Assembly (NCBI GenBank): GCA_013215465.1
Contig: JABSOW010000004.1
Coordinates: forward strand, 186,001-250,000
Source: Colwellia sp.
GTDB taxonomy: Bacteria > Pseudomonadota > Gammaproteobacteria > Enterobacterales > Alteromonadaceae
Length of the DNA: 64,000 bases
Direction: 5' to 3'
The notes under the pieces were generated by a model. The model did not search any database, was not told the DNA's origin, and saw nothing but the letters and a program-made list of their open reading frames with translations. Below, one piece after another: positions 1 through 64,000 of the stretch. Made by a program: the position numbers and the translations under genes. The number at the start of each line of letters is the position of its first letter. Positions within the stretch are counted from its first letter, which is position 1.

Positions 1-195
1 TTGCGAATTACGAGTCACGAGTTACGAAAAGCTTTGCTGATAGGCAAAGTACTACTCTTACAGCTTACTGCATTACTTAGCCCGCTACTTGAAACTAAAA
101 CCTCGAAGATATCCGTCTTTGGCACAAATTATGCTTAATAAAGCTTAAGTAAGATACTTTACTCTATATAAAGAGTAAAGCGTCAAGAATTTGAA

Positions 196-849
196 TTGCC
201 GGAGATGTTTATGGAACTTGTTTTATTTGCTTTAATTAGCCTAATTGTTATTGTGGGTGTGTTGGCAAGTCGTTTAAATGACAGCAGCTTTCCCTTTCCT
301 TTTGATAGTAAACCTTCAGTATTCACTGCTGCAGAGAAAAACTTCCAAAACCTACTTGAACAAGCCGTAGGACCAAAATATCGTATTATCAACCGAGTAA
401 AATTAGCCGATATTGTCACTATTCGCAATGGTATTTCTAACCGAGCAAGTCAAAGTGCAGTCACAAATGCCGAAGGGAAATATTTAGACTTTGTTATTTG
501 TGATAGGAGTACCATGAAGCTTTTAGGGGCTATTGATTTAGTTGATACTCAGGGCAAGGGTTATAAAATTAAAAAAGACTGGTTTGTTAGTGGCGCTTTA
601 GAAGCAGCTACCATTCCTCACCTGCGCATTAAAGTAAAAGCCAATTACACTCTAGATGAAATTAGAGCCTGTATTAATTCTCGTTTATTAGGTAATCGCT
701 CACCACAACCTAAAATAAAAGGAAAAATAATTCCTGCGCCTATGCTAAAAGCTCGCTCAAAAACCTCTGGCGCTTTAACTCCTGCGGCAGCACAAGCGCA
801 ATTGACACCGCAATTATCCGGTCAACCGTTAACTGCATTACCTCATTAG
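196..849 (+). CDS. DUF2726-like protein with N-terminal membrane anchor
   Basis: 217 aa ORF; N-terminal hydrophobic helix followed by AAEKNFQNLLEQAVGPKYRIINRVKLADIV...LDFVICDRSTMKLLGAIDL, typical of DUF2726. Confidence 0.75.
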   Translation: MPEMFMELVLFALISLIVIVGVLASRLNDSSFPFPFDSKPSVFTAAEKNFQNLLEQAVGPKYRIINRVKLADIVTIRNGISNRASQSAVTNAEGKYLDFVICDRSTMKLLGAIDLVDTQGKGYKIKKDWFVSGALEAATIPHLRIKVKANYTLDEIRACINSRLLGNRSPQPKIKGKIIPAPMLKARSKTSGALTPAAAQAQLTPQLSGQPLTALPH

Positions 850-871
850 CTTTATAAGCAAACATTTTAAT

Positions 872-897
872 AAAAACCAGCAACCTGCTGGTTTTTA
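872..897 (+). terminator. Rho-independent terminator (AAAAACCAGCA-ACC-TGCTGGTTTTT)
   Basis: Perfect inverted repeat with T-run directly after the 196..849 ORF. Confidence 0.8.
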
Positions 898-1114
898 TTA
901 ATTCCCTACTATAATCCCAAGTCCATTACGTTAGCCCCCACGCAGATAAATTCACTGGGATTGCAATAAACTCATTCCAGTAATTGTTCAAACTTCACGC
1001 CATCATTTCAATTGCTAACTTCCTGATTAAAACAAATCAGTCTTCTAAAGATTTTTAGCTAAAGTCAGGTTATAATTCTTTCATATTTAAGTAAAAAATA
1101 AAGAAGATATTAAC

Positions 1115-1825
1115 ATGAAAGCAGGTATTATTGGCGCCATGGAGCCCGAGGTCGCTATTTTAAAAGCAAAACTTTCTCACTGTGAAACCATTACTCACGC
1201 GGGTTATAACTTTTATCAAGGACAAATTGATAACTGCGATGTAGTTATTGTGCAGTCAGGCATTGGCAAGGTAGCTGCCGCACTAGCAACAGCAATACTG
1301 ATAGATAAATTTCAACCAGACTATGTCGTTAATACTGGCTCAGCTGGTGGCTTTGATCCTTCATTAAAAGTAGGCGATATTGTTGTCAGTTCAGAAGTAA
1401 GATACCACGATGTAGATGTTACTGCTTTTGGTTACGAAATAGGTCAATTACCAGCAAACCCTGCCGCGTATATTCCTCATCCAACATTAATTAACGCCGC
1501 ACAAGCCGGGATAAAAAAATTAAATAACATCAACGCCATGCTTGGCTTGATTACTACAGGTGATACTTTTATGACTAAAGAAGATGATATTGCCAAAGCT
1601 CGCGCTAACTTTCCCACGATGGCCGCGGTAGAAATGGAAGGCGCTGCTATTGCTCATACCTGCCATCAATTTAAAGTTCCTTTTGTTATAGTGCGCTCTT
1701 TATCTGATATTGCCGGTATAGAATCACCCACTTCGTTTGATGAATACTTAGAAACAGCATCAGTTAATTCATCTCAGTTAGTGCTAAATATACTTAACGC
1801 CCTAAAAGGTAAAACCCTGAATTAA
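1115..1825 (+). CDS. mtn: 5'-methylthioadenosine/S-adenosylhomocysteine nucleosidase
   Basis: 236 aa; MKAGIIGAMEPEVAILKAKL, NTGSAGGFDPSLKVGDIVVSSEVRYHDVDVTAFGYEIGQ, AAVEMEGAAIAHTC. Confidence 0.95.
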   Translation: MKAGIIGAMEPEVAILKAKLSHCETITHAGYNFYQGQIDNCDVVIVQSGIGKVAAALATAILIDKFQPDYVVNTGSAGGFDPSLKVGDIVVSSEVRYHDVDVTAFGYEIGQLPANPAAYIPHPTLINAAQAGIKKLNNINAMLGLITTGDTFMTKEDDIAKARANFPTMAAVEMEGAAIAHTCHQFKVPFVIVRSLSDIAGIESPTSFDEYLETASVNSSQLVLNILNALKGKTLN

Positions 1826-1864
1826 TGTATAAGTCAATGTAGTAATGAATCAAGTAAATGATTA

Positions 1865-2860
1865 ATGGATAAAATAATGATTGATTTCATCACCCTATCT
1901 TCTTTTAGCTATCAGCTATTAATATTAATAATAGTAATAAGCGGTAAGGCGACTATTAGTCATTTTATTCGTCATGAGCCATTACGGTTTTTTCAATTCT
2001 ATTGTCGAAAATTAGCTGACAAGGTTAACAAAGCTCAAAATAGCCCACAGCAACAATCTATTGCAGGTTTAATTGCTATCCTAGTGACCTTATTACCTAT
2101 TGCTATTATTCTCTATTTATTCGAAGCCTTCATTGAAGTTAATATGCTATGGCAAGCTTTGTTGCTTTATATCGCGATTGGCTCATTTGGCTTAACCCAG
2201 ATAAATAAAACAATTGCTCAAGCTTTGGTTGCTAAACAAAACTACTTTGCTAAACAAACCCTCAATCCGTGGGTACTTAGAGAAACTGAGCCATTATCTA
2301 GCTTAGGGCTAAGTAAAAGTAGTATTGAAATGCAATTATTACGTACGCTACAACAAGGTTACGTGGTTGCTGTTATCTTTCTTATTGGTGGACCTTTAAC
2401 TGCTATAAGCTACCGACTGTTACTTGAAATGCACTATTGTTGGAATACAAAACTAATTAGCTATAAATACTTTGGCTTTTATAGCAAACGCTTGGTTAAT
2501 TTACTGCAATGGTTACCTGTGCGAATTTTCTCTTTGTTATTACTCTTTACTAGTGTAGGGAAAAATTTCGTGCTTTTTTGGCGCCTGAGTAAACAACATT
2601 TTTTCCAACTCGATAATAATATCGCCCTATTACTATTAGCCTTGAATTTAGAAATTAAACTCGGCGGTGTTGCTTTGTATAATGATCAAAACCAAGAACA
2701 ACAAAAGCTTCGCAAAGTAAGTTTTAATGACTTAGCCAGACAACCACAAATTACCGATATTATTCATGCGAGTAATAAAATTAAAAGCATTATTTATATC
2801 AGTTTATTTTTCATTATTTTTATCACCTTTTGTTTTGAATTAGCTTTTGCTAATATATAA
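1865..2860 (+). CDS. CobD/CbiB-family membrane protein
   Basis: 331 aa multi-pass protein; GFGLTQINKTIAQALVAK..., FLIGGPLTAISYRLLLEMHYCWN pattern of CbiB-like proteins; located after mtn. Confidence 0.65.
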   Translation: MDKIMIDFITLSSFSYQLLILIIVISGKATISHFIRHEPLRFFQFYCRKLADKVNKAQNSPQQQSIAGLIAILVTLLPIAIILYLFEAFIEVNMLWQALLLYIAIGSFGLTQINKTIAQALVAKQNYFAKQTLNPWVLRETEPLSSLGLSKSSIEMQLLRTLQQGYVVAVIFLIGGPLTAISYRLLLEMHYCWNTKLISYKYFGFYSKRLVNLLQWLPVRIFSLLLLFTSVGKNFVLFWRLSKQHFFQLDNNIALLLLALNLEIKLGGVALYNDQNQEQQKLRKVSFNDLARQPQITDIIHASNKIKSIIYISLFFIIFITFCFELAFANI

Positions 2861-2969
2861 TAGAATGCGCTATTGGTAGCGCCATGTGCTTAGTATAAAA
2901 TAACACTGTCAGGTAAAATAACGGTGTCAATATACTCAAACGACTTTAATTTACCTTTGGAGATCAATT

Positions 2970-3374
2970 ATGTTTACCATTAAAAACCTTATCATTTCAG
3001 CATTTAGTTTGTTTGCTACTGTGGTATTTGCTGGTGAAGCACCACAGATATCACAGCAAGAATTATTAACGGCACTTAAAGCACCAAACCATAATATAGT
3101 GGTGTTAGATGTACGCTCTAAGGAAGAGTATCAAAATGGTCATCTTGTTAATGCAATTAATATTAGTCATAACACCGTTGCAGAAAAGTTAAATCAATTG
3201 TCTCAATATAAAAATAGTACTGTGGTAGTTTACTGTCGCTCTGGTCGACGTGCAGGTATTGCTGAACAAATATTAGCTGAAAATGGTTTTGAAAATTTAC
3301 GCCATCTCACTGGCGATATGAATGGTTGGCTTAAAGCAGATCTACCTGTTGTAACGACTAAAAGTGCCCACTAA
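2970..3374 (+). CDS. Exported rhodanese-like domain protein
   Basis: Signal peptide plus VVLDVRSKEEYQNGHL and active-site loop CRSGRRAG. Confidence 0.9.
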   Translation: MFTIKNLIISAFSLFATVVFAGEAPQISQQELLTALKAPNHNIVVLDVRSKEEYQNGHLVNAINISHNTVAEKLNQLSQYKNSTVVVYCRSGRRAGIAEQILAENGFENLRHLTGDMNGWLKADLPVVTTKSAH

Positions 3375-3422
3375 TAACGATATTTTTTAATAACGTGCCT
3401 ATGTAGATTACTCAGGCTCAAA

Positions 3423-3492
3423 TGTAGGTCGGAATTTATTCCGACAATACCATCAACTGGTGCTAATTTGTCGCACTAAAGTACGACCTACA
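3423..3492. repeat. REP/MITE-like palindromic intergenic element
   Basis: Terminal inverted repeat TGTAGGTCG...CGACCTACA with inner palindrome GTCGGAATTTATTCCGAC. Confidence 0.7.
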
Positions 3493-3548
3493 AAAAATAA
3501 AGACATTAAATCCTTCTTCCTGAGTCAAGTGCATAGGCATGTTTAATA

Positions 3549-4166
3549 ATGAATGAACTTTTATACTGGCTAGATATTTTTGGCATTATCGTTTTTTCCC
3601 TGTCTGGGGCATTAATGGCTGGCCGGTATAAACTTGATCCCTTTGGCGTTGTCGTACTTGCCTCAGTTACCGCTGTCGGTGGTGGTACAATTCGTGATGT
3701 TATTTTACAAACGCCAGTTTTTTGGGTTGTTCAGCCTATTTACCTTTATGTTATTTTAACCACCGCGCTACTCACCATAGTACTAATTCGTCAGCCAAAG
3801 CGTATTCCTAAACGGTTTTTACTTATTGCTGATGCGTTAGGTTTAGCACTATTTGCTGTATTAGGTACACAAAAGTCATTAGCACTAGGCTCACCATTAC
3901 CTGTCGCGATTGTAATGGGAATAATTACCGGCGTAGCGGGCGGAATGATCCGTGACGTATTATGTAATGTTATTCCGATGATTTTACAAAAAGAAATATA
4001 TGCACTAGCAGCCATGCTTGGTGGTGGTTTATTTGTGATCTTTCATTTACTTGATTGGCCAGAAAATGAAGCTACCATAACGGCTATTTCAGGCGCATTG
4101 CTGTTAAGGTTAGCAGCCATTTATTGGAAAGTATCACTACCCGCATTCAATATTACTGAGAGATAG
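3549..4166 (+). CDS. UPF0126/TRIC channel family membrane protein
   Basis: 205 aa; two repeats with GALMAGRYKLDPFGVVVLASVTAVGGGTIRDV and GVAGGMIRDVLCNVIPMIL. Confidence 0.9.
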   Translation: MNELLYWLDIFGIIVFSLSGALMAGRYKLDPFGVVVLASVTAVGGGTIRDVILQTPVFWVVQPIYLYVILTTALLTIVLIRQPKRIPKRFLLIADALGLALFAVLGTQKSLALGSPLPVAIVMGIITGVAGGMIRDVLCNVIPMILQKEIYALAAMLGGGLFVIFHLLDWPENEATITAISGALLLRLAAIYWKVSLPAFNITER

Positions 4167-4195
4167 AATAAAGAAAAATAATATAATTGGTATAA

Positions 4196-4672
4196 TTAGT
4201 GTTCAAAAACCCTCTTCATATCGTGATGAACTTGCTCATACCATCCTTCTTTTACAGATACCGTTGGGTAAGGCTTCTATTTCAATGATCCCACTTTTTA
4301 CCGTGCCCTTTGATTCATTATAAATAGCTAAAATACTTTTAATGACCACGGGTTGGGCTTTAAGGTTTAATTTTTCAACTAAAATTTTAGTGCCTAGTTC
4401 AAAGTTATCTATTTTACCTGATTGGGAGCGCGTACCTTCAGGAGAAATAATCATCTTTTTCTTTTGCAGGCACGCACGTCTTTGAGTAATTTAATGATTG
4501 CCCGTCGGTCTTGTTGATCTACGGTGATATGCCCCACTCTGCTAACAAGGCGAGAAATAGGCCACTGATCCATAATGCCCGTTAACTTAAAAGAAGCGCC
4601 TGCATTTATAACAATAGTAATACTAAAAAAGCGACTTGATTTATTAAATAAACAACCGTGTCGCGGGCACAA
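4196..4672 (-). pseudogene. plsC: Degenerate 1-acyl-sn-glycerol-3-phosphate acyltransferase (PlsC), frameshifted and 5'-truncated
   Basis: Minus-strand reading in three frames: HITVDQQDRRAIIKLLKDVRACKRK / MIISPEGTRSQSGKIDNFELGTKILVEKLNLKAQPVVI...IEIEALP / TVSVKEGWYEQVHHDMKRVFEH*; no HX4D catalytic motif upstream. Confidence 0.8.
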
Positions 4673-4761
4673 AGAAAGCGCAATTGATTCAGTAGCAATA
4701 ATTAACTAGGCTTTGTATTTATTGAGGATAAAAGACAGTATGAATTTTAGTCAAGTATCGT

Positions 4762-5085
4762 TTAAGCTTCTATTCCCCAACCATCATTATAACCAGAAAA
4801 TTTAATTGCCAATTGTTCAAAATCAGCTTCTTGTTTTACTACCGCTTCATGGCTTGGTACCATTTTTACGGTGCAATCAACGTCCCAAACATTAGGCGTT
4901 TCATCGGCATGCACACTTACGTTAACATTGGCTATATTTTGCTTAACAAAGTCAGCCATTGCTTGTGCTTGAGTTTGTTGCTCAAACAAATGAAAAAAAA
5001 CCACATCATGAGTGATGCTAAGATCAATGCCTGCTTGCTGCATTTCTGCTAATACTTGACCCGTTTCATCAGAAGGAAAGTTCAT
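4762..5085 (-). CDS. rraB: RraB-family regulator of RNase E
   Basis: 107 aa; DETGQVLAEMQQAGIDLSITHDVVFFHLFEQQTQAQAMADFV, typical RraB. Confidence 0.75.
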   Translation of the reverse strand: MNFPSDETGQVLAEMQQAGIDLSITHDVVFFHLFEQQTQAQAMADFVKQNIANVNVSVHADETPNVWDVDCTVKMVPSHEAVVKQEADFEQLAIKFSGYNDGWGIEA

Positions 5086-5178
5086 ATACGCTTTGTTCTC
5101 TGCTTGATTTTAATTGTTTACTTAAGAAAGGCATTATAAACAGTGAAGAACACCTTGAATAGTTTTTTGGTTAAATTA

Positions 5179-5661
5179 TTAACGGTCAAACGCGCAAGTA
5201 TTATTTTTACAAGACAAGGTTAATACTGTTTCCTGTGAATATGCCTGCTGACAGTCATTAGTGGGCACTTTAGAACCCTTTTCTTCATTCGCTGTTTTTA
5301 ATAAAATTGCGACCCCTGTTGAGTTCACTGCCACAATACAACCTAAAGCTTGGCTATTAGTATGCACCAATAAACAGTCTTTTGGGGTTTGACAACTAGC
5401 GTTATTCGCGATTATTTTTTGCTGTGATTGTTCGAATACGGTTAGTTTTTCCGTTAGATAAGATGACGGTTTAACTCGAAAAAGTGCCTGTTTCCATATT
5501 TCTTTTTCTTGTTTAAGTTGCGCCTCTTGGTTTAATTTTATTTTTAACTGATTAGTTGCTTCTTCATTTTCTTTTAATAAATAACCCAAACCTAATAACA
5601 CCATGAAAAAAAACATTAAAACAACAACGGTAATAAGCAACCATTTAAATAATGTGCGCAT
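5179..5661 (-). CDS. Hypothetical membrane-anchored protein
   Basis: 160 aa ORF, N-terminal TM helix, several cysteines at the C-terminus. Confidence 0.6.
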   Translation of the reverse strand: MRTLFKWLLITVVVLMFFFMVLLGLGYLLKENEEATNQLKIKLNQEAQLKQEKEIWKQALFRVKPSSYLTEKLTVFEQSQQKIIANNASCQTPKDCLLVHTNSQALGCIVAVNSTGVAILLKTANEEKGSKVPTNDCQQAYSQETVLTLSCKNNTCAFDR

Positions 5662-5666
5662 AACGA

Positions 5667-6221
5667 CTAATTAGCTTTGCTTTTAGGGTACAGCGCTAAC
5701 ATTAAGCTTACTGCCTGTAGAATTTTTTCATTTACCTCTGCACTATTGTCTTTAACGTCAATATTTAACGGATAAACACTACGCCAAACTGAACGCTTCT
5801 TTTTTGGATCTACTAGATCTATAATTAGACTTCCTTTGGTGATTTTTGAATATTGGTTAGTAGTTTGCCAAGTATTGGCACGTAAACATTGAACACAAAA
5901 CCGTACTACCGCATTATATTTTTCGTACTCTTCGGCTATGTCATTAAGTAAATAATAGGTCACAATTACATCAGCTTGTTCTGGCTCAGCATAATTAAAT
6001 TTTTTATTACTCATGTTACCTTCTATGGCAATTTCAATCGTATTCCGACGTATATCAATGAGACTTTGGCTGTCAGTAAAAGCAGAATTTCGATTATATA
6101 AGCTGTAATTTTTCACTTGTGAAAAATCAAAACTGTTATGATAAACCACGCCAACATTGTGCCCACTCGAACAAGCATTAAGAAGAGTAAATAACAGGGT
6201 TATAGAAAGTAATTTAAGCAT
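5667..6221 (-). CDS. DUF4136-like lipoprotein
   Basis: 184 aa; lipobox LLNACSS; FDFSQVKNYSLYN...ADVIVTYYL pattern. Confidence 0.7.
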   Translation of the reverse strand: MLKLLSITLLFTLLNACSSGHNVGVVYHNSFDFSQVKNYSLYNRNSAFTDSQSLIDIRRNTIEIAIEGNMSNKKFNYAEPEQADVIVTYYLLNDIAEEYEKYNAVVRFCVQCLRANTWQTTNQYSKITKGSLIIDLVDPKKKRSVWRSVYPLNIDVKDNSAEVNEKILQAVSLMLALYPKSKAN

Positions 6222-6302
6222 GTAAAGATGACAAATATAAAATAACAGAACTTTATCTTAGCCTAGCAAGTTCTTTATTAATACCAAATCAAATAGGAAA
6301 GC

Positions 6303-6818
6303 CTACATTAAAGCATCATAATTAACATCGGCAAAACTTAAAAATTTTCCACCAAACTCTTTAGCAAATGCTTGGGCATCGCTTTGCAAGCTAAAGCTAG
6401 CCAGAGTTTTACCCATAGCACCAGTTTTCTTTGATCCGGTGACAAACCAAGCCTTTTTAGCATCAATAAAATGCTTATCATTTATGCTATCACTGCCCCA
6501 AGGCATTTTGCTCATATCGTGCACTAATATTTGGCTGATATTGCGGGTGTTTTCTGGATCAAGGTAGTAGCTGAACATGTCCCGAGTTGAGCAAAACTTG
6601 AAAACTTTATCACCTTGCTCTTTCCTGAATACTTCGCCTTTTGGGCCGTCAAAATGAGTGATTAACATGCCGCATAAATGGCATTCATCACTGCTTTCCA
6701 TGGCGACTGCTTGGTGAATAGTTTTTTGCTGAGCGGCTTTATCTGAACAGGCGGATAGCATAGTTAAGGACGTGGCTAAGCAAAATATCAGCGCAAGCGT
6801 TTTGGAAATGGTAGGCAT
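6303..6818 (-). CDS. nosL: Nitrous oxide reductase accessory lipoprotein NosL
   Basis: Lipobox MLSAC and CHLCGMLI motif; last gene of the nos cluster; start chosen at MPTISKTLALIF. Confidence 0.92.
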   Translation of the reverse strand: MPTISKTLALIFCLATSLTMLSACSDKAAQQKTIHQAVAMESSDECHLCGMLITHFDGPKGEVFRKEQGDKVFKFCSTRDMFSYYLDPENTRNISQILVHDMSKMPWGSDSINDKHFIDAKKAWFVTGSKKTGAMGKTLASFSLQSDAQAFAKEFGGKFLSFADVNYDALM

Positions 6819-7636
6819 TAAAGTTTCTTCCTTTTGAAAATAAAAATGGCTAGGGTCAAGGGCAGTACAACCCAAGCCAATAAAGCGGCAATTAACTGTT
6901 CTTGCGGTAAACTGGCATTAATGGCCACACTTAAGGCGCCATTAACATCACTGCTATCAAGTCCGGCGAGATTAACTAAACGAAAGATATCAGCAGGATT
7001 AAGCATCATTAACTGGGTTAAGCCTTGTTGTGAAATACCATCTTCAACGCCAACCAGTAAAGCTAATAAAGCCAGATCAAAGGCTAAGGCGAATAAAAAC
7101 CAAGTGATCAAAGCAAAACCGGCAGCTTTAGACTTCTCACTTACAGAAAGACTAATTAAATAAGAAATGGCGGTAAAACTTAACCCTAATAAAATAGCAC
7201 TAAAAATAAACAACGAAAAGCTGCTGATTATGTCGATATCCCCTGTTTGAAAATAGAGTAATACTGCTGAAGCGCCAAAGCCTAATAGAGTGGCTAGGGC
7301 GATAATGCTGCCTTGGCCAATAAATTTACCCAGTAATAATTGGCTTTTGCTTAACGGATAAGTGAGTAATAACAACAAGGTGCCACTTTCTTGCTCACCA
7401 ACAAAACTATCGTAACTTAGCAATAAGGCAATTAATGGAATAATGAATACCGCCAAACTGGCTAAACTGGCCACTGTGGTTGATAGCGAGGCAACGCCTA
7501 CTGCACCTGAGGCGGCAGAACCAAAGTAAGTCAGACCAATAGACAGTAGAGCAAAAATAAGGGTGATAGAAATTAACCAACGGTTTCTTAAACCATCATG
7601 AAATTCTTTATTTGCAACAGTAAGTATTTGTCTCAT
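6818..7636 (-). CDS. nosY: ABC transporter permease NosY
   Basis: 272 aa six-TM permease, adjacent to nosF; YDSFVGEQESGTLLLLLTYPLSKSQLLLGK. Confidence 0.92.
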   Translation of the reverse strand: MRQILTVANKEFHDGLRNRWLISITLIFALLSIGLTYFGSAASGAVGVASLSTTVASLASLAVFIIPLIALLLSYDSFVGEQESGTLLLLLTYPLSKSQLLLGKFIGQGSIIALATLLGFGASAVLLYFQTGDIDIISSFSLFIFSAILLGLSFTAISYLISLSVSEKSKAAGFALITWFLFALAFDLALLALLVGVEDGISQQGLTQLMMLNPADIFRLVNLAGLDSSDVNGALSVAINASLPQEQLIAALLAWVVLPLTLAIFIFKRKKL

Positions 7637-8577
7637 TAGCCTTGTACTCCTTGTTCTTGCCGAGTAGTTTCATGTAAGGTTAAAAAGTGCTGATAAACTT
7701 GTTCTAAATTAGCGGTTTCTACATGCAAATCATCTAAACCATCATGGCTTAGTAACTGCCTCAATACGGTGAGTTTTTCCTGCTCGGGTACCATTAGCGT
7801 ATGTGGACAATTGCCCGTTAAAAAACCATTGAGTTTACTGTCATTTGCCACTGAGCCGTTTAAGCCAGATGGTTTTATGGCTACGGGTAAGGCCGCTTGT
7901 TGGCGTAATTCTTTTAAGGTGCCCATGGCCAGTAATTGCCCGGTCGACATTATCATTGCTCGGTCAATATGCTGCTCAACACCGGGTAAAACATGTGAAC
8001 ACAAAATAATGCTAGAGCCGTTTGATTTCAGCTGGTCGACTGTTTTATAGAAATCACGGGTTGCCATAGGATCTAAACCTACGGTGGGTTCATCCAATAA
8101 TAATAACTTCGGCTGACCAATAAAAGCTTGTGCTAACCCTAGACGTTGGCGCATACCTTTTGAATAGGTTTTAACTTGTCTTTTCATCGCATGGGTAATG
8201 CCAACTTGCTCAAGCAAATCAGTAACTTGTTTTTTAGCCCCATTACGTGTAAATCCTTTGAGTTTGGCGAAATAAGTGAGTACTTCCAAACCGGTGAGTT
8301 GCTCATAAAAGCTGACATTTTCAGGTAAATAACCTACCTTACTGCGACAGTGCCAAGCCTCTTTTGAGTCAGGAGCCATGCCCATGACTTCAACTTTTCC
8401 GCGACTTGGTGAAATAACACCTAAAATAAGCTTCATCATGGTGGTTTTACCGGCACCATTATGACCAAATAAACCGAGCACTTCACCTTCATTTAAACTC
8501 ATGGTCATCGACTGTAAAGCATCTAACGAGCCATAACTTTTTCCTGCCTCAACCAGTGAGACTAACGGTGTATTCAT
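7636..8577 (-). CDS. nosF: ABC transporter ATP-binding protein NosF
   Basis: Walker A GHNGAGKTT, signature YSKGMRQRLGLAQA, Walker B LLLLDEPTVGLDP. Confidence 0.93.
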   Translation of the reverse strand: MNTPLVSLVEAGKSYGSLDALQSMTMSLNEGEVLGLFGHNGAGKTTMMKLILGVISPSRGKVEVMGMAPDSKEAWHCRSKVGYLPENVSFYEQLTGLEVLTYFAKLKGFTRNGAKKQVTDLLEQVGITHAMKRQVKTYSKGMRQRLGLAQAFIGQPKLLLLDEPTVGLDPMATRDFYKTVDQLKSNGSSIILCSHVLPGVEQHIDRAMIMSTGQLLAMGTLKELRQQAALPVAIKPSGLNGSVANDSKLNGFLTGNCPHTLMVPEQEKLTVLRQLLSHDGLDDLHVETANLEQVYQHFLTLHETTRQEQGVQG

Positions 8578-10007
8578 AATTGTTCTTCCTTCAAACTCAT
8601 CGGCGTTGCATTGTTTGCCAGTGATGTGTTTTTGTCATTTTCATCTAGGTTTTTTTGAGCAAAATGAGGCAACATTAACGGGTGACTATCTTTAACGCCC
8701 GGTGGTTTAAGCACGGGGAATTGCCTTTGCACCCAACGTAAAATTAAAATGGCTGGACTGTCCATGATCATCTTCATTTCGGGGTACTGCCAAACCAGTT
8801 TATCAATGCCATCATTGGGTTCAAAAATAGTATCGCCAACACCATTATTGTCCATATCCCAACCTAAATAATTACTCCAATAATTACCACGACCGTCTTT
8901 GCTCCATTCTTGTTTTTTATTGGAAACGTATTTCACTTGCGTTGGATTATTAATAAAACTATTGCCATATATTTTGATATTTTCTGAGCCGGCAGTGAGG
9001 TGAATGCCTATTTCTGCGGTATCAATGATATTGCCTGTGAGGGTGTTGTAACCCGAGTTATAAACAAACAAACCTTTACCATCGCGGCCTAATACCTTGT
9101 TTTCGGGTTTGGTCCAAACGTTTTTAATATGATTATTAGTAAAAGTAGATTGAGTAATAAAGTTAAGCAGAAAGCCGTAATCTTCACTGTCGGTAGTTTT
9201 ATTGCCAGTAATGGTTAAACGCCGTGAACTCATTAGCGCATAACCGGCACGGATGTTATAAGCAGTATTGTCTTTGACGGTATTATCGTAAGAATACATA
9301 TAATGAATACCGTAGCGTAAATGGTGCATGGTATTTTTTTCAATGAGATTGTTTTGACTGGAAATAACATAAACACCGTCACGTGTTTCACTGACTTCAT
9401 TATTAAAAATATGACTATGAGTGACATTGGCCACTTGAATGCCATTGCCTCTATCGGATGAGCGTATGTTTAAGTTGCCTTTAACACGATTATTCAGCAC
9501 CTTGGCATCAGTAACATGATTAAGCCAGATGCCAAAACCATCACCAATTAAAGTATTATTTTTAATCACTAAGCCCGTTGCTTTTTGATTGTTGACCTTA
9601 TCATGAGAATAGATGCCAGAGGTTTGCTCGGTAAGATCATCACCCCAGTTAATAATATTGAGGTTTTCTATAGTGATTTTTGAATTTTTTAACCGTAAAG
9701 CATGACCTTTACCTTGAGCGTTAATAATGGCTTCGCCTTTACCTGCCTTTAAAGTAGCACCGCGTAATGTTACTTGTTTAGAGATAATGAAGTTACCGAA
9801 ATAACTGCCGGGGCCTAAAGTAATTACATCACCGTCTTGGCTATTATCGAGTACTTTCTGTAAATCATCATTGGGCGATAATTGAATTTCTTGCGCGTTT
9901 ATTTGTTGGCCATAAAAGCTGGCGAAAAAAAATAATAGGAAAAGTATTTTTTTGAAGACTAACAAAACAATTCTTCTTGAAAAGGGTAACTGCAGGCAGC
10001 ATAGCAT
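8574..10007 (-). CDS. nosD: Periplasmic copper-binding/maturation protein NosD
   Basis: Parallel beta-helix repeats, YSYDNTVKDN, GRGNYWSNYLGWDMDNNGVGD; a TTG start giving LVFKKILFLLFFFASF may be the true start. Confidence 0.93.
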   Translation of the reverse strand: MLCCLQLPFSRRIVLLVFKKILFLLFFFASFYGQQINAQEIQLSPNDDLQKVLDNSQDGDVITLGPGSYFGNFIISKQVTLRGATLKAGKGEAIINAQGKGHALRLKNSKITIENLNIINWGDDLTEQTSGIYSHDKVNNQKATGLVIKNNTLIGDGFGIWLNHVTDAKVLNNRVKGNLNIRSSDRGNGIQVANVTHSHIFNNEVSETRDGVYVISSQNNLIEKNTMHHLRYGIHYMYSYDNTVKDNTAYNIRAGYALMSSRRLTITGNKTTDSEDYGFLLNFITQSTFTNNHIKNVWTKPENKVLGRDGKGLFVYNSGYNTLTGNIIDTAEIGIHLTAGSENIKIYGNSFINNPTQVKYVSNKKQEWSKDGRGNYWSNYLGWDMDNNGVGDTIFEPNDGIDKLVWQYPEMKMIMDSPAILILRWVQRQFPVLKPPGVKDSHPLMLPHFAQKNLDENDKNTSLANNATPMSLKEEQL

Positions 10008-10024
10008 TTTTACTGTTATGGCTA

Positions 10025-10038
10025 TTGATCTCGATTAA
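10025..10038 (-). promoter_or_regulatory. Candidate FNR/ANR box upstream of nosD (TTGATCTCGATTAA)
   Basis: One mismatch to TTGATNNNNATCAA. Confidence 0.5.
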
Positions 10039-10263
10039 ATAAGTTGCATTTAAGGTCTGGATTGAGTAATAAAAATGATAAATTACTTGTAATGTCGTGG
10101 TTTGGTTTATTTTTTTCTTTATACCACGATATATCGCTTATTTTCAGGCTTAAAATTGTAATTATTAAACTGCAATTAGAAGCAAGGCACGCACTTTTGC
10201 TTATATCAGCCTGTTGATTTAGTACGACTGCATGACCGAACCAGTTTTACTGAGTTTCAGATA

Positions 10264-10294
10264 CAAAAAAGCCCGCTATAAAATAACGGGCTTT
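10264..10294 (-). terminator. Rho-independent terminator downstream of nosZ (AAAGCCCG...CGGGCTTTTTT)
   Basis: 8-bp perfect stem plus T-run reading in the minus direction. Confidence 0.8.
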
Positions 10295-10324
10295 GAATAT
10301 ACTTAGTTTACTGTTGTTATATTA

Positions 10325-10366
10325 AAGTCTACGCTTCTACTAACATACGATCACGCATTTCCACGC
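10325..10366 (-). pseudogene. Remnant of a second nosZ 3' end (TDRVEMRDRMLVEA*)
   Basis: Minus-strand translation parallels the intact NosZ end [12 protein letters not shown] only 17 bp downstream of the real stop. Confidence 0.7.
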
Positions 10367-10383
10367 GGTCTGTTTACTTGGTC

Positions 10384-12282
10384 TTAAGCTTCAACCAACA
10401 TTCTTCCACGCATTTCCATGTGTAATGCGTGACAGAACCAGTTACAGTAATACCATTGTACGCCTGGTTTATTCGCCGTAAAAGTTATAGAGGCAGTTTG
10501 TTGCGGACTAATTTCCATTTGCACACCATGGTTAGTCATACAGAAACCATGAGTTACATCTTCAACTATATCAAGGTTAGTAATAACGACAGTAACTTCG
10601 TCACCTAATTTAACTTTAAATTCAGTTAAGCCGTAGGTTGGTGCTACTGACGTCATGTAAACGGTAACTTTGTTTTTGCCCTTACGAATAACTTTATTGT
10701 CACTCATTAAGTCAATGCCATCTGCTTTAGCCCTTGCTACAGTAGAGGCAAACATAGGGTCATCACGTTCCCAAACCTTTTTAGTTTTGATTTTACTGCG
10801 ATGTACCATAATACAATCATGTGGTTCAGCGAAAGTAGGACCGTCATGTACAAGTTTCATTTCATCACCAGAAATATCAAACAATTGATCGTTTTCTGGT
10901 TTAAGTGGTCCAGTAGGTAAGAATCTATCTTTAGAGAACTTACATAATACCACTAACCATTTGCCATCAGCATCACGTGATTCACCTTGTGAGGTATGGT
11001 TATGTCCTGGTTGATAATGCACATCGATTTTTTGGCGAAGGTAATTAACTTTCTCACCGTTATGGGCTTTAATCGCATCTTCAACGTTCCACTTTGCCAC
11101 TTGGCTATCAAGAAATAACGTTGTATATGCGTTACCGCGGCCATCAAAAGCGGTATGTAATGGTCCTAAACCTAACTCTGGTTCAGCAATTACAACATCA
11201 CGTGGCTTGATTTTATCGTTAAATAAATCAGGTAATTTTTTAATAGAAATAATTGATACAGTTGGTGATAATTTACCATTCACCATAAAATACTTACCAT
11301 CTGGTGAGGCATTTATACCGTGTGGTGATTTTGGAATAGGAATATAACGCGTTAATTCAGAGCCTTTACGGCCATCTAAAACTGGCACATTGTTACCATT
11401 ATACGTTTTAAATTTACCGGCTTTAACCGCTGCTTCACAACGAGCAAGGCTGAAAACAACGACATGATCACGTTCTGCAGAAATCATCTCACCTAAATTC
11501 ATACCCATTTCTGAGTTATATGAAGTAGAAGCAAAATATTTTCCATCAAAATCAGCGTCGGTATTATCTAAGTTACCATCAACCATAACTTGGAAAGCCA
11601 TTTCCATGGTTTCAGCGTTAATGACGTTAAAGAGTGAACGGTAAGTACTAACATCTTCCATGCCAGATTTACCATCATTATTCATCGGGATTTCAAATTC
11701 ACCGTTACAAATAATGTACTTAGTGTAAGGTACTTTTTGTACGCGTAAGCCATGAACTGCTTGGATGTTAGGTACATGTAAAATTTTATCGGTTTTCATT
11801 ACATCACAACGGATACGGGCAACACGGGTATTGGCTTTATCGTTGATAAAAACATATTTACCATTGTAATGGCCATCAGTCATAGACATGTGTGGATGAT
11901 GACAATCACCGGTAACATAATCGCTATTTAAGATTTCTTTTGATTCATTGGTTAAACCGTAACCGGTAGCGTTATCAAGGTTAAATACAGGGATGCGCAT
12001 TAATTCACGCATTGAAGGAACACCCATAATACGGATTTCGCCTGAGTGACCACCAGACCAGAAACCGTAGTATTCATCTAATTCGCCAGGAGCTACATGC
12101 GGTGAATTAGCCGTTTTACTCGATTTTGCTTGTGCCATTGAGGTGAACATAGCAGCACTCATTGGTGCCGCTATAGCGCCTGCGCCGATTAGTGCAGTTT
12201 TACCGAAAAACTTACGGCGACTTTCATCTTCCAATTTCACGTCATTGGAGTCATTAATTACAGTTAATTCTTCTTTACTCAT
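10384..12282 (-). CDS. nosZ: Nitrous-oxide reductase (TAT-exported, clade I-like)
   Basis: 632 aa; TAT motif SRRKFFG; CuA motif [12 protein letters not shown]; conserved CuZ region ([18 protein letters not shown]). Confidence 0.97.
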
Positions 12283-12355
12283 TGGTTTTCTCCACTTTTA
12301 ATAAACTTTTAAATTAGTTAAATATTTTATTTAGCTCACTTGATTAAGTAATCAA

Positions 12356-14539
12356 TTAAGCTACTTCGGTTATTTCAATTGCTGTTTCTTTATTGTCTTT
12401 AGAGAAACGTGCTTTTTTACGCGCTAACTTTTTCAATGGCGGACATTTTTCTTCATTAAAATAGGTTACTTGGCAATCAAGACAGTAATGGCATTCCCGC
12501 ATATTGATTTCACCATCAGGGTTGATTGCTTGAATTTCACATTCTTTGGCACAGGTTTTACATGGCTGACCACATTCTGGACGACGTCTTAACCAGCTGA
12601 ATAAACGAATGCTGTTACTGGTAGATAACGCCGCCCCAAGCGGGCATAAATAACGACAGAAGAACTTGCGATTAAAAATATTAATAATCAGTAAAGCGCT
12701 GGCATACAGTATAAATGGCCATTCACGATCAAATTTTAATAAGAAAGTGGTCTTAAAAGGCTCTATTTCAGCAAACTGTTCAGCTAGTGATAGCGACTCC
12801 ATCGACAAAGCAAATAGCGCCAATAAAATAAGGTATTTAATTGCCCATAAACGTTCATGCACAGCCCAAGGAAATTCAAACTGCGGTATTTTTATGTAAC
12901 GCGCAAATATATTCATCAGCTCTTGCAGCGCGCCAAAGGGACATAACCAACCACAATAAACCGCACGACCCCATAAAAGCATGGTGACGGCTGCTGCGCC
13001 CCATAAAATAAAAATCACCGGGTCAAGTAAGAATAAGTCCCAAGAAAAATCAGACATCAGGGCTTGCAAGAAAGTAAATACATTAACGATAGATAACTGT
13101 CCGCCCCATGACCAACCAATAAAGACCACAGTAATAATTAAAAACAAGTGTCTGAAATTGTGCATAAAGGTTGGGTGACGTACTAGAATATCCTGGAAAA
13201 ACAAGCTCATTACGACAATGACCAGTAAAATAATGAGGATAATTACTTCCGCTTCTTTCTCTTGCCATACTTGTTGCACTAAGGTTTGCTCAGGCTCAGG
13301 CAGGATCAGGGCGGGTCTATCAAGGTACTTATCTAAGGTGTGATATTCCGCTTTGAAGCTGGTGAAGATACTATCTAAGGGGCCAGTTTGACGGCGAACC
13401 AGTAATTCTAACTGCCAATCAGATGCTGGGTTAAATTCATGGTGTTCACGTACGATAAATAATGACATTTCTTTAAAGTGCGGTGCACCTTCTACATAAA
13501 TATCAGTGACGCGAATATGATCTAAATCTCGAAAAGCAAAGGCTTCATTATTTTGCAAAATTTGAATGCGGTCGAAAATACCACCGCGTACATAGCCAGA
13601 GCCTTTAAAAGAATAACCATTACCTAACATGATAATGGCATGTTCATTTTCTTTTAAGCTGCTGATTAACCATTGGTATTCACTATCACCTAATAAATTT
13701 CGACCTACGGTGGGAATATCTGCTTGGGCAAAATACACTTCAGCAAACAACTCTTTTTTTTGTTCTGCGCTTGCTTTATCAATATGTTCGGCTTCGGTGC
13801 CAACAAAAGCCTCATCAATGATTTTTTTGTTTAAATATAACTTACGAATTGAGCCGTCACCGGTGAGGGTGGTCCAATTAGCTTGGTCAAATACCTCGGG
13901 GTAGATAGTGCCCATAGGCTGGATAGCTTCTTGGCTGGCACTGATAATACCGAGTGCGCGAGCGACTATGGTGGCCGATTTAACAATGCCAACATTCATC
14001 ACCATAACGGTTACCGTCGCGCCGGAAAGACCATCGATATGAATAACGCCTTCGCTTTTGTTTCCGCCCACTTTTAGGCGGTCGCGGACATTTAAACCGT
14101 CATATTGATCGGTAAAAGCGTGTAATTTACTTTCTGGAATACCGGCAAGAATGATGGGTTCATGGTGCTCTAATACTTTAGCGCCGAGATAAATGCCGTT
14201 AGGGTCTATGGCCACTAACATATTTACTGGTTCGCCCGAGTAGGCAGGGATTCGAGCTAAATCATTAGTTTCAAAGGCGTAGCCTACAACTACATCGTCT
14301 TTACCCTCTTTTTCACCATAAATAGTCCACATTAATGGTGCATCTTCTTTGGCTGCCACCTTTTCAGAAATACGCGTTTGGTTTACAAAGATCTCTTTGA
14401 TAAGTGGCATAGGATCTTTAGGAGGGCTAACAAAAAGTGCTTGTGCCGGTAAGATCACACCCAAACACAACACTAGAGCGTAAACTAATGTTTTAAGTAA
14501 GGACTTAGTCACTGTATTTAACAAAGTAAAAAACATCAA
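12356..14539 (-). CDS. nosR: NosR, transmembrane flavoprotein/ferredoxin regulator of N2O reduction
   Basis: FMN-bind domain (GLSGATVTVMVMN), TM block with CGWLCPFGALQE and CRYLCPLGAALS, C-terminal 4Fe-4S clusters. Confidence 0.95.
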   Translation of the reverse strand: MMFFTLLNTVTKSLLKTLVYALVLCLGVILPAQALFVSPPKDPMPLIKEIFVNQTRISEKVAAKEDAPLMWTIYGEKEGKDDVVVGYAFETNDLARIPAYSGEPVNMLVAIDPNGIYLGAKVLEHHEPIILAGIPESKLHAFTDQYDGLNVRDRLKVGGNKSEGVIHIDGLSGATVTVMVMNVGIVKSATIVARALGIISASQEAIQPMGTIYPEVFDQANWTTLTGDGSIRKLYLNKKIIDEAFVGTEAEHIDKASAEQKKELFAEVYFAQADIPTVGRNLLGDSEYQWLISSLKENEHAIIMLGNGYSFKGSGYVRGGIFDRIQILQNNEAFAFRDLDHIRVTDIYVEGAPHFKEMSLFIVREHHEFNPASDWQLELLVRRQTGPLDSIFTSFKAEYHTLDKYLDRPALILPEPEQTLVQQVWQEKEAEVIILIILLVIVVMSLFFQDILVRHPTFMHNFRHLFLIITVVFIGWSWGGQLSIVNVFTFLQALMSDFSWDLFLLDPVIFILWGAAAVTMLLWGRAVYCGWLCPFGALQELMNIFARYIKIPQFEFPWAVHERLWAIKYLILLALFALSMESLSLAEQFAEIEPFKTTFLLKFDREWPFILYASALLIINIFNRKFFCRYLCPLGAALSTSNSIRLFSWLRRRPECGQPCKTCAKECEIQAINPDGEINMRECHYCLDCQVTYFNEEKCPPLKKLARKKARFSKDNKETAIEITEVA

Positions 14540-14645
14540 TTAATCAACTTCTATTATTTTTAATATAAATAAGGAAATTGCAGAGCATAAAAAAGCAGCA
14601 ACTGCGACAATATGACACAGTCTACGCTTTCAAATTTTTATCGTT

Positions 14646-14659
14646 ATGATGTAGATCAA
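14646..14659 (-). promoter_or_regulatory. Candidate FNR/ANR box upstream of nosR (TTGATCTACATCAT)
   Basis: One mismatch to TTGATNNNNATCAA, about 107 bp upstream of the nosR start. Confidence 0.55.
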
Positions 14660-14820
14660 AAAACCATAGCGAAATATGATTTTAAAAAGTTGAATAAGAA
14701 CAAAGTGATATAACCTTAATTAGAATAAGGTTATTAAGAGGAAAGTCATTTAAAACAAAAAGAACTTTTTTACCACCGATTTTCACAGATTAGAAAAAAG
14801 AGAGAAGAGAAGAAAAATAA

Positions 14821-14861
14821 AACAAGTAACAAGTAACAAGTAACAAGTAACAAGTAACAAG
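14821..14861. repeat. 7-bp tandem repeat (AACAAGT)x5.9
   Basis: Read directly: aacaagtaacaagtaacaagtaacaagtaacaagtaacaag. Confidence 0.95.
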
Positions 14862-14910
14862 CGCTCATTTTCAATTCTAATTATTAACTTTTTTAAACGT
14901 TTTTATCGAT

Positions 14911-14943
14911 AACGTCAGTATTCATTATTAATAATGACGTTAC
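14911..14943. terminator. Inverted repeat TAACGTCA...TGACGTTA, possible tyrS terminator
   Basis: 8-bp perfect arms downstream of tyrS; no strong T-run. Confidence 0.4.
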
Positions 14944-14974
14944 TTTCAATTTAAAGAAAACAAGATAAAATCAT

Positions 14975-16174
14975 TTAGTTAACAATCACCCGAGCAAATT
15001 TTCGTTTACCCACTTGGTATACTGCTTTGCTACCACTAGTGATAGTCAACCCTTTATCGGTTATTTTTTCACCATCAATTTTGGCTGCGCCTTGTTTAAT
15101 CATACGGTATGCATCTGAAGTACTACTAACTAAGCCCACTTCTTTTAATAAGTTAGCAATGGCGATTTCACCTGCTTCAGGGCTAAGCTCAAACTCTGGC
15201 ATTTCGTCAGGCATAGCACCTTTTTGAAAGCGATTGATAAATTCATCATGTGCAGCTTGTGCAGCAGCTTCATCATGAAAACGGGCAATCAGCTCTTTGG
15301 CTAAATCTATTTTAACATCACGAGGGTTTTTACCATTGTCAATATCTGTTTTATAACCCGCTATTACTTCAAGTGACTTAAAGCTAAGTAGCTCATAATA
15401 ACGCCACATTAGCACATCAGAAATAGACATTATTTTACCAAACATATCACTCGGACTATCAGTAATACCAATGTAATTACCTAATGATTTAGACATTTTT
15501 TGCACGCCATCTAATCCCTCAAGTAAAGGTGTCATAATCACTGTTTGTGGACGTTGGCCTTCAGATTTTTGTAACTCACGTCCCATCAATAGATTGAACT
15601 TTTGATCGGTACCACCTAGCTCTACATCAGCTTCAAGGGCTACAGAATCCCAACCTTGCACTAGCGGATACATAAATTCATGTATCGCAATAGCTTGACC
15701 ATTAGCGTAACGTTTCTTAAAGTCATCACGCTCCATCATTCTGGCAACAGTTTGACGCGACGCCAGTTTCAACATACCTGCCGCCCCTAACTTATCCATC
15801 CAAGTAGAGTTAAAAGCGACGGTCGTTTTTGCCGGATCTAATATTTTAAATACTTGCTCTTTATACGTTTCGGCATTAGCTAACACATCTTCTCTGGTTA
15901 AAGGCTTACGGGTAACATTTTTACCGGTTGGATCACCAATCATGCCGGTAAAATCACCAATTAAGAAAATAACTTCATGACCAAGCTGCTGAAATTGACG
16001 TAACTTATTAATCAATACTGTATGGCCAAGATGTAAATCTGGGGCGGTAGGATCAAAACCAGCCTTAATTTTTAATGGTTTACCTGTTTTTAGCTTTTCT
16101 AATAACTCATTTTCTACTAAGATTTCTTCCGTGCCACGTTTTAGTTCTGCAAACGCTTGACTAACATCAGTCAT
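14975..16174 (-). CDS. tyrS: Tyrosyl-tRNA synthetase
   Basis: [29 protein letters not shown]-terminal S4 domain. Confidence 0.96.
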
Positions 16175-16353
16175 TACTCGACTCCGAGATTAAGGATATA
16201 AAATAATTCAATGGCCGAATTCTACTCACTTTATCTACTACATAACAGGAGAAAAGCAATTGTGAGCTTATTTTTTTAAAACTTTTATAAAAAATTTGGT
16301 ATAGTGCTAAGTAGTAAACGACAGTTATCGTATTTCAGCTAACACTTACCTAC

Positions 16354-17859
16354 TTGCATTCAAGAACAAATATATCAGTGAATAAACAACAAATAATACA
16401 GCGCCAATTGAAAAGCCTTCAGAGCATATTGCTAAGTTTGTGCGAAATGTTTCTGCGCCTTCCCAAAAAACATCGCTTATTCATTGTATTCATCGGTGGT
16501 TTTTTAATGCTCTTGATGATGTTACCAACCAAGCAAGAACTAACCACGCAAGATGCTAGCAGTCGGGGTTTCGAATTAGGCAAACGCTACCAAGTTGCTA
16601 TGCCTCAAAACAGCAGTGATGCAAGCACTGATAACCTAATAAAAATTCCATCTATTAAAGAGACTATTTCAGGGAGTATTACACCAGATGAGCCAACTCC
16701 TAGCGCTATAGTAAGTACGGTTAACTCACAACAACAAAATAATATATCTTGGCGAACGGCAAAAGTACGTAGTGGCGATTCGTTAGCAAGAATATTCAAA
16801 CGCTTAGGTTTTACTGCCCAAGAAACTTACTCGGTAAGTACGGCACAAGGTAAAGACAGTAAATTACTAAGAAAAATAAATGTTGGCGATATTTTACGCA
16901 TAGCGAGCAATGACGAACACCAAGTAACTGCCCTAGAATACCCATTATCAAAAACCGATACTTTATATATCAACCTTGTTGGTGATACCTTTCAATCACA
17001 TAAAGAATCTAAAACAGTCGAAATTCGTCAAGCTTTCGCACACGGTACTATCAGTTCAAGTTTTTGGAATGCTGGTACTACTGCGGGTTTAACTGATGCG
17101 CAAATCATTAACTTTGCCAATATTTTTGGTTGGGATATTGATTTTGCTTTAGATCTCCGCACTGGTGATAGCTTTCATATGATTTTTGAGAAAAAATATG
17201 TTGAAGGTGAATATATAGGTACCGGCAATATTCTCGCCGCAGAATTTATTAATCAAGACCAGCCTTTTCAAGCGGTGCGCTTTACTGATGATGAATACTA
17301 CACTCCTGATGGTAAAAGCATGCGCAAAGCTTTTTTGCGTGCCCCCGTTAATTTTAAATACATTAGCTCAAGCTTTAAACGTAAACGTTTTCATCCGGTA
17401 CAAAAGCGCTGGAAGGCACATAGAGGAGTTGATTATGCGGCTAAAACAGGTACGCCAGTAGTTGCCGCAGGCAATGGCAAAGTTATTCGTGCTACTTATG
17501 ATAAATATAATGGCCATCATGTCTTTCTTCAGCATGGCAATGGTATAGAAACAAAGTATATTCACTTCTCCAAACGTGCAGTTAAAAAAGGTCAACGTGT
17601 TAAGCAAGGACAAGTGATAGGTTATGTCGGCGCTACTGGTTTAGCGGCAGGTCCGCACTTACATTATGAGTTTTTACTAAATGGCGTGCATCGTAACCCA
17701 AGAACGGTGAAACTTCCTGATGCTAAACCTATAGCAAAAAAATATAAAGCTGAATTTATAGCACTCGCTAAAAAGCGCATACAAGCGTTAGCGGGTTCTA
17801 AAAGTGCCATGCTATCGCTGACAACTGCAGAAATAAACACACAAGCCAGTGATGATTAA
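16354..17859 (+). CDS. M23 peptidase with OapA/LysM-like domain (MepM-like)
   Basis: VRSGDSLARIFKRLGFTAQE and HRGVDYAAKTGTPVVAAGNG...ATGLAAGPHLHYEFLLNG. Confidence 0.92.
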   Translation: MHSRTNISVNKQQIIQRQLKSLQSILLSLCEMFLRLPKKHRLFIVFIGGFLMLLMMLPTKQELTTQDASSRGFELGKRYQVAMPQNSSDASTDNLIKIPSIKETISGSITPDEPTPSAIVSTVNSQQQNNISWRTAKVRSGDSLARIFKRLGFTAQETYSVSTAQGKDSKLLRKINVGDILRIASNDEHQVTALEYPLSKTDTLYINLVGDTFQSHKESKTVEIRQAFAHGTISSSFWNAGTTAGLTDAQIINFANIFGWDIDFALDLRTGDSFHMIFEKKYVEGEYIGTGNILAAEFINQDQPFQAVRFTDDEYYTPDGKSMRKAFLRAPVNFKYISSSFKRKRFHPVQKRWKAHRGVDYAAKTGTPVVAAGNGKVIRATYDKYNGHHVFLQHGNGIETKYIHFSKRAVKKGQRVKQGQVIGYVGATGLAAGPHLHYEFLLNGVHRNPRTVKLPDAKPIAKKYKAEFIALAKKRIQALAGSKSAMLSLTTAEINTQASDD

Positions 17860-19051
17860 GATGGGCACAGCTCCGGTAAATAAAAATAGCTATTACCTTG
17901 GTTTAATGTCTGGTACCAGTGCCGATGGCATTGATTTAGCCTTAGTTACTTTTGATGAAAATAATAAGCTTGAGCATCATGCTAGTTATTATCAAGCCTA
18001 CAGTGATAAAACCGCCGCTAAAATTACCGCCTTGTACTGCGCTAAAAATAACAACCCTAGTAATAATGAAATAGACCGTGCTTTTGAATTAGATGTAGAG
18101 CTAGCCCAACTTTTTGCCAAAGCTATCAGCGGCTTTTTAGTCCAAGAACAACTAAGTTGTCATGATATTATTGCCATTGGCAGCCATGGGCAAACTATTC
18201 GTCACCGACCACTAGCAAAGCGCCCTTTCACCTTACAAATTGGTTGCTGTCAAACGTTAGCAACCTTAACTAACATTCGCGTTATTGGTCAGTTTCGGCG
18301 TAAAGATATGGCACTTGGTGGACAAGGCGCCCCTTTAGTGCCAGCTTTTCATCAAACCATATTTAGTGAAAACTCGATAAAAAATGGCAGTGATGTTTTT
18401 GTAATCAACATTGGCGGCATTGCCAACCTCACTTTTCTCCCTGCGACGAATAAGTTAACTGTTATTGGCTATGATACCGGCACAGGTAATGCCTTAATGG
18501 ATGATTGGTTTCAGTTACACAATCCCAATAGTAAAACTAACTATGATAAAAATGGTGATTGGGCTGCAAAGGGAAAAATAAACGATGATTTATTAAAACA
18601 ATTATTGTCTGATGATTATTTTCAGCTAGCACCACCTAAAAGTACCGGCCGAGAATACTTTCACTTATCTTGGTTAAAAAAACAACTCAGCCGTGTTAAG
18701 CCAATCACCAAGCAAGATGTGCAAGCAACACTGACAGCATTTACCGCAATAACCATTATAAAGGCGATTAAGCAACATAGCGCTAATAATACCAACACTA
18801 CTAAGGTTTACCTTTGTGGTGGTGGTGCTCACAACAACACATTAGCAAGCCAAATAAATCAACTGTTAGTATCAGAAAATAAAAAGTACCAACTCTTACT
18901 TACTAATCAAAAAGGTATCGATAGCGATCAATTAGAAGCAATCGCTTTTGCTTGGTTAGCATTTTCTTATGATCACAAGCTCTTAAGTAGTATGCCAGCA
19001 GTCACCGGAGCTAGTAAAAGTTGCACACTTGGCATCGCATATTTCCCATAA
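17849..19051 (+). CDS. anmK: Anhydro-N-acetylmuramic acid kinase
   Basis: YLGLMSGTSADGIDLALV, GSHGQTIRHRP, INIGGIANLT. Confidence 0.95.
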   Translation: MMIKMGTAPVNKNSYYLGLMSGTSADGIDLALVTFDENNKLEHHASYYQAYSDKTAAKITALYCAKNNNPSNNEIDRAFELDVELAQLFAKAISGFLVQEQLSCHDIIAIGSHGQTIRHRPLAKRPFTLQIGCCQTLATLTNIRVIGQFRRKDMALGGQGAPLVPAFHQTIFSENSIKNGSDVFVINIGGIANLTFLPATNKLTVIGYDTGTGNALMDDWFQLHNPNSKTNYDKNGDWAAKGKINDDLLKQLLSDDYFQLAPPKSTGREYFHLSWLKKQLSRVKPITKQDVQATLTAFTAITIIKAIKQHSANNTNTTKVYLCGGGAHNNTLASQINQLLVSENKKYQLLLTNQKGIDSDQLEAIAFAWLAFSYDHKLLSSMPAVTGASKSCTLGIAYFP

Positions 19052-19238
19052 ATACCACTCGTAAATATTAACGTTACCGCTATACTTATTACTATCAATC
19101 ATTAAAGAACAAAAAACGGCAAATCTCGGAGCTTTTTTCTGCGGCCTCAGTGTGTATTTGTACAAAAATTGAACTAATCATAAAATAAGCACTCTAAGTT
19201 ATTACGTCTAGTCTTGACAATAAGTAGCAGGAGGAGCT

Positions 19239-19430
19239 ATGGAATTTAATGATATTCATATTGGTATGAAATGTGGCAGCACCAAAGGCAGTGGTACCGT
19301 GACTTGGATCGACGGTTCAACCCGTACAATCTATTTAGCAGATAGCTGCAACAACAATAATTTTGAAGTAGAGTTTGAAGAAATCATCGAAGACCCTCAA
19401 GCGCACAATAGAGACGATACTTTTTATTAA
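19239..19430 (+). CDS. Small conserved hypothetical protein (63 aa)
   Basis: RBS (aggaggagct) before ATG and terminator after the stop. Confidence 0.7.
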   Translation: MEFNDIHIGMKCGSTKGSGTVTWIDGSTRTIYLADSCNNNNFEVEFEEIIEDPQAHNRDDTFY

Positions 19431-19458
19431 ACTAATCACTGTATTTATTTGATATTTT

Positions 19459-19488
19459 AACCCCGTAAACGCTCGTTTATGGGGTTTT
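19459..19488 (+). terminator. Rho-independent terminator (AACCCCGTAAACG..CGTTTATGGGGTTTT)
   Basis: Stem plus T-run after 19239..19430. Confidence 0.85.
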
Positions 19489-19564
19489 CTTTGCAATAAC
19501 ATACAGTATTATTTGCACATATTTTATCTATAGTGCTACGATAATATCAATCACGAAAGTGCAA

Positions 19565-19595
19565 TATGTTGGTATGTTGGTATGTTGGTATGTTG
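19565..19595. repeat. 8-bp tandem repeat (TATGTTGG)x3.9
   Basis: Read directly from sequence. Confidence 0.95.
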
Positions 19596-19657
19596 TTTGA
19601 AATTTAGTGACCAACTAGCTTGAGTATTAGCCACTAAATTTTTAGCAAAGTTTGATG

Positions 19658-22600
19658 CTACACTTCCTCTTCTTCAACTAGAGTCATTAACGATGTATTG
19701 CCGCCAGATGCTGTGGTATCGATACTAATAGTTTTTTCTGTTAACAGTCGCTGTATTAAGTTGTCAAAATACTCAGAGGTGATCACAGGTAATATTGCAC
19801 CACTACGCTGTGCTAATTTTTCACTGATGTAATGTTTACGGTCACAATGACTTTCAACCACTACGCCGGCTAATGCAGAATGGGCAAGCATAGTTTCTAA
19901 ATGACCTAATCTAGCTACTTGAAATACTCCCTGCTCCGCCCCGGTAGAGATAAATTTATCTCTAAACACTAATGCTTCATCATAAAATAAATCAGATACC
20001 ACGGTTACCACGCTATTGCCTGTCGCTAGTGCTGTAACTATAGACATCACCCAAAAATGAAAGCTGACCTTTTCATCTGCAAAACAGATAATTACCCCTC
20101 TATTTTCCAAATAAAGTATATTCGATTCGCCAGTAGGCCCTGGTAATATTTTAGGTTTTTTAAGACGTTTTTCAATATTGATTAACTGATCACGTGCAGC
20201 AGCTAAAGTGCGATTTAGATCATCAGCCAGATCATCGACACTTTCTACATGGGCAATTTTTGCTAATAGTTGACGGACACAAGATATACGTGTATTTAAC
20301 TCGCTTAGCCGCCAACTTTTTTCTGATTTATCGGCCTGAACCATTAACCGTTTAGCTTCTTGCTGAGCGTTAACATCACCCGTTAAAGCAGCAGCTTGCG
20401 AAGGTAAGAAGTTAAATTTCTCTTCATTAGGCGTGGCTTTTTCTTTCACTAAGCGGGTTAAATAATTTGGTCCGCCTGCTTTAGGGCCAGTACCCGAAAG
20501 ACCACGGCCGCCAAAAGGTTGCACGCCCACAATAGCGCCAATCATATTACGGTTTATGTAAACATTGCCCGCGCGTGACAGTTTAGCTAATTCTATTGCT
20601 CGGTGTTCAATACGGGTATGAATACCCATAGTTAAACCAAAACCTGTACCATTAACTTTTTCAATAACTTGTTCAATTTCAGAGCCTTTAAAACGTACAA
20701 TATGCACGCAAGGACCAAATACTTCTTTCGTTAATATATCGATATCACTAATTTCATACAAACGTGGGGCAAAGAAGAAGTGACCATCTTGGTTAGTACT
20801 TTCTTCATTACTGTTTTCATCCGTTTTTTCATTGAATAAAGTACACTGATACAATAAGTTGCCATTAGTTTGCATATAATCGCTGTGAGCATTAAGCGCA
20901 TCAAGCGCTTTTTGATCGATCACCGGACCAATATCAGTACTTAATTTTGCCGGATCTCCTATATATAACTCAGCTAAAGCGCCTTTAAGCATAGTGATAA
21001 CTTTATCGGCAATATCTTCTTGTAAGAATAATACTCTTAATGCGGAGCATCGTTGACCTGCTGATTGAAAGCCCGACGAGATAACATCATCCACTACTTG
21101 TTCAGGTAAGGCCGTTGAGTCGACTATCATGCAGTTTTGGCCACCTGTTTCAGCAATAAGTGGCACTTGATCACCACCGCGCTGTGCCAAGATTTGTGAA
21201 ATACGGGTTCCGGTTTCAGTAGAGCCAGTAAACATTACCGCAGCAATACGTTCATCTGGCACAATAACTGCGCCAACAACACTTCCTCGCGCAATGACCG
21301 CTTGTACCACATTTATCGGTAAGCCAACCGAGTGCATTAGCTCAATAGCACGTAAAGCAATAAGCCCAGTTTGTTCTGCTGGTTTTGCTATAACAGTATT
21401 ACCGGTAACAATAGCTGCTGCTACTTGTCCTAAAAATATCGCTAATGGGAAATTCCATGGGCTAATGCATAAAACTACACCGCGGGCTTCTATCCGTTCA
21501 TTTGCACTTAACTCAAGAGCACGAGTAGCATAATATCTACAAAAATCAACCGCTTCACGTACTTCGTCAATACCGTCTTGAGCAATTTTTCCCGCCTCTT
21601 TAATACAAAGAGCAATTAACTCATTCATATGTCGTTCTAAAATATCGCCGATACGGCACAGCAAAGCCGCTCGTTCATTTACCGGTGTGGTTGACCATGA
21701 AGTAAAAGCAACTTCAGCTTTGTTTATCATCGCCCTCATATCATCTTCACTGTGATGATAATGAAAACCTATTATTTCACTATGGTTAGCAGGGTTTTTT
21801 ACCGCATAAGCGCCCTCTGGCACTGCATTTTTATTGAGTAGATTGTCCGCAAACCAGTTATCTAATGCTGATTTCAACGGCACTATTTCATTAACATCGG
21901 TTAAATCTAAACCCTTAGAATTATTTCTACTTGCTAAAACATCGCTACTAACTAATACACCATTACCACTACGCTTATTTTCATCACGGTATAAATCAAT
22001 AGGCATAATAATTTGCCTGTTATATTTTATTTTCAAGCGCTGCGTTTTCTCAACAGGATCTTCAAGTAACGACTCCACTGGTAGCGATTCATCGACAATG
22101 GCATTAACAAATGACGAGTTAGCACCATTTTCTAATAATCGGCGTACTAGGTAAGCCAGCAAATCTTCATGGTGACCAACAGGAGCATAGATACGACACT
22201 GGATACCGTCACCGGCAACAATTTGATCATATAAAGAATCACCCATGCCATGTAAGCATTGAAACTCAAAACCTTCTTTATCATCGCCAGCTAACTCAAT
22301 AATAGTCGCAGCGGTATAAGCATTGTGAGTAGCAAACTGCGGATAAATACTATCTCTATAGTCGAGTAATTTATTGGCGCAGGCATGGTAAGAAACATCG
22401 GTTGATGATTTTCGGGTAAATACTGGAAAATGCGACATACCATCTTTTTGAGCATTTTTAATCTCAGTATCCCAATAAGCGCCTTTGACTAGACGTACCA
22501 TCATGCGACGGTTAGTACGTAGTGTTAGTTCTCGAAGCCATTCAACCACGAACATCGCCCGCTTTTGATACGCTTGCAGCGCAATACCAAAGCCTTGCCA

Positions 22601-23557
22601 GTCGCCTAAATCAGTATCGGTAAAAACCGCTTCAATAATATCAAGTGAAAGTTCTAAACGCTCAGACTCTTCAGCATCAATTGTTAGGCCTATATTATAT
22701 TGCTTGGCTTGCATACAAAGGGCTTTCAATTTAGGAACAATTTCAGCCATAACCCGTAACTTATGGGTAAACTCATAACGAGGGTGAATAGCCGATAGTT
22801 TTATTGAAATTCCGGGCACTCGACGGGGATCATTTTTACCTGATGCTAAGGCCACCTGCCCTATCGATGTAATAGCATCTTGATAGGATTTTAAATACTG
22901 TTTGGCATCTGCCATGGTACGGGCGCCTTCGCCAAGCATGTCATAAGAATAAACATAACCTTGTTGCTCTTTAATTGCCGCTCGTTTAGTCGCATCAACA
23001 ATAGTTTCTCCCATAACAAACTGCTTACCCATAATTTTCATGGCATAGTTCATCGATTTTCTAATAACAGGCTCACCTAATCGACCGATAGTCTTTTTCA
23101 ATAAACCAAAGCTATCTTGTTTACGTTTGTCAGCATAATTCACCATAGAGCCCGTGATTAATAATCCCCATGAAGAAGCATTAACAAAAAGTGAATCACT
23201 TGCGCCTAAGTGTGAACTCCACTGGCCTTGAGAAATTTTATCGCGTATTAATACATCCTGGGTGTGCTTATCTGGTACCCGCAATAGAGCCTCAGCTAAA
23301 CACATTAATACTATTCCCTCTTCGCTAGATAATGAATATTCATTTAACAAGGCATCAATAGCCCCATTACCCGATTCATCTTGGCGAATTTGTAAAACCA
23401 TTTTACGAGCACGTTCCCAAGCACGACTTCTAGCACTTACATTGACTTCGGCAAAAGGGAGAAGATGGTCAACAGCAACGTTTTCATCAATACGATAAAA
23501 TTCACGAATTTTTTGTCTAATAGGACAATCAGTAATTAACGAGCCAGTAAAAAGCAT
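19658..23557 (-). CDS. putA: Bifunctional proline dehydrogenase / L-glutamate gamma-semialdehyde dehydrogenase PutA
   Basis: 1299 aa; PRODH domain (SIKLSAIHPRYE, DAEESERLELS, RLVKGAYWDTEIK) and ALDH domain (ETGGQNCMIVDSTALPEQV, SAGQRCSALRVL). Confidence 0.96.
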   Translation of the reverse strand: MLFTGSLITDCPIRQKIREFYRIDENVAVDHLLPFAEVNVSARSRAWERARKMVLQIRQDESGNGAIDALLNEYSLSSEEGIVLMCLAEALLRVPDKHTQDVLIRDKISQGQWSSHLGASDSLFVNASSWGLLITGSMVNYADKRKQDSFGLLKKTIGRLGEPVIRKSMNYAMKIMGKQFVMGETIVDATKRAAIKEQQGYVYSYDMLGEGARTMADAKQYLKSYQDAITSIGQVALASGKNDPRRVPGISIKLSAIHPRYEFTHKLRVMAEIVPKLKALCMQAKQYNIGLTIDAEESERLELSLDIIEAVFTDTDLGDWQGFGIALQAYQKRAMFVVEWLRELTLRTNRRMMVRLVKGAYWDTEIKNAQKDGMSHFPVFTRKSSTDVSYHACANKLLDYRDSIYPQFATHNAYTAATIIELAGDDKEGFEFQCLHGMGDSLYDQIVAGDGIQCRIYAPVGHHEDLLAYLVRRLLENGANSSFVNAIVDESLPVESLLEDPVEKTQRLKIKYNRQIIMPIDLYRDENKRSGNGVLVSSDVLASRNNSKGLDLTDVNEIVPLKSALDNWFADNLLNKNAVPEGAYAVKNPANHSEIIGFHYHHSEDDMRAMINKAEVAFTSWSTTPVNERAALLCRIGDILERHMNELIALCIKEAGKIAQDGIDEVREAVDFCRYYATRALELSANERIEARGVVLCISPWNFPLAIFLGQVAAAIVTGNTVIAKPAEQTGLIALRAIELMHSVGLPINVVQAVIARGSVVGAVIVPDERIAAVMFTGSTETGTRISQILAQRGGDQVPLIAETGGQNCMIVDSTALPEQVVDDVISSGFQSAGQRCSALRVLFLQEDIADKVITMLKGALAELYIGDPAKLSTDIGPVIDQKALDALNAHSDYMQTNGNLLYQCTLFNEKTDENSNEESTNQDGHFFFAPRLYEISDIDILTKEVFGPCVHIVRFKGSEIEQVIEKVNGTGFGLTMGIHTRIEHRAIELAKLSRAGNVYINRNMIGAIVGVQPFGGRGLSGTGPKAGGPNYLTRLVKEKATPNEEKFNFLPSQAAALTGDVNAQQEAKRLMVQADKSEKSWRLSELNTRISCVRQLLAKIAHVESVDDLADDLNRTLAAARDQLINIEKRLKKPKILPGPTGESNILYLENRGVIICFADEKVSFHFWVMSIVTALATGNSVVTVVSDLFYDEALVFRDKFISTGAEQGVFQVARLGHLETMLAHSALAGVVVESHCDRKHYISEKLAQRSGAILPVITSEYFDNLIQRLLTEKTISIDTTASGGNTSLMTLVEEEEV

Positions 23558-23651
23558 AGGAGATCCTCAAAAGTGCGTAATAGCATTTGAATTAATGAAT
23601 TCACTACTTCGCGATTCAATTGCTATTAAACTATCTATAGTTATTATAGTT

Positions 23652-23811
23652 ATACCAATACCAGTAAGTTAGTGATTAAATATTAATGAGGGAAAATATT
23701 CAAGAACAAGGCGCTTGATTGAGCAATAGCTGGCTATTGGGATTGAAAGCAACGACGTTATTGGAATATTTAGTCCATTCAGAATGAGCACATATTTATT
23801 TGTATTGGTAT
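23652..23811. repeat. Intergenic repeat element bounded by ATACCAATAC / GTATTGGTAT
   Basis: 10-bp terminal inverted repeat; interior partially shared with 51463-51550. Confidence 0.55.
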
Positions 23812-23914
23812 TAACTTTATTTAAGTGAATAAGTTTGAGGAGGATTTTAATGTGAAGACAGCAGAATGTGCTGGTTATTTTACGTTTATTACCTTATTAA
23901 AAATGGAAAAAACT

Positions 23915-23948
23915 ATCATTAGCAATAGAATGTTCTATTGCTAATGAT
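23915..23948 (-). terminator. murA terminator with 16-bp perfect stem
   Basis: ATCATTAGCAATAGAA-TG-TTCTATTGCTAATGAT followed by a T-run on the minus strand. Confidence 0.75.
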
Positions 23949-23984
23949 GGCTTCACTATTTAGAATGAAAAGCTATGTAGATAA

Positions 23985-25268
<1,284 letters not shown>

Positions 25269-25327
25269 TTACTTCTTACTTATAAATGAATAAAATTAAT
25301 TGACTAGGTGACCAGTATTGCATGCCT

Positions 25328-25435
25328 TTACATATTAAACAATTTGTCACCTTGCCATTGTGCTTTCGTAAAGGTTTTTACGTTTATCAGCTATGCGCAT
25401 GTATACTGTTTTCTTTAATAGTATCGGCTAATGTA
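25328..25435 (-). pseudogene. Remnant of a second ibaG 3' end
   Basis: Reads TLADTIKENSIHA...(frame break)...VKTFTKAQWQGDKLFNM*, versus intact TLADAIKDGSIHAVTVKTFTKAQWQRDKLFNQ*. Confidence 0.8.
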
Positions 25436-25439
25436 ATTA

Positions 25440-25733
25440 TTATTGATTAAACAATTTGTCACGTTGCCATTGTGCTTTCGTAAAGGTTTTTACCGTCACG
25501 GCATGTATACTACCGTCTTTAATGGCATCAGCTAACGTAGCAAATACCACTTGTTGACGTTTAACACGTGATAAATCACCAAACATATCAGCTACGGCTA
25601 CAACACTGCATTGTGAACCATCAAACTTTATTTGCAGTTCATCAAGCACTAATGCGTCATTGATTAATTTTTCAATTTCTTTTACTTCCAAGGGGAATTC
25701 CTTAATAGGGTTTAATTTATTTGCGAGAAACAC
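25440..25733 (-). CDS. ibaG: BolA-family protein IbaG
   Basis: 97 aa; VVAVADMFGDLSRVKRQQVVFATLADAI, located between murA and mla genes. Confidence 0.9.
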   Translation of the reverse strand: MFLANKLNPIKEFPLEVKEIEKLINDALVLDELQIKFDGSQCSVVAVADMFGDLSRVKRQQVVFATLADAIKDGSIHAVTVKTFTKAQWQRDKLFNQ

Positions 25734-25789
25734 TTATCACAAAGAGTAGAGCTGCCCATTGTGCCAATGATAAAAAATAATAACATCTA

Positions 25790-26098
25790 TTATTTAACTG
25801 GCAAAAAGCCTTCAACACCACTTAAGCTAATAAGCTTATCTAGTTTAGTCGGTATATTAGCAAAAGATAATTGGCAATTAGCAAGATCTGCTTGCTCTAA
25901 TAAGTAAAAAAGCCAAGCTAATCCTGCGGTATCAATGCGAGTTATGCTCGTTAAATCAAGTATCGTAGACGATGGTAAAAATAATTGTTTAATACTTTTT
26001 TTAGTTATTTTCATAATCGTGTGTCGAGTTAATTCACCACTGAGCTCTACCAGTTCAGCAGTAATATTCAACACTATTTTTGGCGTAAGTTCAGACAC
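25790..26098 (-). CDS. mlaB: STAS-domain protein MlaB
   Basis: DLTSITRIDTAGLAWLFYLLEQA; mla operon context. Confidence 0.88.
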   Translation of the reverse strand: MSELTPKIVLNITAELVELSGELTRHTIMKITKKSIKQLFLPSSTILDLTSITRIDTAGLAWLFYLLEQADLANCQLSFANIPTKLDKLISLSGVEGFLPVK

Positions 26099-26101
26099 TC
26101 T

Positions 26102-26857
26102 TTAACCCGCTTTCTTTTTCACTGATCTAGTTTTAAAAACTATATCACGTGCACTTTTTTTCTTTAATAATTCAGTCACATAAGGAAGTCCTTTTTGACG
26201 AATTATACTACCCAATTCAGCTTGTTTACTATCAAGTAAACTAACCCCCTCGGCGACCATATCAAATGCTTTCCACTCTTTAGTTTTTCTGTTTTTTCTT
26301 ACTTTAAAAGACACATCAATATCATTTCTTCCCTGCATAATAACACGACTATTAACAGCAACAATTTTTTTATCACTAAAGTTTTTTGCTGGTGCGAACT
26401 CAACGGGTTGATTATCATATAAAGTGAATACTTGCGCATAAGAGGTCACTAAATATTCTCGAAATACAGGGACAAAATTTTTGCGCTCTTCTGCCGTTGT
26501 TTTCTTTAAGTGCTTGCCTATCACTTTAAATGCAGAGTATTTATAATTGATATAAGGCATTAGTTCTTCTCGAACTATCTTTTTTAGTATATTAGGGTTT
26601 TTCTGTATTGCTTGTTGTTCATCAGCAAAACGTTTAAATGTTTTACCGGCGACGGTTTTAATCATTAAATAAGGATTTTTTTTATCTACATAAATACGAG
26701 TAGCGCTTGGAGATTGCTGTGTTTTGTCCGCTGATAATTTAATTGTTTGTGCTTTTTCATACGCAAAGGTACTAACGCTGCATAAGCTCGCTGCTATAGT
26801 TACTATCAATAACAAAGGGGTGATTAAATTCATCTTATTTACGTATTTCACTTTCAT
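26102..26857 (-). CDS. mlaC: Phospholipid-binding protein MlaC
   Basis: Signal peptide, REELMPYINYKYSAFKVIGKHLKKTTAEER; operon context. Confidence 0.92.
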   Translation of the reverse strand: MKVKYVNKMNLITPLLLIVTIAASLCSVSTFAYEKAQTIKLSADKTQQSPSATRIYVDKKNPYLMIKTVAGKTFKRFADEQQAIQKNPNILKKIVREELMPYINYKYSAFKVIGKHLKKTTAEERKNFVPVFREYLVTSYAQVFTLYDNQPVEFAPAKNFSDKKIVAVNSRVIMQGRNDIDVSFKVRKNRKTKEWKAFDMVAEGVSLLDSKQAELGSIIRQKGLPYVTELLKKKSARDIVFKTRSVKKKAG

Positions 26858-27369
26858 TACTCATCACCACTCCCTTGGCTAAATAAAAACTGTCCTATTA
26901 ATTCTTCCAGTACTAAAGCTGGCTTAGTATCTTCAATAAAATCATTCGGCTGTAAAATTTCTAATGATTCATCCATAAAGCCCGGCTGTAAACCAATATA
27001 TTGTTCACCTAATAAGCCTGCTGTTAAAATAGCCACTGAGGTTGCTTCTGAAAACTGATTGTATTCACTATATATTCTCATAGTGACCACGGGCGTATAA
27101 TCTTCTTCATCAAGCGTTATATCACTAACACGACCAACAACAACACCACCAACTTTTATTGGTGAACGTACCTTTAAACCACCAATATTATCAAATTTGG
27201 CAAATAGATTGTAGCTTTCTCCACCGCCTGAAATACCGTTATTCGCGACTTTTAGTGAAAGCATAAGTAATGCTGCAATACCTAAAGCAACAAAAAAACC
27301 TACCATTAATTCTACTTTTTTTGACGTCATGTTTTTCACCAAGCACCTTATAAATTTTCTAAAACTCAA
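26857..27369 (-). CDS. mlaD: MCE-domain protein MlaD
   Basis: KVELMVGFFVALGIAALL...FDNIGGLKVRSPIKVGGVVVGRV; start probably at MTSKKVELM (27330). Confidence 0.94.
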   Translation of the reverse strand: MSFRKFIRCLVKNMTSKKVELMVGFFVALGIAALLMLSLKVANNGISGGGESYNLFAKFDNIGGLKVRSPIKVGGVVVGRVSDITLDEEDYTPVVTMRIYSEYNQFSEATSVAILTAGLLGEQYIGLQPGFMDESLEILQPNDFIEDTKPALVLEELIGQFLFSQGSGDE

Positions 27370-27385
27370 AACGATTCTATTTCAG

Positions 27386-28162
27386 TTATCTTGCAAACAT
27401 TAATGCCGTTAAAATAAAATCTAATGCTAATATTAATAGCGACGATTGTACCACAGTTGAGGTAGTCGCCCGAGAAATACCTTCGGAAGTAGGCTCACAA
27501 TCATAACCTTTATATACAGCAATCCAAGTGACGACAAAAGCAAAAACAACACTCTTAATAATGCCATTTAAAATGTCTTTATTAAAGTCTACTTGATCTT
27601 GCATAACAGACCAAAATATTCCTGCATCAACGCCTAACCAGTCAACCCCAACCAAATGCGCACCGAGAATACCTACCATAGAAAAAATAGCCGCCAATAA
27701 AGGCAAACTAATAAAACCAGCCCAAAAACGCGGTGCGATAATACGGCGCAGAGGATCAACAGCCATCATTTCTAAACTAGATAATTGCTCTGTGGCTTTC
27801 ATTAAACCAATTTCAGCCGTTAGCGCAGAGCCTGCTCTTCCAGCAAATAATAATGCCGCAACCACTGGGCCTAGTTCACGTAATAAAGACAACGCTACCA
27901 TAGGTCCTAAACTAGCTTCAGCGCCATAACCAACCAAGATGGTGTAGCCCTGCAAAGCTAACACCATGCCAATAAAACCACCTGAAACCACGATAATAAC
28001 TAATGACATTACCCCAACACTATAAAGTTGCTGTAATAATAACGGAATGCCTTTACGAGGATTCGGCTTATGCAACAAAGCCGAAAGCAACACAATAACT
28101 GCTCGTCCTAGGCCGCTAATAAGTGCTAGGGTATTTCGACCTAATAATTGTAATTGCCACAT
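27386..28162 (-). CDS. mlaE: Phospholipid ABC transporter permease MlaE
   Basis: MlaE-family permease: [40 protein letters not shown]. Confidence 0.95.
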
Positions 28163-29001
28163 TATATTTTCCCTCGACCATCTGCCTTGGGTGACAATTT
28201 AAAGAGTTCGTTTTGATAACTCGGCGCCTGATAATGAAATGGTACAGGGCCGTCAGCCTTCCCTTGCACAAACTGCTTCACCAGTGGCGACTTATCTGCG
28301 CTGATTTGAGCAGGTGTACCTTGACCAATAATTTTTTGTTCTGCCACAATATAAATATAATCGGCAATACTCATCACCTCAGGAACATCATGCGACACGA
28401 CAACAGACGTTAATCCTAACGCGTCACTAAGAGAGCGAATTAAACGAACAATCACCCCCATTGAAATAGGATCTTGGCCGGCAAAAGGCTCATCATATAA
28501 AATCAATTCTGGATCAAGTGCTATAGCACGTGCTAGTGCCACACGGCGTGCCATTCCCCCAGAAAGTTCATTAGGTTGTAAATTTCGTGCGCCACGTAAC
28601 CCTACCGCCTCTAACTTCATTAGTACTATTTTTTCAATAATATTTTCAGGTAGCTTACTATGTTCACGAATAGGAAAAGCGATATTGTCAAAAACACTCA
28701 TATCAGTAAAAAGAGCGCCACTTTGAAATAACATACTCATGCGCTTACGTGTTTCATATAAATCATGACGGGATAAGCGAGGGATATCTTTACCTGAAAA
28801 TAAAATTTTACCGCTATCTGGTTTAATTTGTCCGCCAATCAAGCGCAATAAGGTTGTTTTACCAATACCGCTTGGCCCCATAATAGCCGTGACTTTCCCG
28901 ATAGGAATAGATAAGCTAATATCATTATAAATAATGCGTTCACCTCGGGTAAAAGTGAGATTTTCAATTTCAATTAGATTTTCTAGCGTTGATAGTGTCA
29001 T
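28162..29001 (-). CDS. mlaF: Phospholipid ABC transporter ATP-binding protein MlaF
   Basis: [34 protein letters not shown]. Confidence 0.95.
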
Positions 29002-29345
29002 TTTATAACATCAATGTAGTTAGTTAGTTTCTTATTAATAAAGATTACAGAAAGTCCTGCTTCTAAATAGAAAGCGATTTTACCTGAGCACTTATCATTG
29101 TTCACTAAAAATTAAGAATTAAAAACAAAAAAAATGTCAGAAAATGTAAGAAAGCATCTTTTTTTGGTTTTTATGCCAACTAATGAATAAAATTACAACA
29201 AAATAAAACTATTTTATCTTTGAAGACATTAATTACTTTGTTTTTCGCTCCCAAACAGCGACAATTTAACCTTGTTGTGCCAAATAACTTAGAACTTCTT
29301 ATCTTTCGCACTAAAGTTATTTAGGTATATTAATTGGAGTTATGA

Positions 29346-30332
29346 ATGTTAGAACAAGTTATTATTTTATTAATTGCCTTCGCAGTACTCGTTTGGAGTG
29401 CTGATAAGTTTGTGTTAGGGGCTTCTTCTTTAGCAAGAAACCTTGGGATTTCTCCAATGATTATTGGCTTAACAATCGTTGCTATGGGTTCCTCAGCGCC
29501 AGAAATGATGGTAGCCGCAGCGGCTTCTCTTCAGGGTAACCCTGATACTGCTATTGGTAATGCTATTGGCTCTAACATAACAAATATAGCCCTAGTACTT
29601 GGCATAACACTGCTGATAAAGCCTTTAGTGGTTTCCTCTTCAACCATTAAACAAGAGCTACCACTGCTACTGATATTAACGATATTTAGCTATTGGATAC
29701 TCTCTGATGATTTTTTTAGCTTTTATGAAGGTTTAGCTTTAATGATCGGTTTCTTTACTTTTATCTCTATATTGCTGATGAAAGCGTTAAAACAACGGAA
29801 AAACAATAATCTTGATGACCCAATGATTATTGAAGCTGAGCACGAAATACCTGAAGCGACCAGTACGGTGAAATCTGTTTTCTGGCTAATTGTTGGTATC
29901 AGCCTGTTGGTTTCAAGTGCACATTTCCTAGTTGATTCTTCTATATTTATCGCTAAAGCATACGGTATAAGTGACTTAGTTATCGGCTTAACGGTTATCG
30001 CCTTAGGAACAAGTTTGCCCGAATTAGCGGCGAGTATTGCCAGCGTAATGAAAAAAGAAGACGATTTGGCCATGGGCAATATTGTTGGCTCTAATATTTT
30101 TAATATCTTAGCGGTATTACCTTTCGCCGGTTTAATAGCCCCAGGACAGATAAACCCAGAAGCATCTTTTCGAGATGCCCCGGTGATGATTGCTATTACT
30201 GGTTTGCTATTTATATTATGTTTTAGTCGTAAATCAGGATACTTTAGACTTACTCGCGCAAAAGGCGCACTATTATTAGTAAGCTTTATTGCTTATCAAG
30301 TATTACTTTTTAGCCAAACCACTTTTAGCTAA
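29346..30332 (+). CDS. yrbG: Calcium/sodium antiporter (YrbG family)
   Basis: Paired alpha repeats GSSAPEMMVAAAASL...IGNAIGSNITN and GTSLPELAASIASV...MGNIVGSNIFN. Confidence 0.92.
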   Translation: MLEQVIILLIAFAVLVWSADKFVLGASSLARNLGISPMIIGLTIVAMGSSAPEMMVAAAASLQGNPDTAIGNAIGSNITNIALVLGITLLIKPLVVSSSTIKQELPLLLILTIFSYWILSDDFFSFYEGLALMIGFFTFISILLMKALKQRKNNNLDDPMIIEAEHEIPEATSTVKSVFWLIVGISLLVSSAHFLVDSSIFIAKAYGISDLVIGLTVIALGTSLPELAASIASVMKKEDDLAMGNIVGSNIFNILAVLPFAGLIAPGQINPEASFRDAPVMIAITGLLFILCFSRKSGYFRLTRAKGALLLVSFIAYQVLLFSQTTFS

Positions 30333-30356
30333 ACGCTTATTTACTGAAGTAGAGCC

Positions 30357-31322
30357 ATGAAAAATTTTAAACAACTTGCCAAAAATGTTATTAACATTGA
30401 ACAACAAGCCATTGCCGAATTATTACAATATATTGATGATAATTTTGAATATGCCTGTCAGCTAATGTTTGCATGTAAAGGCCGTGTGATCGTTATAGGT
30501 ATGGGTAAATCCGGCCATATCGGTGGTAAAATTGCCGCGACATTAGCCAGCACTGGCACACCGTCATTCTTTGTTCATCCCGGCGAAGCTAGCCACGGTG
30601 ACTTGGGTATGATCACCAAAGACGATGTGGTACTGACCATTTCCAACTCAGGTGAAACTGGCGAAGTATTAGCTATTATCCCGGTGATAAAACGTATTGG
30701 CGCTAAACTTATTGCCATGACAGGCAATACCAGCTCTACCTTAGCTAAATTAGCCGACACTCATATTTGTATTAAAGTATCGACTGAAGCTTGCCCATTA
30801 GGATTAGCTCCTACATCAAGTACTACTGCCACGCTTGTTATGGGAGATGCCCTTGCCGTTGCGCTACTTAATGCTAGAGATTTTACTGCTGATGATTTTG
30901 CTTTATCGCACCCCGGCGGTAGCTTAGGTAAACGTTTATTATTATGCTTAAACGATATCATGCACCAAGGTGAACGCTTACCCGTAGTTAATGAACAAGC
31001 GCTAATTAAAGATGCTCTAGTAGAAATGTCGCTAAAAGGCTTAGGCATGACCGCCATTATTAATGACAATAAAGAGTTGGTTGGTTTGTTCACCGATGGC
31101 GACTTACGTCGTATTCTAGATGAACGAATTGATATACATCAAGACATTATTTCTTCTGTAATGACAACGTCACCAACGGTTGCGCAAAGTAATATGTTAG
31201 CCGCACAAGCACTGAACATAATGGAAGATAAAAAAATTAATGGCTTAATTATTGTTAATGAACAGCAACAACCTATTGGTGCTATGAATATGCATGATTT
31301 ACTTAGCTCTGGGGTACTTTAA
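30357..31322 (+). CDS. kdsD: Arabinose-5-phosphate isomerase
   Basis: SIS domain GMGKSGHIGGKIAATLASTGTPSFFVHPGEASHGDLGM plus CBS pair. Confidence 0.95.
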   Translation: MKNFKQLAKNVINIEQQAIAELLQYIDDNFEYACQLMFACKGRVIVIGMGKSGHIGGKIAATLASTGTPSFFVHPGEASHGDLGMITKDDVVLTISNSGETGEVLAIIPVIKRIGAKLIAMTGNTSSTLAKLADTHICIKVSTEACPLGLAPTSSTTATLVMGDALAVALLNARDFTADDFALSHPGGSLGKRLLLCLNDIMHQGERLPVVNEQALIKDALVEMSLKGLGMTAIINDNKELVGLFTDGDLRRILDERIDIHQDIISSVMTTSPTVAQSNMLAAQALNIMEDKKINGLIIVNEQQQPIGAMNMHDLLSSGVL

Positions 31323-31891
31323 TGAACAGTATATTAAATACTAGCCCAAATACCTTATACGGTATGGTGAACGAAAGCGTGCTAGTTAAAGCTAAAAAGA
31401 TAAAACTATTAGTGTGCGATGTAGATGGTGTTTTTTCTGATGGCAGGATCTACTTAGGCAATGACGGTGAAGAATTAAAAGCCTTTCATACTAAAGACGG
31501 CTTTGGCATAAAAGCACTTGGCAATAGTGGTGTCACTGTCGCGATAATCACCGGCCGACGTTCAGCCATTGTCGCCAAACGCATGGCGGCGCTTAATGTT
31601 AAACATATTATTCAAGGGCAAGAAGACAAGCTTCCAGCTTTACTTACTTTGGCAAAAGAGCTTGCTATTAGTCTCGACGAAATTGCCTACATTGGCGATG
31701 ACATCCCAGATTTACCTTGTATTGTGCGGATTGCTTTAGGTATCGCCGTACAAGATGCACACCCTATGGTTATAGAAAAAGCCGATTACACCACCTTTAC
31801 TTGCGGTGGTTTTGGTGCAGTCAGAGAGGTTTGTGATTTAATCATGCAATGCCAAGGTTCACTTGAGCGCGCAACAGGCGCTAGTATATGA
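31322..31891 (+). CDS. kdsC: 3-deoxy-D-manno-octulosonate 8-phosphate phosphatase
   Basis: VCDVDGVFSDGRIYLGNDGEELKAFHTKDGFGIK. Confidence 0.95.
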   Translation: MNSILNTSPNTLYGMVNESVLVKAKKIKLLVCDVDGVFSDGRIYLGNDGEELKAFHTKDGFGIKALGNSGVTVAIITGRRSAIVAKRMAALNVKHIIQGQEDKLPALLTLAKELAISLDEIAYIGDDIPDLPCIVRIALGIAVQDAHPMVIEKADYTTFTCGGFGAVREVCDLIMQCQGSLERATGASI

Positions 31892-32487
31892 CCAGGCTAA
31901 ACTTTTTAGCCTTATTAACCCTGTTATTAGGTGCTATGGCTTACGGAATTATTGAGTGGCGTAACGGGCAAATAACTCCCGGCGAAAGTATTGAAAGTGA
32001 ATTAACCCCCGACTTTATTGCCGAAGCACTAAAAAGTAATATTTATACTCAACTAGGACAACTTTCCCACACAATTGTCGCTGATCGTATGGAGCACTAC
32101 GCTAAACTTGAAGTTACCCACTTTGAGTTACCAAATTACACCTTATATCCAACAAATAATACTCAATCAAAAACATCTTCTATTGAAAAGCAGAATTATC
32201 CATGGAAACTTAGCGCAAAAGAAGCGACACTGTATAAAAACAATAGGGTTATTTTAAATCATCGCGTACACTTAGCGGCTACCGATGAAAGTAGTTTAAT
32301 ACAAGAAATACATTGTAAATATTTAGAGTTAGATTTAAATACCAATATTATCAGTTCAGATCAAACCGTGATGGTACAAGGGAAAGACTTCATCATGTAT
32401 GGCTCTGGCTTGATAATTGACTTAAACACCAAACAAATGACACTGACAGAGCATGTACGCACCATTTATAAAAAAAATAATAGCTAA
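31888..32487 (+). CDS. lptC: LPS export protein LptC
   Basis: 199 aa single-TM protein between kdsC and lptA. Confidence 0.88.
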   Translation: MTRLNFLALLTLLLGAMAYGIIEWRNGQITPGESIESELTPDFIAEALKSNIYTQLGQLSHTIVADRMEHYAKLEVTHFELPNYTLYPTNNTQSKTSSIEKQNYPWKLSAKEATLYKNNRVILNHRVHLAATDESSLIQEIHCKYLELDLNTNIISSDQTVMVQGKDFIMYGSGLIIDLNTKQMTLTEHVRTIYKKNNS

Positions 32488-32494
32488 GCCCTTA

Positions 32495-33067
32495 ATGACA
32501 ATTAAAACGTTCATTACTGGTATATTGCTTACCTCACTGATTTTCGGTTTAGCAGCGCCTGCACATGCAGCTAAAAAAGATCTAAATCAAGAAATCACCA
32601 TTAAATCTAAACGTCAATCTGCTGACTTAAAAAACAAAATAGCGAGTTATTTAGATGATGTTAGCATCACCCAAGGCTCTATCTCTATTATTGCCGACAT
32701 AGTACAAGTTTATAGTACTATTGATAAAAAAACTGGTGTCAAATCTAACACTTATCTTGCCAAGGGCAAGCCTGCAATTTTCAAACAACAATTAGAAGAT
32801 GGTAGTTTAATTAGCTTACAAGCCAATGAGATAAAATATCAACCAGATCAACATAGTATTACCGTTTCAGGTAATGCTCAAGTAAAACAAGCCGGTAGTA
32901 AAATGAGTGGTGATATCATCACCTACAACACCTTAAGCGAAAAGTTAGAGGGACAAAGTAATAACGATGAACACGTTACTACCATTTTACAACCTGTCCA
33001 AATAAAAGCGCAACAAGATCGTTCAGAACTTAAAAAAAAGAAAGCGAATGACAGTGACAATAAATAA
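32495..33067 (+). CDS. lptA: LPS transport periplasmic protein LptA
   Basis: Start likely [12 protein letters not shown]; OstA-like [26 protein letters not shown]. Confidence 0.9.
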
Positions 33068-33830
33068 CGCAGCTCAAACTATCATCACTAATGGCAAGTT
33101 GGCAAAATCAACTTTAATTGCCCAAAACTTATCAAAATCTTATAAAAATAAACAAGTGGTTAAAAGCGTCAGTTTATCCGTTAGTGCTGGACAAATTGTT
33201 GGCTTATTAGGACCAAATGGTGCAGGTAAAACCACTTCTTTCTATATGATAGTCGGGCTAGTGCCCAATGATAATGGCAAAATAATTCTCAATAACGAAG
33301 ATGTCACGCTTGCACCTATGCACGAGCGAGCGCGTTTAGGTATAGGCTACTTACCACAAGAAGCGTCAATATTTAGAAAACTTACCGTGAGCGACAATAT
33401 TATGGCTATTTTGCAAACGCGAAAGGGCCTTAATGAACAAGACAGACAAGAAAAATTAGAACACCTACTGGAAGAATTTAATATCAGCCATATCAAAGAC
33501 AACTTAGGTATGAGTTTGTCTGGCGGAGAAAGGCGCCGAGTAGAAATTGCCCGAGCTCTTGCCGCCGAACCGAAATTCATCTTGCTTGATGAACCCTTTG
33601 CTGGGGTTGACCCTATCTCGGTTGGTGATATTAAAAAAATAATTATTCACCTGAAAGAGCGTGGTATTGGCATACTAATAACCGATCATAATGTCCGTGA
33701 AACACTTGATGTTTGTGAGCATGCTTATATTGTCAGCCATGGCGAAATAATCGCTGAAGGTGATGCGGATCAAATTCTTGCGAATCAAAAGGTAAGAGAT
33801 GTATACCTAGGTGAACAATTCACGTTATAG
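33048..33830 (+). CDS. lptB: LPS export ABC transporter ATP-binding protein LptB
   Basis: [34 protein letters not shown]. Confidence 0.96.
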
Positions 33831-33937
33831 TTAACACATACATGGGTAACTTAAGCTATGCTTATTACGAAAGCAAATATTTACAAGCAAGCAAAGTTAA
33901 TAAAAGCAATAAGACAAATAGGATGTACATAAGGTAG

Positions 33938-35452
33938 ATGCGACCAACTCTGCAACTCCGTATAGGACAACAACTAACCATGACGCCACAACTGCAACAA
34001 GCTATCAAGCTATTGCAGTTGTCAACGTTAGAACTTCAACAAGAAATTCAAGAGATACTTGAAAGCAACCCTTTGCTTGAAGTTAACGAAGATCAAACGT
34101 CTGACTCAGATAATAATCCTGCCGATCGCCTCGAAGAAGCTTTTTCAACAACCGTAGCCGATACGCCAAAAGAAGTGACTGACGGTACAGAAGATGCTAC
34201 AGCAACTATTGATGAAATAAGTACCTCAGAAGCAATGGCAAAGAATGATATTCCTGAAGAATTAAATATCGATACTACTTGGGAAGAGAGCTATAGCGCA
34301 GGTGTATCTAATACGGGTGCTATCAGTAGCCCAAGTGAAGATTATACTTACCAAGGAGAAACTACTGATTCAATTCAAGATCACTTACTTTGGCAAATGC
34401 AATTAACGCCCTTTTCTGACACCGATAGAACGGTGGCCATTGCTATTATTGAAGCGGTTGATGATGCCGGTTACCTAACAGTTTCATGTGAAGATATTTT
34501 AGAAAGTGTTGGTATTGAAAACCTTGAACTAGATGAAGTAGCAGCGGTATTAAAACGTATCAATGTTTTTGATCCTATCGGCGTCGCCGCACCATCTATT
34601 GCGGATTGCTTATTAATTCAACTAAATCAATTTGACTCTAGTACGCCTTTCCTCAAAGAAAGTAAATTAATTATCAGCCAACATATTGATTTACTCGGTA
34701 ATCGCGATTACCGTCAACTGATGCGTAAAACGCGACTTAAAGAAGAGCAATTACGCGAGGTAATGCGTTTAATTCAAAGTTTAAACCCTCGCCCTGGTGA
34801 TGTGATAATTAAGGGCGATGATCAATATGTTATTCCAGATGTTACCGTTGAAAAGAAAAATGGTCGCTGGATTGTAGAATTAAACTCAGATACTGCGCCC
34901 AAGCTGTCGATCAATCAACAATACGCGGCAATGACAAAAACAACGAAATCATCCAGTGATGACGGTCAGTTTATTCGCGCAAACTTGCAAGAAGCTAAGT
35001 GGTTTATAAAAAGCTTAGAGTCACGCAACGATACTTTACTAAAAGTTTCAAATTGCATTGTACAACGCCAACAAGGCTTTTTAGAACATGGGGCAGAGGC
35101 AATGCGCCCTATGGTATTAAATGATATTGCTGAAGCAGTAGACATGCATGAGTCAACCATTTCACGAGTAACAACGCAAAAGTATATGCATACGCCAAGA
35201 GGAATTTTTGAATTGAAATATTTTTTCTCAAGCCATGTAAGTACCGAAAATGGTGGTGAATGTTCATCCACTGCGATTCGATCACTCATTAAGAAACTCA
35301 TTTTAGCGGAGATACCTGCTAAACCGCTAAGTGATAGTAAAATGGCCACATTATTGGCCGAGCAGGGAATTAACGTTGCTAGACGTACGATAGCCAAATA
35401 CCGAGAATCCTTGTCTATTCCGCCGTCTAATCAACGTAAGAGTTTACTCTAA
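33938..35452 (+). CDS. rpoN: RNA polymerase sigma-54 factor
   Basis: [31 protein letters not shown]; RpoN box [12 protein letters not shown]. Confidence 0.97.
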
Positions 35453-35484
35453 AACTTAATATCTGTATTTACCCTATAAGGAAC

Positions 35485-35778
35485 ATGCATATGCAAATTA
35501 ATCTTACTGGCCACCATGTAGAAGTAACTTCATCATTACGCGAATACGTTGATAATAAATTTGCCAAATTAGAACGACATTTCGATCATATCAATAATGT
35601 GCACGTAGTCTTAATCGTAGAAAAATTAAACCAAAAGGCCGAAGCAACTGTTCATATGAATGGCACGGAAGTTTTTGCTTCGGCAACGAATGCTGATATG
35701 TACGCTTCTATCGACACCTTAGTTGATAAATTAGATCGCCAGGTTCTCAAATACAAAGGCAAAATTTCGCAACATTAA
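35485..35778 (+). CDS. hpf: Ribosome hibernation promoting factor
   Basis: MQINLTGHHVEVTSSLREYVDNKFAKLERH. Confidence 0.95.
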   Translation: MHMQINLTGHHVEVTSSLREYVDNKFAKLERHFDHINNVHVVLIVEKLNQKAEATVHMNGTEVFASATNADMYASIDTLVDKLDRQVLKYKGKISQH

Positions 35779-35792
35779 CACCACAGAAACTT

Positions 35793-36242
35793 ATGACACT
35801 ACAAGACATCCTAACACTGGACTGCACTCAATGTGCAGTCCCTGCTAGCAGTAAAAAGCGCATTCTTGAACAAATTTGTCTACTTGCCGCCGAAAAAATA
35901 GGTAGTAGTGCAAGTGATTTATTAGAGAGCATACTTAATAGAGAAAAAATGGGCAGTACCGGTATAGGTAATGGTATTGCAATACCCCACGGTAGATTAA
36001 GTAACACAGATAAAGCGATGGCAGTGTTATTAACAACCGAACAAGCTATTGATTTTGATGCTATTGATAACAAAGCAGTTGATATTTTTATTTGTTTATT
36101 TGTTCCTCAAAATAGTACCCAAGAACACCTAAATACCTTGCAAAGTATTGCAAAATTATTCAGTGATAGAAAAACAGCCAAGCAAGTACGTAAATGTACC
36201 AACAACCAACAACTGTTCAATTTTATCCAACAAACGAATTAA
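35793..36242 (+). CDS. ptsN: PTS IIA-like nitrogen regulatory protein PtsN
   Basis: NREKMGSTGIGNGIAIPHGRL. Confidence 0.95.
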   Translation: MTLQDILTLDCTQCAVPASSKKRILEQICLLAAEKIGSSASDLLESILNREKMGSTGIGNGIAIPHGRLSNTDKAMAVLLTTEQAIDFDAIDNKAVDIFICLFVPQNSTQEHLNTLQSIAKLFSDRKTAKQVRKCTNNQQLFNFIQQTN

Positions 36243-36390
36243 GTTGCGAATACGGTAGCACTCGAAGTTAATATACTCATAACATAATCAAGAAAATAAT
36301 AAACTAAAATTAATTCAGCAAGTAAGTTAAATTACGAGTTGTAAATACAGTGTGCGAAACTAGAAAACTCGAAATTCGGAGCTTAAATAG

Positions 36391-37257
36391 ATGAAACTTA
36401 TTATTGTTAGTGGTCGCTCAGGCTCAGGTAAATCAGTAGCGTTAAGAGTGCTAGAAGATTTAGGTTATTACTGCGTAGACAATATACCCATTAATTTACT
36501 ACCAGCATTAACTCACACCGTTATTAATGACTATGAAAATGTTGCCGTAAGCTTAGACGTACGTAACCTACCCAAAGACCCCAACGATATTCCTGAAATT
36601 ATTGAATATCTTCCTAATGCTGTCGAAGTTAGCACACTTTATTTAGATGCCGATGATAACGAGCTTATTCGTCGCTTTAGCGAAACCCGTCGCTTACACC
36701 CCTTGATCAAAAAGAATATCGCGCTTGATCAAGCAATTGCTTTAGAAAAAGAATTATTAACTCCTATTTCAACCAATGCAGATTTATACATTAATACCAG
36801 CCAACTAACTCCACATCAGTTAGCGGACTTAGTTAGAGAGCGTATTTTAGGTAAAAAAACCGGTGCTATGGTTTTGGTGTTCGAATCATTTGGCTTTAAA
36901 CATGGTATACCTGCCGATGCTGATTATGTTTTTGATGCTCGATTTTTGCCAAACCCCTTCTGGGAAAAAGAGCTTAAACCTTATACTGGCTTAGAACAAC
37001 CGGTAAAAGATTTCCTTTCAAGCCAACCTATAGTGACCAAATTCGTTTGGCAAATTAATAGCTTTATGATGACTTGGCTACCACATTTAGAACGTAATAA
37101 TCGCAGCTACGTCACCATTGCTATTGGTTGTACCGGCGGTAAACATAGATCCGTTTATATTGCTGAACTGTTAGCAAATAACTTTCGTAAAGAGCAAAAA
37201 GACGTACAAACTCATCATCGAGATATTGAAAAAACAAAGCAATTGCCCTCTATATGA
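36391..37257 (+). CDS. rapZ: RNase adapter protein RapZ
   Basis: VSGRSGSGKSVALRVLEDLGYYCVDNIP; GCTGGKHRSVYIAE. Confidence 0.96.
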   Translation: MKLIIVSGRSGSGKSVALRVLEDLGYYCVDNIPINLLPALTHTVINDYENVAVSLDVRNLPKDPNDIPEIIEYLPNAVEVSTLYLDADDNELIRRFSETRRLHPLIKKNIALDQAIALEKELLTPISTNADLYINTSQLTPHQLADLVRERILGKKTGAMVLVFESFGFKHGIPADADYVFDARFLPNPFWEKELKPYTGLEQPVKDFLSSQPIVTKFVWQINSFMMTWLPHLERNNRSYVTIAIGCTGGKHRSVYIAELLANNFRKEQKDVQTHHRDIEKTKQLPSI

Positions 37258-37553
37258 CCATTGGAGCAAGCAATAACTCGATAATCGCCACCAAAGAATT
37301 AACTATTGTTAATAAATTAGGCCTACATGCCCGTGCTGCCAGTAAACTAGCACAACTTTGCCAACAATTTAGCGCAACTATCATCTTAGAGTTAGAGGAA
37401 AAAGAAGCCGATGCCAGTAGTATCATGGCGATAATGTTGCTAGCAGGGGGACAAGGAAAAAGAGTTAAAGTCACCGCGCAAGGAGCAGATGCGCCACAAG
37501 CATTACAAGCCATTAGCCAGCTGATCTCTGATAAATTTGATGAAGGTGAGTAA
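37254..37553 (+). CDS. ptsO: Phosphocarrier protein NPr (HPr family)
   Basis: LGLHARAASKLAQL; SIMAIMLLAGGQGKRVKV. Confidence 0.92.
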   Translation: MTIGASNNSIIATKELTIVNKLGLHARAASKLAQLCQQFSATIILELEEKEADASSIMAIMLLAGGQGKRVKVTAQGADAPQALQAISQLISDKFDEGE

Positions 37554-37651
37554 CAATAAGGTAACAAAAAACTGCTAAAATCACTAACTTACGATAAGCT
37601 AATGTAAGTTAGTCACATATCATGTAAACGCAGCGAATATACGTAATATTT

Positions 37652-39010
37652 ATGTCTGAAATTTTAGAAGCAGAAAATTTTCATCAAACTCTACATCAAG
37701 TCAATGAAGCGCTTGATAGTGGTATGTTTGTTTATGTGCGTAAATTATTACAAGGCATGTCTGCTTATGATTTAGCCTTGATCCTTGAGTCTTCAACTAC
37801 TAAAAGTCGCCAGGTTATATGGCAACTCATTGATATCGAACATCACGGTGAAATACTAGAAGAGCTAAACGAAGAAGTACGTAAAGGTATTTTACAAAGT
37901 ATGCGACCTGAAAAGCTGGCCGCTGTTGCTGAAGGTATGGATGTTGATGATATTGCCGAAGTATTACGTACTCTACCCAACGGTGTTTACCGTGAAGTTC
38001 TCAACTCAATGGACTCACAGGATAGAAGTCGAGTAGAAACGGCACTGTCTTATGAAGAAGACACTGCCGGTGGTATCATGAATACTGATACCATTACCTT
38101 ACGTCCTGAAGTCAGTGTTGATGTGGTACTACGTTATCTCCGGTTAAAAGGGCAATTACCGGAAGCAACTGACTCTTTTTATGTAGTTGACAGAAATAAT
38201 TTTTTTATTGGTGCAGTATCACTAGCAGCCATAGTTACCGCGCAACCAGACATCATCATTTCAACCCTTATAGATGCAGAAACTGAAGCGGTTCAAGCTG
38301 ATATGGACGAACAAGAAGTGGCGCAATTATTTGAACGCCATGACTGGTTCTCAGCCCCAATAGTCGACAAAAACGGGCATTTACTTGGGCGGATAACCAT
38401 AGACGATGTGATTGATATTATTCGTGAAAATGCCGAGCATTCGATGATGAGTATGGCTGGTTTAGGTGATGAAGCGGATACCTTTGCGCCAGTAATAAAA
38501 AGTACTAAACAGCGTTCCTTATGGTTAGGGGTAAACTTAATCACCGCGTTATTAGCCGTAGCAGTTACCAGTATGTTTGAAGGGATTTTTCAGCAATTAG
38601 CTATTTTAGCGGTACTAAACTCACTGGTGCCAAGTATGGGGGGAGTTGCGGGCAATCAAACATTAACCTTGGTTATTCGTGGTATGGCACTAGGTCATGT
38701 TGGTGACAGTAACGCTCGAGCGTTGCTCAACAAAGAAGTCGCGATTGGTTTTCTTAATGGCATCATATGGGCACTATTAATTGCCACCTTTGTTTCTATT
38801 TGGAAGCAAGATTTAATGTTAGGTGGCGTGATAGCTTTTGCTATGCTAATGAACATGACTGCCGCAGGTTTGGCAGGCGTATCTATACCGTTAATGTTAA
38901 AACGTTTTAACATTGATCCGGCCTTAGCGGGTAGCGTGATTATCACTACCGTTACCGATGTAGTAGGGATTTTTGCTTTTTTGGGTACCGCAACCCTATT
39001 ATTAACTTAA
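37652..39010 (+). CDS. mgtE: Magnesium transporter MgtE
   Basis: MgtE_N, CBS pair and TM domain; SMGGVAGNQTLTLVIRGMALG. Confidence 0.95.
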   Translation: MSEILEAENFHQTLHQVNEALDSGMFVYVRKLLQGMSAYDLALILESSTTKSRQVIWQLIDIEHHGEILEELNEEVRKGILQSMRPEKLAAVAEGMDVDDIAEVLRTLPNGVYREVLNSMDSQDRSRVETALSYEEDTAGGIMNTDTITLRPEVSVDVVLRYLRLKGQLPEATDSFYVVDRNNFFIGAVSLAAIVTAQPDIIISTLIDAETEAVQADMDEQEVAQLFERHDWFSAPIVDKNGHLLGRITIDDVIDIIRENAEHSMMSMAGLGDEADTFAPVIKSTKQRSLWLGVNLITALLAVAVTSMFEGIFQQLAILAVLNSLVPSMGGVAGNQTLTLVIRGMALGHVGDSNARALLNKEVAIGFLNGIIWALLIATFVSIWKQDLMLGGVIAFAMLMNMTAAGLAGVSIPLMLKRFNIDPALAGSVIITTVTDVVGIFAFLGTATLLLT

Positions 39011-39034
39011 GAAGAGTTTAATTACGAGGCTTTT

Positions 39035-39112
39035 AGTTACGAGCAAGAAAGTTTCGAGTAGCGAAGAAATAAATAAAAAATTTTCAACACTATTACTTCT
39101 TTGCTCGTAACT
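39035..39112. repeat. Imperfect palindrome AGTTACGAGCAAGAAAG...CTTCTTTGCTCGTAACT between convergent genes
   Basis: 17-bp arms, 15/17 matching. Confidence 0.8.
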
Positions 39113-39136
39113 AGTCACTCGACACTGCTCGGCTAT

Positions 39137-40516
39137 CTACTGCCCTGCTATTTGCATTTCGTCAATGAGTATCGAACCTGTGCCAATACTACCGTGCTTA
39201 TCAATATCTGAGCCTACGGCGATAATGCCTTTAAACATTTTCGTTAGGTTACCGGCAATAGTGATTTCACTTACAGGATAAGCCAACTCACCGTTTTCTA
39301 CCCAAAAACCTGCTGCACCACGAGAGTAATCGCCATTGAGAACATTAACACCTTGACCCATTAATTCGGTAACTAATAACCCTGTGCCTAAAATTTTTAA
39401 CATGGCATCAAAATCGGCACTGACACAGCCTTTTGTCTGAGCATTTTTATCCTTAACTAACCAATTGTGAATACCACCCGCGTGACCCGTGGTCGTAAGT
39501 CCTAACTTGCGTGCTGAATAACTGGTTAATAAGTAAGTTTGTAAAGCGCCATCAAGAATAATATCTCGGTCTTGAGTAAGTACCCCCTCACTATCAAAGG
39601 CACTACTTGCTAACGCTTTTTTGATATGCGGGCGCTCTACAATAGTTAAAAACTCAGGAAATACCTCTTTTCCTAACGCATCAAGTAAAAAAGATGATTT
39701 ACGATATAAATTCCCTCCACTAATCGCAGCAATAAAATGCCCCCAAAGCGTATTAGCAATATCGGCGCGAAACAATACAGGCACTTTTTGTGTCGATAAT
39801 TTTTGTGGATTTAACCGTGAGAGTACTTCACTAGCCGCTTTTTTACCGATACTAATACCACTATCTAGCAGCGCAAAGTCACGATTAACATCATAAGCAT
39901 AGTCTCGTTGCATTTCATCATCGCTGCCAGCAATAACTACACAGCTTAAGCTATGGCGAGAGCTTGGGTAACCGACTAACTGGCCATTACTGTTACCGTA
40001 AACTTTAAAACCTGAAAAACAATCTAAGCTAGCACCATCTGAATTTGTAATTCGGCTATCACTGTCTAATGCGCTTTGTTCACATTCTTTAGCAATTTCT
40101 ATCGCTTGCTCGGTAGTGAGCTCTTTCGGATGATATAGATCTAGATCGATTGACTGCATCGCTAATAGCGCTTTATCAGCTAAACCAGAGCAATCATCAA
40201 CCGACGTATATTTAGCAATATTAACAGCCGCCTCAACAGCTTGAGCTAGTGCTTTTTCTGATAAATCAGCCGTAGAGGCACTACCTTTTCGCCCTTGTTG
40301 GTAAACGGTAATACCTAAAGCACCGTCGTTGGTAAATTCAACATTTTCGACTTCACCAAGGCGAGTACCTACACTTAAACCTTGTTGGCGACTCATGGCT
40401 ACTTCTGCACCATCGGCTCCTAATGATTTAGCTAATTCAAGTACTTGCGCAACTCTTACTTTTACTTGGTCAAGTTGTTCGATTAATGGGTCACTAAATT
40501 GTTTTGCTTGGCTCAT
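39137..40516 (-). CDS. pmbA: Metalloprotease PmbA (TldE)
   Basis: LGLTTTGHAGGIHNWLV; NGDYSRGAAGFWVENGELAYPVSEITIAGNL. Confidence 0.95.
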   Translation of the reverse strand: MSQAKQFSDPLIEQLDQVKVRVAQVLELAKSLGADGAEVAMSRQQGLSVGTRLGEVENVEFTNDGALGITVYQQGRKGSASTADLSEKALAQAVEAAVNIAKYTSVDDCSGLADKALLAMQSIDLDLYHPKELTTEQAIEIAKECEQSALDSDSRITNSDGASLDCFSGFKVYGNSNGQLVGYPSSRHSLSCVVIAGSDDEMQRDYAYDVNRDFALLDSGISIGKKAASEVLSRLNPQKLSTQKVPVLFRADIANTLWGHFIAAISGGNLYRKSSFLLDALGKEVFPEFLTIVERPHIKKALASSAFDSEGVLTQDRDIILDGALQTYLLTSYSARKLGLTTTGHAGGIHNWLVKDKNAQTKGCVSADFDAMLKILGTGLLVTELMGQGVNVLNGDYSRGAAGFWVENGELAYPVSEITIAGNLTKMFKGIIAVGSDIDKHGSIGTGSILIDEMQIAGQ

Positions 40517-40612
40517 AGTTTTTTGTCTACTTCGGCTTTTAAAATATCAACTTTATTAATTTTTAAGTATAATAAAGATATTAATTAAAATTAACTTATA
40601 TTAACAACCATT

Positions 40613-41137
40613 ATGCCCCAGTCAGCCAACGATATCGACGGTTTATCCTCGGAAATAGACCAAGAATTGAAGAGTAAAACCGAAATTAAAAGAGAAATGC
40701 ATCAATTGCAGGATTTCGGCCAAAAATTAGTAGAAATGTCTAAACACCAACGTAGTCGCTTACCACTAACCGAAGAGTTAAAATACGCGATGGTTGTGGC
40801 TGATAGAATTAGAAATAAACATGAAGCACTACGTCGTCATATCCGCCATATTGCCAAGATATTATTAGAAACCGATCTTGCTCCCATTCATCAAGCTATT
40901 GATGTTATGGCAAATAAACATCAACAAGAAACCGCTAAATTTTTACGCTTAGAGGGCGTGAGAGATGAATTGATTGAACAAGGCAATGATGCTGTAGAAG
41001 CATTATTGACTGAATTTAAACAGATGGAGCGACAAAAACTAAAACAACTGGTTCGTCATGCTGCTAAAGAGAAAAAAGCAGAAAAAATAGGTAAACATTA
41101 CCGTAATTTATTCACTTACCTGAAAGAAAATAGTTAA
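40613..41137 (+). CDS. yjgA: Ribosome-associated protein YjgA/DarP
   Basis: 174 aa; KSKTEIKREMHQLQDFGQKLVEMSKHQRSRLPL; divergent from pmbA. Confidence 0.92.
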   Translation: MPQSANDIDGLSSEIDQELKSKTEIKREMHQLQDFGQKLVEMSKHQRSRLPLTEELKYAMVVADRIRNKHEALRRHIRHIAKILLETDLAPIHQAIDVMANKHQQETAKFLRLEGVRDELIEQGNDAVEALLTEFKQMERQKLKQLVRHAAKEKKAEKIGKHYRNLFTYLKENS

Positions 41138-41141
41138 AAAG

Positions 41142-41199
41142 TAGTGACGAGTAAACGAGTGACGAGTAAACGAGTGACGAGTAAACGAGTGACGAAAAC
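41142..41199. repeat. 15-bp tandem repeat (GAGTGACGAGTAAAC)x3.9
   Basis: Read directly from sequence. Confidence 0.95.
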
Positions 41200-41359
41200 A
41201 CCATATTCTCTACAAGTTGTCTTCGATACTCGTAACTATAAACTCGTTTACTAAATAGTTATGGACGAAAAGTTGTGAGTAATGGAAGTTGCGAGTTGCG
41301 CAAGCACCATACCCTCAACAAGTTGTCTTTGATACTCGTAACTATAAACTCGTCACTAA
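41199..41359. repeat. Direct repeat pair of about 55 bp (41199-41253 and 41305-41359)
   Basis: CACCATANNCTCNACAAGTTGTCTTNGATACTCGTAACTATAAACTCGT in both copies. Confidence 0.9.
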
Positions 41360-41369
41360 GAACTGTTGT

Positions 41370-42824
41370 CTATTTCGTACCACCAATGGTTATTTCATCA
41401 ATTTTCAATGTTGGTTGACCAACGCCAACAGGAACGCTTTGACCATCTTTACCACAGACGCCAACACCCGCATCTAGTTTAAGATCATTACCTACCATAG
41501 AAACTTTTCTCATCGCCTCGGGGCCACTACCAATTAAAGTAGCACCTTTTATTGGTGTGGTAATTTCTCCGTTTTCAATTAAATAAGCTTCTGAGCTAGT
41601 AAAGACAAATTTACCCGAGGTAATATCCACTTGCCCACCAGCAAAGTTTGGTGCATAAATACCTTTCTTCACTGATTTAATAATATCTTCAGGGCTAGAT
41701 TCTCCGGCAAGCATATAAGTATTGGTCATACGCGGCATAGGCAAATGCGCATATGATTCACGACGACCATTACCTGTTGGTTTAACGCCCATTAATTTCG
41801 CGTTATGCTTATCTTGCATATAGCCTTTCAAAATACCCTTCTCGATCAATACATTATATTGCCCCGGTGTGCCTTCATCATCAATACTAACTGAGCCTCG
41901 ACGATTTTCCATGGTGCCATCATCAACAATAGTACAAAGAGTTGAGGTAACTTGCTGACCAACTTTTCCTGAAAAAGCCGATGAACCTTTACGGTTAAAG
42001 TCACCTTCTAAACCATGACCAACCGCTTCATGTAATAACACGCCTGGCCAACCGGCACCAAGTACTACTGGAAAAGTGCCTGCGGGTGCATCAACGGCAA
42101 CTAAATTAACCAAGGCTTGACGTACCGCTTCTTCAGCATACGTTAAATACCGGGCTTGTCCTTGTCCAGCAGCATTATTTTCAGATTCAAAAAAATAGCT
42201 ATAATCAGTTCTAGCGCCGCCTCCGGCACTAGCCCGTTCACGTTTACCGTTTTCTTCCACTAATACAGAACAGTTCAAACGCACTAAAGGACGAATATCA
42301 GTGGCATAGGTGCCATCACTAGCCGCGACTAATATTTTTTCATATACACCAGATAAGCTAACAATAACCTGACTGACGCGACTATCTACTTGTCTGGCGT
42401 GTGCTTCAACTTGGTGTAACAAATCAATTTTTTGCTCTTGCGTTAAGCTACCAAGCGGCTCAATTGCTTGATATATTTTAATAGGAGACTGGCGTTTAAA
42501 TGCTTGAACTTGTGCACCTTTACCACTGTCAGCAATGCCTTTAGCCGCATCTGCTGCTTGCTGAAGCGCTAATGGCGAAATATCATCAGAATAAGCAAAG
42601 CCTGTTTTCTCACCAGAAATAGCCCGTACGCCAACCCCTCGCTCCATATTGTATGAGCCTTCTTTAACGATGCCGTCTTCAAGCATCCAAGATTCATGTT
42701 GGCTAGATTGAAAATACAAATCAGCAAAATCTACTTGTCGTCCCATCATGCTTTTCAATATTTTAGATAAAATAGCATCATCAATGTGGCTATCGGCTAA
42801 TAGGGCTTGCTCAACATTATTCAT
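41370..42824 (-). CDS. tldD: Metalloprotease TldD
   Basis: [26 protein letters not shown]. Confidence 0.96.
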
Positions 42825-42838
42825 TTAAAACTCGATTT

Positions 42839-43669
42839 TTAATTGGATATTAAAGCATGCTTTAATGGCATACTTGTTCGTATTCTCTGTATTTCTAGGG
42901 GGATAAAATCACTAGTAATAATCCCTTCGCCTTGTGCAAGGTAAGCTAATATTTCACCCCAAGGGCTAATGATCATTGAATGCCCCCATGTTTCTCGGCC
43001 GTTAGCATGTACACCTTCTTGCCCAGCAGCAATAATGTATACTTGGTTTTCAATCGCTCTGGCCTGTAATAATGTTTGCCAATGTGCCTTGCCTGTTACG
43101 CGAGTAAATGCGCTCGGCACGGTAATAATATCCGCACCTAACTCGCTAAGTTTTTGATACAAACTAGGAAAACGTATATCAAAGCATACCGACAAACCAA
43201 TATTTGCTATTGATGTTTTTGCCACGCAAGCTTTATCACCCGCTTGAGTATAACGAGATTCACAATAGGTCTTGGCATTATCAGCAACATTGACATCAAA
43301 CAAATGAATTTTATCATAACTGGTAATAAGTTCACCGCGTGAATTAAAAATACAGCTGGTATTAGTAAACTTATCGCCACTTTCAGTAACTACCGGAATA
43401 GTGCCGCCAATAAGGGTAACCTTATATTGCTTAGCTAACTGACTTAAGGCTAATTGCAGTTCATTATTATTTTTTGATTGCTGGGCTAGTGATAGCTGCG
43501 CTTGATCATTGGCACCAAAAAACAAACAACACTCTGGCAGCACCACAATATGCTCAACTTCTCCGTTGTTTTCTAGCGGTATTAGTTTTGCTAACTGCTT
43601 AGTGATCGCTTTAATATTCTGTTCAACATCTGGCGTAGAGTTAAGTTGAATAGCACTGAGCTTAACCAT
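42839..43669 (-). CDS. Carbon-nitrogen hydrolase (nitrilase/omega-amidase family)
   Basis: VVLPECCLFFG, YDKIHLFDVN, LSVCFDIRFPSLYQKL. Confidence 0.92.
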   Translation of the reverse strand: MVKLSAIQLNSTPDVEQNIKAITKQLAKLIPLENNGEVEHIVVLPECCLFFGANDQAQLSLAQQSKNNNELQLALSQLAKQYKVTLIGGTIPVVTESGDKFTNTSCIFNSRGELITSYDKIHLFDVNVADNAKTYCESRYTQAGDKACVAKTSIANIGLSVCFDIRFPSLYQKLSELGADIITVPSAFTRVTGKAHWQTLLQARAIENQVYIIAAGQEGVHANGRETWGHSMIISPWGEILAYLAQGEGIITSDFIPLEIQRIRTSMPLKHALISN

Positions 43670-46600
43670 TATTTAGTTCACCTTGATAATTATTTTGATT
43701 AAAAAGTTTATGATCATCTGCTTTAAACTGATTATAAGGCAGAGATGGTGGATACTGCTCAATCGACTTTTTATTAAAGTTATCTTCTTCTTGAATATTT
43801 TTTTGTTCGATATTGCTTTTTTCGGTAAAATCAATAAACTTTGGTGGCGTAGAACGGCCAACACTCACATCTCTGCTTTTACGATTAACTTCTTTAAAAT
43901 TAGGCTCGCTAAGACTACCCGTAAGCTCAAAATTAAATTCTGAAACAACTTGAGAAGTGATCACTTGATCAATTGCTACGCCAGCTAAAAAAACGACTGG
44001 ATTAAGGGTCGCGATCCAAGCTAAAACGGGCAAACTTGCGGTTAGGTTTGGTTTATACGACATTTTATAATCAAGGGCATTGGTAACAAAACTAGTATTG
44101 CCTTTAATATATAAATTACCTGCGGTGCCATCCATACGGGTATTATCCGTGTATAACACCCCGTCCTCTATATGATAATCGCCTTTAATGTCTTTATAAA
44201 ACATACCATCGCTAAAAATATCGCGAAAATCTAAGGTTAACTTTCTCACAATAGACTGCAAGCTTAACACAGAAAAAATACGTGCTTTATCGCTAACATC
44301 CGCTAAATAACCATCATCAATGCTGGCATTAAGTTCACCATTAAGATGGATAAAACTAAAGTCATGTGGACCACCTTGCCAATTAAGATCAACATTTAAT
44401 TTACCACCGCTATCACGAATAATGGAGCCATAACCTAATTGCTCTAACTCGTATTCAATATCTTTTAACGCCAACTCCCCAGTAATGCTAGTAATTGATA
44501 TCTGGTCATTTTTCTGCCATTGCCCCGACAAGCTAAATTGAGCTTGTTCACGTTTGCCATTAAAATGCTCAATTTCAATAATATCTTGCCCGCTGCGCGA
44601 TATAGATAAATTAACTTCTCCTAAATTTAATTCATCAATTTGACAACGGTCACAATGTAAATTAATTTTTGGCATATTATCAAAGACACCGTCATCCGAT
44701 AATGACGAAGTAATAGTCCCTTGCGACTCTGCTGCTATTTCATTATCAATTTTAGTAGTTAAATGAATAAAGTCGGCATTAATATCAACTCCCTGCTCTA
44801 ACCAATTTGGATAAAATTTAATTTGACTGCGCGTCTCTTTCGCATTGAGTTGTAAAAGCCACCAATCTGTTTTATCTAATAAGTTAAAAGAAACATTGTT
44901 TAAGGTTTGCCCTAAAAGATCTAATTTAGCGATAGTTCCTCGAATACGTTCAGGTGTTGAAAACAAAGTAGTTGCATTTTCCACATCCACTTTGGCACTT
45001 TTAGGCTCAGCAACGCTAGCAACCGTATCAATAATATCGCTAATCAACGGCTGCCAATCGGTAAAATCTACTTGGGCGAGTTTAGTGGTAATATGAAAGC
45101 CATCCATAGGCAATAGCATTTGTTCATTACCTAATACTATATGAGCACGAGAAAAATGACTTGTATCATGTGCTAATACGCCAAAAAAGCTCAATTGATC
45201 GCCGTAAAATGCGTTAAAAATCGATTGCTCTAACTGCCCAGCGACGGAAATTTTTAACGGTACTTTGATTTGCGCTGCTTTATTGTATGGCTGTGGCAGC
45301 TTCAACGCTATTTTTTGTAAGTTTGAGTCAATAGTAAGTTGATATGAAAAACCGCCATTGTGATGTTGATACAGTGATAAATCACCTTGAAACTGTAATT
45401 GACCATCAAAATATTTTTTCAAATTCGGTGAGATATGTTGTTGCCAAGCATTGGCCTGCCAATCAGCCGTTATGGCAATATTAGTATCGTAATAATCAGC
45501 TTTATCTAGCCCTTTTATCGCTAATTTCAACGGCAAGTTTTGCCAGTTTAGTGTTACATTTTTAGTTGATAATTTTTCATTTTCAAAACTAAGCTGGCCC
45601 TGTACTTGACTAAAATTCATCCGCGGCGTTTGCAAAGCAATGTTATTATCAATAAAGTTAATTACACCACTGGCGAGTACTTGCTCTGTTGCGTTCAACG
45701 GTAAGTTTAAATGAAATTCGCCATTAATATCGCCACTCACTTGTAATTGCTCTAACACAGTACCGACACTTTCTTTTAATGGGCTTTGAGCCATTAAGTT
45801 GGTAACTATACTGGCCGGAGATGACTTAATTAATGTATCTAACAGCAGTATTTGTTCATTGGCTAAATCATCAATAGTCGCTTGCACGCCAGTTATATCA
45901 AGCCCGACTAAACTTCCTGAACGGCCAGTAATGAACATACTGTTATTGGTGAAATTCAAATTTGCTGAAAAAGATGTTATTGCCGGCCACTGCGCATCAA
46001 ATTCAAAAATAGCATCTGCTAATTCAGCATCGACAACAAAAACACCCTCGTTATCGTTAAAAGGAAAGCTAGCCAAAGGTCCATTTAATAATACTTGTGC
46101 TTGCGTTATTTTTCCGTCAATTAAGCCATTATTAAGGTAATCGACTAAATTACGGCTCATCGAGGTTAATGGGTAATAATGCCCGATATTACTGATATCT
46201 AGCTCGGTAACATTCGCTAATAATGACAGTCTAGTATCGGTGTTTTTAAATGATTCTATAGCTAAATCAGCGGTTAAATTCAGCTCACTAGAGTTGACCG
46301 CTATATCATTAACCTGCAATTGCCAACCTTGCTCAACAAAAGACAAGTCAACAGTAGCGTTAAGTGATTGGTAAGGAATTGGGGCAATAAAATGTTGTCT
46401 AAAGTCTAATGCACCTGCTGTTGCCGCTAATTCAAGGTGTAAGTTTTGTTGACTATAACTTAACTGCCCTGAAAGATTCATTATGCCTGGAATACCTTGG
46501 CTATATTGGGTTGAGGTATTCGTAAAGTTCGCCAGTGCTTTTATTTCACCTGCTGTTTTTTTGAAATATATTTCACTTGCTTGACCACGAATAGCTAATT

Positions 46601-47732
46601 CAGACAGTAGCTCACGCATCTCTTGAGTATTAATAAATAGCGGTGATACCTGGCTAATTAACGCGAGGTCAAAAGCAGATAAATAAATTGAAAAATCATC
46701 TGCTGTTTTATTCATTTGTACAATATATTCTTGTTTTTCTTGTTGGTTAAATTGCAATAAAAGTGGCGTACTATAAAGCTTAAAACTTGCTGGTTGCTTG
46801 CCTTTAACGATCAATAATTGTCCCGCACTTAGTGCTAAATTATGCGCTTTACCTTCGGTTTGCCAACTAATATTATTTTCATGTAAAGAGAACTGTAAGC
46901 GTTCGATACCACCCGCTTTTACGTTTAACCAAGTAGAGAAGCCAATATCAGCTTTAGTGTTATCATTATCAAGTACTAAAACACTATCAAGCCAAGGAGT
47001 AATATCAAGGTGATTAGCTTCAATATAGATTAAGCCTTGTAACTCATCTACCGACGAACCGCTAATATCTATTTGTAAAATAAGGTTATTACTGCTTAGC
47101 TCATTAACAATAATGTTACCTTGCGCTTGATGCCTGGTGCCCTTATTTAGCCAATGTAAGTTATTAATATGAAAACTACGCTCAAGCGACTCATTACGGA
47201 TTGAGATTTGACTATTTCGTAAGGAAAAACGATTAATTCGATTTAAAAAAATATCTGTTAGTTGCTGGAAAGCATCAGTTTTTTTATTTTTTGTTGTGAT
47301 AGATTTTTTTGTTTTTTCCTGAGTATTGTTGTTGATATTCTGCGAATCCCACGTACTTTGATCAACATTGACTATCGCGCCCTCTAAGATCAAATTACTT
47401 GAAATCAATTGCTGAGCCGTAATAGTTGCCCAAAAATCGACCTGGATCTCTAGATGCTCAATATAGATATGGGCATCTTTAGTATCAATTAAGCTCACTT
47501 GATTGGCAATCAACGTTGGGCCAGAGCCTCGCCAACTCAGCCCTAAACCGCCAATAACAATATTGGTTTGATTATTATTGTTTATATAGTTTTGAAAGTC
47601 TTGACGATAATGTTCAACATAAGGTAGTAACAAACGGAACGCGCTAATTAGCACCGCCAAACAGACCAGCATAATAGCGAGTATTTTATAAAGACGGTTT
47701 AACCAACGATTAGAGACGCTTGCAATTGACAT
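43662..47732 (-). CDS. yhdP: AsmA-like envelope protein YhdP
   Basis: 1356 aa; N-terminal TM; located between rng and nitrilase/tldD; C-terminal AsmA-like region. Confidence 0.92.
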   Translation of the reverse strand: MSIASVSNRWLNRLYKILAIMLVCLAVLISAFRLLLPYVEHYRQDFQNYINNNNQTNIVIGGLGLSWRGSGPTLIANQVSLIDTKDAHIYIEHLEIQVDFWATITAQQLISSNLILEGAIVNVDQSTWDSQNINNNTQEKTKKSITTKNKKTDAFQQLTDIFLNRINRFSLRNSQISIRNESLERSFHINNLHWLNKGTRHQAQGNIIVNELSSNNLILQIDISGSSVDELQGLIYIEANHLDITPWLDSVLVLDNDNTKADIGFSTWLNVKAGGIERLQFSLHENNISWQTEGKAHNLALSAGQLLIVKGKQPASFKLYSTPLLLQFNQQEKQEYIVQMNKTADDFSIYLSAFDLALISQVSPLFINTQEMRELLSELAIRGQASEIYFKKTAGEIKALANFTNTSTQYSQGIPGIMNLSGQLSYSQQNLHLELAATAGALDFRQHFIAPIPYQSLNATVDLSFVEQGWQLQVNDIAVNSSELNLTADLAIESFKNTDTRLSLLANVTELDISNIGHYYPLTSMSRNLVDYLNNGLIDGKITQAQVLLNGPLASFPFNDNEGVFVVDAELADAIFEFDAQWPAITSFSANLNFTNNSMFITGRSGSLVGLDITGVQATIDDLANEQILLLDTLIKSSPASIVTNLMAQSPLKESVGTVLEQLQVSGDINGEFHLNLPLNATEQVLASGVINFIDNNIALQTPRMNFSQVQGQLSFENEKLSTKNVTLNWQNLPLKLAIKGLDKADYYDTNIAITADWQANAWQQHISPNLKKYFDGQLQFQGDLSLYQHHNGGFSYQLTIDSNLQKIALKLPQPYNKAAQIKVPLKISVAGQLEQSIFNAFYGDQLSFFGVLAHDTSHFSRAHIVLGNEQMLLPMDGFHITTKLAQVDFTDWQPLISDIIDTVASVAEPKSAKVDVENATTLFSTPERIRGTIAKLDLLGQTLNNVSFNLLDKTDWWLLQLNAKETRSQIKFYPNWLEQGVDINADFIHLTTKIDNEIAAESQGTITSSLSDDGVFDNMPKINLHCDRCQIDELNLGEVNLSISRSGQDIIEIEHFNGKREQAQFSLSGQWQKNDQISITSITGELALKDIEYELEQLGYGSIIRDSGGKLNVDLNWQGGPHDFSFIHLNGELNASIDDGYLADVSDKARIFSVLSLQSIVRKLTLDFRDIFSDGMFYKDIKGDYHIEDGVLYTDNTRMDGTAGNLYIKGNTSFVTNALDYKMSYKPNLTASLPVLAWIATLNPVVFLAGVAIDQVITSQVVSEFNFELTGSLSEPNFKEVNRKSRDVSVGRSTPPKFIDFTEKSNIEQKNIQEEDNFNKKSIEQYPPSLPYNQFKADDHKLFNQNNYQGELNNG

Positions 47733-47868
47733 TAAGATACGCTTATTTTTTTAAGGGAGCGACCATTAATCAAAACATGCGCCTTGATCATAAATCGCTC
47801 AAGCGTGCTGGAACAGATATTTTGAAGTATCATGAGTATAAAACTTTCCTAAAACATGTGGCTTTTGA

Positions 47869-49326
47869 CTACATCATCACTACATCAAACTGTTCTTGAG
47901 AATACATGGTTTCTGTTTTTACCTTTATTGATTTACCAATAAACACCTCAACCTCAGCAAGGCTATGAAATTCATCATTAACAAGAAAATCACTAACCAA
48001 AGAGGAAGCATAAACAATAAATTTATCCGCCTCGTGAGCACGGTTCACTCGTACAATCTCACGTAATATTTCAAAACAAACAGTTTCTACCGTCTTTAGA
48101 TTACCACGGCCAGTACAAATAGGGCATTCATCACATAAGACATGCTCTAAACTTTCACGAGTGCGCTTACGGGTCATTTCCACTAAGCCAAGTGAAGAAA
48201 AGCCTTGCACACTAAATTTAACATTGTCTTTAGACATCGCCATTTCTAAACTACTTAACACTCGGCGTTTATGATCGTCATTATGCATGTCAATAAAATC
48301 GACAATAATAATCCCGCCTAAATTTCTTAACCTTAGCTGCCTAGCAATCGCTTGAGTTGCTTCTATATTGGTACTGAAAATAGTATCTTCAAGATTGCGA
48401 TGACCAACAAAAGCGCCAGTATTAATATCAATTGTAGTCATTGCTTCGGTTTGATCAATAATTAAATAACCGCCTGACTTTAATTCAATTTTACGATGCA
48501 AGGCGCGTTGTATTTCAACTTCAACTGAAAACAAATCAAAAATAGGCCGTTCACCTGGATAATATTCCATTACCTTTGTTAGTTCAGGTACAAATTCTTT
48601 GGCAAAAATCACTAATTGATCATAGGTGAGTTTAGAGTCAATGCGAATACGTTCAAAATCAACCCCAACAAAATCCCGTAGTACCCGCAAAGATAATGAT
48701 AAGTCTTGATATAACGGCATATCGACCTGTTTACGTTGTTTACGTTCTTGTACTTTTTTCCAAACACGGCGGAGAAACTCTGCATCGTGTTTAAGTTCTT
48801 GTTCACCTGCACCTTCACCAGCAGTACGAACAATAAAACCCTGTTGCTCATCACAATAAGGACTAACAATATCTTTTAAACGCTTGCGTTCTTTTACATC
48901 TTCAATGCGCTGAGAAATTCCAGCATGGCTAGCATGTGGCATTAACACCAAATAACGAGAGGCAATAGTAATATCTGTGGTTAAACGCGCACCTTTTGAA
49001 CCAAGTGGATCCTTCACCACTTGTACCATTATATGTTGACCTTCATGAACTAACGCTCGAATATCAGGAACTTGCTGGGTTTCTTCTTTCAAAATAAGTT
49101 TCGAATTAATGTCTGATGCATGGAGAAAGGCGGCTTTATCTAAACCAATATCAATAAAAGCTGCTTGCATACCCGGTAAAACTCGAATCACTTTGCCTAA
49201 ATAGATATTGCCGACAATGCCACGTTTCGCTTCACGCTCAATATGAACTTCTTGCAAAGAGCCATGCTCAATTAAAGCGACCCGAGTTTCACTGGGAGTT
49301 ACATTGATTAATAGTTCACTGCTCAT
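47869..49326 (-). CDS. rng: Ribonuclease G
   Basis: MSSELLINVTPSETRVALIEHGSLQEVHIER; GGIIIVDFIDM; CPICTGRG. Confidence 0.96.
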   Translation of the reverse strand: MSSELLINVTPSETRVALIEHGSLQEVHIEREAKRGIVGNIYLGKVIRVLPGMQAAFIDIGLDKAAFLHASDINSKLILKEETQQVPDIRALVHEGQHIMVQVVKDPLGSKGARLTTDITIASRYLVLMPHASHAGISQRIEDVKERKRLKDIVSPYCDEQQGFIVRTAGEGAGEQELKHDAEFLRRVWKKVQERKQRKQVDMPLYQDLSLSLRVLRDFVGVDFERIRIDSKLTYDQLVIFAKEFVPELTKVMEYYPGERPIFDLFSVEVEIQRALHRKIELKSGGYLIIDQTEAMTTIDINTGAFVGHRNLEDTIFSTNIEATQAIARQLRLRNLGGIIIVDFIDMHNDDHKRRVLSSLEMAMSKDNVKFSVQGFSSLGLVEMTRKRTRESLEHVLCDECPICTGRGNLKTVETVCFEILREIVRVNRAHEADKFIVYASSLVSDFLVNDEFHSLAEVEVFIGKSIKVKTETMYSQEQFDVVMM

Positions 49327-49379
49327 ATTGCTTTTGATCCTTGCTATTTTTGCTAGCGTAATTGGTATTTCGGTACTAT

Positions 49380-49997
49380 TTAACTATTATCTTGAATAGT
49401 AGTTGGTAAGCCTGATTTAGCTAATAACTGTGCTGTTTCATATAAAGGCAAACCAACTACAGCAGAATAACTACCGTTAATGGTAGTGACAAATTGGCCA
49501 GCTATTCCTTGAATGGCATATGACCCAGCTTTATCACAGGGCTCACCTGTTTGCCAATAACGTTTAATTTCACTTATTGTTAACGCTTTAAACCAAACTT
49601 GCGTCTCAATTACTTTACTACATACCTTAGTAACACCTATAGCATCACAACTGGCGACAGCAATAGCGGTTAACACTTGATGTTGGTTATTTTCAAGGCG
49701 TAATAATGTTTCAATGCATTCCGCTTCATTTGCTGGTTTACCTAATATAGTGCCATCAATAACCACACACGTATCTGCGCCTAATACTAACGATTTTTTT
49801 TGTTGCTCATCCGCTAAAGTATAAAAAATAGCGAGCGATTTTTCTTGAGCTAGTCGCAATACATACTCTTTAGGGCTTTCATGATCACATACTGACTCAT
49901 CAATGTCTGCCACTAACGTGTTAAATTGATACCCTAATTGTCCTAAAAGTTTTTTTCGCCTAGGTGACTGCGAAGCAAGAATAAGTTGTTTCATCAT
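49380..49997 (-). CDS. maf: Maf-family nucleotide pyrophosphatase
   Basis: [33 protein letters not shown]. Confidence 0.95.
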   Translation of the reverse strand: MMKQLILASQSPRRKKLLGQLGYQFNTLVADIDESVCDHESPKEYVLRLAQEKSLAIFYTLADEQQKKSLVLGADTCVVIDGTILGKPANEAECIETLLRLENNQHQVLTAIAVASCDAIGVTKVCSKVIETQVWFKALTISEIKRYWQTGEPCDKAGSYAIQGIAGQFVTTINGSYSAVVGLPLYETAQLLAKSGLPTTIQDNS

Positions 49998-50012
49998 TTA
50001 TATATTCACGGC

Positions 50013-50492
50013 TTATTTAATAGAAAAATTTCGGCGCACTTTGCGCAATAAATAGAACACCCAGGGCCATAATATAATGGTTGTTATAACCGGATATAAG
50101 TAACTGGTCAGAAAAACCACATCGATTAAAAAGCGTTGTAACCAAAAAACAACTAAATGATACAAAGCCGCTAATACACCAGTGATCAGTGCTTGTTGCC
50201 AAATAGAAAAATTACGTATTTTTTGATGATTTACAACAATAATATAGATTGATATTGCCATGGCGGTAGCGTGAACCCCCAAAACAGATCCTAACAGCAC
50301 ATCCAGTAAAAAACCCATGACCCATGCAGTGATAATATTCACCCTACCTGGTAATGCCATACACCAATATATTAAAACAATAAGCACCCAGTCTGGACGA
50401 AAAACATCAACGCTTAATGGCATTGGCATTATGCTTGCCATTAACGCAATCAATAACGTGAAAAGAATAATAACACCGTTATAAGCAAACAT
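50013..50492 (-). CDS. mreD: Rod shape-determining protein MreD
   Basis: 159 aa TM protein; RPDWVLIVLIYWCMALPGRVNI; follows mreC. Confidence 0.93.
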   Translation of the reverse strand: MFAYNGVIILFTLLIALMASIMPMPLSVDVFRPDWVLIVLIYWCMALPGRVNIITAWVMGFLLDVLLGSVLGVHATAMAISIYIIVVNHQKIRNFSIWQQALITGVLAALYHLVVFWLQRFLIDVVFLTSYLYPVITTIILWPWVFYLLRKVRRNFSIK

Positions 50493-51391
50493 TAATTAGC
50501 AGCCTTTGCTTGAACTTTCACACTGGTTGATAAGTTTTTCACCCTAGTTTTAGGCGCGAAAATATTTTGCGGTTCTTTTTCTGATAATAATAATAAATAT
50601 CGTAATCGATCAATTTTCGCCACTGGTGTACTAAATACTCGAACAAATTCTCTCGACTCATCGTCACTAACAAAGGAAACTTTAGCAACAGGGTATCCTT
50701 CTGGATATTTACCACCTAAGCCGGAAGTAACCAATAAATCACCTGTTTTTATATCGGCACTTTGTGGGACAAAATTATGAATTAATCGATCTATTTTTCC
50801 GCTGCCTGAGGCGAGTAACCTTAAGCCATTACGCTGAACTCTCACTGGCACAGCATGCGAGATATCAGTAATGAGTATCACCCGAGAACTCGTTTGTCCT
50901 ATATGCAATATTTGCCCAACAATACCTAGCGCATCAAGTACCGGCTGTCCTTCATAAACACCATCGCCAGCACCACGGTTAATCACTATTTGATGGCTGT
51001 ATGGGTCACTATCTACCGATATAACCTCTGCCACCATCTTCTTTATTTCACTGCGCAAAGGCGAAGCAAGTAAAGAGCGTAACCGTTCATTTTCTTGCTT
51101 TAATATATCAAGTTGCATCGCTTGTTCGTGAAAACCAAGTTCATTTAAACGATATTGTTGATTTTCAGTCATTAACTGTTCACGAGTAGTAATATTTGTC
51201 GATGCCCATGTCATCAACTGTTTTGGGGTATTAGCCAAATATTGCAATGGACTGACTAGTGATTGCAAATAACCACGTACAGATTCAAAACTGGCCATTT
51301 TATGATCGAAAAAAATCAATAAGGCAGAACAAAACAGCACCAAGACAAGTCGGTGCTGCGGGGATGGACCATGTTTAAAAATTGGGTTCAT
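50492..51391 (-). CDS. mreC: Rod shape-determining protein MreC
   Basis: 299 aa; VISVDSDPYSHQIVINRGAGDGVYEGQPVLD. Confidence 0.95.
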   Translation of the reverse strand: MNPIFKHGPSPQHRLVLVLFCSALLIFFDHKMASFESVRGYLQSLVSPLQYLANTPKQLMTWASTNITTREQLMTENQQYRLNELGFHEQAMQLDILKQENERLRSLLASPLRSEIKKMVAEVISVDSDPYSHQIVINRGAGDGVYEGQPVLDALGIVGQILHIGQTSSRVILITDISHAVPVRVQRNGLRLLASGSGKIDRLIHNFVPQSADIKTGDLLVTSGLGGKYPEGYPVAKVSFVSDDESREFVRVFSTPVAKIDRLRYLLLLSEKEPQNIFAPKTRVKNLSTSVKVQAKAAN

Positions 51392-51462
51392 ATAAAACCA
51401 GTTACAAGCTTCTTATTGTAAGTTCTATCTATCTCAACTCTTTTTAATAAATTGGTAGTTTC

Positions 51463-51550
51463 TTCACAGGAATTTATTCCAAGAACAAGGCAAAAGCACG
51501 GAGTTGACGTTAGTCAATAAGTACTTTTAACGCCGTTATTGGATTAAATA
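51463..51550. repeat. Intergenic element partly shared with 23652-23811
   Basis: Shared blocks TTC(C)AAGAACAAGGC and ACG(A/C)CGTTATTGGA. Confidence 0.5.
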
Positions 51551-51570
51551 ACAAAGAAGAAATATCAATT

Positions 51571-52710
<1,140 letters not shown>

Positions 52711-52876
52711 TTAAAGCCAATTCTATTGTGTCGGTTCTTTTTAATGAATAAAAGTTCAGAATAAACAATTACCAGTGGCGAGTTGAATAGTTTTGAAAAC
52801 AATTCACTAAGCGTGTGGTATTTTCTGCACTTTTATTACTCGTAACTTTGCTTGCTCATATATTGCTTGCTCGTAA

Positions 52877-55800
52877 CTAATGTACTTCTCTCTGATAAAT
52901 AATTCTGTCATTACCACGAAATAGTCCAAAAGTAGCGGTGCTCGTTGGGTTTTCATTAAACTCTTTTGCATTAACACCATTCCAACTCCAGTCGTACTGC
53001 AACCAAGCAGGCACAGTATAGATGATTTTCACTTTTCCTTGATTACCAGCACCTGTTGCATTCAAATATAAGGCATTTATTTCACCATCACTAAACATTC
53101 CTGTTGCAGGTGAGCCATCATAACCATTAGGAGCAAGACTAATGCTTAATAAAGTTAAGCCATTTTTATTGTAGTTTGTACAGTTATCTAAAGTATTAGT
53201 AATGAAATTACTACCATCGTAATATTGAACAGCCATGGGCACAGGTAAATCACTAGTTTCAGGGCCGAATGCATTTTTAACAGCCCATCGGCCAAAGCGA
53301 AGGTTCACGCCTGTTGGTGAAACTAAATCTGATGAAGGACTTACATTTAAAGCAACACTAGCATTAACGCTATCGGAGTCTTGAATTTTATCAATAATAA
53401 TATTGTAATCTACCTGAAAAGGCTTAACCATTGAGTTTGAATTTTTTGTATACGTAAAAGTGTCATCTTCATCAAAGGTATATTTTAATACCCCTGCCGA
53501 GTCTTTTTCCAAACCACCCACATTAGGAGAAGCTGAAACAACCATTTTGCTAGCATCATCAGCACCGTCAATAGTGGAATCTATAAGCGGAAAGGTACGA
53601 TCAATATTAGTTGCGACTAATTTTTGATAGCCTATTTCTGTATAGTTTTTAGTTGTTATTCCTGATTTGTTTTTTGCAGTGATCAATAATTTAGGGGGAT
53701 TTAAGTAGGTAAATGGTTGCCCGATATAAGTAAAGTCTGATGTACCTGTAGTGCACGTATCAGCAAAAGCATTACTGGTGATGTCCACATCAAAGTGATC
53801 TGGAATAAAGCGACCAACCGTACTATAACTAGCTGAGTTTATCGGGTTACCCAAATAATTAGTATCTTGAGCCGCAAGGTTTATAATACCAACTTCGCTA
53901 TACTTACCATTAAAATTAACGGTAGTTTGATTAGCGTCTGCCCATGTTGTCGTTACAAGGTTTGTAGCACCAACATCAACACTTCCTATGGTCAATGTAC
54001 CTGTATTGGTAATTGGCTCTTTTTGTTGAACAGATAATTGCAATACGCTATTCGACTGAGGTGAATAATTAGGAGTAGGATCACCATTTTGACATTGTGC
54101 TATGATGTTTATCGGGAAGTTTTCTCCTGCGACTTGGGTTATAACACCATCACTATCTGTAGATGTTAATGCAGTAGAAACAACTAATTTTGTCGGATAA
54201 AACTCTTTACTTAATGTCGCTGAATTAACTCCTGATGAAACCAGCTCTGAAACTGAAAAACTAAGCTCGCCAGCATCATGGTACTGTATAGCAAGAGTCG
54301 CCTCACCATCACCATTAAAAGTTACCGACCTAGTTTGACTCACTCCTGTTGCTAACATATTAGTGATACCCAACGTTGGTACTTTTGTACCCGTACTAGG
54401 ATTTTGGTAATTAAAGACAAAATTCAGTGATTGGCTCCCAGTAAAAGCAGGGGCACAACTAACACCATTATCACTTAATTTAACCGCTCTTATTAACAAT
54501 AATTTTGTTAAATCACAAGATTCAACATCATTAGCACCATTAATTTCAAGTACAAAACCAGCCTCAACAAAATTTAGATCACAACTTGAACCACCACTAG
54601 TATTTACACAAACCAAGGCGTTACCAGGTGTGATTGTTGGGTTAGTCACTGATAAGGTTAGCGTTTCAACTATGATATGATTAACGTTAACCGTAGTAGA
54701 GCCAGTAAAAGTTGGCGAGCTAATCGTCGCACCATCTGCTTGAAAATCTAAGTTTACCGGCTCAGTACTCAAGGTTAAACAATCACTCGTGGCACAGGCC
54801 TCAATAGTTACTGACTCTCCTTCACAGGTTAGCCCTTGGCCATTATGAGTTATTTTAAAATGATCTATTTGTGAGGGGCCGACACAATCTCCAAATTTTA
54901 CCTTACCGCTGAGAGCACCGTGTTTTAAAATTTCATAACTAGAAGTGCGAGACGCGGAATAAGTACGGATGTCATTTGCAATAGATATTTCAAAAAAGTC
55001 GCCACCACCACGTTCAAAAAATATCGCTGTTATGTCGAAGACAGAGTCTTGATTTAAGGTAAAAGATCCTCCTGTATTTGAATTGGCGGTTGGGGTTTCA
55101 AACCTTAATTCATTACTACCACCGCTAGTTGAGCCGCCAAACTTATTGAATAAAACAGTGTCACCAGACAGCGTATCCATGATAAAACTAAAACCGTCAT
55201 CACTTTCAACATAAATGGTGTAATCGCCTGCAGGTAAACTGAGCGTACCTGATGCATGCACTAAAAAATCTTCACCACTTACACCAGTACTGGGGTAAGG
55301 TAGTGTGCCTGAAAAGTCGTGATCAGAGCCACCAAAATCTATGCGGTCAACTGTACTTGAACCACTGGCAACAACATTATATGTACCACCATTTATTAAA
55401 CCAAACACAGGCGAACCTGCAGCAAGCCACGCATCATAAATGGTTAGTGCTTCCGTTGTAGTGTTTATTTGAGAGTTACTACCACCACCGCCAATTCTAA
55501 TACCCACGGCATATAGTGTACCGGCTTCACAGTTATTATCACACCTTACCTCATCACGAGAGCTACCATCATAATTATTGTCAGCTAATTCATTTTGGTA
55601 AATGGTATCTATATGACGACTAGAAAGCCTAACCTTGTAAATTTTGAATTCATCTAACTTACCCTCAAAACCTTGCTCATCTGAAAAATCACCACCAAAT
55701 GCATCTTGTTCTTGGCCAATAACAATTGCGTTACTCTTAGGTACGTATAAAACGCCGCTATCAACACCGTCATTACAGCCTTGCTCTTTGCCATCAACAA

Positions 55801-57781
55801 ATAAACACACATCTTCGCCTACTCGAGTCAGGGCAATATGATGCCAAGTACCGTCAGTGAGCTTAATATTACTTGTTAGCGTTTCGCTATTATCTCTGAC
55901 TTTGATATATACTTGATTGCCCCCTTTCAGAAATATTTCGAGTTCGTCATCACTAGCACTATCGCCCAAAGCATGAAAAACTTCCTGTTGGTCTTTATTT
56001 ACTAAGGTATTAACCCAAAAACTAACCGTAAAGTCATCCAAGCCATCCACAACAGCCCTTGGTACAGTAAGCCAGTCATCAATGCCTGTAGCAGTTAAAT
56101 CTATTGAGTTATTAATAACAACATCATTCACTGGATCAGGTACACCATAGGTTTTACCATGATTAGTGCCTATTTGATCAAGAACCTTACCACTAGAGCC
56201 ATTGTAGCTACATTCATCAAAACGATAATCAACAATAGGTAATGGCATCCCGCAAATGACAGTATCGCGACTTGTCCCATCATAATTTAAACCAATATCT
56301 TGGTTATAATAAATTTCGCTAATTTGTCCGGTAGAAATTGCCTTATCAAAAATTAAGACTTCATCAATTAAGCCTTCAAAAGCTTGACTCGACACAAAAT
56401 CACCACCAACACTGTTTTGTTCTTGACCTAATAATAAACTTTGAATATTTAAAGCATAGGATGATTGTGTTACACACCCTTGTAACAATTTATCTCGATA
56501 TAAGCAGCTTTGTGAACCTTTACGTGTCCAAACTAAATGGTGCCAATTATTATCTGCAATTGATTCTGTCGCTCTGCCTCCGTTAGAGCTACCTTTTAAA
56601 TAAGGCCTAAAAACCTTATGGTTATCAAACCACATGATTAACTCATTATCCCTAAAAGAACTAGCTCCCGAAACTAAGCTTTGATTAGATTTTTTTGCTG
56701 TTTTAGCCCATAAAGATACGGTAAAATCAGACTTTCCTGATAAAACCCTTTTATCTAAAATAACATAATCATCAATACCACTAGCCGAAAGATCTACTGC
56801 ATGACAGATTTTACCGGCTATGGGCTGAGCATTTTTTGCTTGCCCATGATAATCACCGATAGTATCAATAACTTCATCTGCAACATCATGATATTCAATT
56901 TCATCAAAGCGATATTCGGCAATAGGCGCAGCAGCGCCACTACAAAGATCACCAAAATCTGCTTGTAAATTGGCATAAGTAACCTTTGCACCATTTTTAA
57001 GTTTCAACTCACCAATAGACGAAATAGCCCCAAAAACGTGAGAGCTACCCCCTTTAATTTCAACCTTACTCTGAGAATAAATATAACCAGCATAGGTAGC
57101 GCCACTTTGAATTTTAATTGTGGATTTTTGATCAGCAAAAAGATAAACAATAAGCTTTCGTGGATCTCCTGATAATCCTCCGTTAATAACTGCAGATTCT
57201 TTAAAGTTAGCTTTATTTTTAACAAAAAGTCGTACATAGCCAGGACCAATAACAATTAGTTTACTAGAGCTCTTCACTTCAATGTTGTCAAAATAGTAAT
57301 CACCGGCAGTTAAGTAAACAGTTGAAGTTTCTTTGAGTTTAAGTGTCTTGAAACGGTAAGTAGAAAAGCGATTAGACATAGTTAAACTACCGCCTAATTT
57401 AACTTCAACATCTTTATAATTATTTGTTGTTATTGTTTGTGAACCGTTATTCACGGTTAAATTAGTGTTTGAACTATAGCTGAGATAACTAGCTGATAGC
57501 GCTGGAATAATAAAACCACCGGGTTTGCAGTTAGTTGTTTGGCAGCTCAAAGATGTATTTTTATGCTCGATAAATGTTGTCGCTAAAATTTTATCTGGAT
57601 TATTTAACAGTTGAGAAGAGTTTTCAAATTTAATTTTTCCGTTTGCATGACTATTAGTTAAGCCATCTGCAAACGTTGCCGAGCATTGCGCTGCTTCAAC
57701 TGAAACTAAAAAAGTAAGATAAAGAAAAACACCAAAGTAAAGGCGAATGAACATCAACAAATTCCTCGCAGTTACCTGCAT
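52877..57781 (-). CDS. mshQ: Large MshQ-like secreted protein: polymer-forming N-terminus, two LamG domains, PA14-like region, DUF6701 C-terminus
   Basis: 1634 aa with signal peptide; tandem YRFDE...DDFTVSFWVNT LamG units; GDYTIYVESDDGFSFIMD; C-terminus TATFGLFRGNDRIIYQREVH; located between mreB and msh genes. Confidence 0.85.
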   Translation of the reverse strand: MQVTARNLLMFIRLYFGVFLYLTFLVSVEAAQCSATFADGLTNSHANGKIKFENSSQLLNNPDKILATTFIEHKNTSLSCQTTNCKPGGFIIPALSASYLSYSSNTNLTVNNGSQTITTNNYKDVEVKLGGSLTMSNRFSTYRFKTLKLKETSTVYLTAGDYYFDNIEVKSSSKLIVIGPGYVRLFVKNKANFKESAVINGGLSGDPRKLIVYLFADQKSTIKIQSGATYAGYIYSQSKVEIKGGSSHVFGAISSIGELKLKNGAKVTYANLQADFGDLCSGAAAPIAEYRFDEIEYHDVADEVIDTIGDYHGQAKNAQPIAGKICHAVDLSASGIDDYVILDKRVLSGKSDFTVSLWAKTAKKSNQSLVSGASSFRDNELIMWFDNHKVFRPYLKGSSNGGRATESIADNNWHHLVWTRKGSQSCLYRDKLLQGCVTQSSYALNIQSLLLGQEQNSVGGDFVSSQAFEGLIDEVLIFDKAISTGQISEIYYNQDIGLNYDGTSRDTVICGMPLPIVDYRFDECSYNGSSGKVLDQIGTNHGKTYGVPDPVNDVVINNSIDLTATGIDDWLTVPRAVVDGLDDFTVSFWVNTLVNKDQQEVFHALGDSASDDELEIFLKGGNQVYIKVRDNSETLTSNIKLTDGTWHHIALTRVGEDVCLFVDGKEQGCNDGVDSGVLYVPKSNAIVIGQEQDAFGGDFSDEQGFEGKLDEFKIYKVRLSSRHIDTIYQNELADNNYDGSSRDEVRCDNNCEAGTLYAVGIRIGGGGSNSQINTTTEALTIYDAWLAAGSPVFGLINGGTYNVVASGSSTVDRIDFGGSDHDFSGTLPYPSTGVSGEDFLVHASGTLSLPAGDYTIYVESDDGFSFIMDTLSGDTVLFNKFGGSTSGGSNELRFETPTANSNTGGSFTLNQDSVFDITAIFFERGGGDFFEISIANDIRTYSASRTSSYEILKHGALSGKVKFGDCVGPSQIDHFKITHNGQGLTCEGESVTIEACATSDCLTLSTEPVNLDFQADGATISSPTFTGSTTVNVNHIIVETLTLSVTNPTITPGNALVCVNTSGGSSCDLNFVEAGFVLEINGANDVESCDLTKLLLIRAVKLSDNGVSCAPAFTGSQSLNFVFNYQNPSTGTKVPTLGITNMLATGVSQTRSVTFNGDGEATLAIQYHDAGELSFSVSELVSSGVNSATLSKEFYPTKLVVSTALTSTDSDGVITQVAGENFPINIIAQCQNGDPTPNYSPQSNSVLQLSVQQKEPITNTGTLTIGSVDVGATNLVTTTWADANQTTVNFNGKYSEVGIINLAAQDTNYLGNPINSASYSTVGRFIPDHFDVDITSNAFADTCTTGTSDFTYIGQPFTYLNPPKLLITAKNKSGITTKNYTEIGYQKLVATNIDRTFPLIDSTIDGADDASKMVVSASPNVGGLEKDSAGVLKYTFDEDDTFTYTKNSNSMVKPFQVDYNIIIDKIQDSDSVNASVALNVSPSSDLVSPTGVNLRFGRWAVKNAFGPETSDLPVPMAVQYYDGSNFITNTLDNCTNYNKNGLTLLSISLAPNGYDGSPATGMFSDGEINALYLNATGAGNQGKVKIIYTVPAWLQYDWSWNGVNAKEFNENPTSTATFGLFRGNDRIIYQREVH

Positions 57782-57883
57782 CAGATGATTGTTAAAAAAG
57801 GTATCGTAAAGGTAACGCTAAGTGCCTAAATATGCAATATAAAGAGGTTTGAATTAACAGATTAAAACCTGATTTTTGACAAT

Positions 57884-57908
57884 AAAAAACCCCGCCTTGG
57901 CGAGGTTT
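57884..57908 (-). terminator. Rho-independent terminator (AACCTCGCC-AA-GGCGGGGTTTTTT)
   Basis: Stem plus T-run on the minus strand, upstream of mshQ. Confidence 0.8.
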
Positions 57909-57939
57909 CTCGAGTATCTGAAGTTTGTCAAAGCGTAGC

Positions 57940-58529
57940 TTAGCTAAATAATCTTTTTTACTGACTAAAGCAATTAAGCCTAATGCAAAAATTATTAGTG
58001 TTGCAGGCTCTGGAACTTGAGAAAGGCGAACATAAAAAGTTTCTGCTGTATTTAAAAAATAATTAAAGGATCACTCTGAGCAATCCATTCACTGCTCGCT
58101 GTATTAAACTCAGAACTATCTACATAATCAAAATCAGAGTTGAAAAACTGTGCCGCTTGGATGATGCCATCATTGAGTGCGGTAAAGTGCTGAACTACGG
58201 TTAACTCAGTTCTTAGAATATGAAGTAAATCCTCAGTTGCAAATTGCCAATTCTTCTGTAATTCAGGTGCATACAAAGTATTAGTAATAGAATTACTAAT
58301 ATCATAATATTCTACATTAACAGGAGAAGCCCAATCATAGCCTTTATAATTAATGTAGTTGACACCTAATAAACTATCAACAAGTTCATCTTCTGCATTA
58401 GTATAATCATGTGCATCTAACTCAACTTGCGTTAAATTGATAATCAGCGTTGCATTGGAAAAAGAAACAAAATAAAATAAAGTAAAGTAAAGTAATACAC
58501 ATTAATATTTTAACTGTAAACTTAATCAT
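57940..58529 (-). pseudogene. PEP-CTERM sorting-domain protein gene, interrupted by three frame breaks
   Basis: MIKFTVKILMCITLLYFILFCFF / SNATLIINLTQVELDAHDYTNAEDELVDSLLGVNYINYKGYDWASPVNVEYYDISNSITNTLYAPELQKNWQF...SDPLIIF / NTAETFYVRLSQVPEPATLIIFALGLIALVSKK / RLFS*. Confidence 0.8.
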
Positions 58530-58689
58530 TAAAAACCTCGACGATAAATGAAAAGAGACATTACAACCACTACAAGGAAAAAAACACACCAACTTAATTA
58601 ACACTTTATTTTTCAATTAGTTAAAATAAATTTTATTTATCAAAAATATTATTTGTAAAAAAAACCGACAATAATATATCGGGAAACGG

Positions 58690-59121
58690 TTATAGTCTGC
58701 GCGCCTTAACTTCCAATACTCTTGTAGTTAACACACCACCAACTTCACACCGACCTGTGCTTGTTATTGTATAATATGTAACATCTAAAATCACGGACTC
58801 AGTACATCCTACATTTATTGCCTGGCAATTTTCCAAACCTTGAATAGCTGAAAAATCATAAAGAACTGGTGCCTTGCAGTCACCGTTTGCTGGCTCAAGA
58901 GGGAAAACTTCAACGAGTTTTCTTTGTAAACCCGATTGAGCCGCTTGATAAGCACGAATGCCTAACACTTCATAGACAACAGTTTCAGCACTAGAACTTA
59001 TCATTCTAACCAATGCAGTTCCTAACAAGGTCATTATTACAATAATAAAAACGGCAATAATTAAGGCACTACCTTGTTGATACTGATTAACGCCATTCGT
59101 TGGCATCACTTTAGGGTACAT
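58690..59121 (-). CDS. mshP: MSHA biogenesis protein MshP
   Basis: QQGSALIIAVFIIVIMTLLGTALVRMISSSAETVVYEVLGIRAYQAAQSG. Confidence 0.9.
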   Translation of the reverse strand: MYPKVMPTNGVNQYQQGSALIIAVFIIVIMTLLGTALVRMISSSAETVVYEVLGIRAYQAAQSGLQRKLVEVFPLEPANGDCKAPVLYDFSAIQGLENCQAINVGCTESVILDVTYYTITSTGRCEVGGVLTTRVLEVKARRL

Positions 59122-59854
59122 TTAGCACCTGCACTTCATTATTAAAGGTAATTTTTTCAAAATTCTTTTCAAATTGAAGATGTATTTGTACTAAAGCATT
59201 TCGCCGCAATGATGCAGATGCCACCTGAAAAGGAGCATTGTTGGTAATATTCTGCGCCATCAAAATACCATTACGCGTTAAATTGGTTCCTGCCAAACAA
59301 TAATGTACATTATCACTAATAAAATAGACACGCTGTGACGGTGAATCACTTTCAAAGTGAATTGGTGATACAAAATTTAGTACCCATGGCTCAGTCGATT
59401 TATCTAAGCTAGAAAATCTATGATTTTTATCTGAGACACCCGCTAAATCAGCTATAGCCAAAGGGTAAACAATAACTTTAGTGGCCTGAGCAAAATTATC
59501 ATCATTAAATGGAATTATAGCTAGAGTTGAACGACTAAGCTCAGGTAAAACGGGTAAATCAATATAAGTAGAACTTGCTATAATTGGCGTAAATTGTAAA
59601 CAAGAAAAGCCTGCAAAATTAATATATGTGCTTGGGCTGTTAGGCAGTGCGTGCCTAACCTCTCTATTTAAGCGCTCAACAGAAAAACGTGCCGATGAAA
59701 TAATTTGATCCCTTGCTGTCGCTTCTACATATATTTGCGTACCAAACTTTAAAAAACTACTGACTCCTACCGCAAGAATACCAAGTATAACAATAACGGA
59801 AATTAATTCTATTAAGGTAAAACCCGACGCTTTATTAAACGATAGCCTCTTCAT
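59111..59854 (-). CDS. mshO: MSHA biogenesis protein MshO (pilin-like)
   Basis: GFTLIELISVIVILGILAVGVSSFLKFG...INREVRHALPNS; operon order. Confidence 0.88.
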   Translation of the reverse strand: MKRLSFNKASGFTLIELISVIVILGILAVGVSSFLKFGTQIYVEATARDQIISSARFSVERLNREVRHALPNSPSTYINFAGFSCLQFTPIIASSTYIDLPVLPELSRSTLAIIPFNDDNFAQATKVIVYPLAIADLAGVSDKNHRFSSLDKSTEPWVLNFVSPIHFESDSPSQRVYFISDNVHYCLAGTNLTRNGILMAQNITNNAPFQVASASLRRNALVQIHLQFEKNFEKITFNNEVQVLNVP

Positions 59855-60435
59855 TAGAAGTTCGCTCGATAAGTTGAGAAAACAATATCAAAATCGGTTG
59901 GCGTGGTGATTATAATAGTAATGAGTTTAGCCGTTGAATTATCACTGTTAGTTAAGCAATCGCCATCATAATCACTATCATTACACACGGTAACTTTTAT
60001 AGCGTAACCGGTGTATAAATTTAGCACTTGTCCTTGTGAATTTTTAATATTTCCATCGCTATAAGTCAAACCATGGTAATCATCAACATCATTAAATAAA
60101 TCACGACTATCCTCGTTATTGTCAGGACGACTATCCACTCCATCCTCTGGTCCCATTCCGATAGAACACTCTACAGTATTTTCTCCACAGCGAATACGAC
60201 CACCAGCCATATCCGAGTTTTGATCAAAGGCTTTATTTTGAATTTCATTCAGCATTGATTGTCCTAATTCTGCAGCCCTGATTTGATGTAACTGTTCCGC
60301 ACTTTGCTCAGCAATAGGATAAATAAGTGTTGTAAGAATAGAAAAAGAAACCGCTAATACGACAATACCAACAATGGTCTCTATTAAGGTAAAGCCTTTA
60401 TTCTTCATTAAATTAAAGACAAAATTAGAGTGCAT
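59854..60435 (-). CDS. mshD: MSHA pilin protein MshD
   Basis: KGFTLIETIVGIVVLAVSFSILTTLIYPIAEQSAEQLHQIRAAELGQSMLNEI. Confidence 0.88.
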   Translation of the reverse strand: MHSNFVFNLMKNKGFTLIETIVGIVVLAVSFSILTTLIYPIAEQSAEQLHQIRAAELGQSMLNEIQNKAFDQNSDMAGGRIRCGENTVECSIGMGPEDGVDSRPDNNEDSRDLFNDVDDYHGLTYSDGNIKNSQGQVLNLYTGYAIKVTVCNDSDYDGDCLTNSDNSTAKLITIIITTPTDFDIVFSTYRANF

Positions 60436-60934
60436 AAATATAGCCCTCTGAATTGATCAAAACACCCAATGCATCACTGCCGGTAATCGTCAATGTTATT
60501 TTACAAGGGTTAATAGCAATACAACCAACAGGTCGCCCCATGGAAGAAAAGCGAAATGAGGATAAGTTTTCGCTTATAGAAAAACTAATATCATTATCGC
60601 TGACAATACGTACGGTGGTGGTATCACCAGCGAGAACACTATCACATGTATTCGTATTTATTTCAGTAGCTAATAAGCCAATATCAGATGCATTAACACG
60701 AATAACTTGGCAGGTAACGTCGTTGCTTTGTTGCATAGCACGTAATTGAATATACCTGAGTTTAGTAATGAGCTCATCACGGTAAACATGTTCTTCAAAA
60801 CCTTTCGACGTTAAAAGTCGTGGCACAATAGTTGCTGCCATAATTCCTATCATAATGATAGTGACCACCAACTCTATCAGAGTAAAGCCATACTCACTAT
60901 TACGCTTGAAATCATTCAATCTTTCCATTTTCAC
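60425..60934 (-). CDS. mshC: MSHA pilin protein MshC
   Basis: YGFTLIELVVTIIMIGIMAATIVPRLL; operon order. Confidence 0.85.
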   Translation of the reverse strand: MKMERLNDFKRNSEYGFTLIELVVTIIMIGIMAATIVPRLLTSKGFEEHVYRDELITKLRYIQLRAMQQSNDVTCQVIRVNASDIGLLATEINTNTCDSVLAGDTTTVRIVSDNDISFSISENLSSFRFSSMGRPVGCIAINPCKITLTITGSDALGVLINSEGYIYAL

Positions 60935-61428
60935 TAAATACAGTCATTAACTTGAAAAGTAGGTTTTTGGTTAACACTAGTAGAATTAATGTAATACACA
61001 ATACAATCCTCACTAGTAGAAGTCGGAATGCTATCCTCTTTAAAATAGATAACAAAAGTAGAAAAGCTAGTTCCTAATGCTTTATACTCATATTGGCTAT
61101 CAATATCCACCAAACGCTTAAACTCATCAGGAATTCCAACAGGATACCCATATACGATTAGTAGCTCCCCATCATTATTTAAACCTTTACCATCGCCAAT
61201 ATTAATAGAGTTAGTTTCAGAAAACTGTTTATTCTGATTACCCTTCACAAGAGATTTACCATGTACTAAAGCTGCTGCCCCTTGTAAAGAAGCCTTTATC
61301 GCATGTAATGTCGCAGTTTTCGCATCAGCTTGCAAATTAATAAATTTAGGTACCGTTGTTACCGCTAAGATACCTAAAATAACAATAACCACCACTAATT
61401 CAATTAAGGTAAATCCTTTACTATTCAT
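60934..61428 (-). CDS. MSHA-type major/minor pilin (MshA/MshB-like)
   Basis: MNSKGFTLIELVVVIVILGILAVTTVPKFINLQADAKTATLHAIKASLQGAAALVHGK. Confidence 0.88.
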   Translation of the reverse strand: MNSKGFTLIELVVVIVILGILAVTTVPKFINLQADAKTATLHAIKASLQGAAALVHGKSLVKGNQNKQFSETNSINIGDGKGLNNDGELLIVYGYPVGIPDEFKRLVDIDSQYEYKALGTSFSTFVIYFKEDSIPTSTSEDCIVYYINSTSVNQKPTFQVNDCI

Positions 61429-61576
61429 TGTACATTCTCTAATGCTAATACTTTAATTATTCTAGATAAAATACGTTATATCTCTGTTATGATACCTTAC
61501 AATATTTCATCAACAAAGGGTAAGTTATTGTTTATTTAACACTCATAAACAAATAAATTTACTTATCACTAAACCT

Positions 61577-63264
61577 ATGTGGTCAGTTTATTCATATTTC
61601 AAATTTTTTCTTGTTAGCTATTTTTTAGTCGGCATGCATATTATTTTAGATACACCCGGTGGCACTGGCTTGTATCTATCCTTTAATACTATCGCTTGGT
61701 TATTTATTGTCACACTCGTTGCTTTAGGCCTATGGCAAATAACCCTAAATAAACGAATTTACTATAGCAAAATGCTTATATGACTATTGCTCGGCTATCT
61801 TTGCTTATTAACGCCAGTTTTTTACTCCTTTGAATTTACTGATCACGCTATTCCGCGCCTTTTAGCACTAATCGGCGGTTTGCTGTTGTTGTTTTGTTTA
61901 TATCAATTTCCAGTTAAGGAATCTGATAAATACCAGCTGCTGATAGTTATTTTAATTGCTGTTTCCTTAGAATCTTCGTTAGGACTGCTACAATACTTTT
62001 TCTTTGCCGAAGGTTTTTGGGGTGGTTATAAAGTAGGTGTTAGCAGACCACATGGCGTATTTTTACAACCTAATGTCATGGCCAGTTTTATGGCGACAGG
62101 GCTGGCTATTGCTCTTTTTATCTCAACTCGCTTTACCTTAGTTAAATCTCGTGTTGCTACTCCGCTAAAAGGGCTTATATATTTCACTTTATTTTCCACT
62201 AGCTTTTTATTAGTGATATTGCAATCAAGAACAGGGCATTTAAGTGCCTTATTAGTTTTAGCGCTTATATTCCCTTATTTATATAAAAAAAACAGCAAAC
62301 AATTAGCCCGCAACATTGCCATTATCACTCTCGCTGTTGTTATCGCCTTGATGAGTTTTGACGGTTCAGATGTTGCCAAACGGGGTGGTGATAATTATCA
62401 ATCCATTGGTTCTCGAAGTATTATCTTTGAAGTGAGCCTTGATATATTTAAAACTAAACCCTTGCTTGGTTATGGCTATGGCGGTTTTGAACGGAGTTTT
62501 ATTGATCATTTTAATCAATATACGATAGCACACCCCGAAGCGGGCAATACCATACAACGTTTATCTCACCCTCATAATGAATTGCTATTTTGGGTAATTG
62601 AAGGGGGAATAATAGCCTTGTTGGCTTTTATCTTATTCACCACCGCTTACATTACCACTTGGCTTAGCATTAGTAGAGGTAAAGCTTTCGCGTTATTTGC
62701 TTTACTATTGCCGATTTTACTACACAGTCACTGGAATTTCCGTTTTACAGCTCAGTAAGCCACTTGGTCATTTTTCTGTTAATACTTTGGTTAACGGATA
62801 CTGAAAATTCAAAAAACAGTTTATTTATCAACTGCACAAAAACGTTCTTAATCCGCTTTATTGCGCTATTAATTCCAACGATATTTATCCTTTTTTTAGC
62901 AACAAGCTTACACACCGCTAACATTTTAGTTGAGCATAAAAAAAACGGCTATCAATCAATAGAAAAACTGAATGATATAATCAACCCTATTGCTTGGCAA
63001 AATAGATTAGATGCGGCGGTTTATGCTCATATTTTAGTTTCAGGATTATTAGAAAAGAACAGTGAAAAATTAGAGTTGTATGTAGCTTGGGCTCAACAAA
63101 GAATAAAATACCTACCCAGAGATAGTATATATGCAAACCTACTTTTAGCACTTAAGATCTTAAACAAAGACACTGAGCATCAACAATTACTTAGAGAAGC
63201 CAAGCAAACTTACCCTCAAAGAGAAAACTGGCAAAGTAATGTTTATCACCAAAAAGATAAATAA
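61577..63264 (+). pseudogene. pglL: PglL/Wzy-type O-oligosaccharyltransferase, disrupted by in-frame TGA (61781-61783) and a frameshift near 62730
   Basis: Three consecutive ORFs (68+323+166 aa) form one protein; Wzy_C region PHGVFLQPNVMASFMATGLAIAL...YGYGGFERSF...HPHNELLFWVIEGG; the +3 frame at the break restores QSLEFPFYSSVSHLVIFLLILWL. Confidence 0.85.
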
Positions 63265-63318
63265 TCCTCTTGGTGATGTTTAGGCATAAAGCTAACGTAA
63301 GCTAAACTTTGTTATCCA

Positions 63319-64000
63319 TTAAACCCAGTATTTAAAATCACTGTCATCAAGTAAAGATAGTGAATCCCCTACTATATCAGCTGAATTTAGCGCCGCGACC
63401 AACTCAAACCCCTGTTGGCGTTGCACTTTAGATAAGGCTTTATAAGGTAGACGAAAGTTAGGTAATACTGCACCTGTCATCATCAGCGCAGTATTAATAC
63501 CAATAGGGTTTGGCTCACAAAACAACCATTGCATTAAACCTTGCAAGCTACTGTTAAGCTCTGTGTTTTTATTATCCATTAATTGGCGCATTAAACTTGG
63601 TACAATATTTGAGGTAACAGAAATAACGCCGTTAGAGCCATGTATATGACGCCCATCATGACTTTCATCATCATTACCCGACCAACAAGCAATACCTTGT
63701 TTTGTATAATGTGCGATACGCTCGTTACCAGCACATTCTTTTACACCAATAAAGTTTTTATGCTTAGATAGTGGTTCAATAATATCAGGGGTAATATCTT
63801 GACCAGTTCTTCCCGGAACATTATAAATAAAGGCAGGGCCAATATCTAATGTACGCGTTAAATGTTCAATAACCCCTGCTGTTGACGTTTTGCCATAGTA
63901 AGGGTTAATTTGTAAAGTAGCATCCATTCCCGCAGCAAAGCCATTTTCCGTTGCTTTTATCGCCTCACTAGTATTATTGCTACCGGTATTACCAATAATT
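63319..64000 (-). CDS. dapA: 4-hydroxy-tetrahydrodipicolinate synthase, plant-type-like (partial, runs off the window edge)
   Basis: GNTGSNNTSEAIKATENGFAAGMDATLQINPYYGKTS, YNVPGRTGQDI, GVKECAGNERI, CWSGNDDESHDGRHIHGSNGVISVTSNIVPSLMRQLM, EPNPIGINTAL. Confidence 0.88.
   Translation of the reverse strand, partial: IIGNTGSNNTSEAIKATENGFAAGMDATLQINPYYGKTSTAGVIEHLTRTLDIGPAFIYNVPGRTGQDITPDIIEPLSKHKNFIGVKECAGNERIAHYTKQGIACWSGNDDESHDGRHIHGSNGVISVTSNIVPSLMRQLMDNKNTELNSSLQGLMQWLFCEPNPIGINTALMMTGAVLPNFRLPYKALSKVQRQQGFELVAALNSADIVGDSLSLLDDSDFKYWV

Follow-up and report, generated by a model that had tools for sequence, protein, structure and literature searches.

The 64 kb stretch of Colwellia sp. DNA analysed here (the window) has, between a minor pilin gene and an adhesin gene of an MSHA pilus cluster, an interval in which the ORF list holds fragments of 74 aa and 64 aa only, and the question raised by this locus is whether these are pieces of one gene and, if so, what state that gene is in. 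The first-pass annotation had read them as a real PEP-CTERM gene hidden off-frame between mshP and mshQ, and had taken it to be either a phase-variable surface gene in an OFF state or a decaying gene. We argue that the feature is probably a conserved PEP-CTERM gene of the MSHA minor-pilin cluster of Colwelliaceae whose copy in this genome was inactivated recently.

The interval between mshP and mshQ

A minus-strand translation of positions 57900-58600 in three frames yields a signal peptide (MIKFTVKILMCITLLYF...) in frame 2, a body (SNATLIINL...SDPLIIF*) without a single in-frame stop in frame 0, a tag segment (NTAETFYVRLSQVPEPATLIIFALGLIALVSKK) in frame 2, the same as the signal peptide, and the stop after ...KRLFS in frame 1; owing to three breaks, signal peptide and tag are not joined in one reading frame. 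The tag, found at G000:C34:243963-244019 in the coordinates of the window's genome (G000, 4.68 Mb in 80 contigs, with the window on contig C34), exceeds the PF07589 cut-off of 20.7 bits, which places the product among PEP-CTERM proteins as defined by PF07589/TIGR02595, and together with the three-frame translation this bears out the hidden gene as real. The gene is taken to start with the ATG at 58528 and to end at the stop codon of the frame in which the orthologs are read (Table 1).

Table 1. Features of the MSHA locus in the window (positions are those of the window)
Feature	Position	Strand	Remarks
mshQ-like adhesin gene	52877..57781	-	intact; DUF6701, laminin-G/pentaxin domains
Hairpin with T tail 3' of the PEP-CTERM gene	57886..57911	-	likely terminator; z -4.3
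Broken MSHA-linked PEP-CTERM gene (pseudogene)	57940..58528	-	pieces in three frames; G018 ortholog uninterrupted
Break c, A6 run following the PEP-CTERM helix	57954..57959	-	shorter by one A than in G018 and G026
PEP-CTERM sorting motif and hydrophobic segment (VPEPATLIIFALGLIALV)	57963..58019	-	PF07589, 28.2 bits
Break b, T6 run	58054..58059	-	one T fewer than in G018; body frame ends at TAA
Break a, pentamer tract (TTTAC/TTTAT, imperfect) within the signal-peptide region	58465..58495	-	+10 bp relative to G018 and G026
Hairpin with T8 tail 3' of mshP	58665..58682	-	likely terminator; z -3.7
mshP-like minor pilin gene	58690..59121	-	intact
Broken PglL/Wzy_C O-oligosaccharyltransferase gene	61577..63264	+	one nonsense codon, one frameshift

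The state of the gene can be polarised by its relatives, the nearest ortholog being that of Colwellia sp. NORP29 (G018), which is 83% identical and has an uninterrupted 191-aa frame (MIKFTVKILVFFISLSFVSIANATLITNL...VPEPTTLMIFSLGLIALVSRKKLSS). In a nucleotide alignment of the window with G018 and G026 there are three out-of-frame differences, each at a simple repeat, and the remaining indels inside the gene are in-frame steps of 6 bp. These three differences fall at exactly the tracts to which the breaks had been assigned beforehand, and the alignment furthermore agrees that one T is missing at the T run and one A at the A run, the latter making the reading run beyond the stop of the orthologs. 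Break a had likewise been put in the right place, but its unit count did not hold: the one additional unit proposed at first also brings the reading in frame, but it is not the state of the relatives, relative to both of which the tract has gained two units.

The T-tailed hairpins that follow mshP and the PEP-CTERM gene (the latter with a counterpart at the same position in G018 and G026) suggest that the PEP-CTERM gene may form its own transcript, the first of them likely separating it from mshP as a terminator. The genome carries mshL, the MSHA secretin gene, on a different contig, and the MSHA machinery genes therefore lie apart from the minor-pilin cluster.

Intact relatives and their products

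A search of 36 genomes of the same genus and 24 of the same order returned close orthologs that are 56-83% identical and uninterrupted, and a profile scan of GTDB genomes picked out 22 clear relatives with E values no higher than 5e-9 (L103-L124). There are thus at least 22 intact orthologs of about 30-83% identity, mostly from Colwellia, Thalassotalea and Thalassomonas, with Thalassotalea sp. G2M2-11, Thalassomonas sp. RHCl1 and an uncultured Alteromonadaceae bacterium among the carriers outside Colwellia. Every one of the 22 is uninterrupted and sits inside the MSHA cluster beside mshP, flanked by mshO/mshP and, where the contig extends, by mshQ or mreB; signal peptide and tag are in a single reading frame, and PF07589/TIGR02595 matches the tag in 20 of them. 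The window copy shares this position beside mshP. Since all 22 orthologs are found there, the gene, although it has no name, is a conserved part of the family's MSHA locus and no oddity, and the original remark that a PEP-CTERM gene beside pilin genes is unusual therefore stands for the literature that we found but not for the bacterial family. A wider search of 296 genomes of the order added one case clearly linked to MSHA (G186, L134), in what seems to be the Thalassotalea genome of L110 again, and the weaker matches elsewhere lie outside MSHA clusters.

Within the genus the gene is patchily distributed. Among 35 genomes annotated around mshP, that is the window's and 34 others, 18 have it intact, one has it at a contig edge and one, the window's, has it broken; 14 have mshP followed by mshQ with no PEP-CTERM gene between, and in the one left the contig ends, so that the gene cannot be judged. 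Cultured strains with an intact gene are C. psychrerythraea ND2E and GAB14E and C. demingiae ACAM 459. A short contig binned as Alcanivoracaceae (NORP309, L121), which is possibly misbinned, has the PEP-CTERM gene within an MSHA segment like that of Colwellia.

The locus occurs in two ARRANGEMENTS, mshO-mshP-PEP-mshQ in one group and mshO-PEP-mshP-mshQ in the other, which the protein tree splits with one label change, at a weak branch support of 26. In G016 and G019 the interval between the PEP-CTERM gene and mshQ holds another mshP-like gene, or what is left of one at 72 aa (L071:8839-9057, L074:9347-9880), as would be expected if an incoming mshA-P cassette had replaced an older one, and this suggests that such a displacement may have taken place in these two genomes. 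In G018 a DDE transposase gene lies directly 3' of the PEP-CTERM gene (L069:119-1000), and in G026 (L070) mshQ is absent and mreB comes next.

Intact members of the family are about 180-230 aa long, with W65, N80, W91, N125, Y161, R163 and the PEP motif among the conserved positions. For the G018 ortholog, AlphaFold2 (mean pLDDT 80.6) predicts a domain at residues of about 55-165, mostly with high confidence. A fold search of the PDB with this model gave no meaningful match (best E 5.4, TM about 0.1), a profile search of PDB sequences returned nothing, and Pfam and NCBIfam run against the orthologs gave only the tag and weak matches centred on it, with no model covering the body. The motifs GWR-AT--EL and FYVR, which we took to resemble those of DUF1566/Lcl-type domains, were dropped as an assignment for want of tool support.

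The genome was also expected to hold an exosortase and other PEP-CTERM proteins, and it does: one exosortase was found (TIGR02602, 190.8 bits, in an uninterrupted 500-aa frame) as well as six other PEP-CTERM matches. Exosortase is nearly genus-wide (34 of 39 genomes), and its presence therefore does not track the PEP-CTERM gene; three carriers of the gene gave no exosortase match, namely G030, which is only 76% complete, G006 and G004. The intact gene of the relatives encodes a Sec-exported protein with a small folded domain and a C-terminal PEP-CTERM tag. Exosortase sorting as currently understood would cut this protein at the tag and anchor it to the cell surface. Its partners in the genome are two minor pilins, MshO and MshP, and MshQ, a large adhesin.

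Decay, sequencing error or switching

The window copy carries disabling changes where the 22 orthologs are uninterrupted, and it is thus the decaying-gene half of the initial either/or that has held up, in agreement with the fact that a PglL gene nearby is dead as well. This gene, which adjoins mshA and whose pieces contain the Pfam domains Wzy_C, PglL_A and Wzy_C_2, has a TGA in place of the Trp of its relatives and a change of frame near 62735. It is intact in several relatives (the G027 protein at 79-81% identity), absent from that place in G018 and G026, and the only other clearly broken gene noticed in the densely coding window. With this glycosylation gene next door lost as well, it seems that the locus is shedding accessory genes in the window lineage. 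In the PEP-CTERM gene slippage would have added two pentamer units and removed one base from each of two homopolymer runs, and because all three repeats are changed, no complete, sortable protein would come from a single frame.

The loss is probably recent, since the codons show past constraint: compared with G018 and counting in-frame codons only, dN/dS is 0.24 (bootstrap 0.13-0.44), and mshC, D, O and P give 0.09-0.23 in the same comparison. On the window branch replacement and silent changes stand at 9:8 versus 21:39 in the flanking msh genes, an excess of amino-acid changes that is not significant (p = 0.26). About 5% of random substitutions create a stop, and 17 branch changes without one are therefore not unusual (P 0.41). 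Branch counts and absent stops would thus fit a recent loss, short of proving it. What may be held against decay is that the body has no in-frame stop and that dN/dS is still low, and furthermore that all breaks are at repeats, as slippage-driven switching would also give.

The same low dN/dS and stop-free body could mean that the gene is intact in the cell, and that the two homopolymer losses or all three breaks are artefacts of sequencing or assembly, one-base losses in T6 and A6 runs being a typical type of error. We judge this unlikely from a homopolymer control in the 64 kb window and from the nonsense codon of PglL. In 48 intact window genes there are 117 homopolymers of at least six with zero visible frameshifts, and the difference between 2 of 2 and 0 of 117 has p = 1.4e-4 in a control biased toward intact genes, since these were the ones chosen. 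In addition, the pentamer change of +10 bp is not a homopolymer error and by itself breaks the frame, and the nonsense substitution in nearby PglL is likewise poorly explained in this way.

That the gene is phase-variable and was caught while OFF, with mispairing of slipped strands in the pentamer tract turning it on and off, is more improbable still, and as the main interpretation it was rejected. In Neisseria, phase variation of the opa genes depends on pentamer repeats located in the region of the signal peptide. The window tract is indeed real, lies in the signal-peptide region and differs from the relatives by whole units; it is the sole one of its kind in the window, was seen in 0 of 40 Markov simulations of the window, and belongs to a gene with a coding body that is still conserved. 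However, such a tract was found in none of the 22 intact orthologs, and it is imperfect, with non-uniform units of which only three exact ones stand in a row. Furthermore, any tract length that is in frame leads at most to a protein ending at SDPLIIF, ahead of the sorting tag, so that no change of tract units alone can switch the full-length frame of the window gene, given the two further frameshifts downstream; all three changes would have to revert. The death of PglL, for reasons unrelated to repeats, also counts against a switch. Recoding, by which the ribosome or the polymerase would slip on the T and A runs and so give the full-length protein, has a negligible claim, since such runs do occur at two of the breaks but three successive events would be required, no relative recodes here (all are in one frame) and transcriptional slippage usually takes runs longer than six.

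The window also has tandem repeats at 14821-14861, 19565-19595 and 41143-41195, which lie outside the main ORFs, have units of 7, 8 and 15 bp in 5.9, 3.9 and 3.5 copies, match at 100%, and are more likely than the pentamer tract to vary in length.

Relation to known sorting and pilus systems

With inactivation of the window copy as the preferred reading, the broken gene is itself a case of ordinary decay, and the more useful result is a PEP-CTERM family whose confirmed members are all MSHA-linked and nearly all from Colwelliaceae, which suggests that a type IV pilus locus can include an exosortase substrate. From position alone we infer that the protein may serve the MSHA pilus. It is conceivable, though on balance doubtful, that the intact family is a working MSHA part, an exosortase-sorted surface protein, encoded alongside minor pilins and the adhesin MshQ, by which the pilus or the complex at its tip is coupled to an envelope decorated by exosortase; if true, this would link two surface systems in a way not described in the papers found, and the cultured strains with an intact gene offer a clear test case.

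C. psychrerythraea 34H has been reported to contain one EpsH homologue along with 19 PEP-CTERM proteins, and the EpsH system was placed among exopolysaccharide genes (Haft et al. 2006, PMC1569441); a search of that text for pilin and type IV turned up nothing that connects PEP-CTERM proteins with a pilus operon. In the literature searched no paper relevantly ties PEP-CTERM proteins to the MSHA cluster or to minor pilins, and a PEP-CTERM family linking exosortase sorting to a pilus operon thus appears to be undescribed.

Substrates of the EpsH and XrtA exosortases have the same signal peptide, PEP motif, hydrophobic helix and basic tail as the present family, and the genome encodes an exosortase, but the gene is located in an MSHA pilus locus rather than among exopolysaccharide genes. 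To the flocculation-associated PEP-CTERM protein PepA (NF033554) there is a weak C-terminal similarity, with E 7e-6 for the window protein and 8e-8 at best among the orthologs, but at 26 bits the window protein is far under the 80-bit cut-off and no common body domain is shown. As in the opa genes of Neisseria, a pentamer tract lies at the start of a surface-protein gene and a gain of units shifts the frame; the window tract is however imperfect, short and not conserved, and is accompanied by additional inactivating frameshifts. From the MSHA pilins, finally, the family differs in kind: the product has an ordinary-looking signal peptide and a PEP-CTERM tag but no prepilin leader, and is not a pilin, yet in all 22 orthologs its gene lies within the type IV pilus cluster mshACDOPQ, next to mshP.
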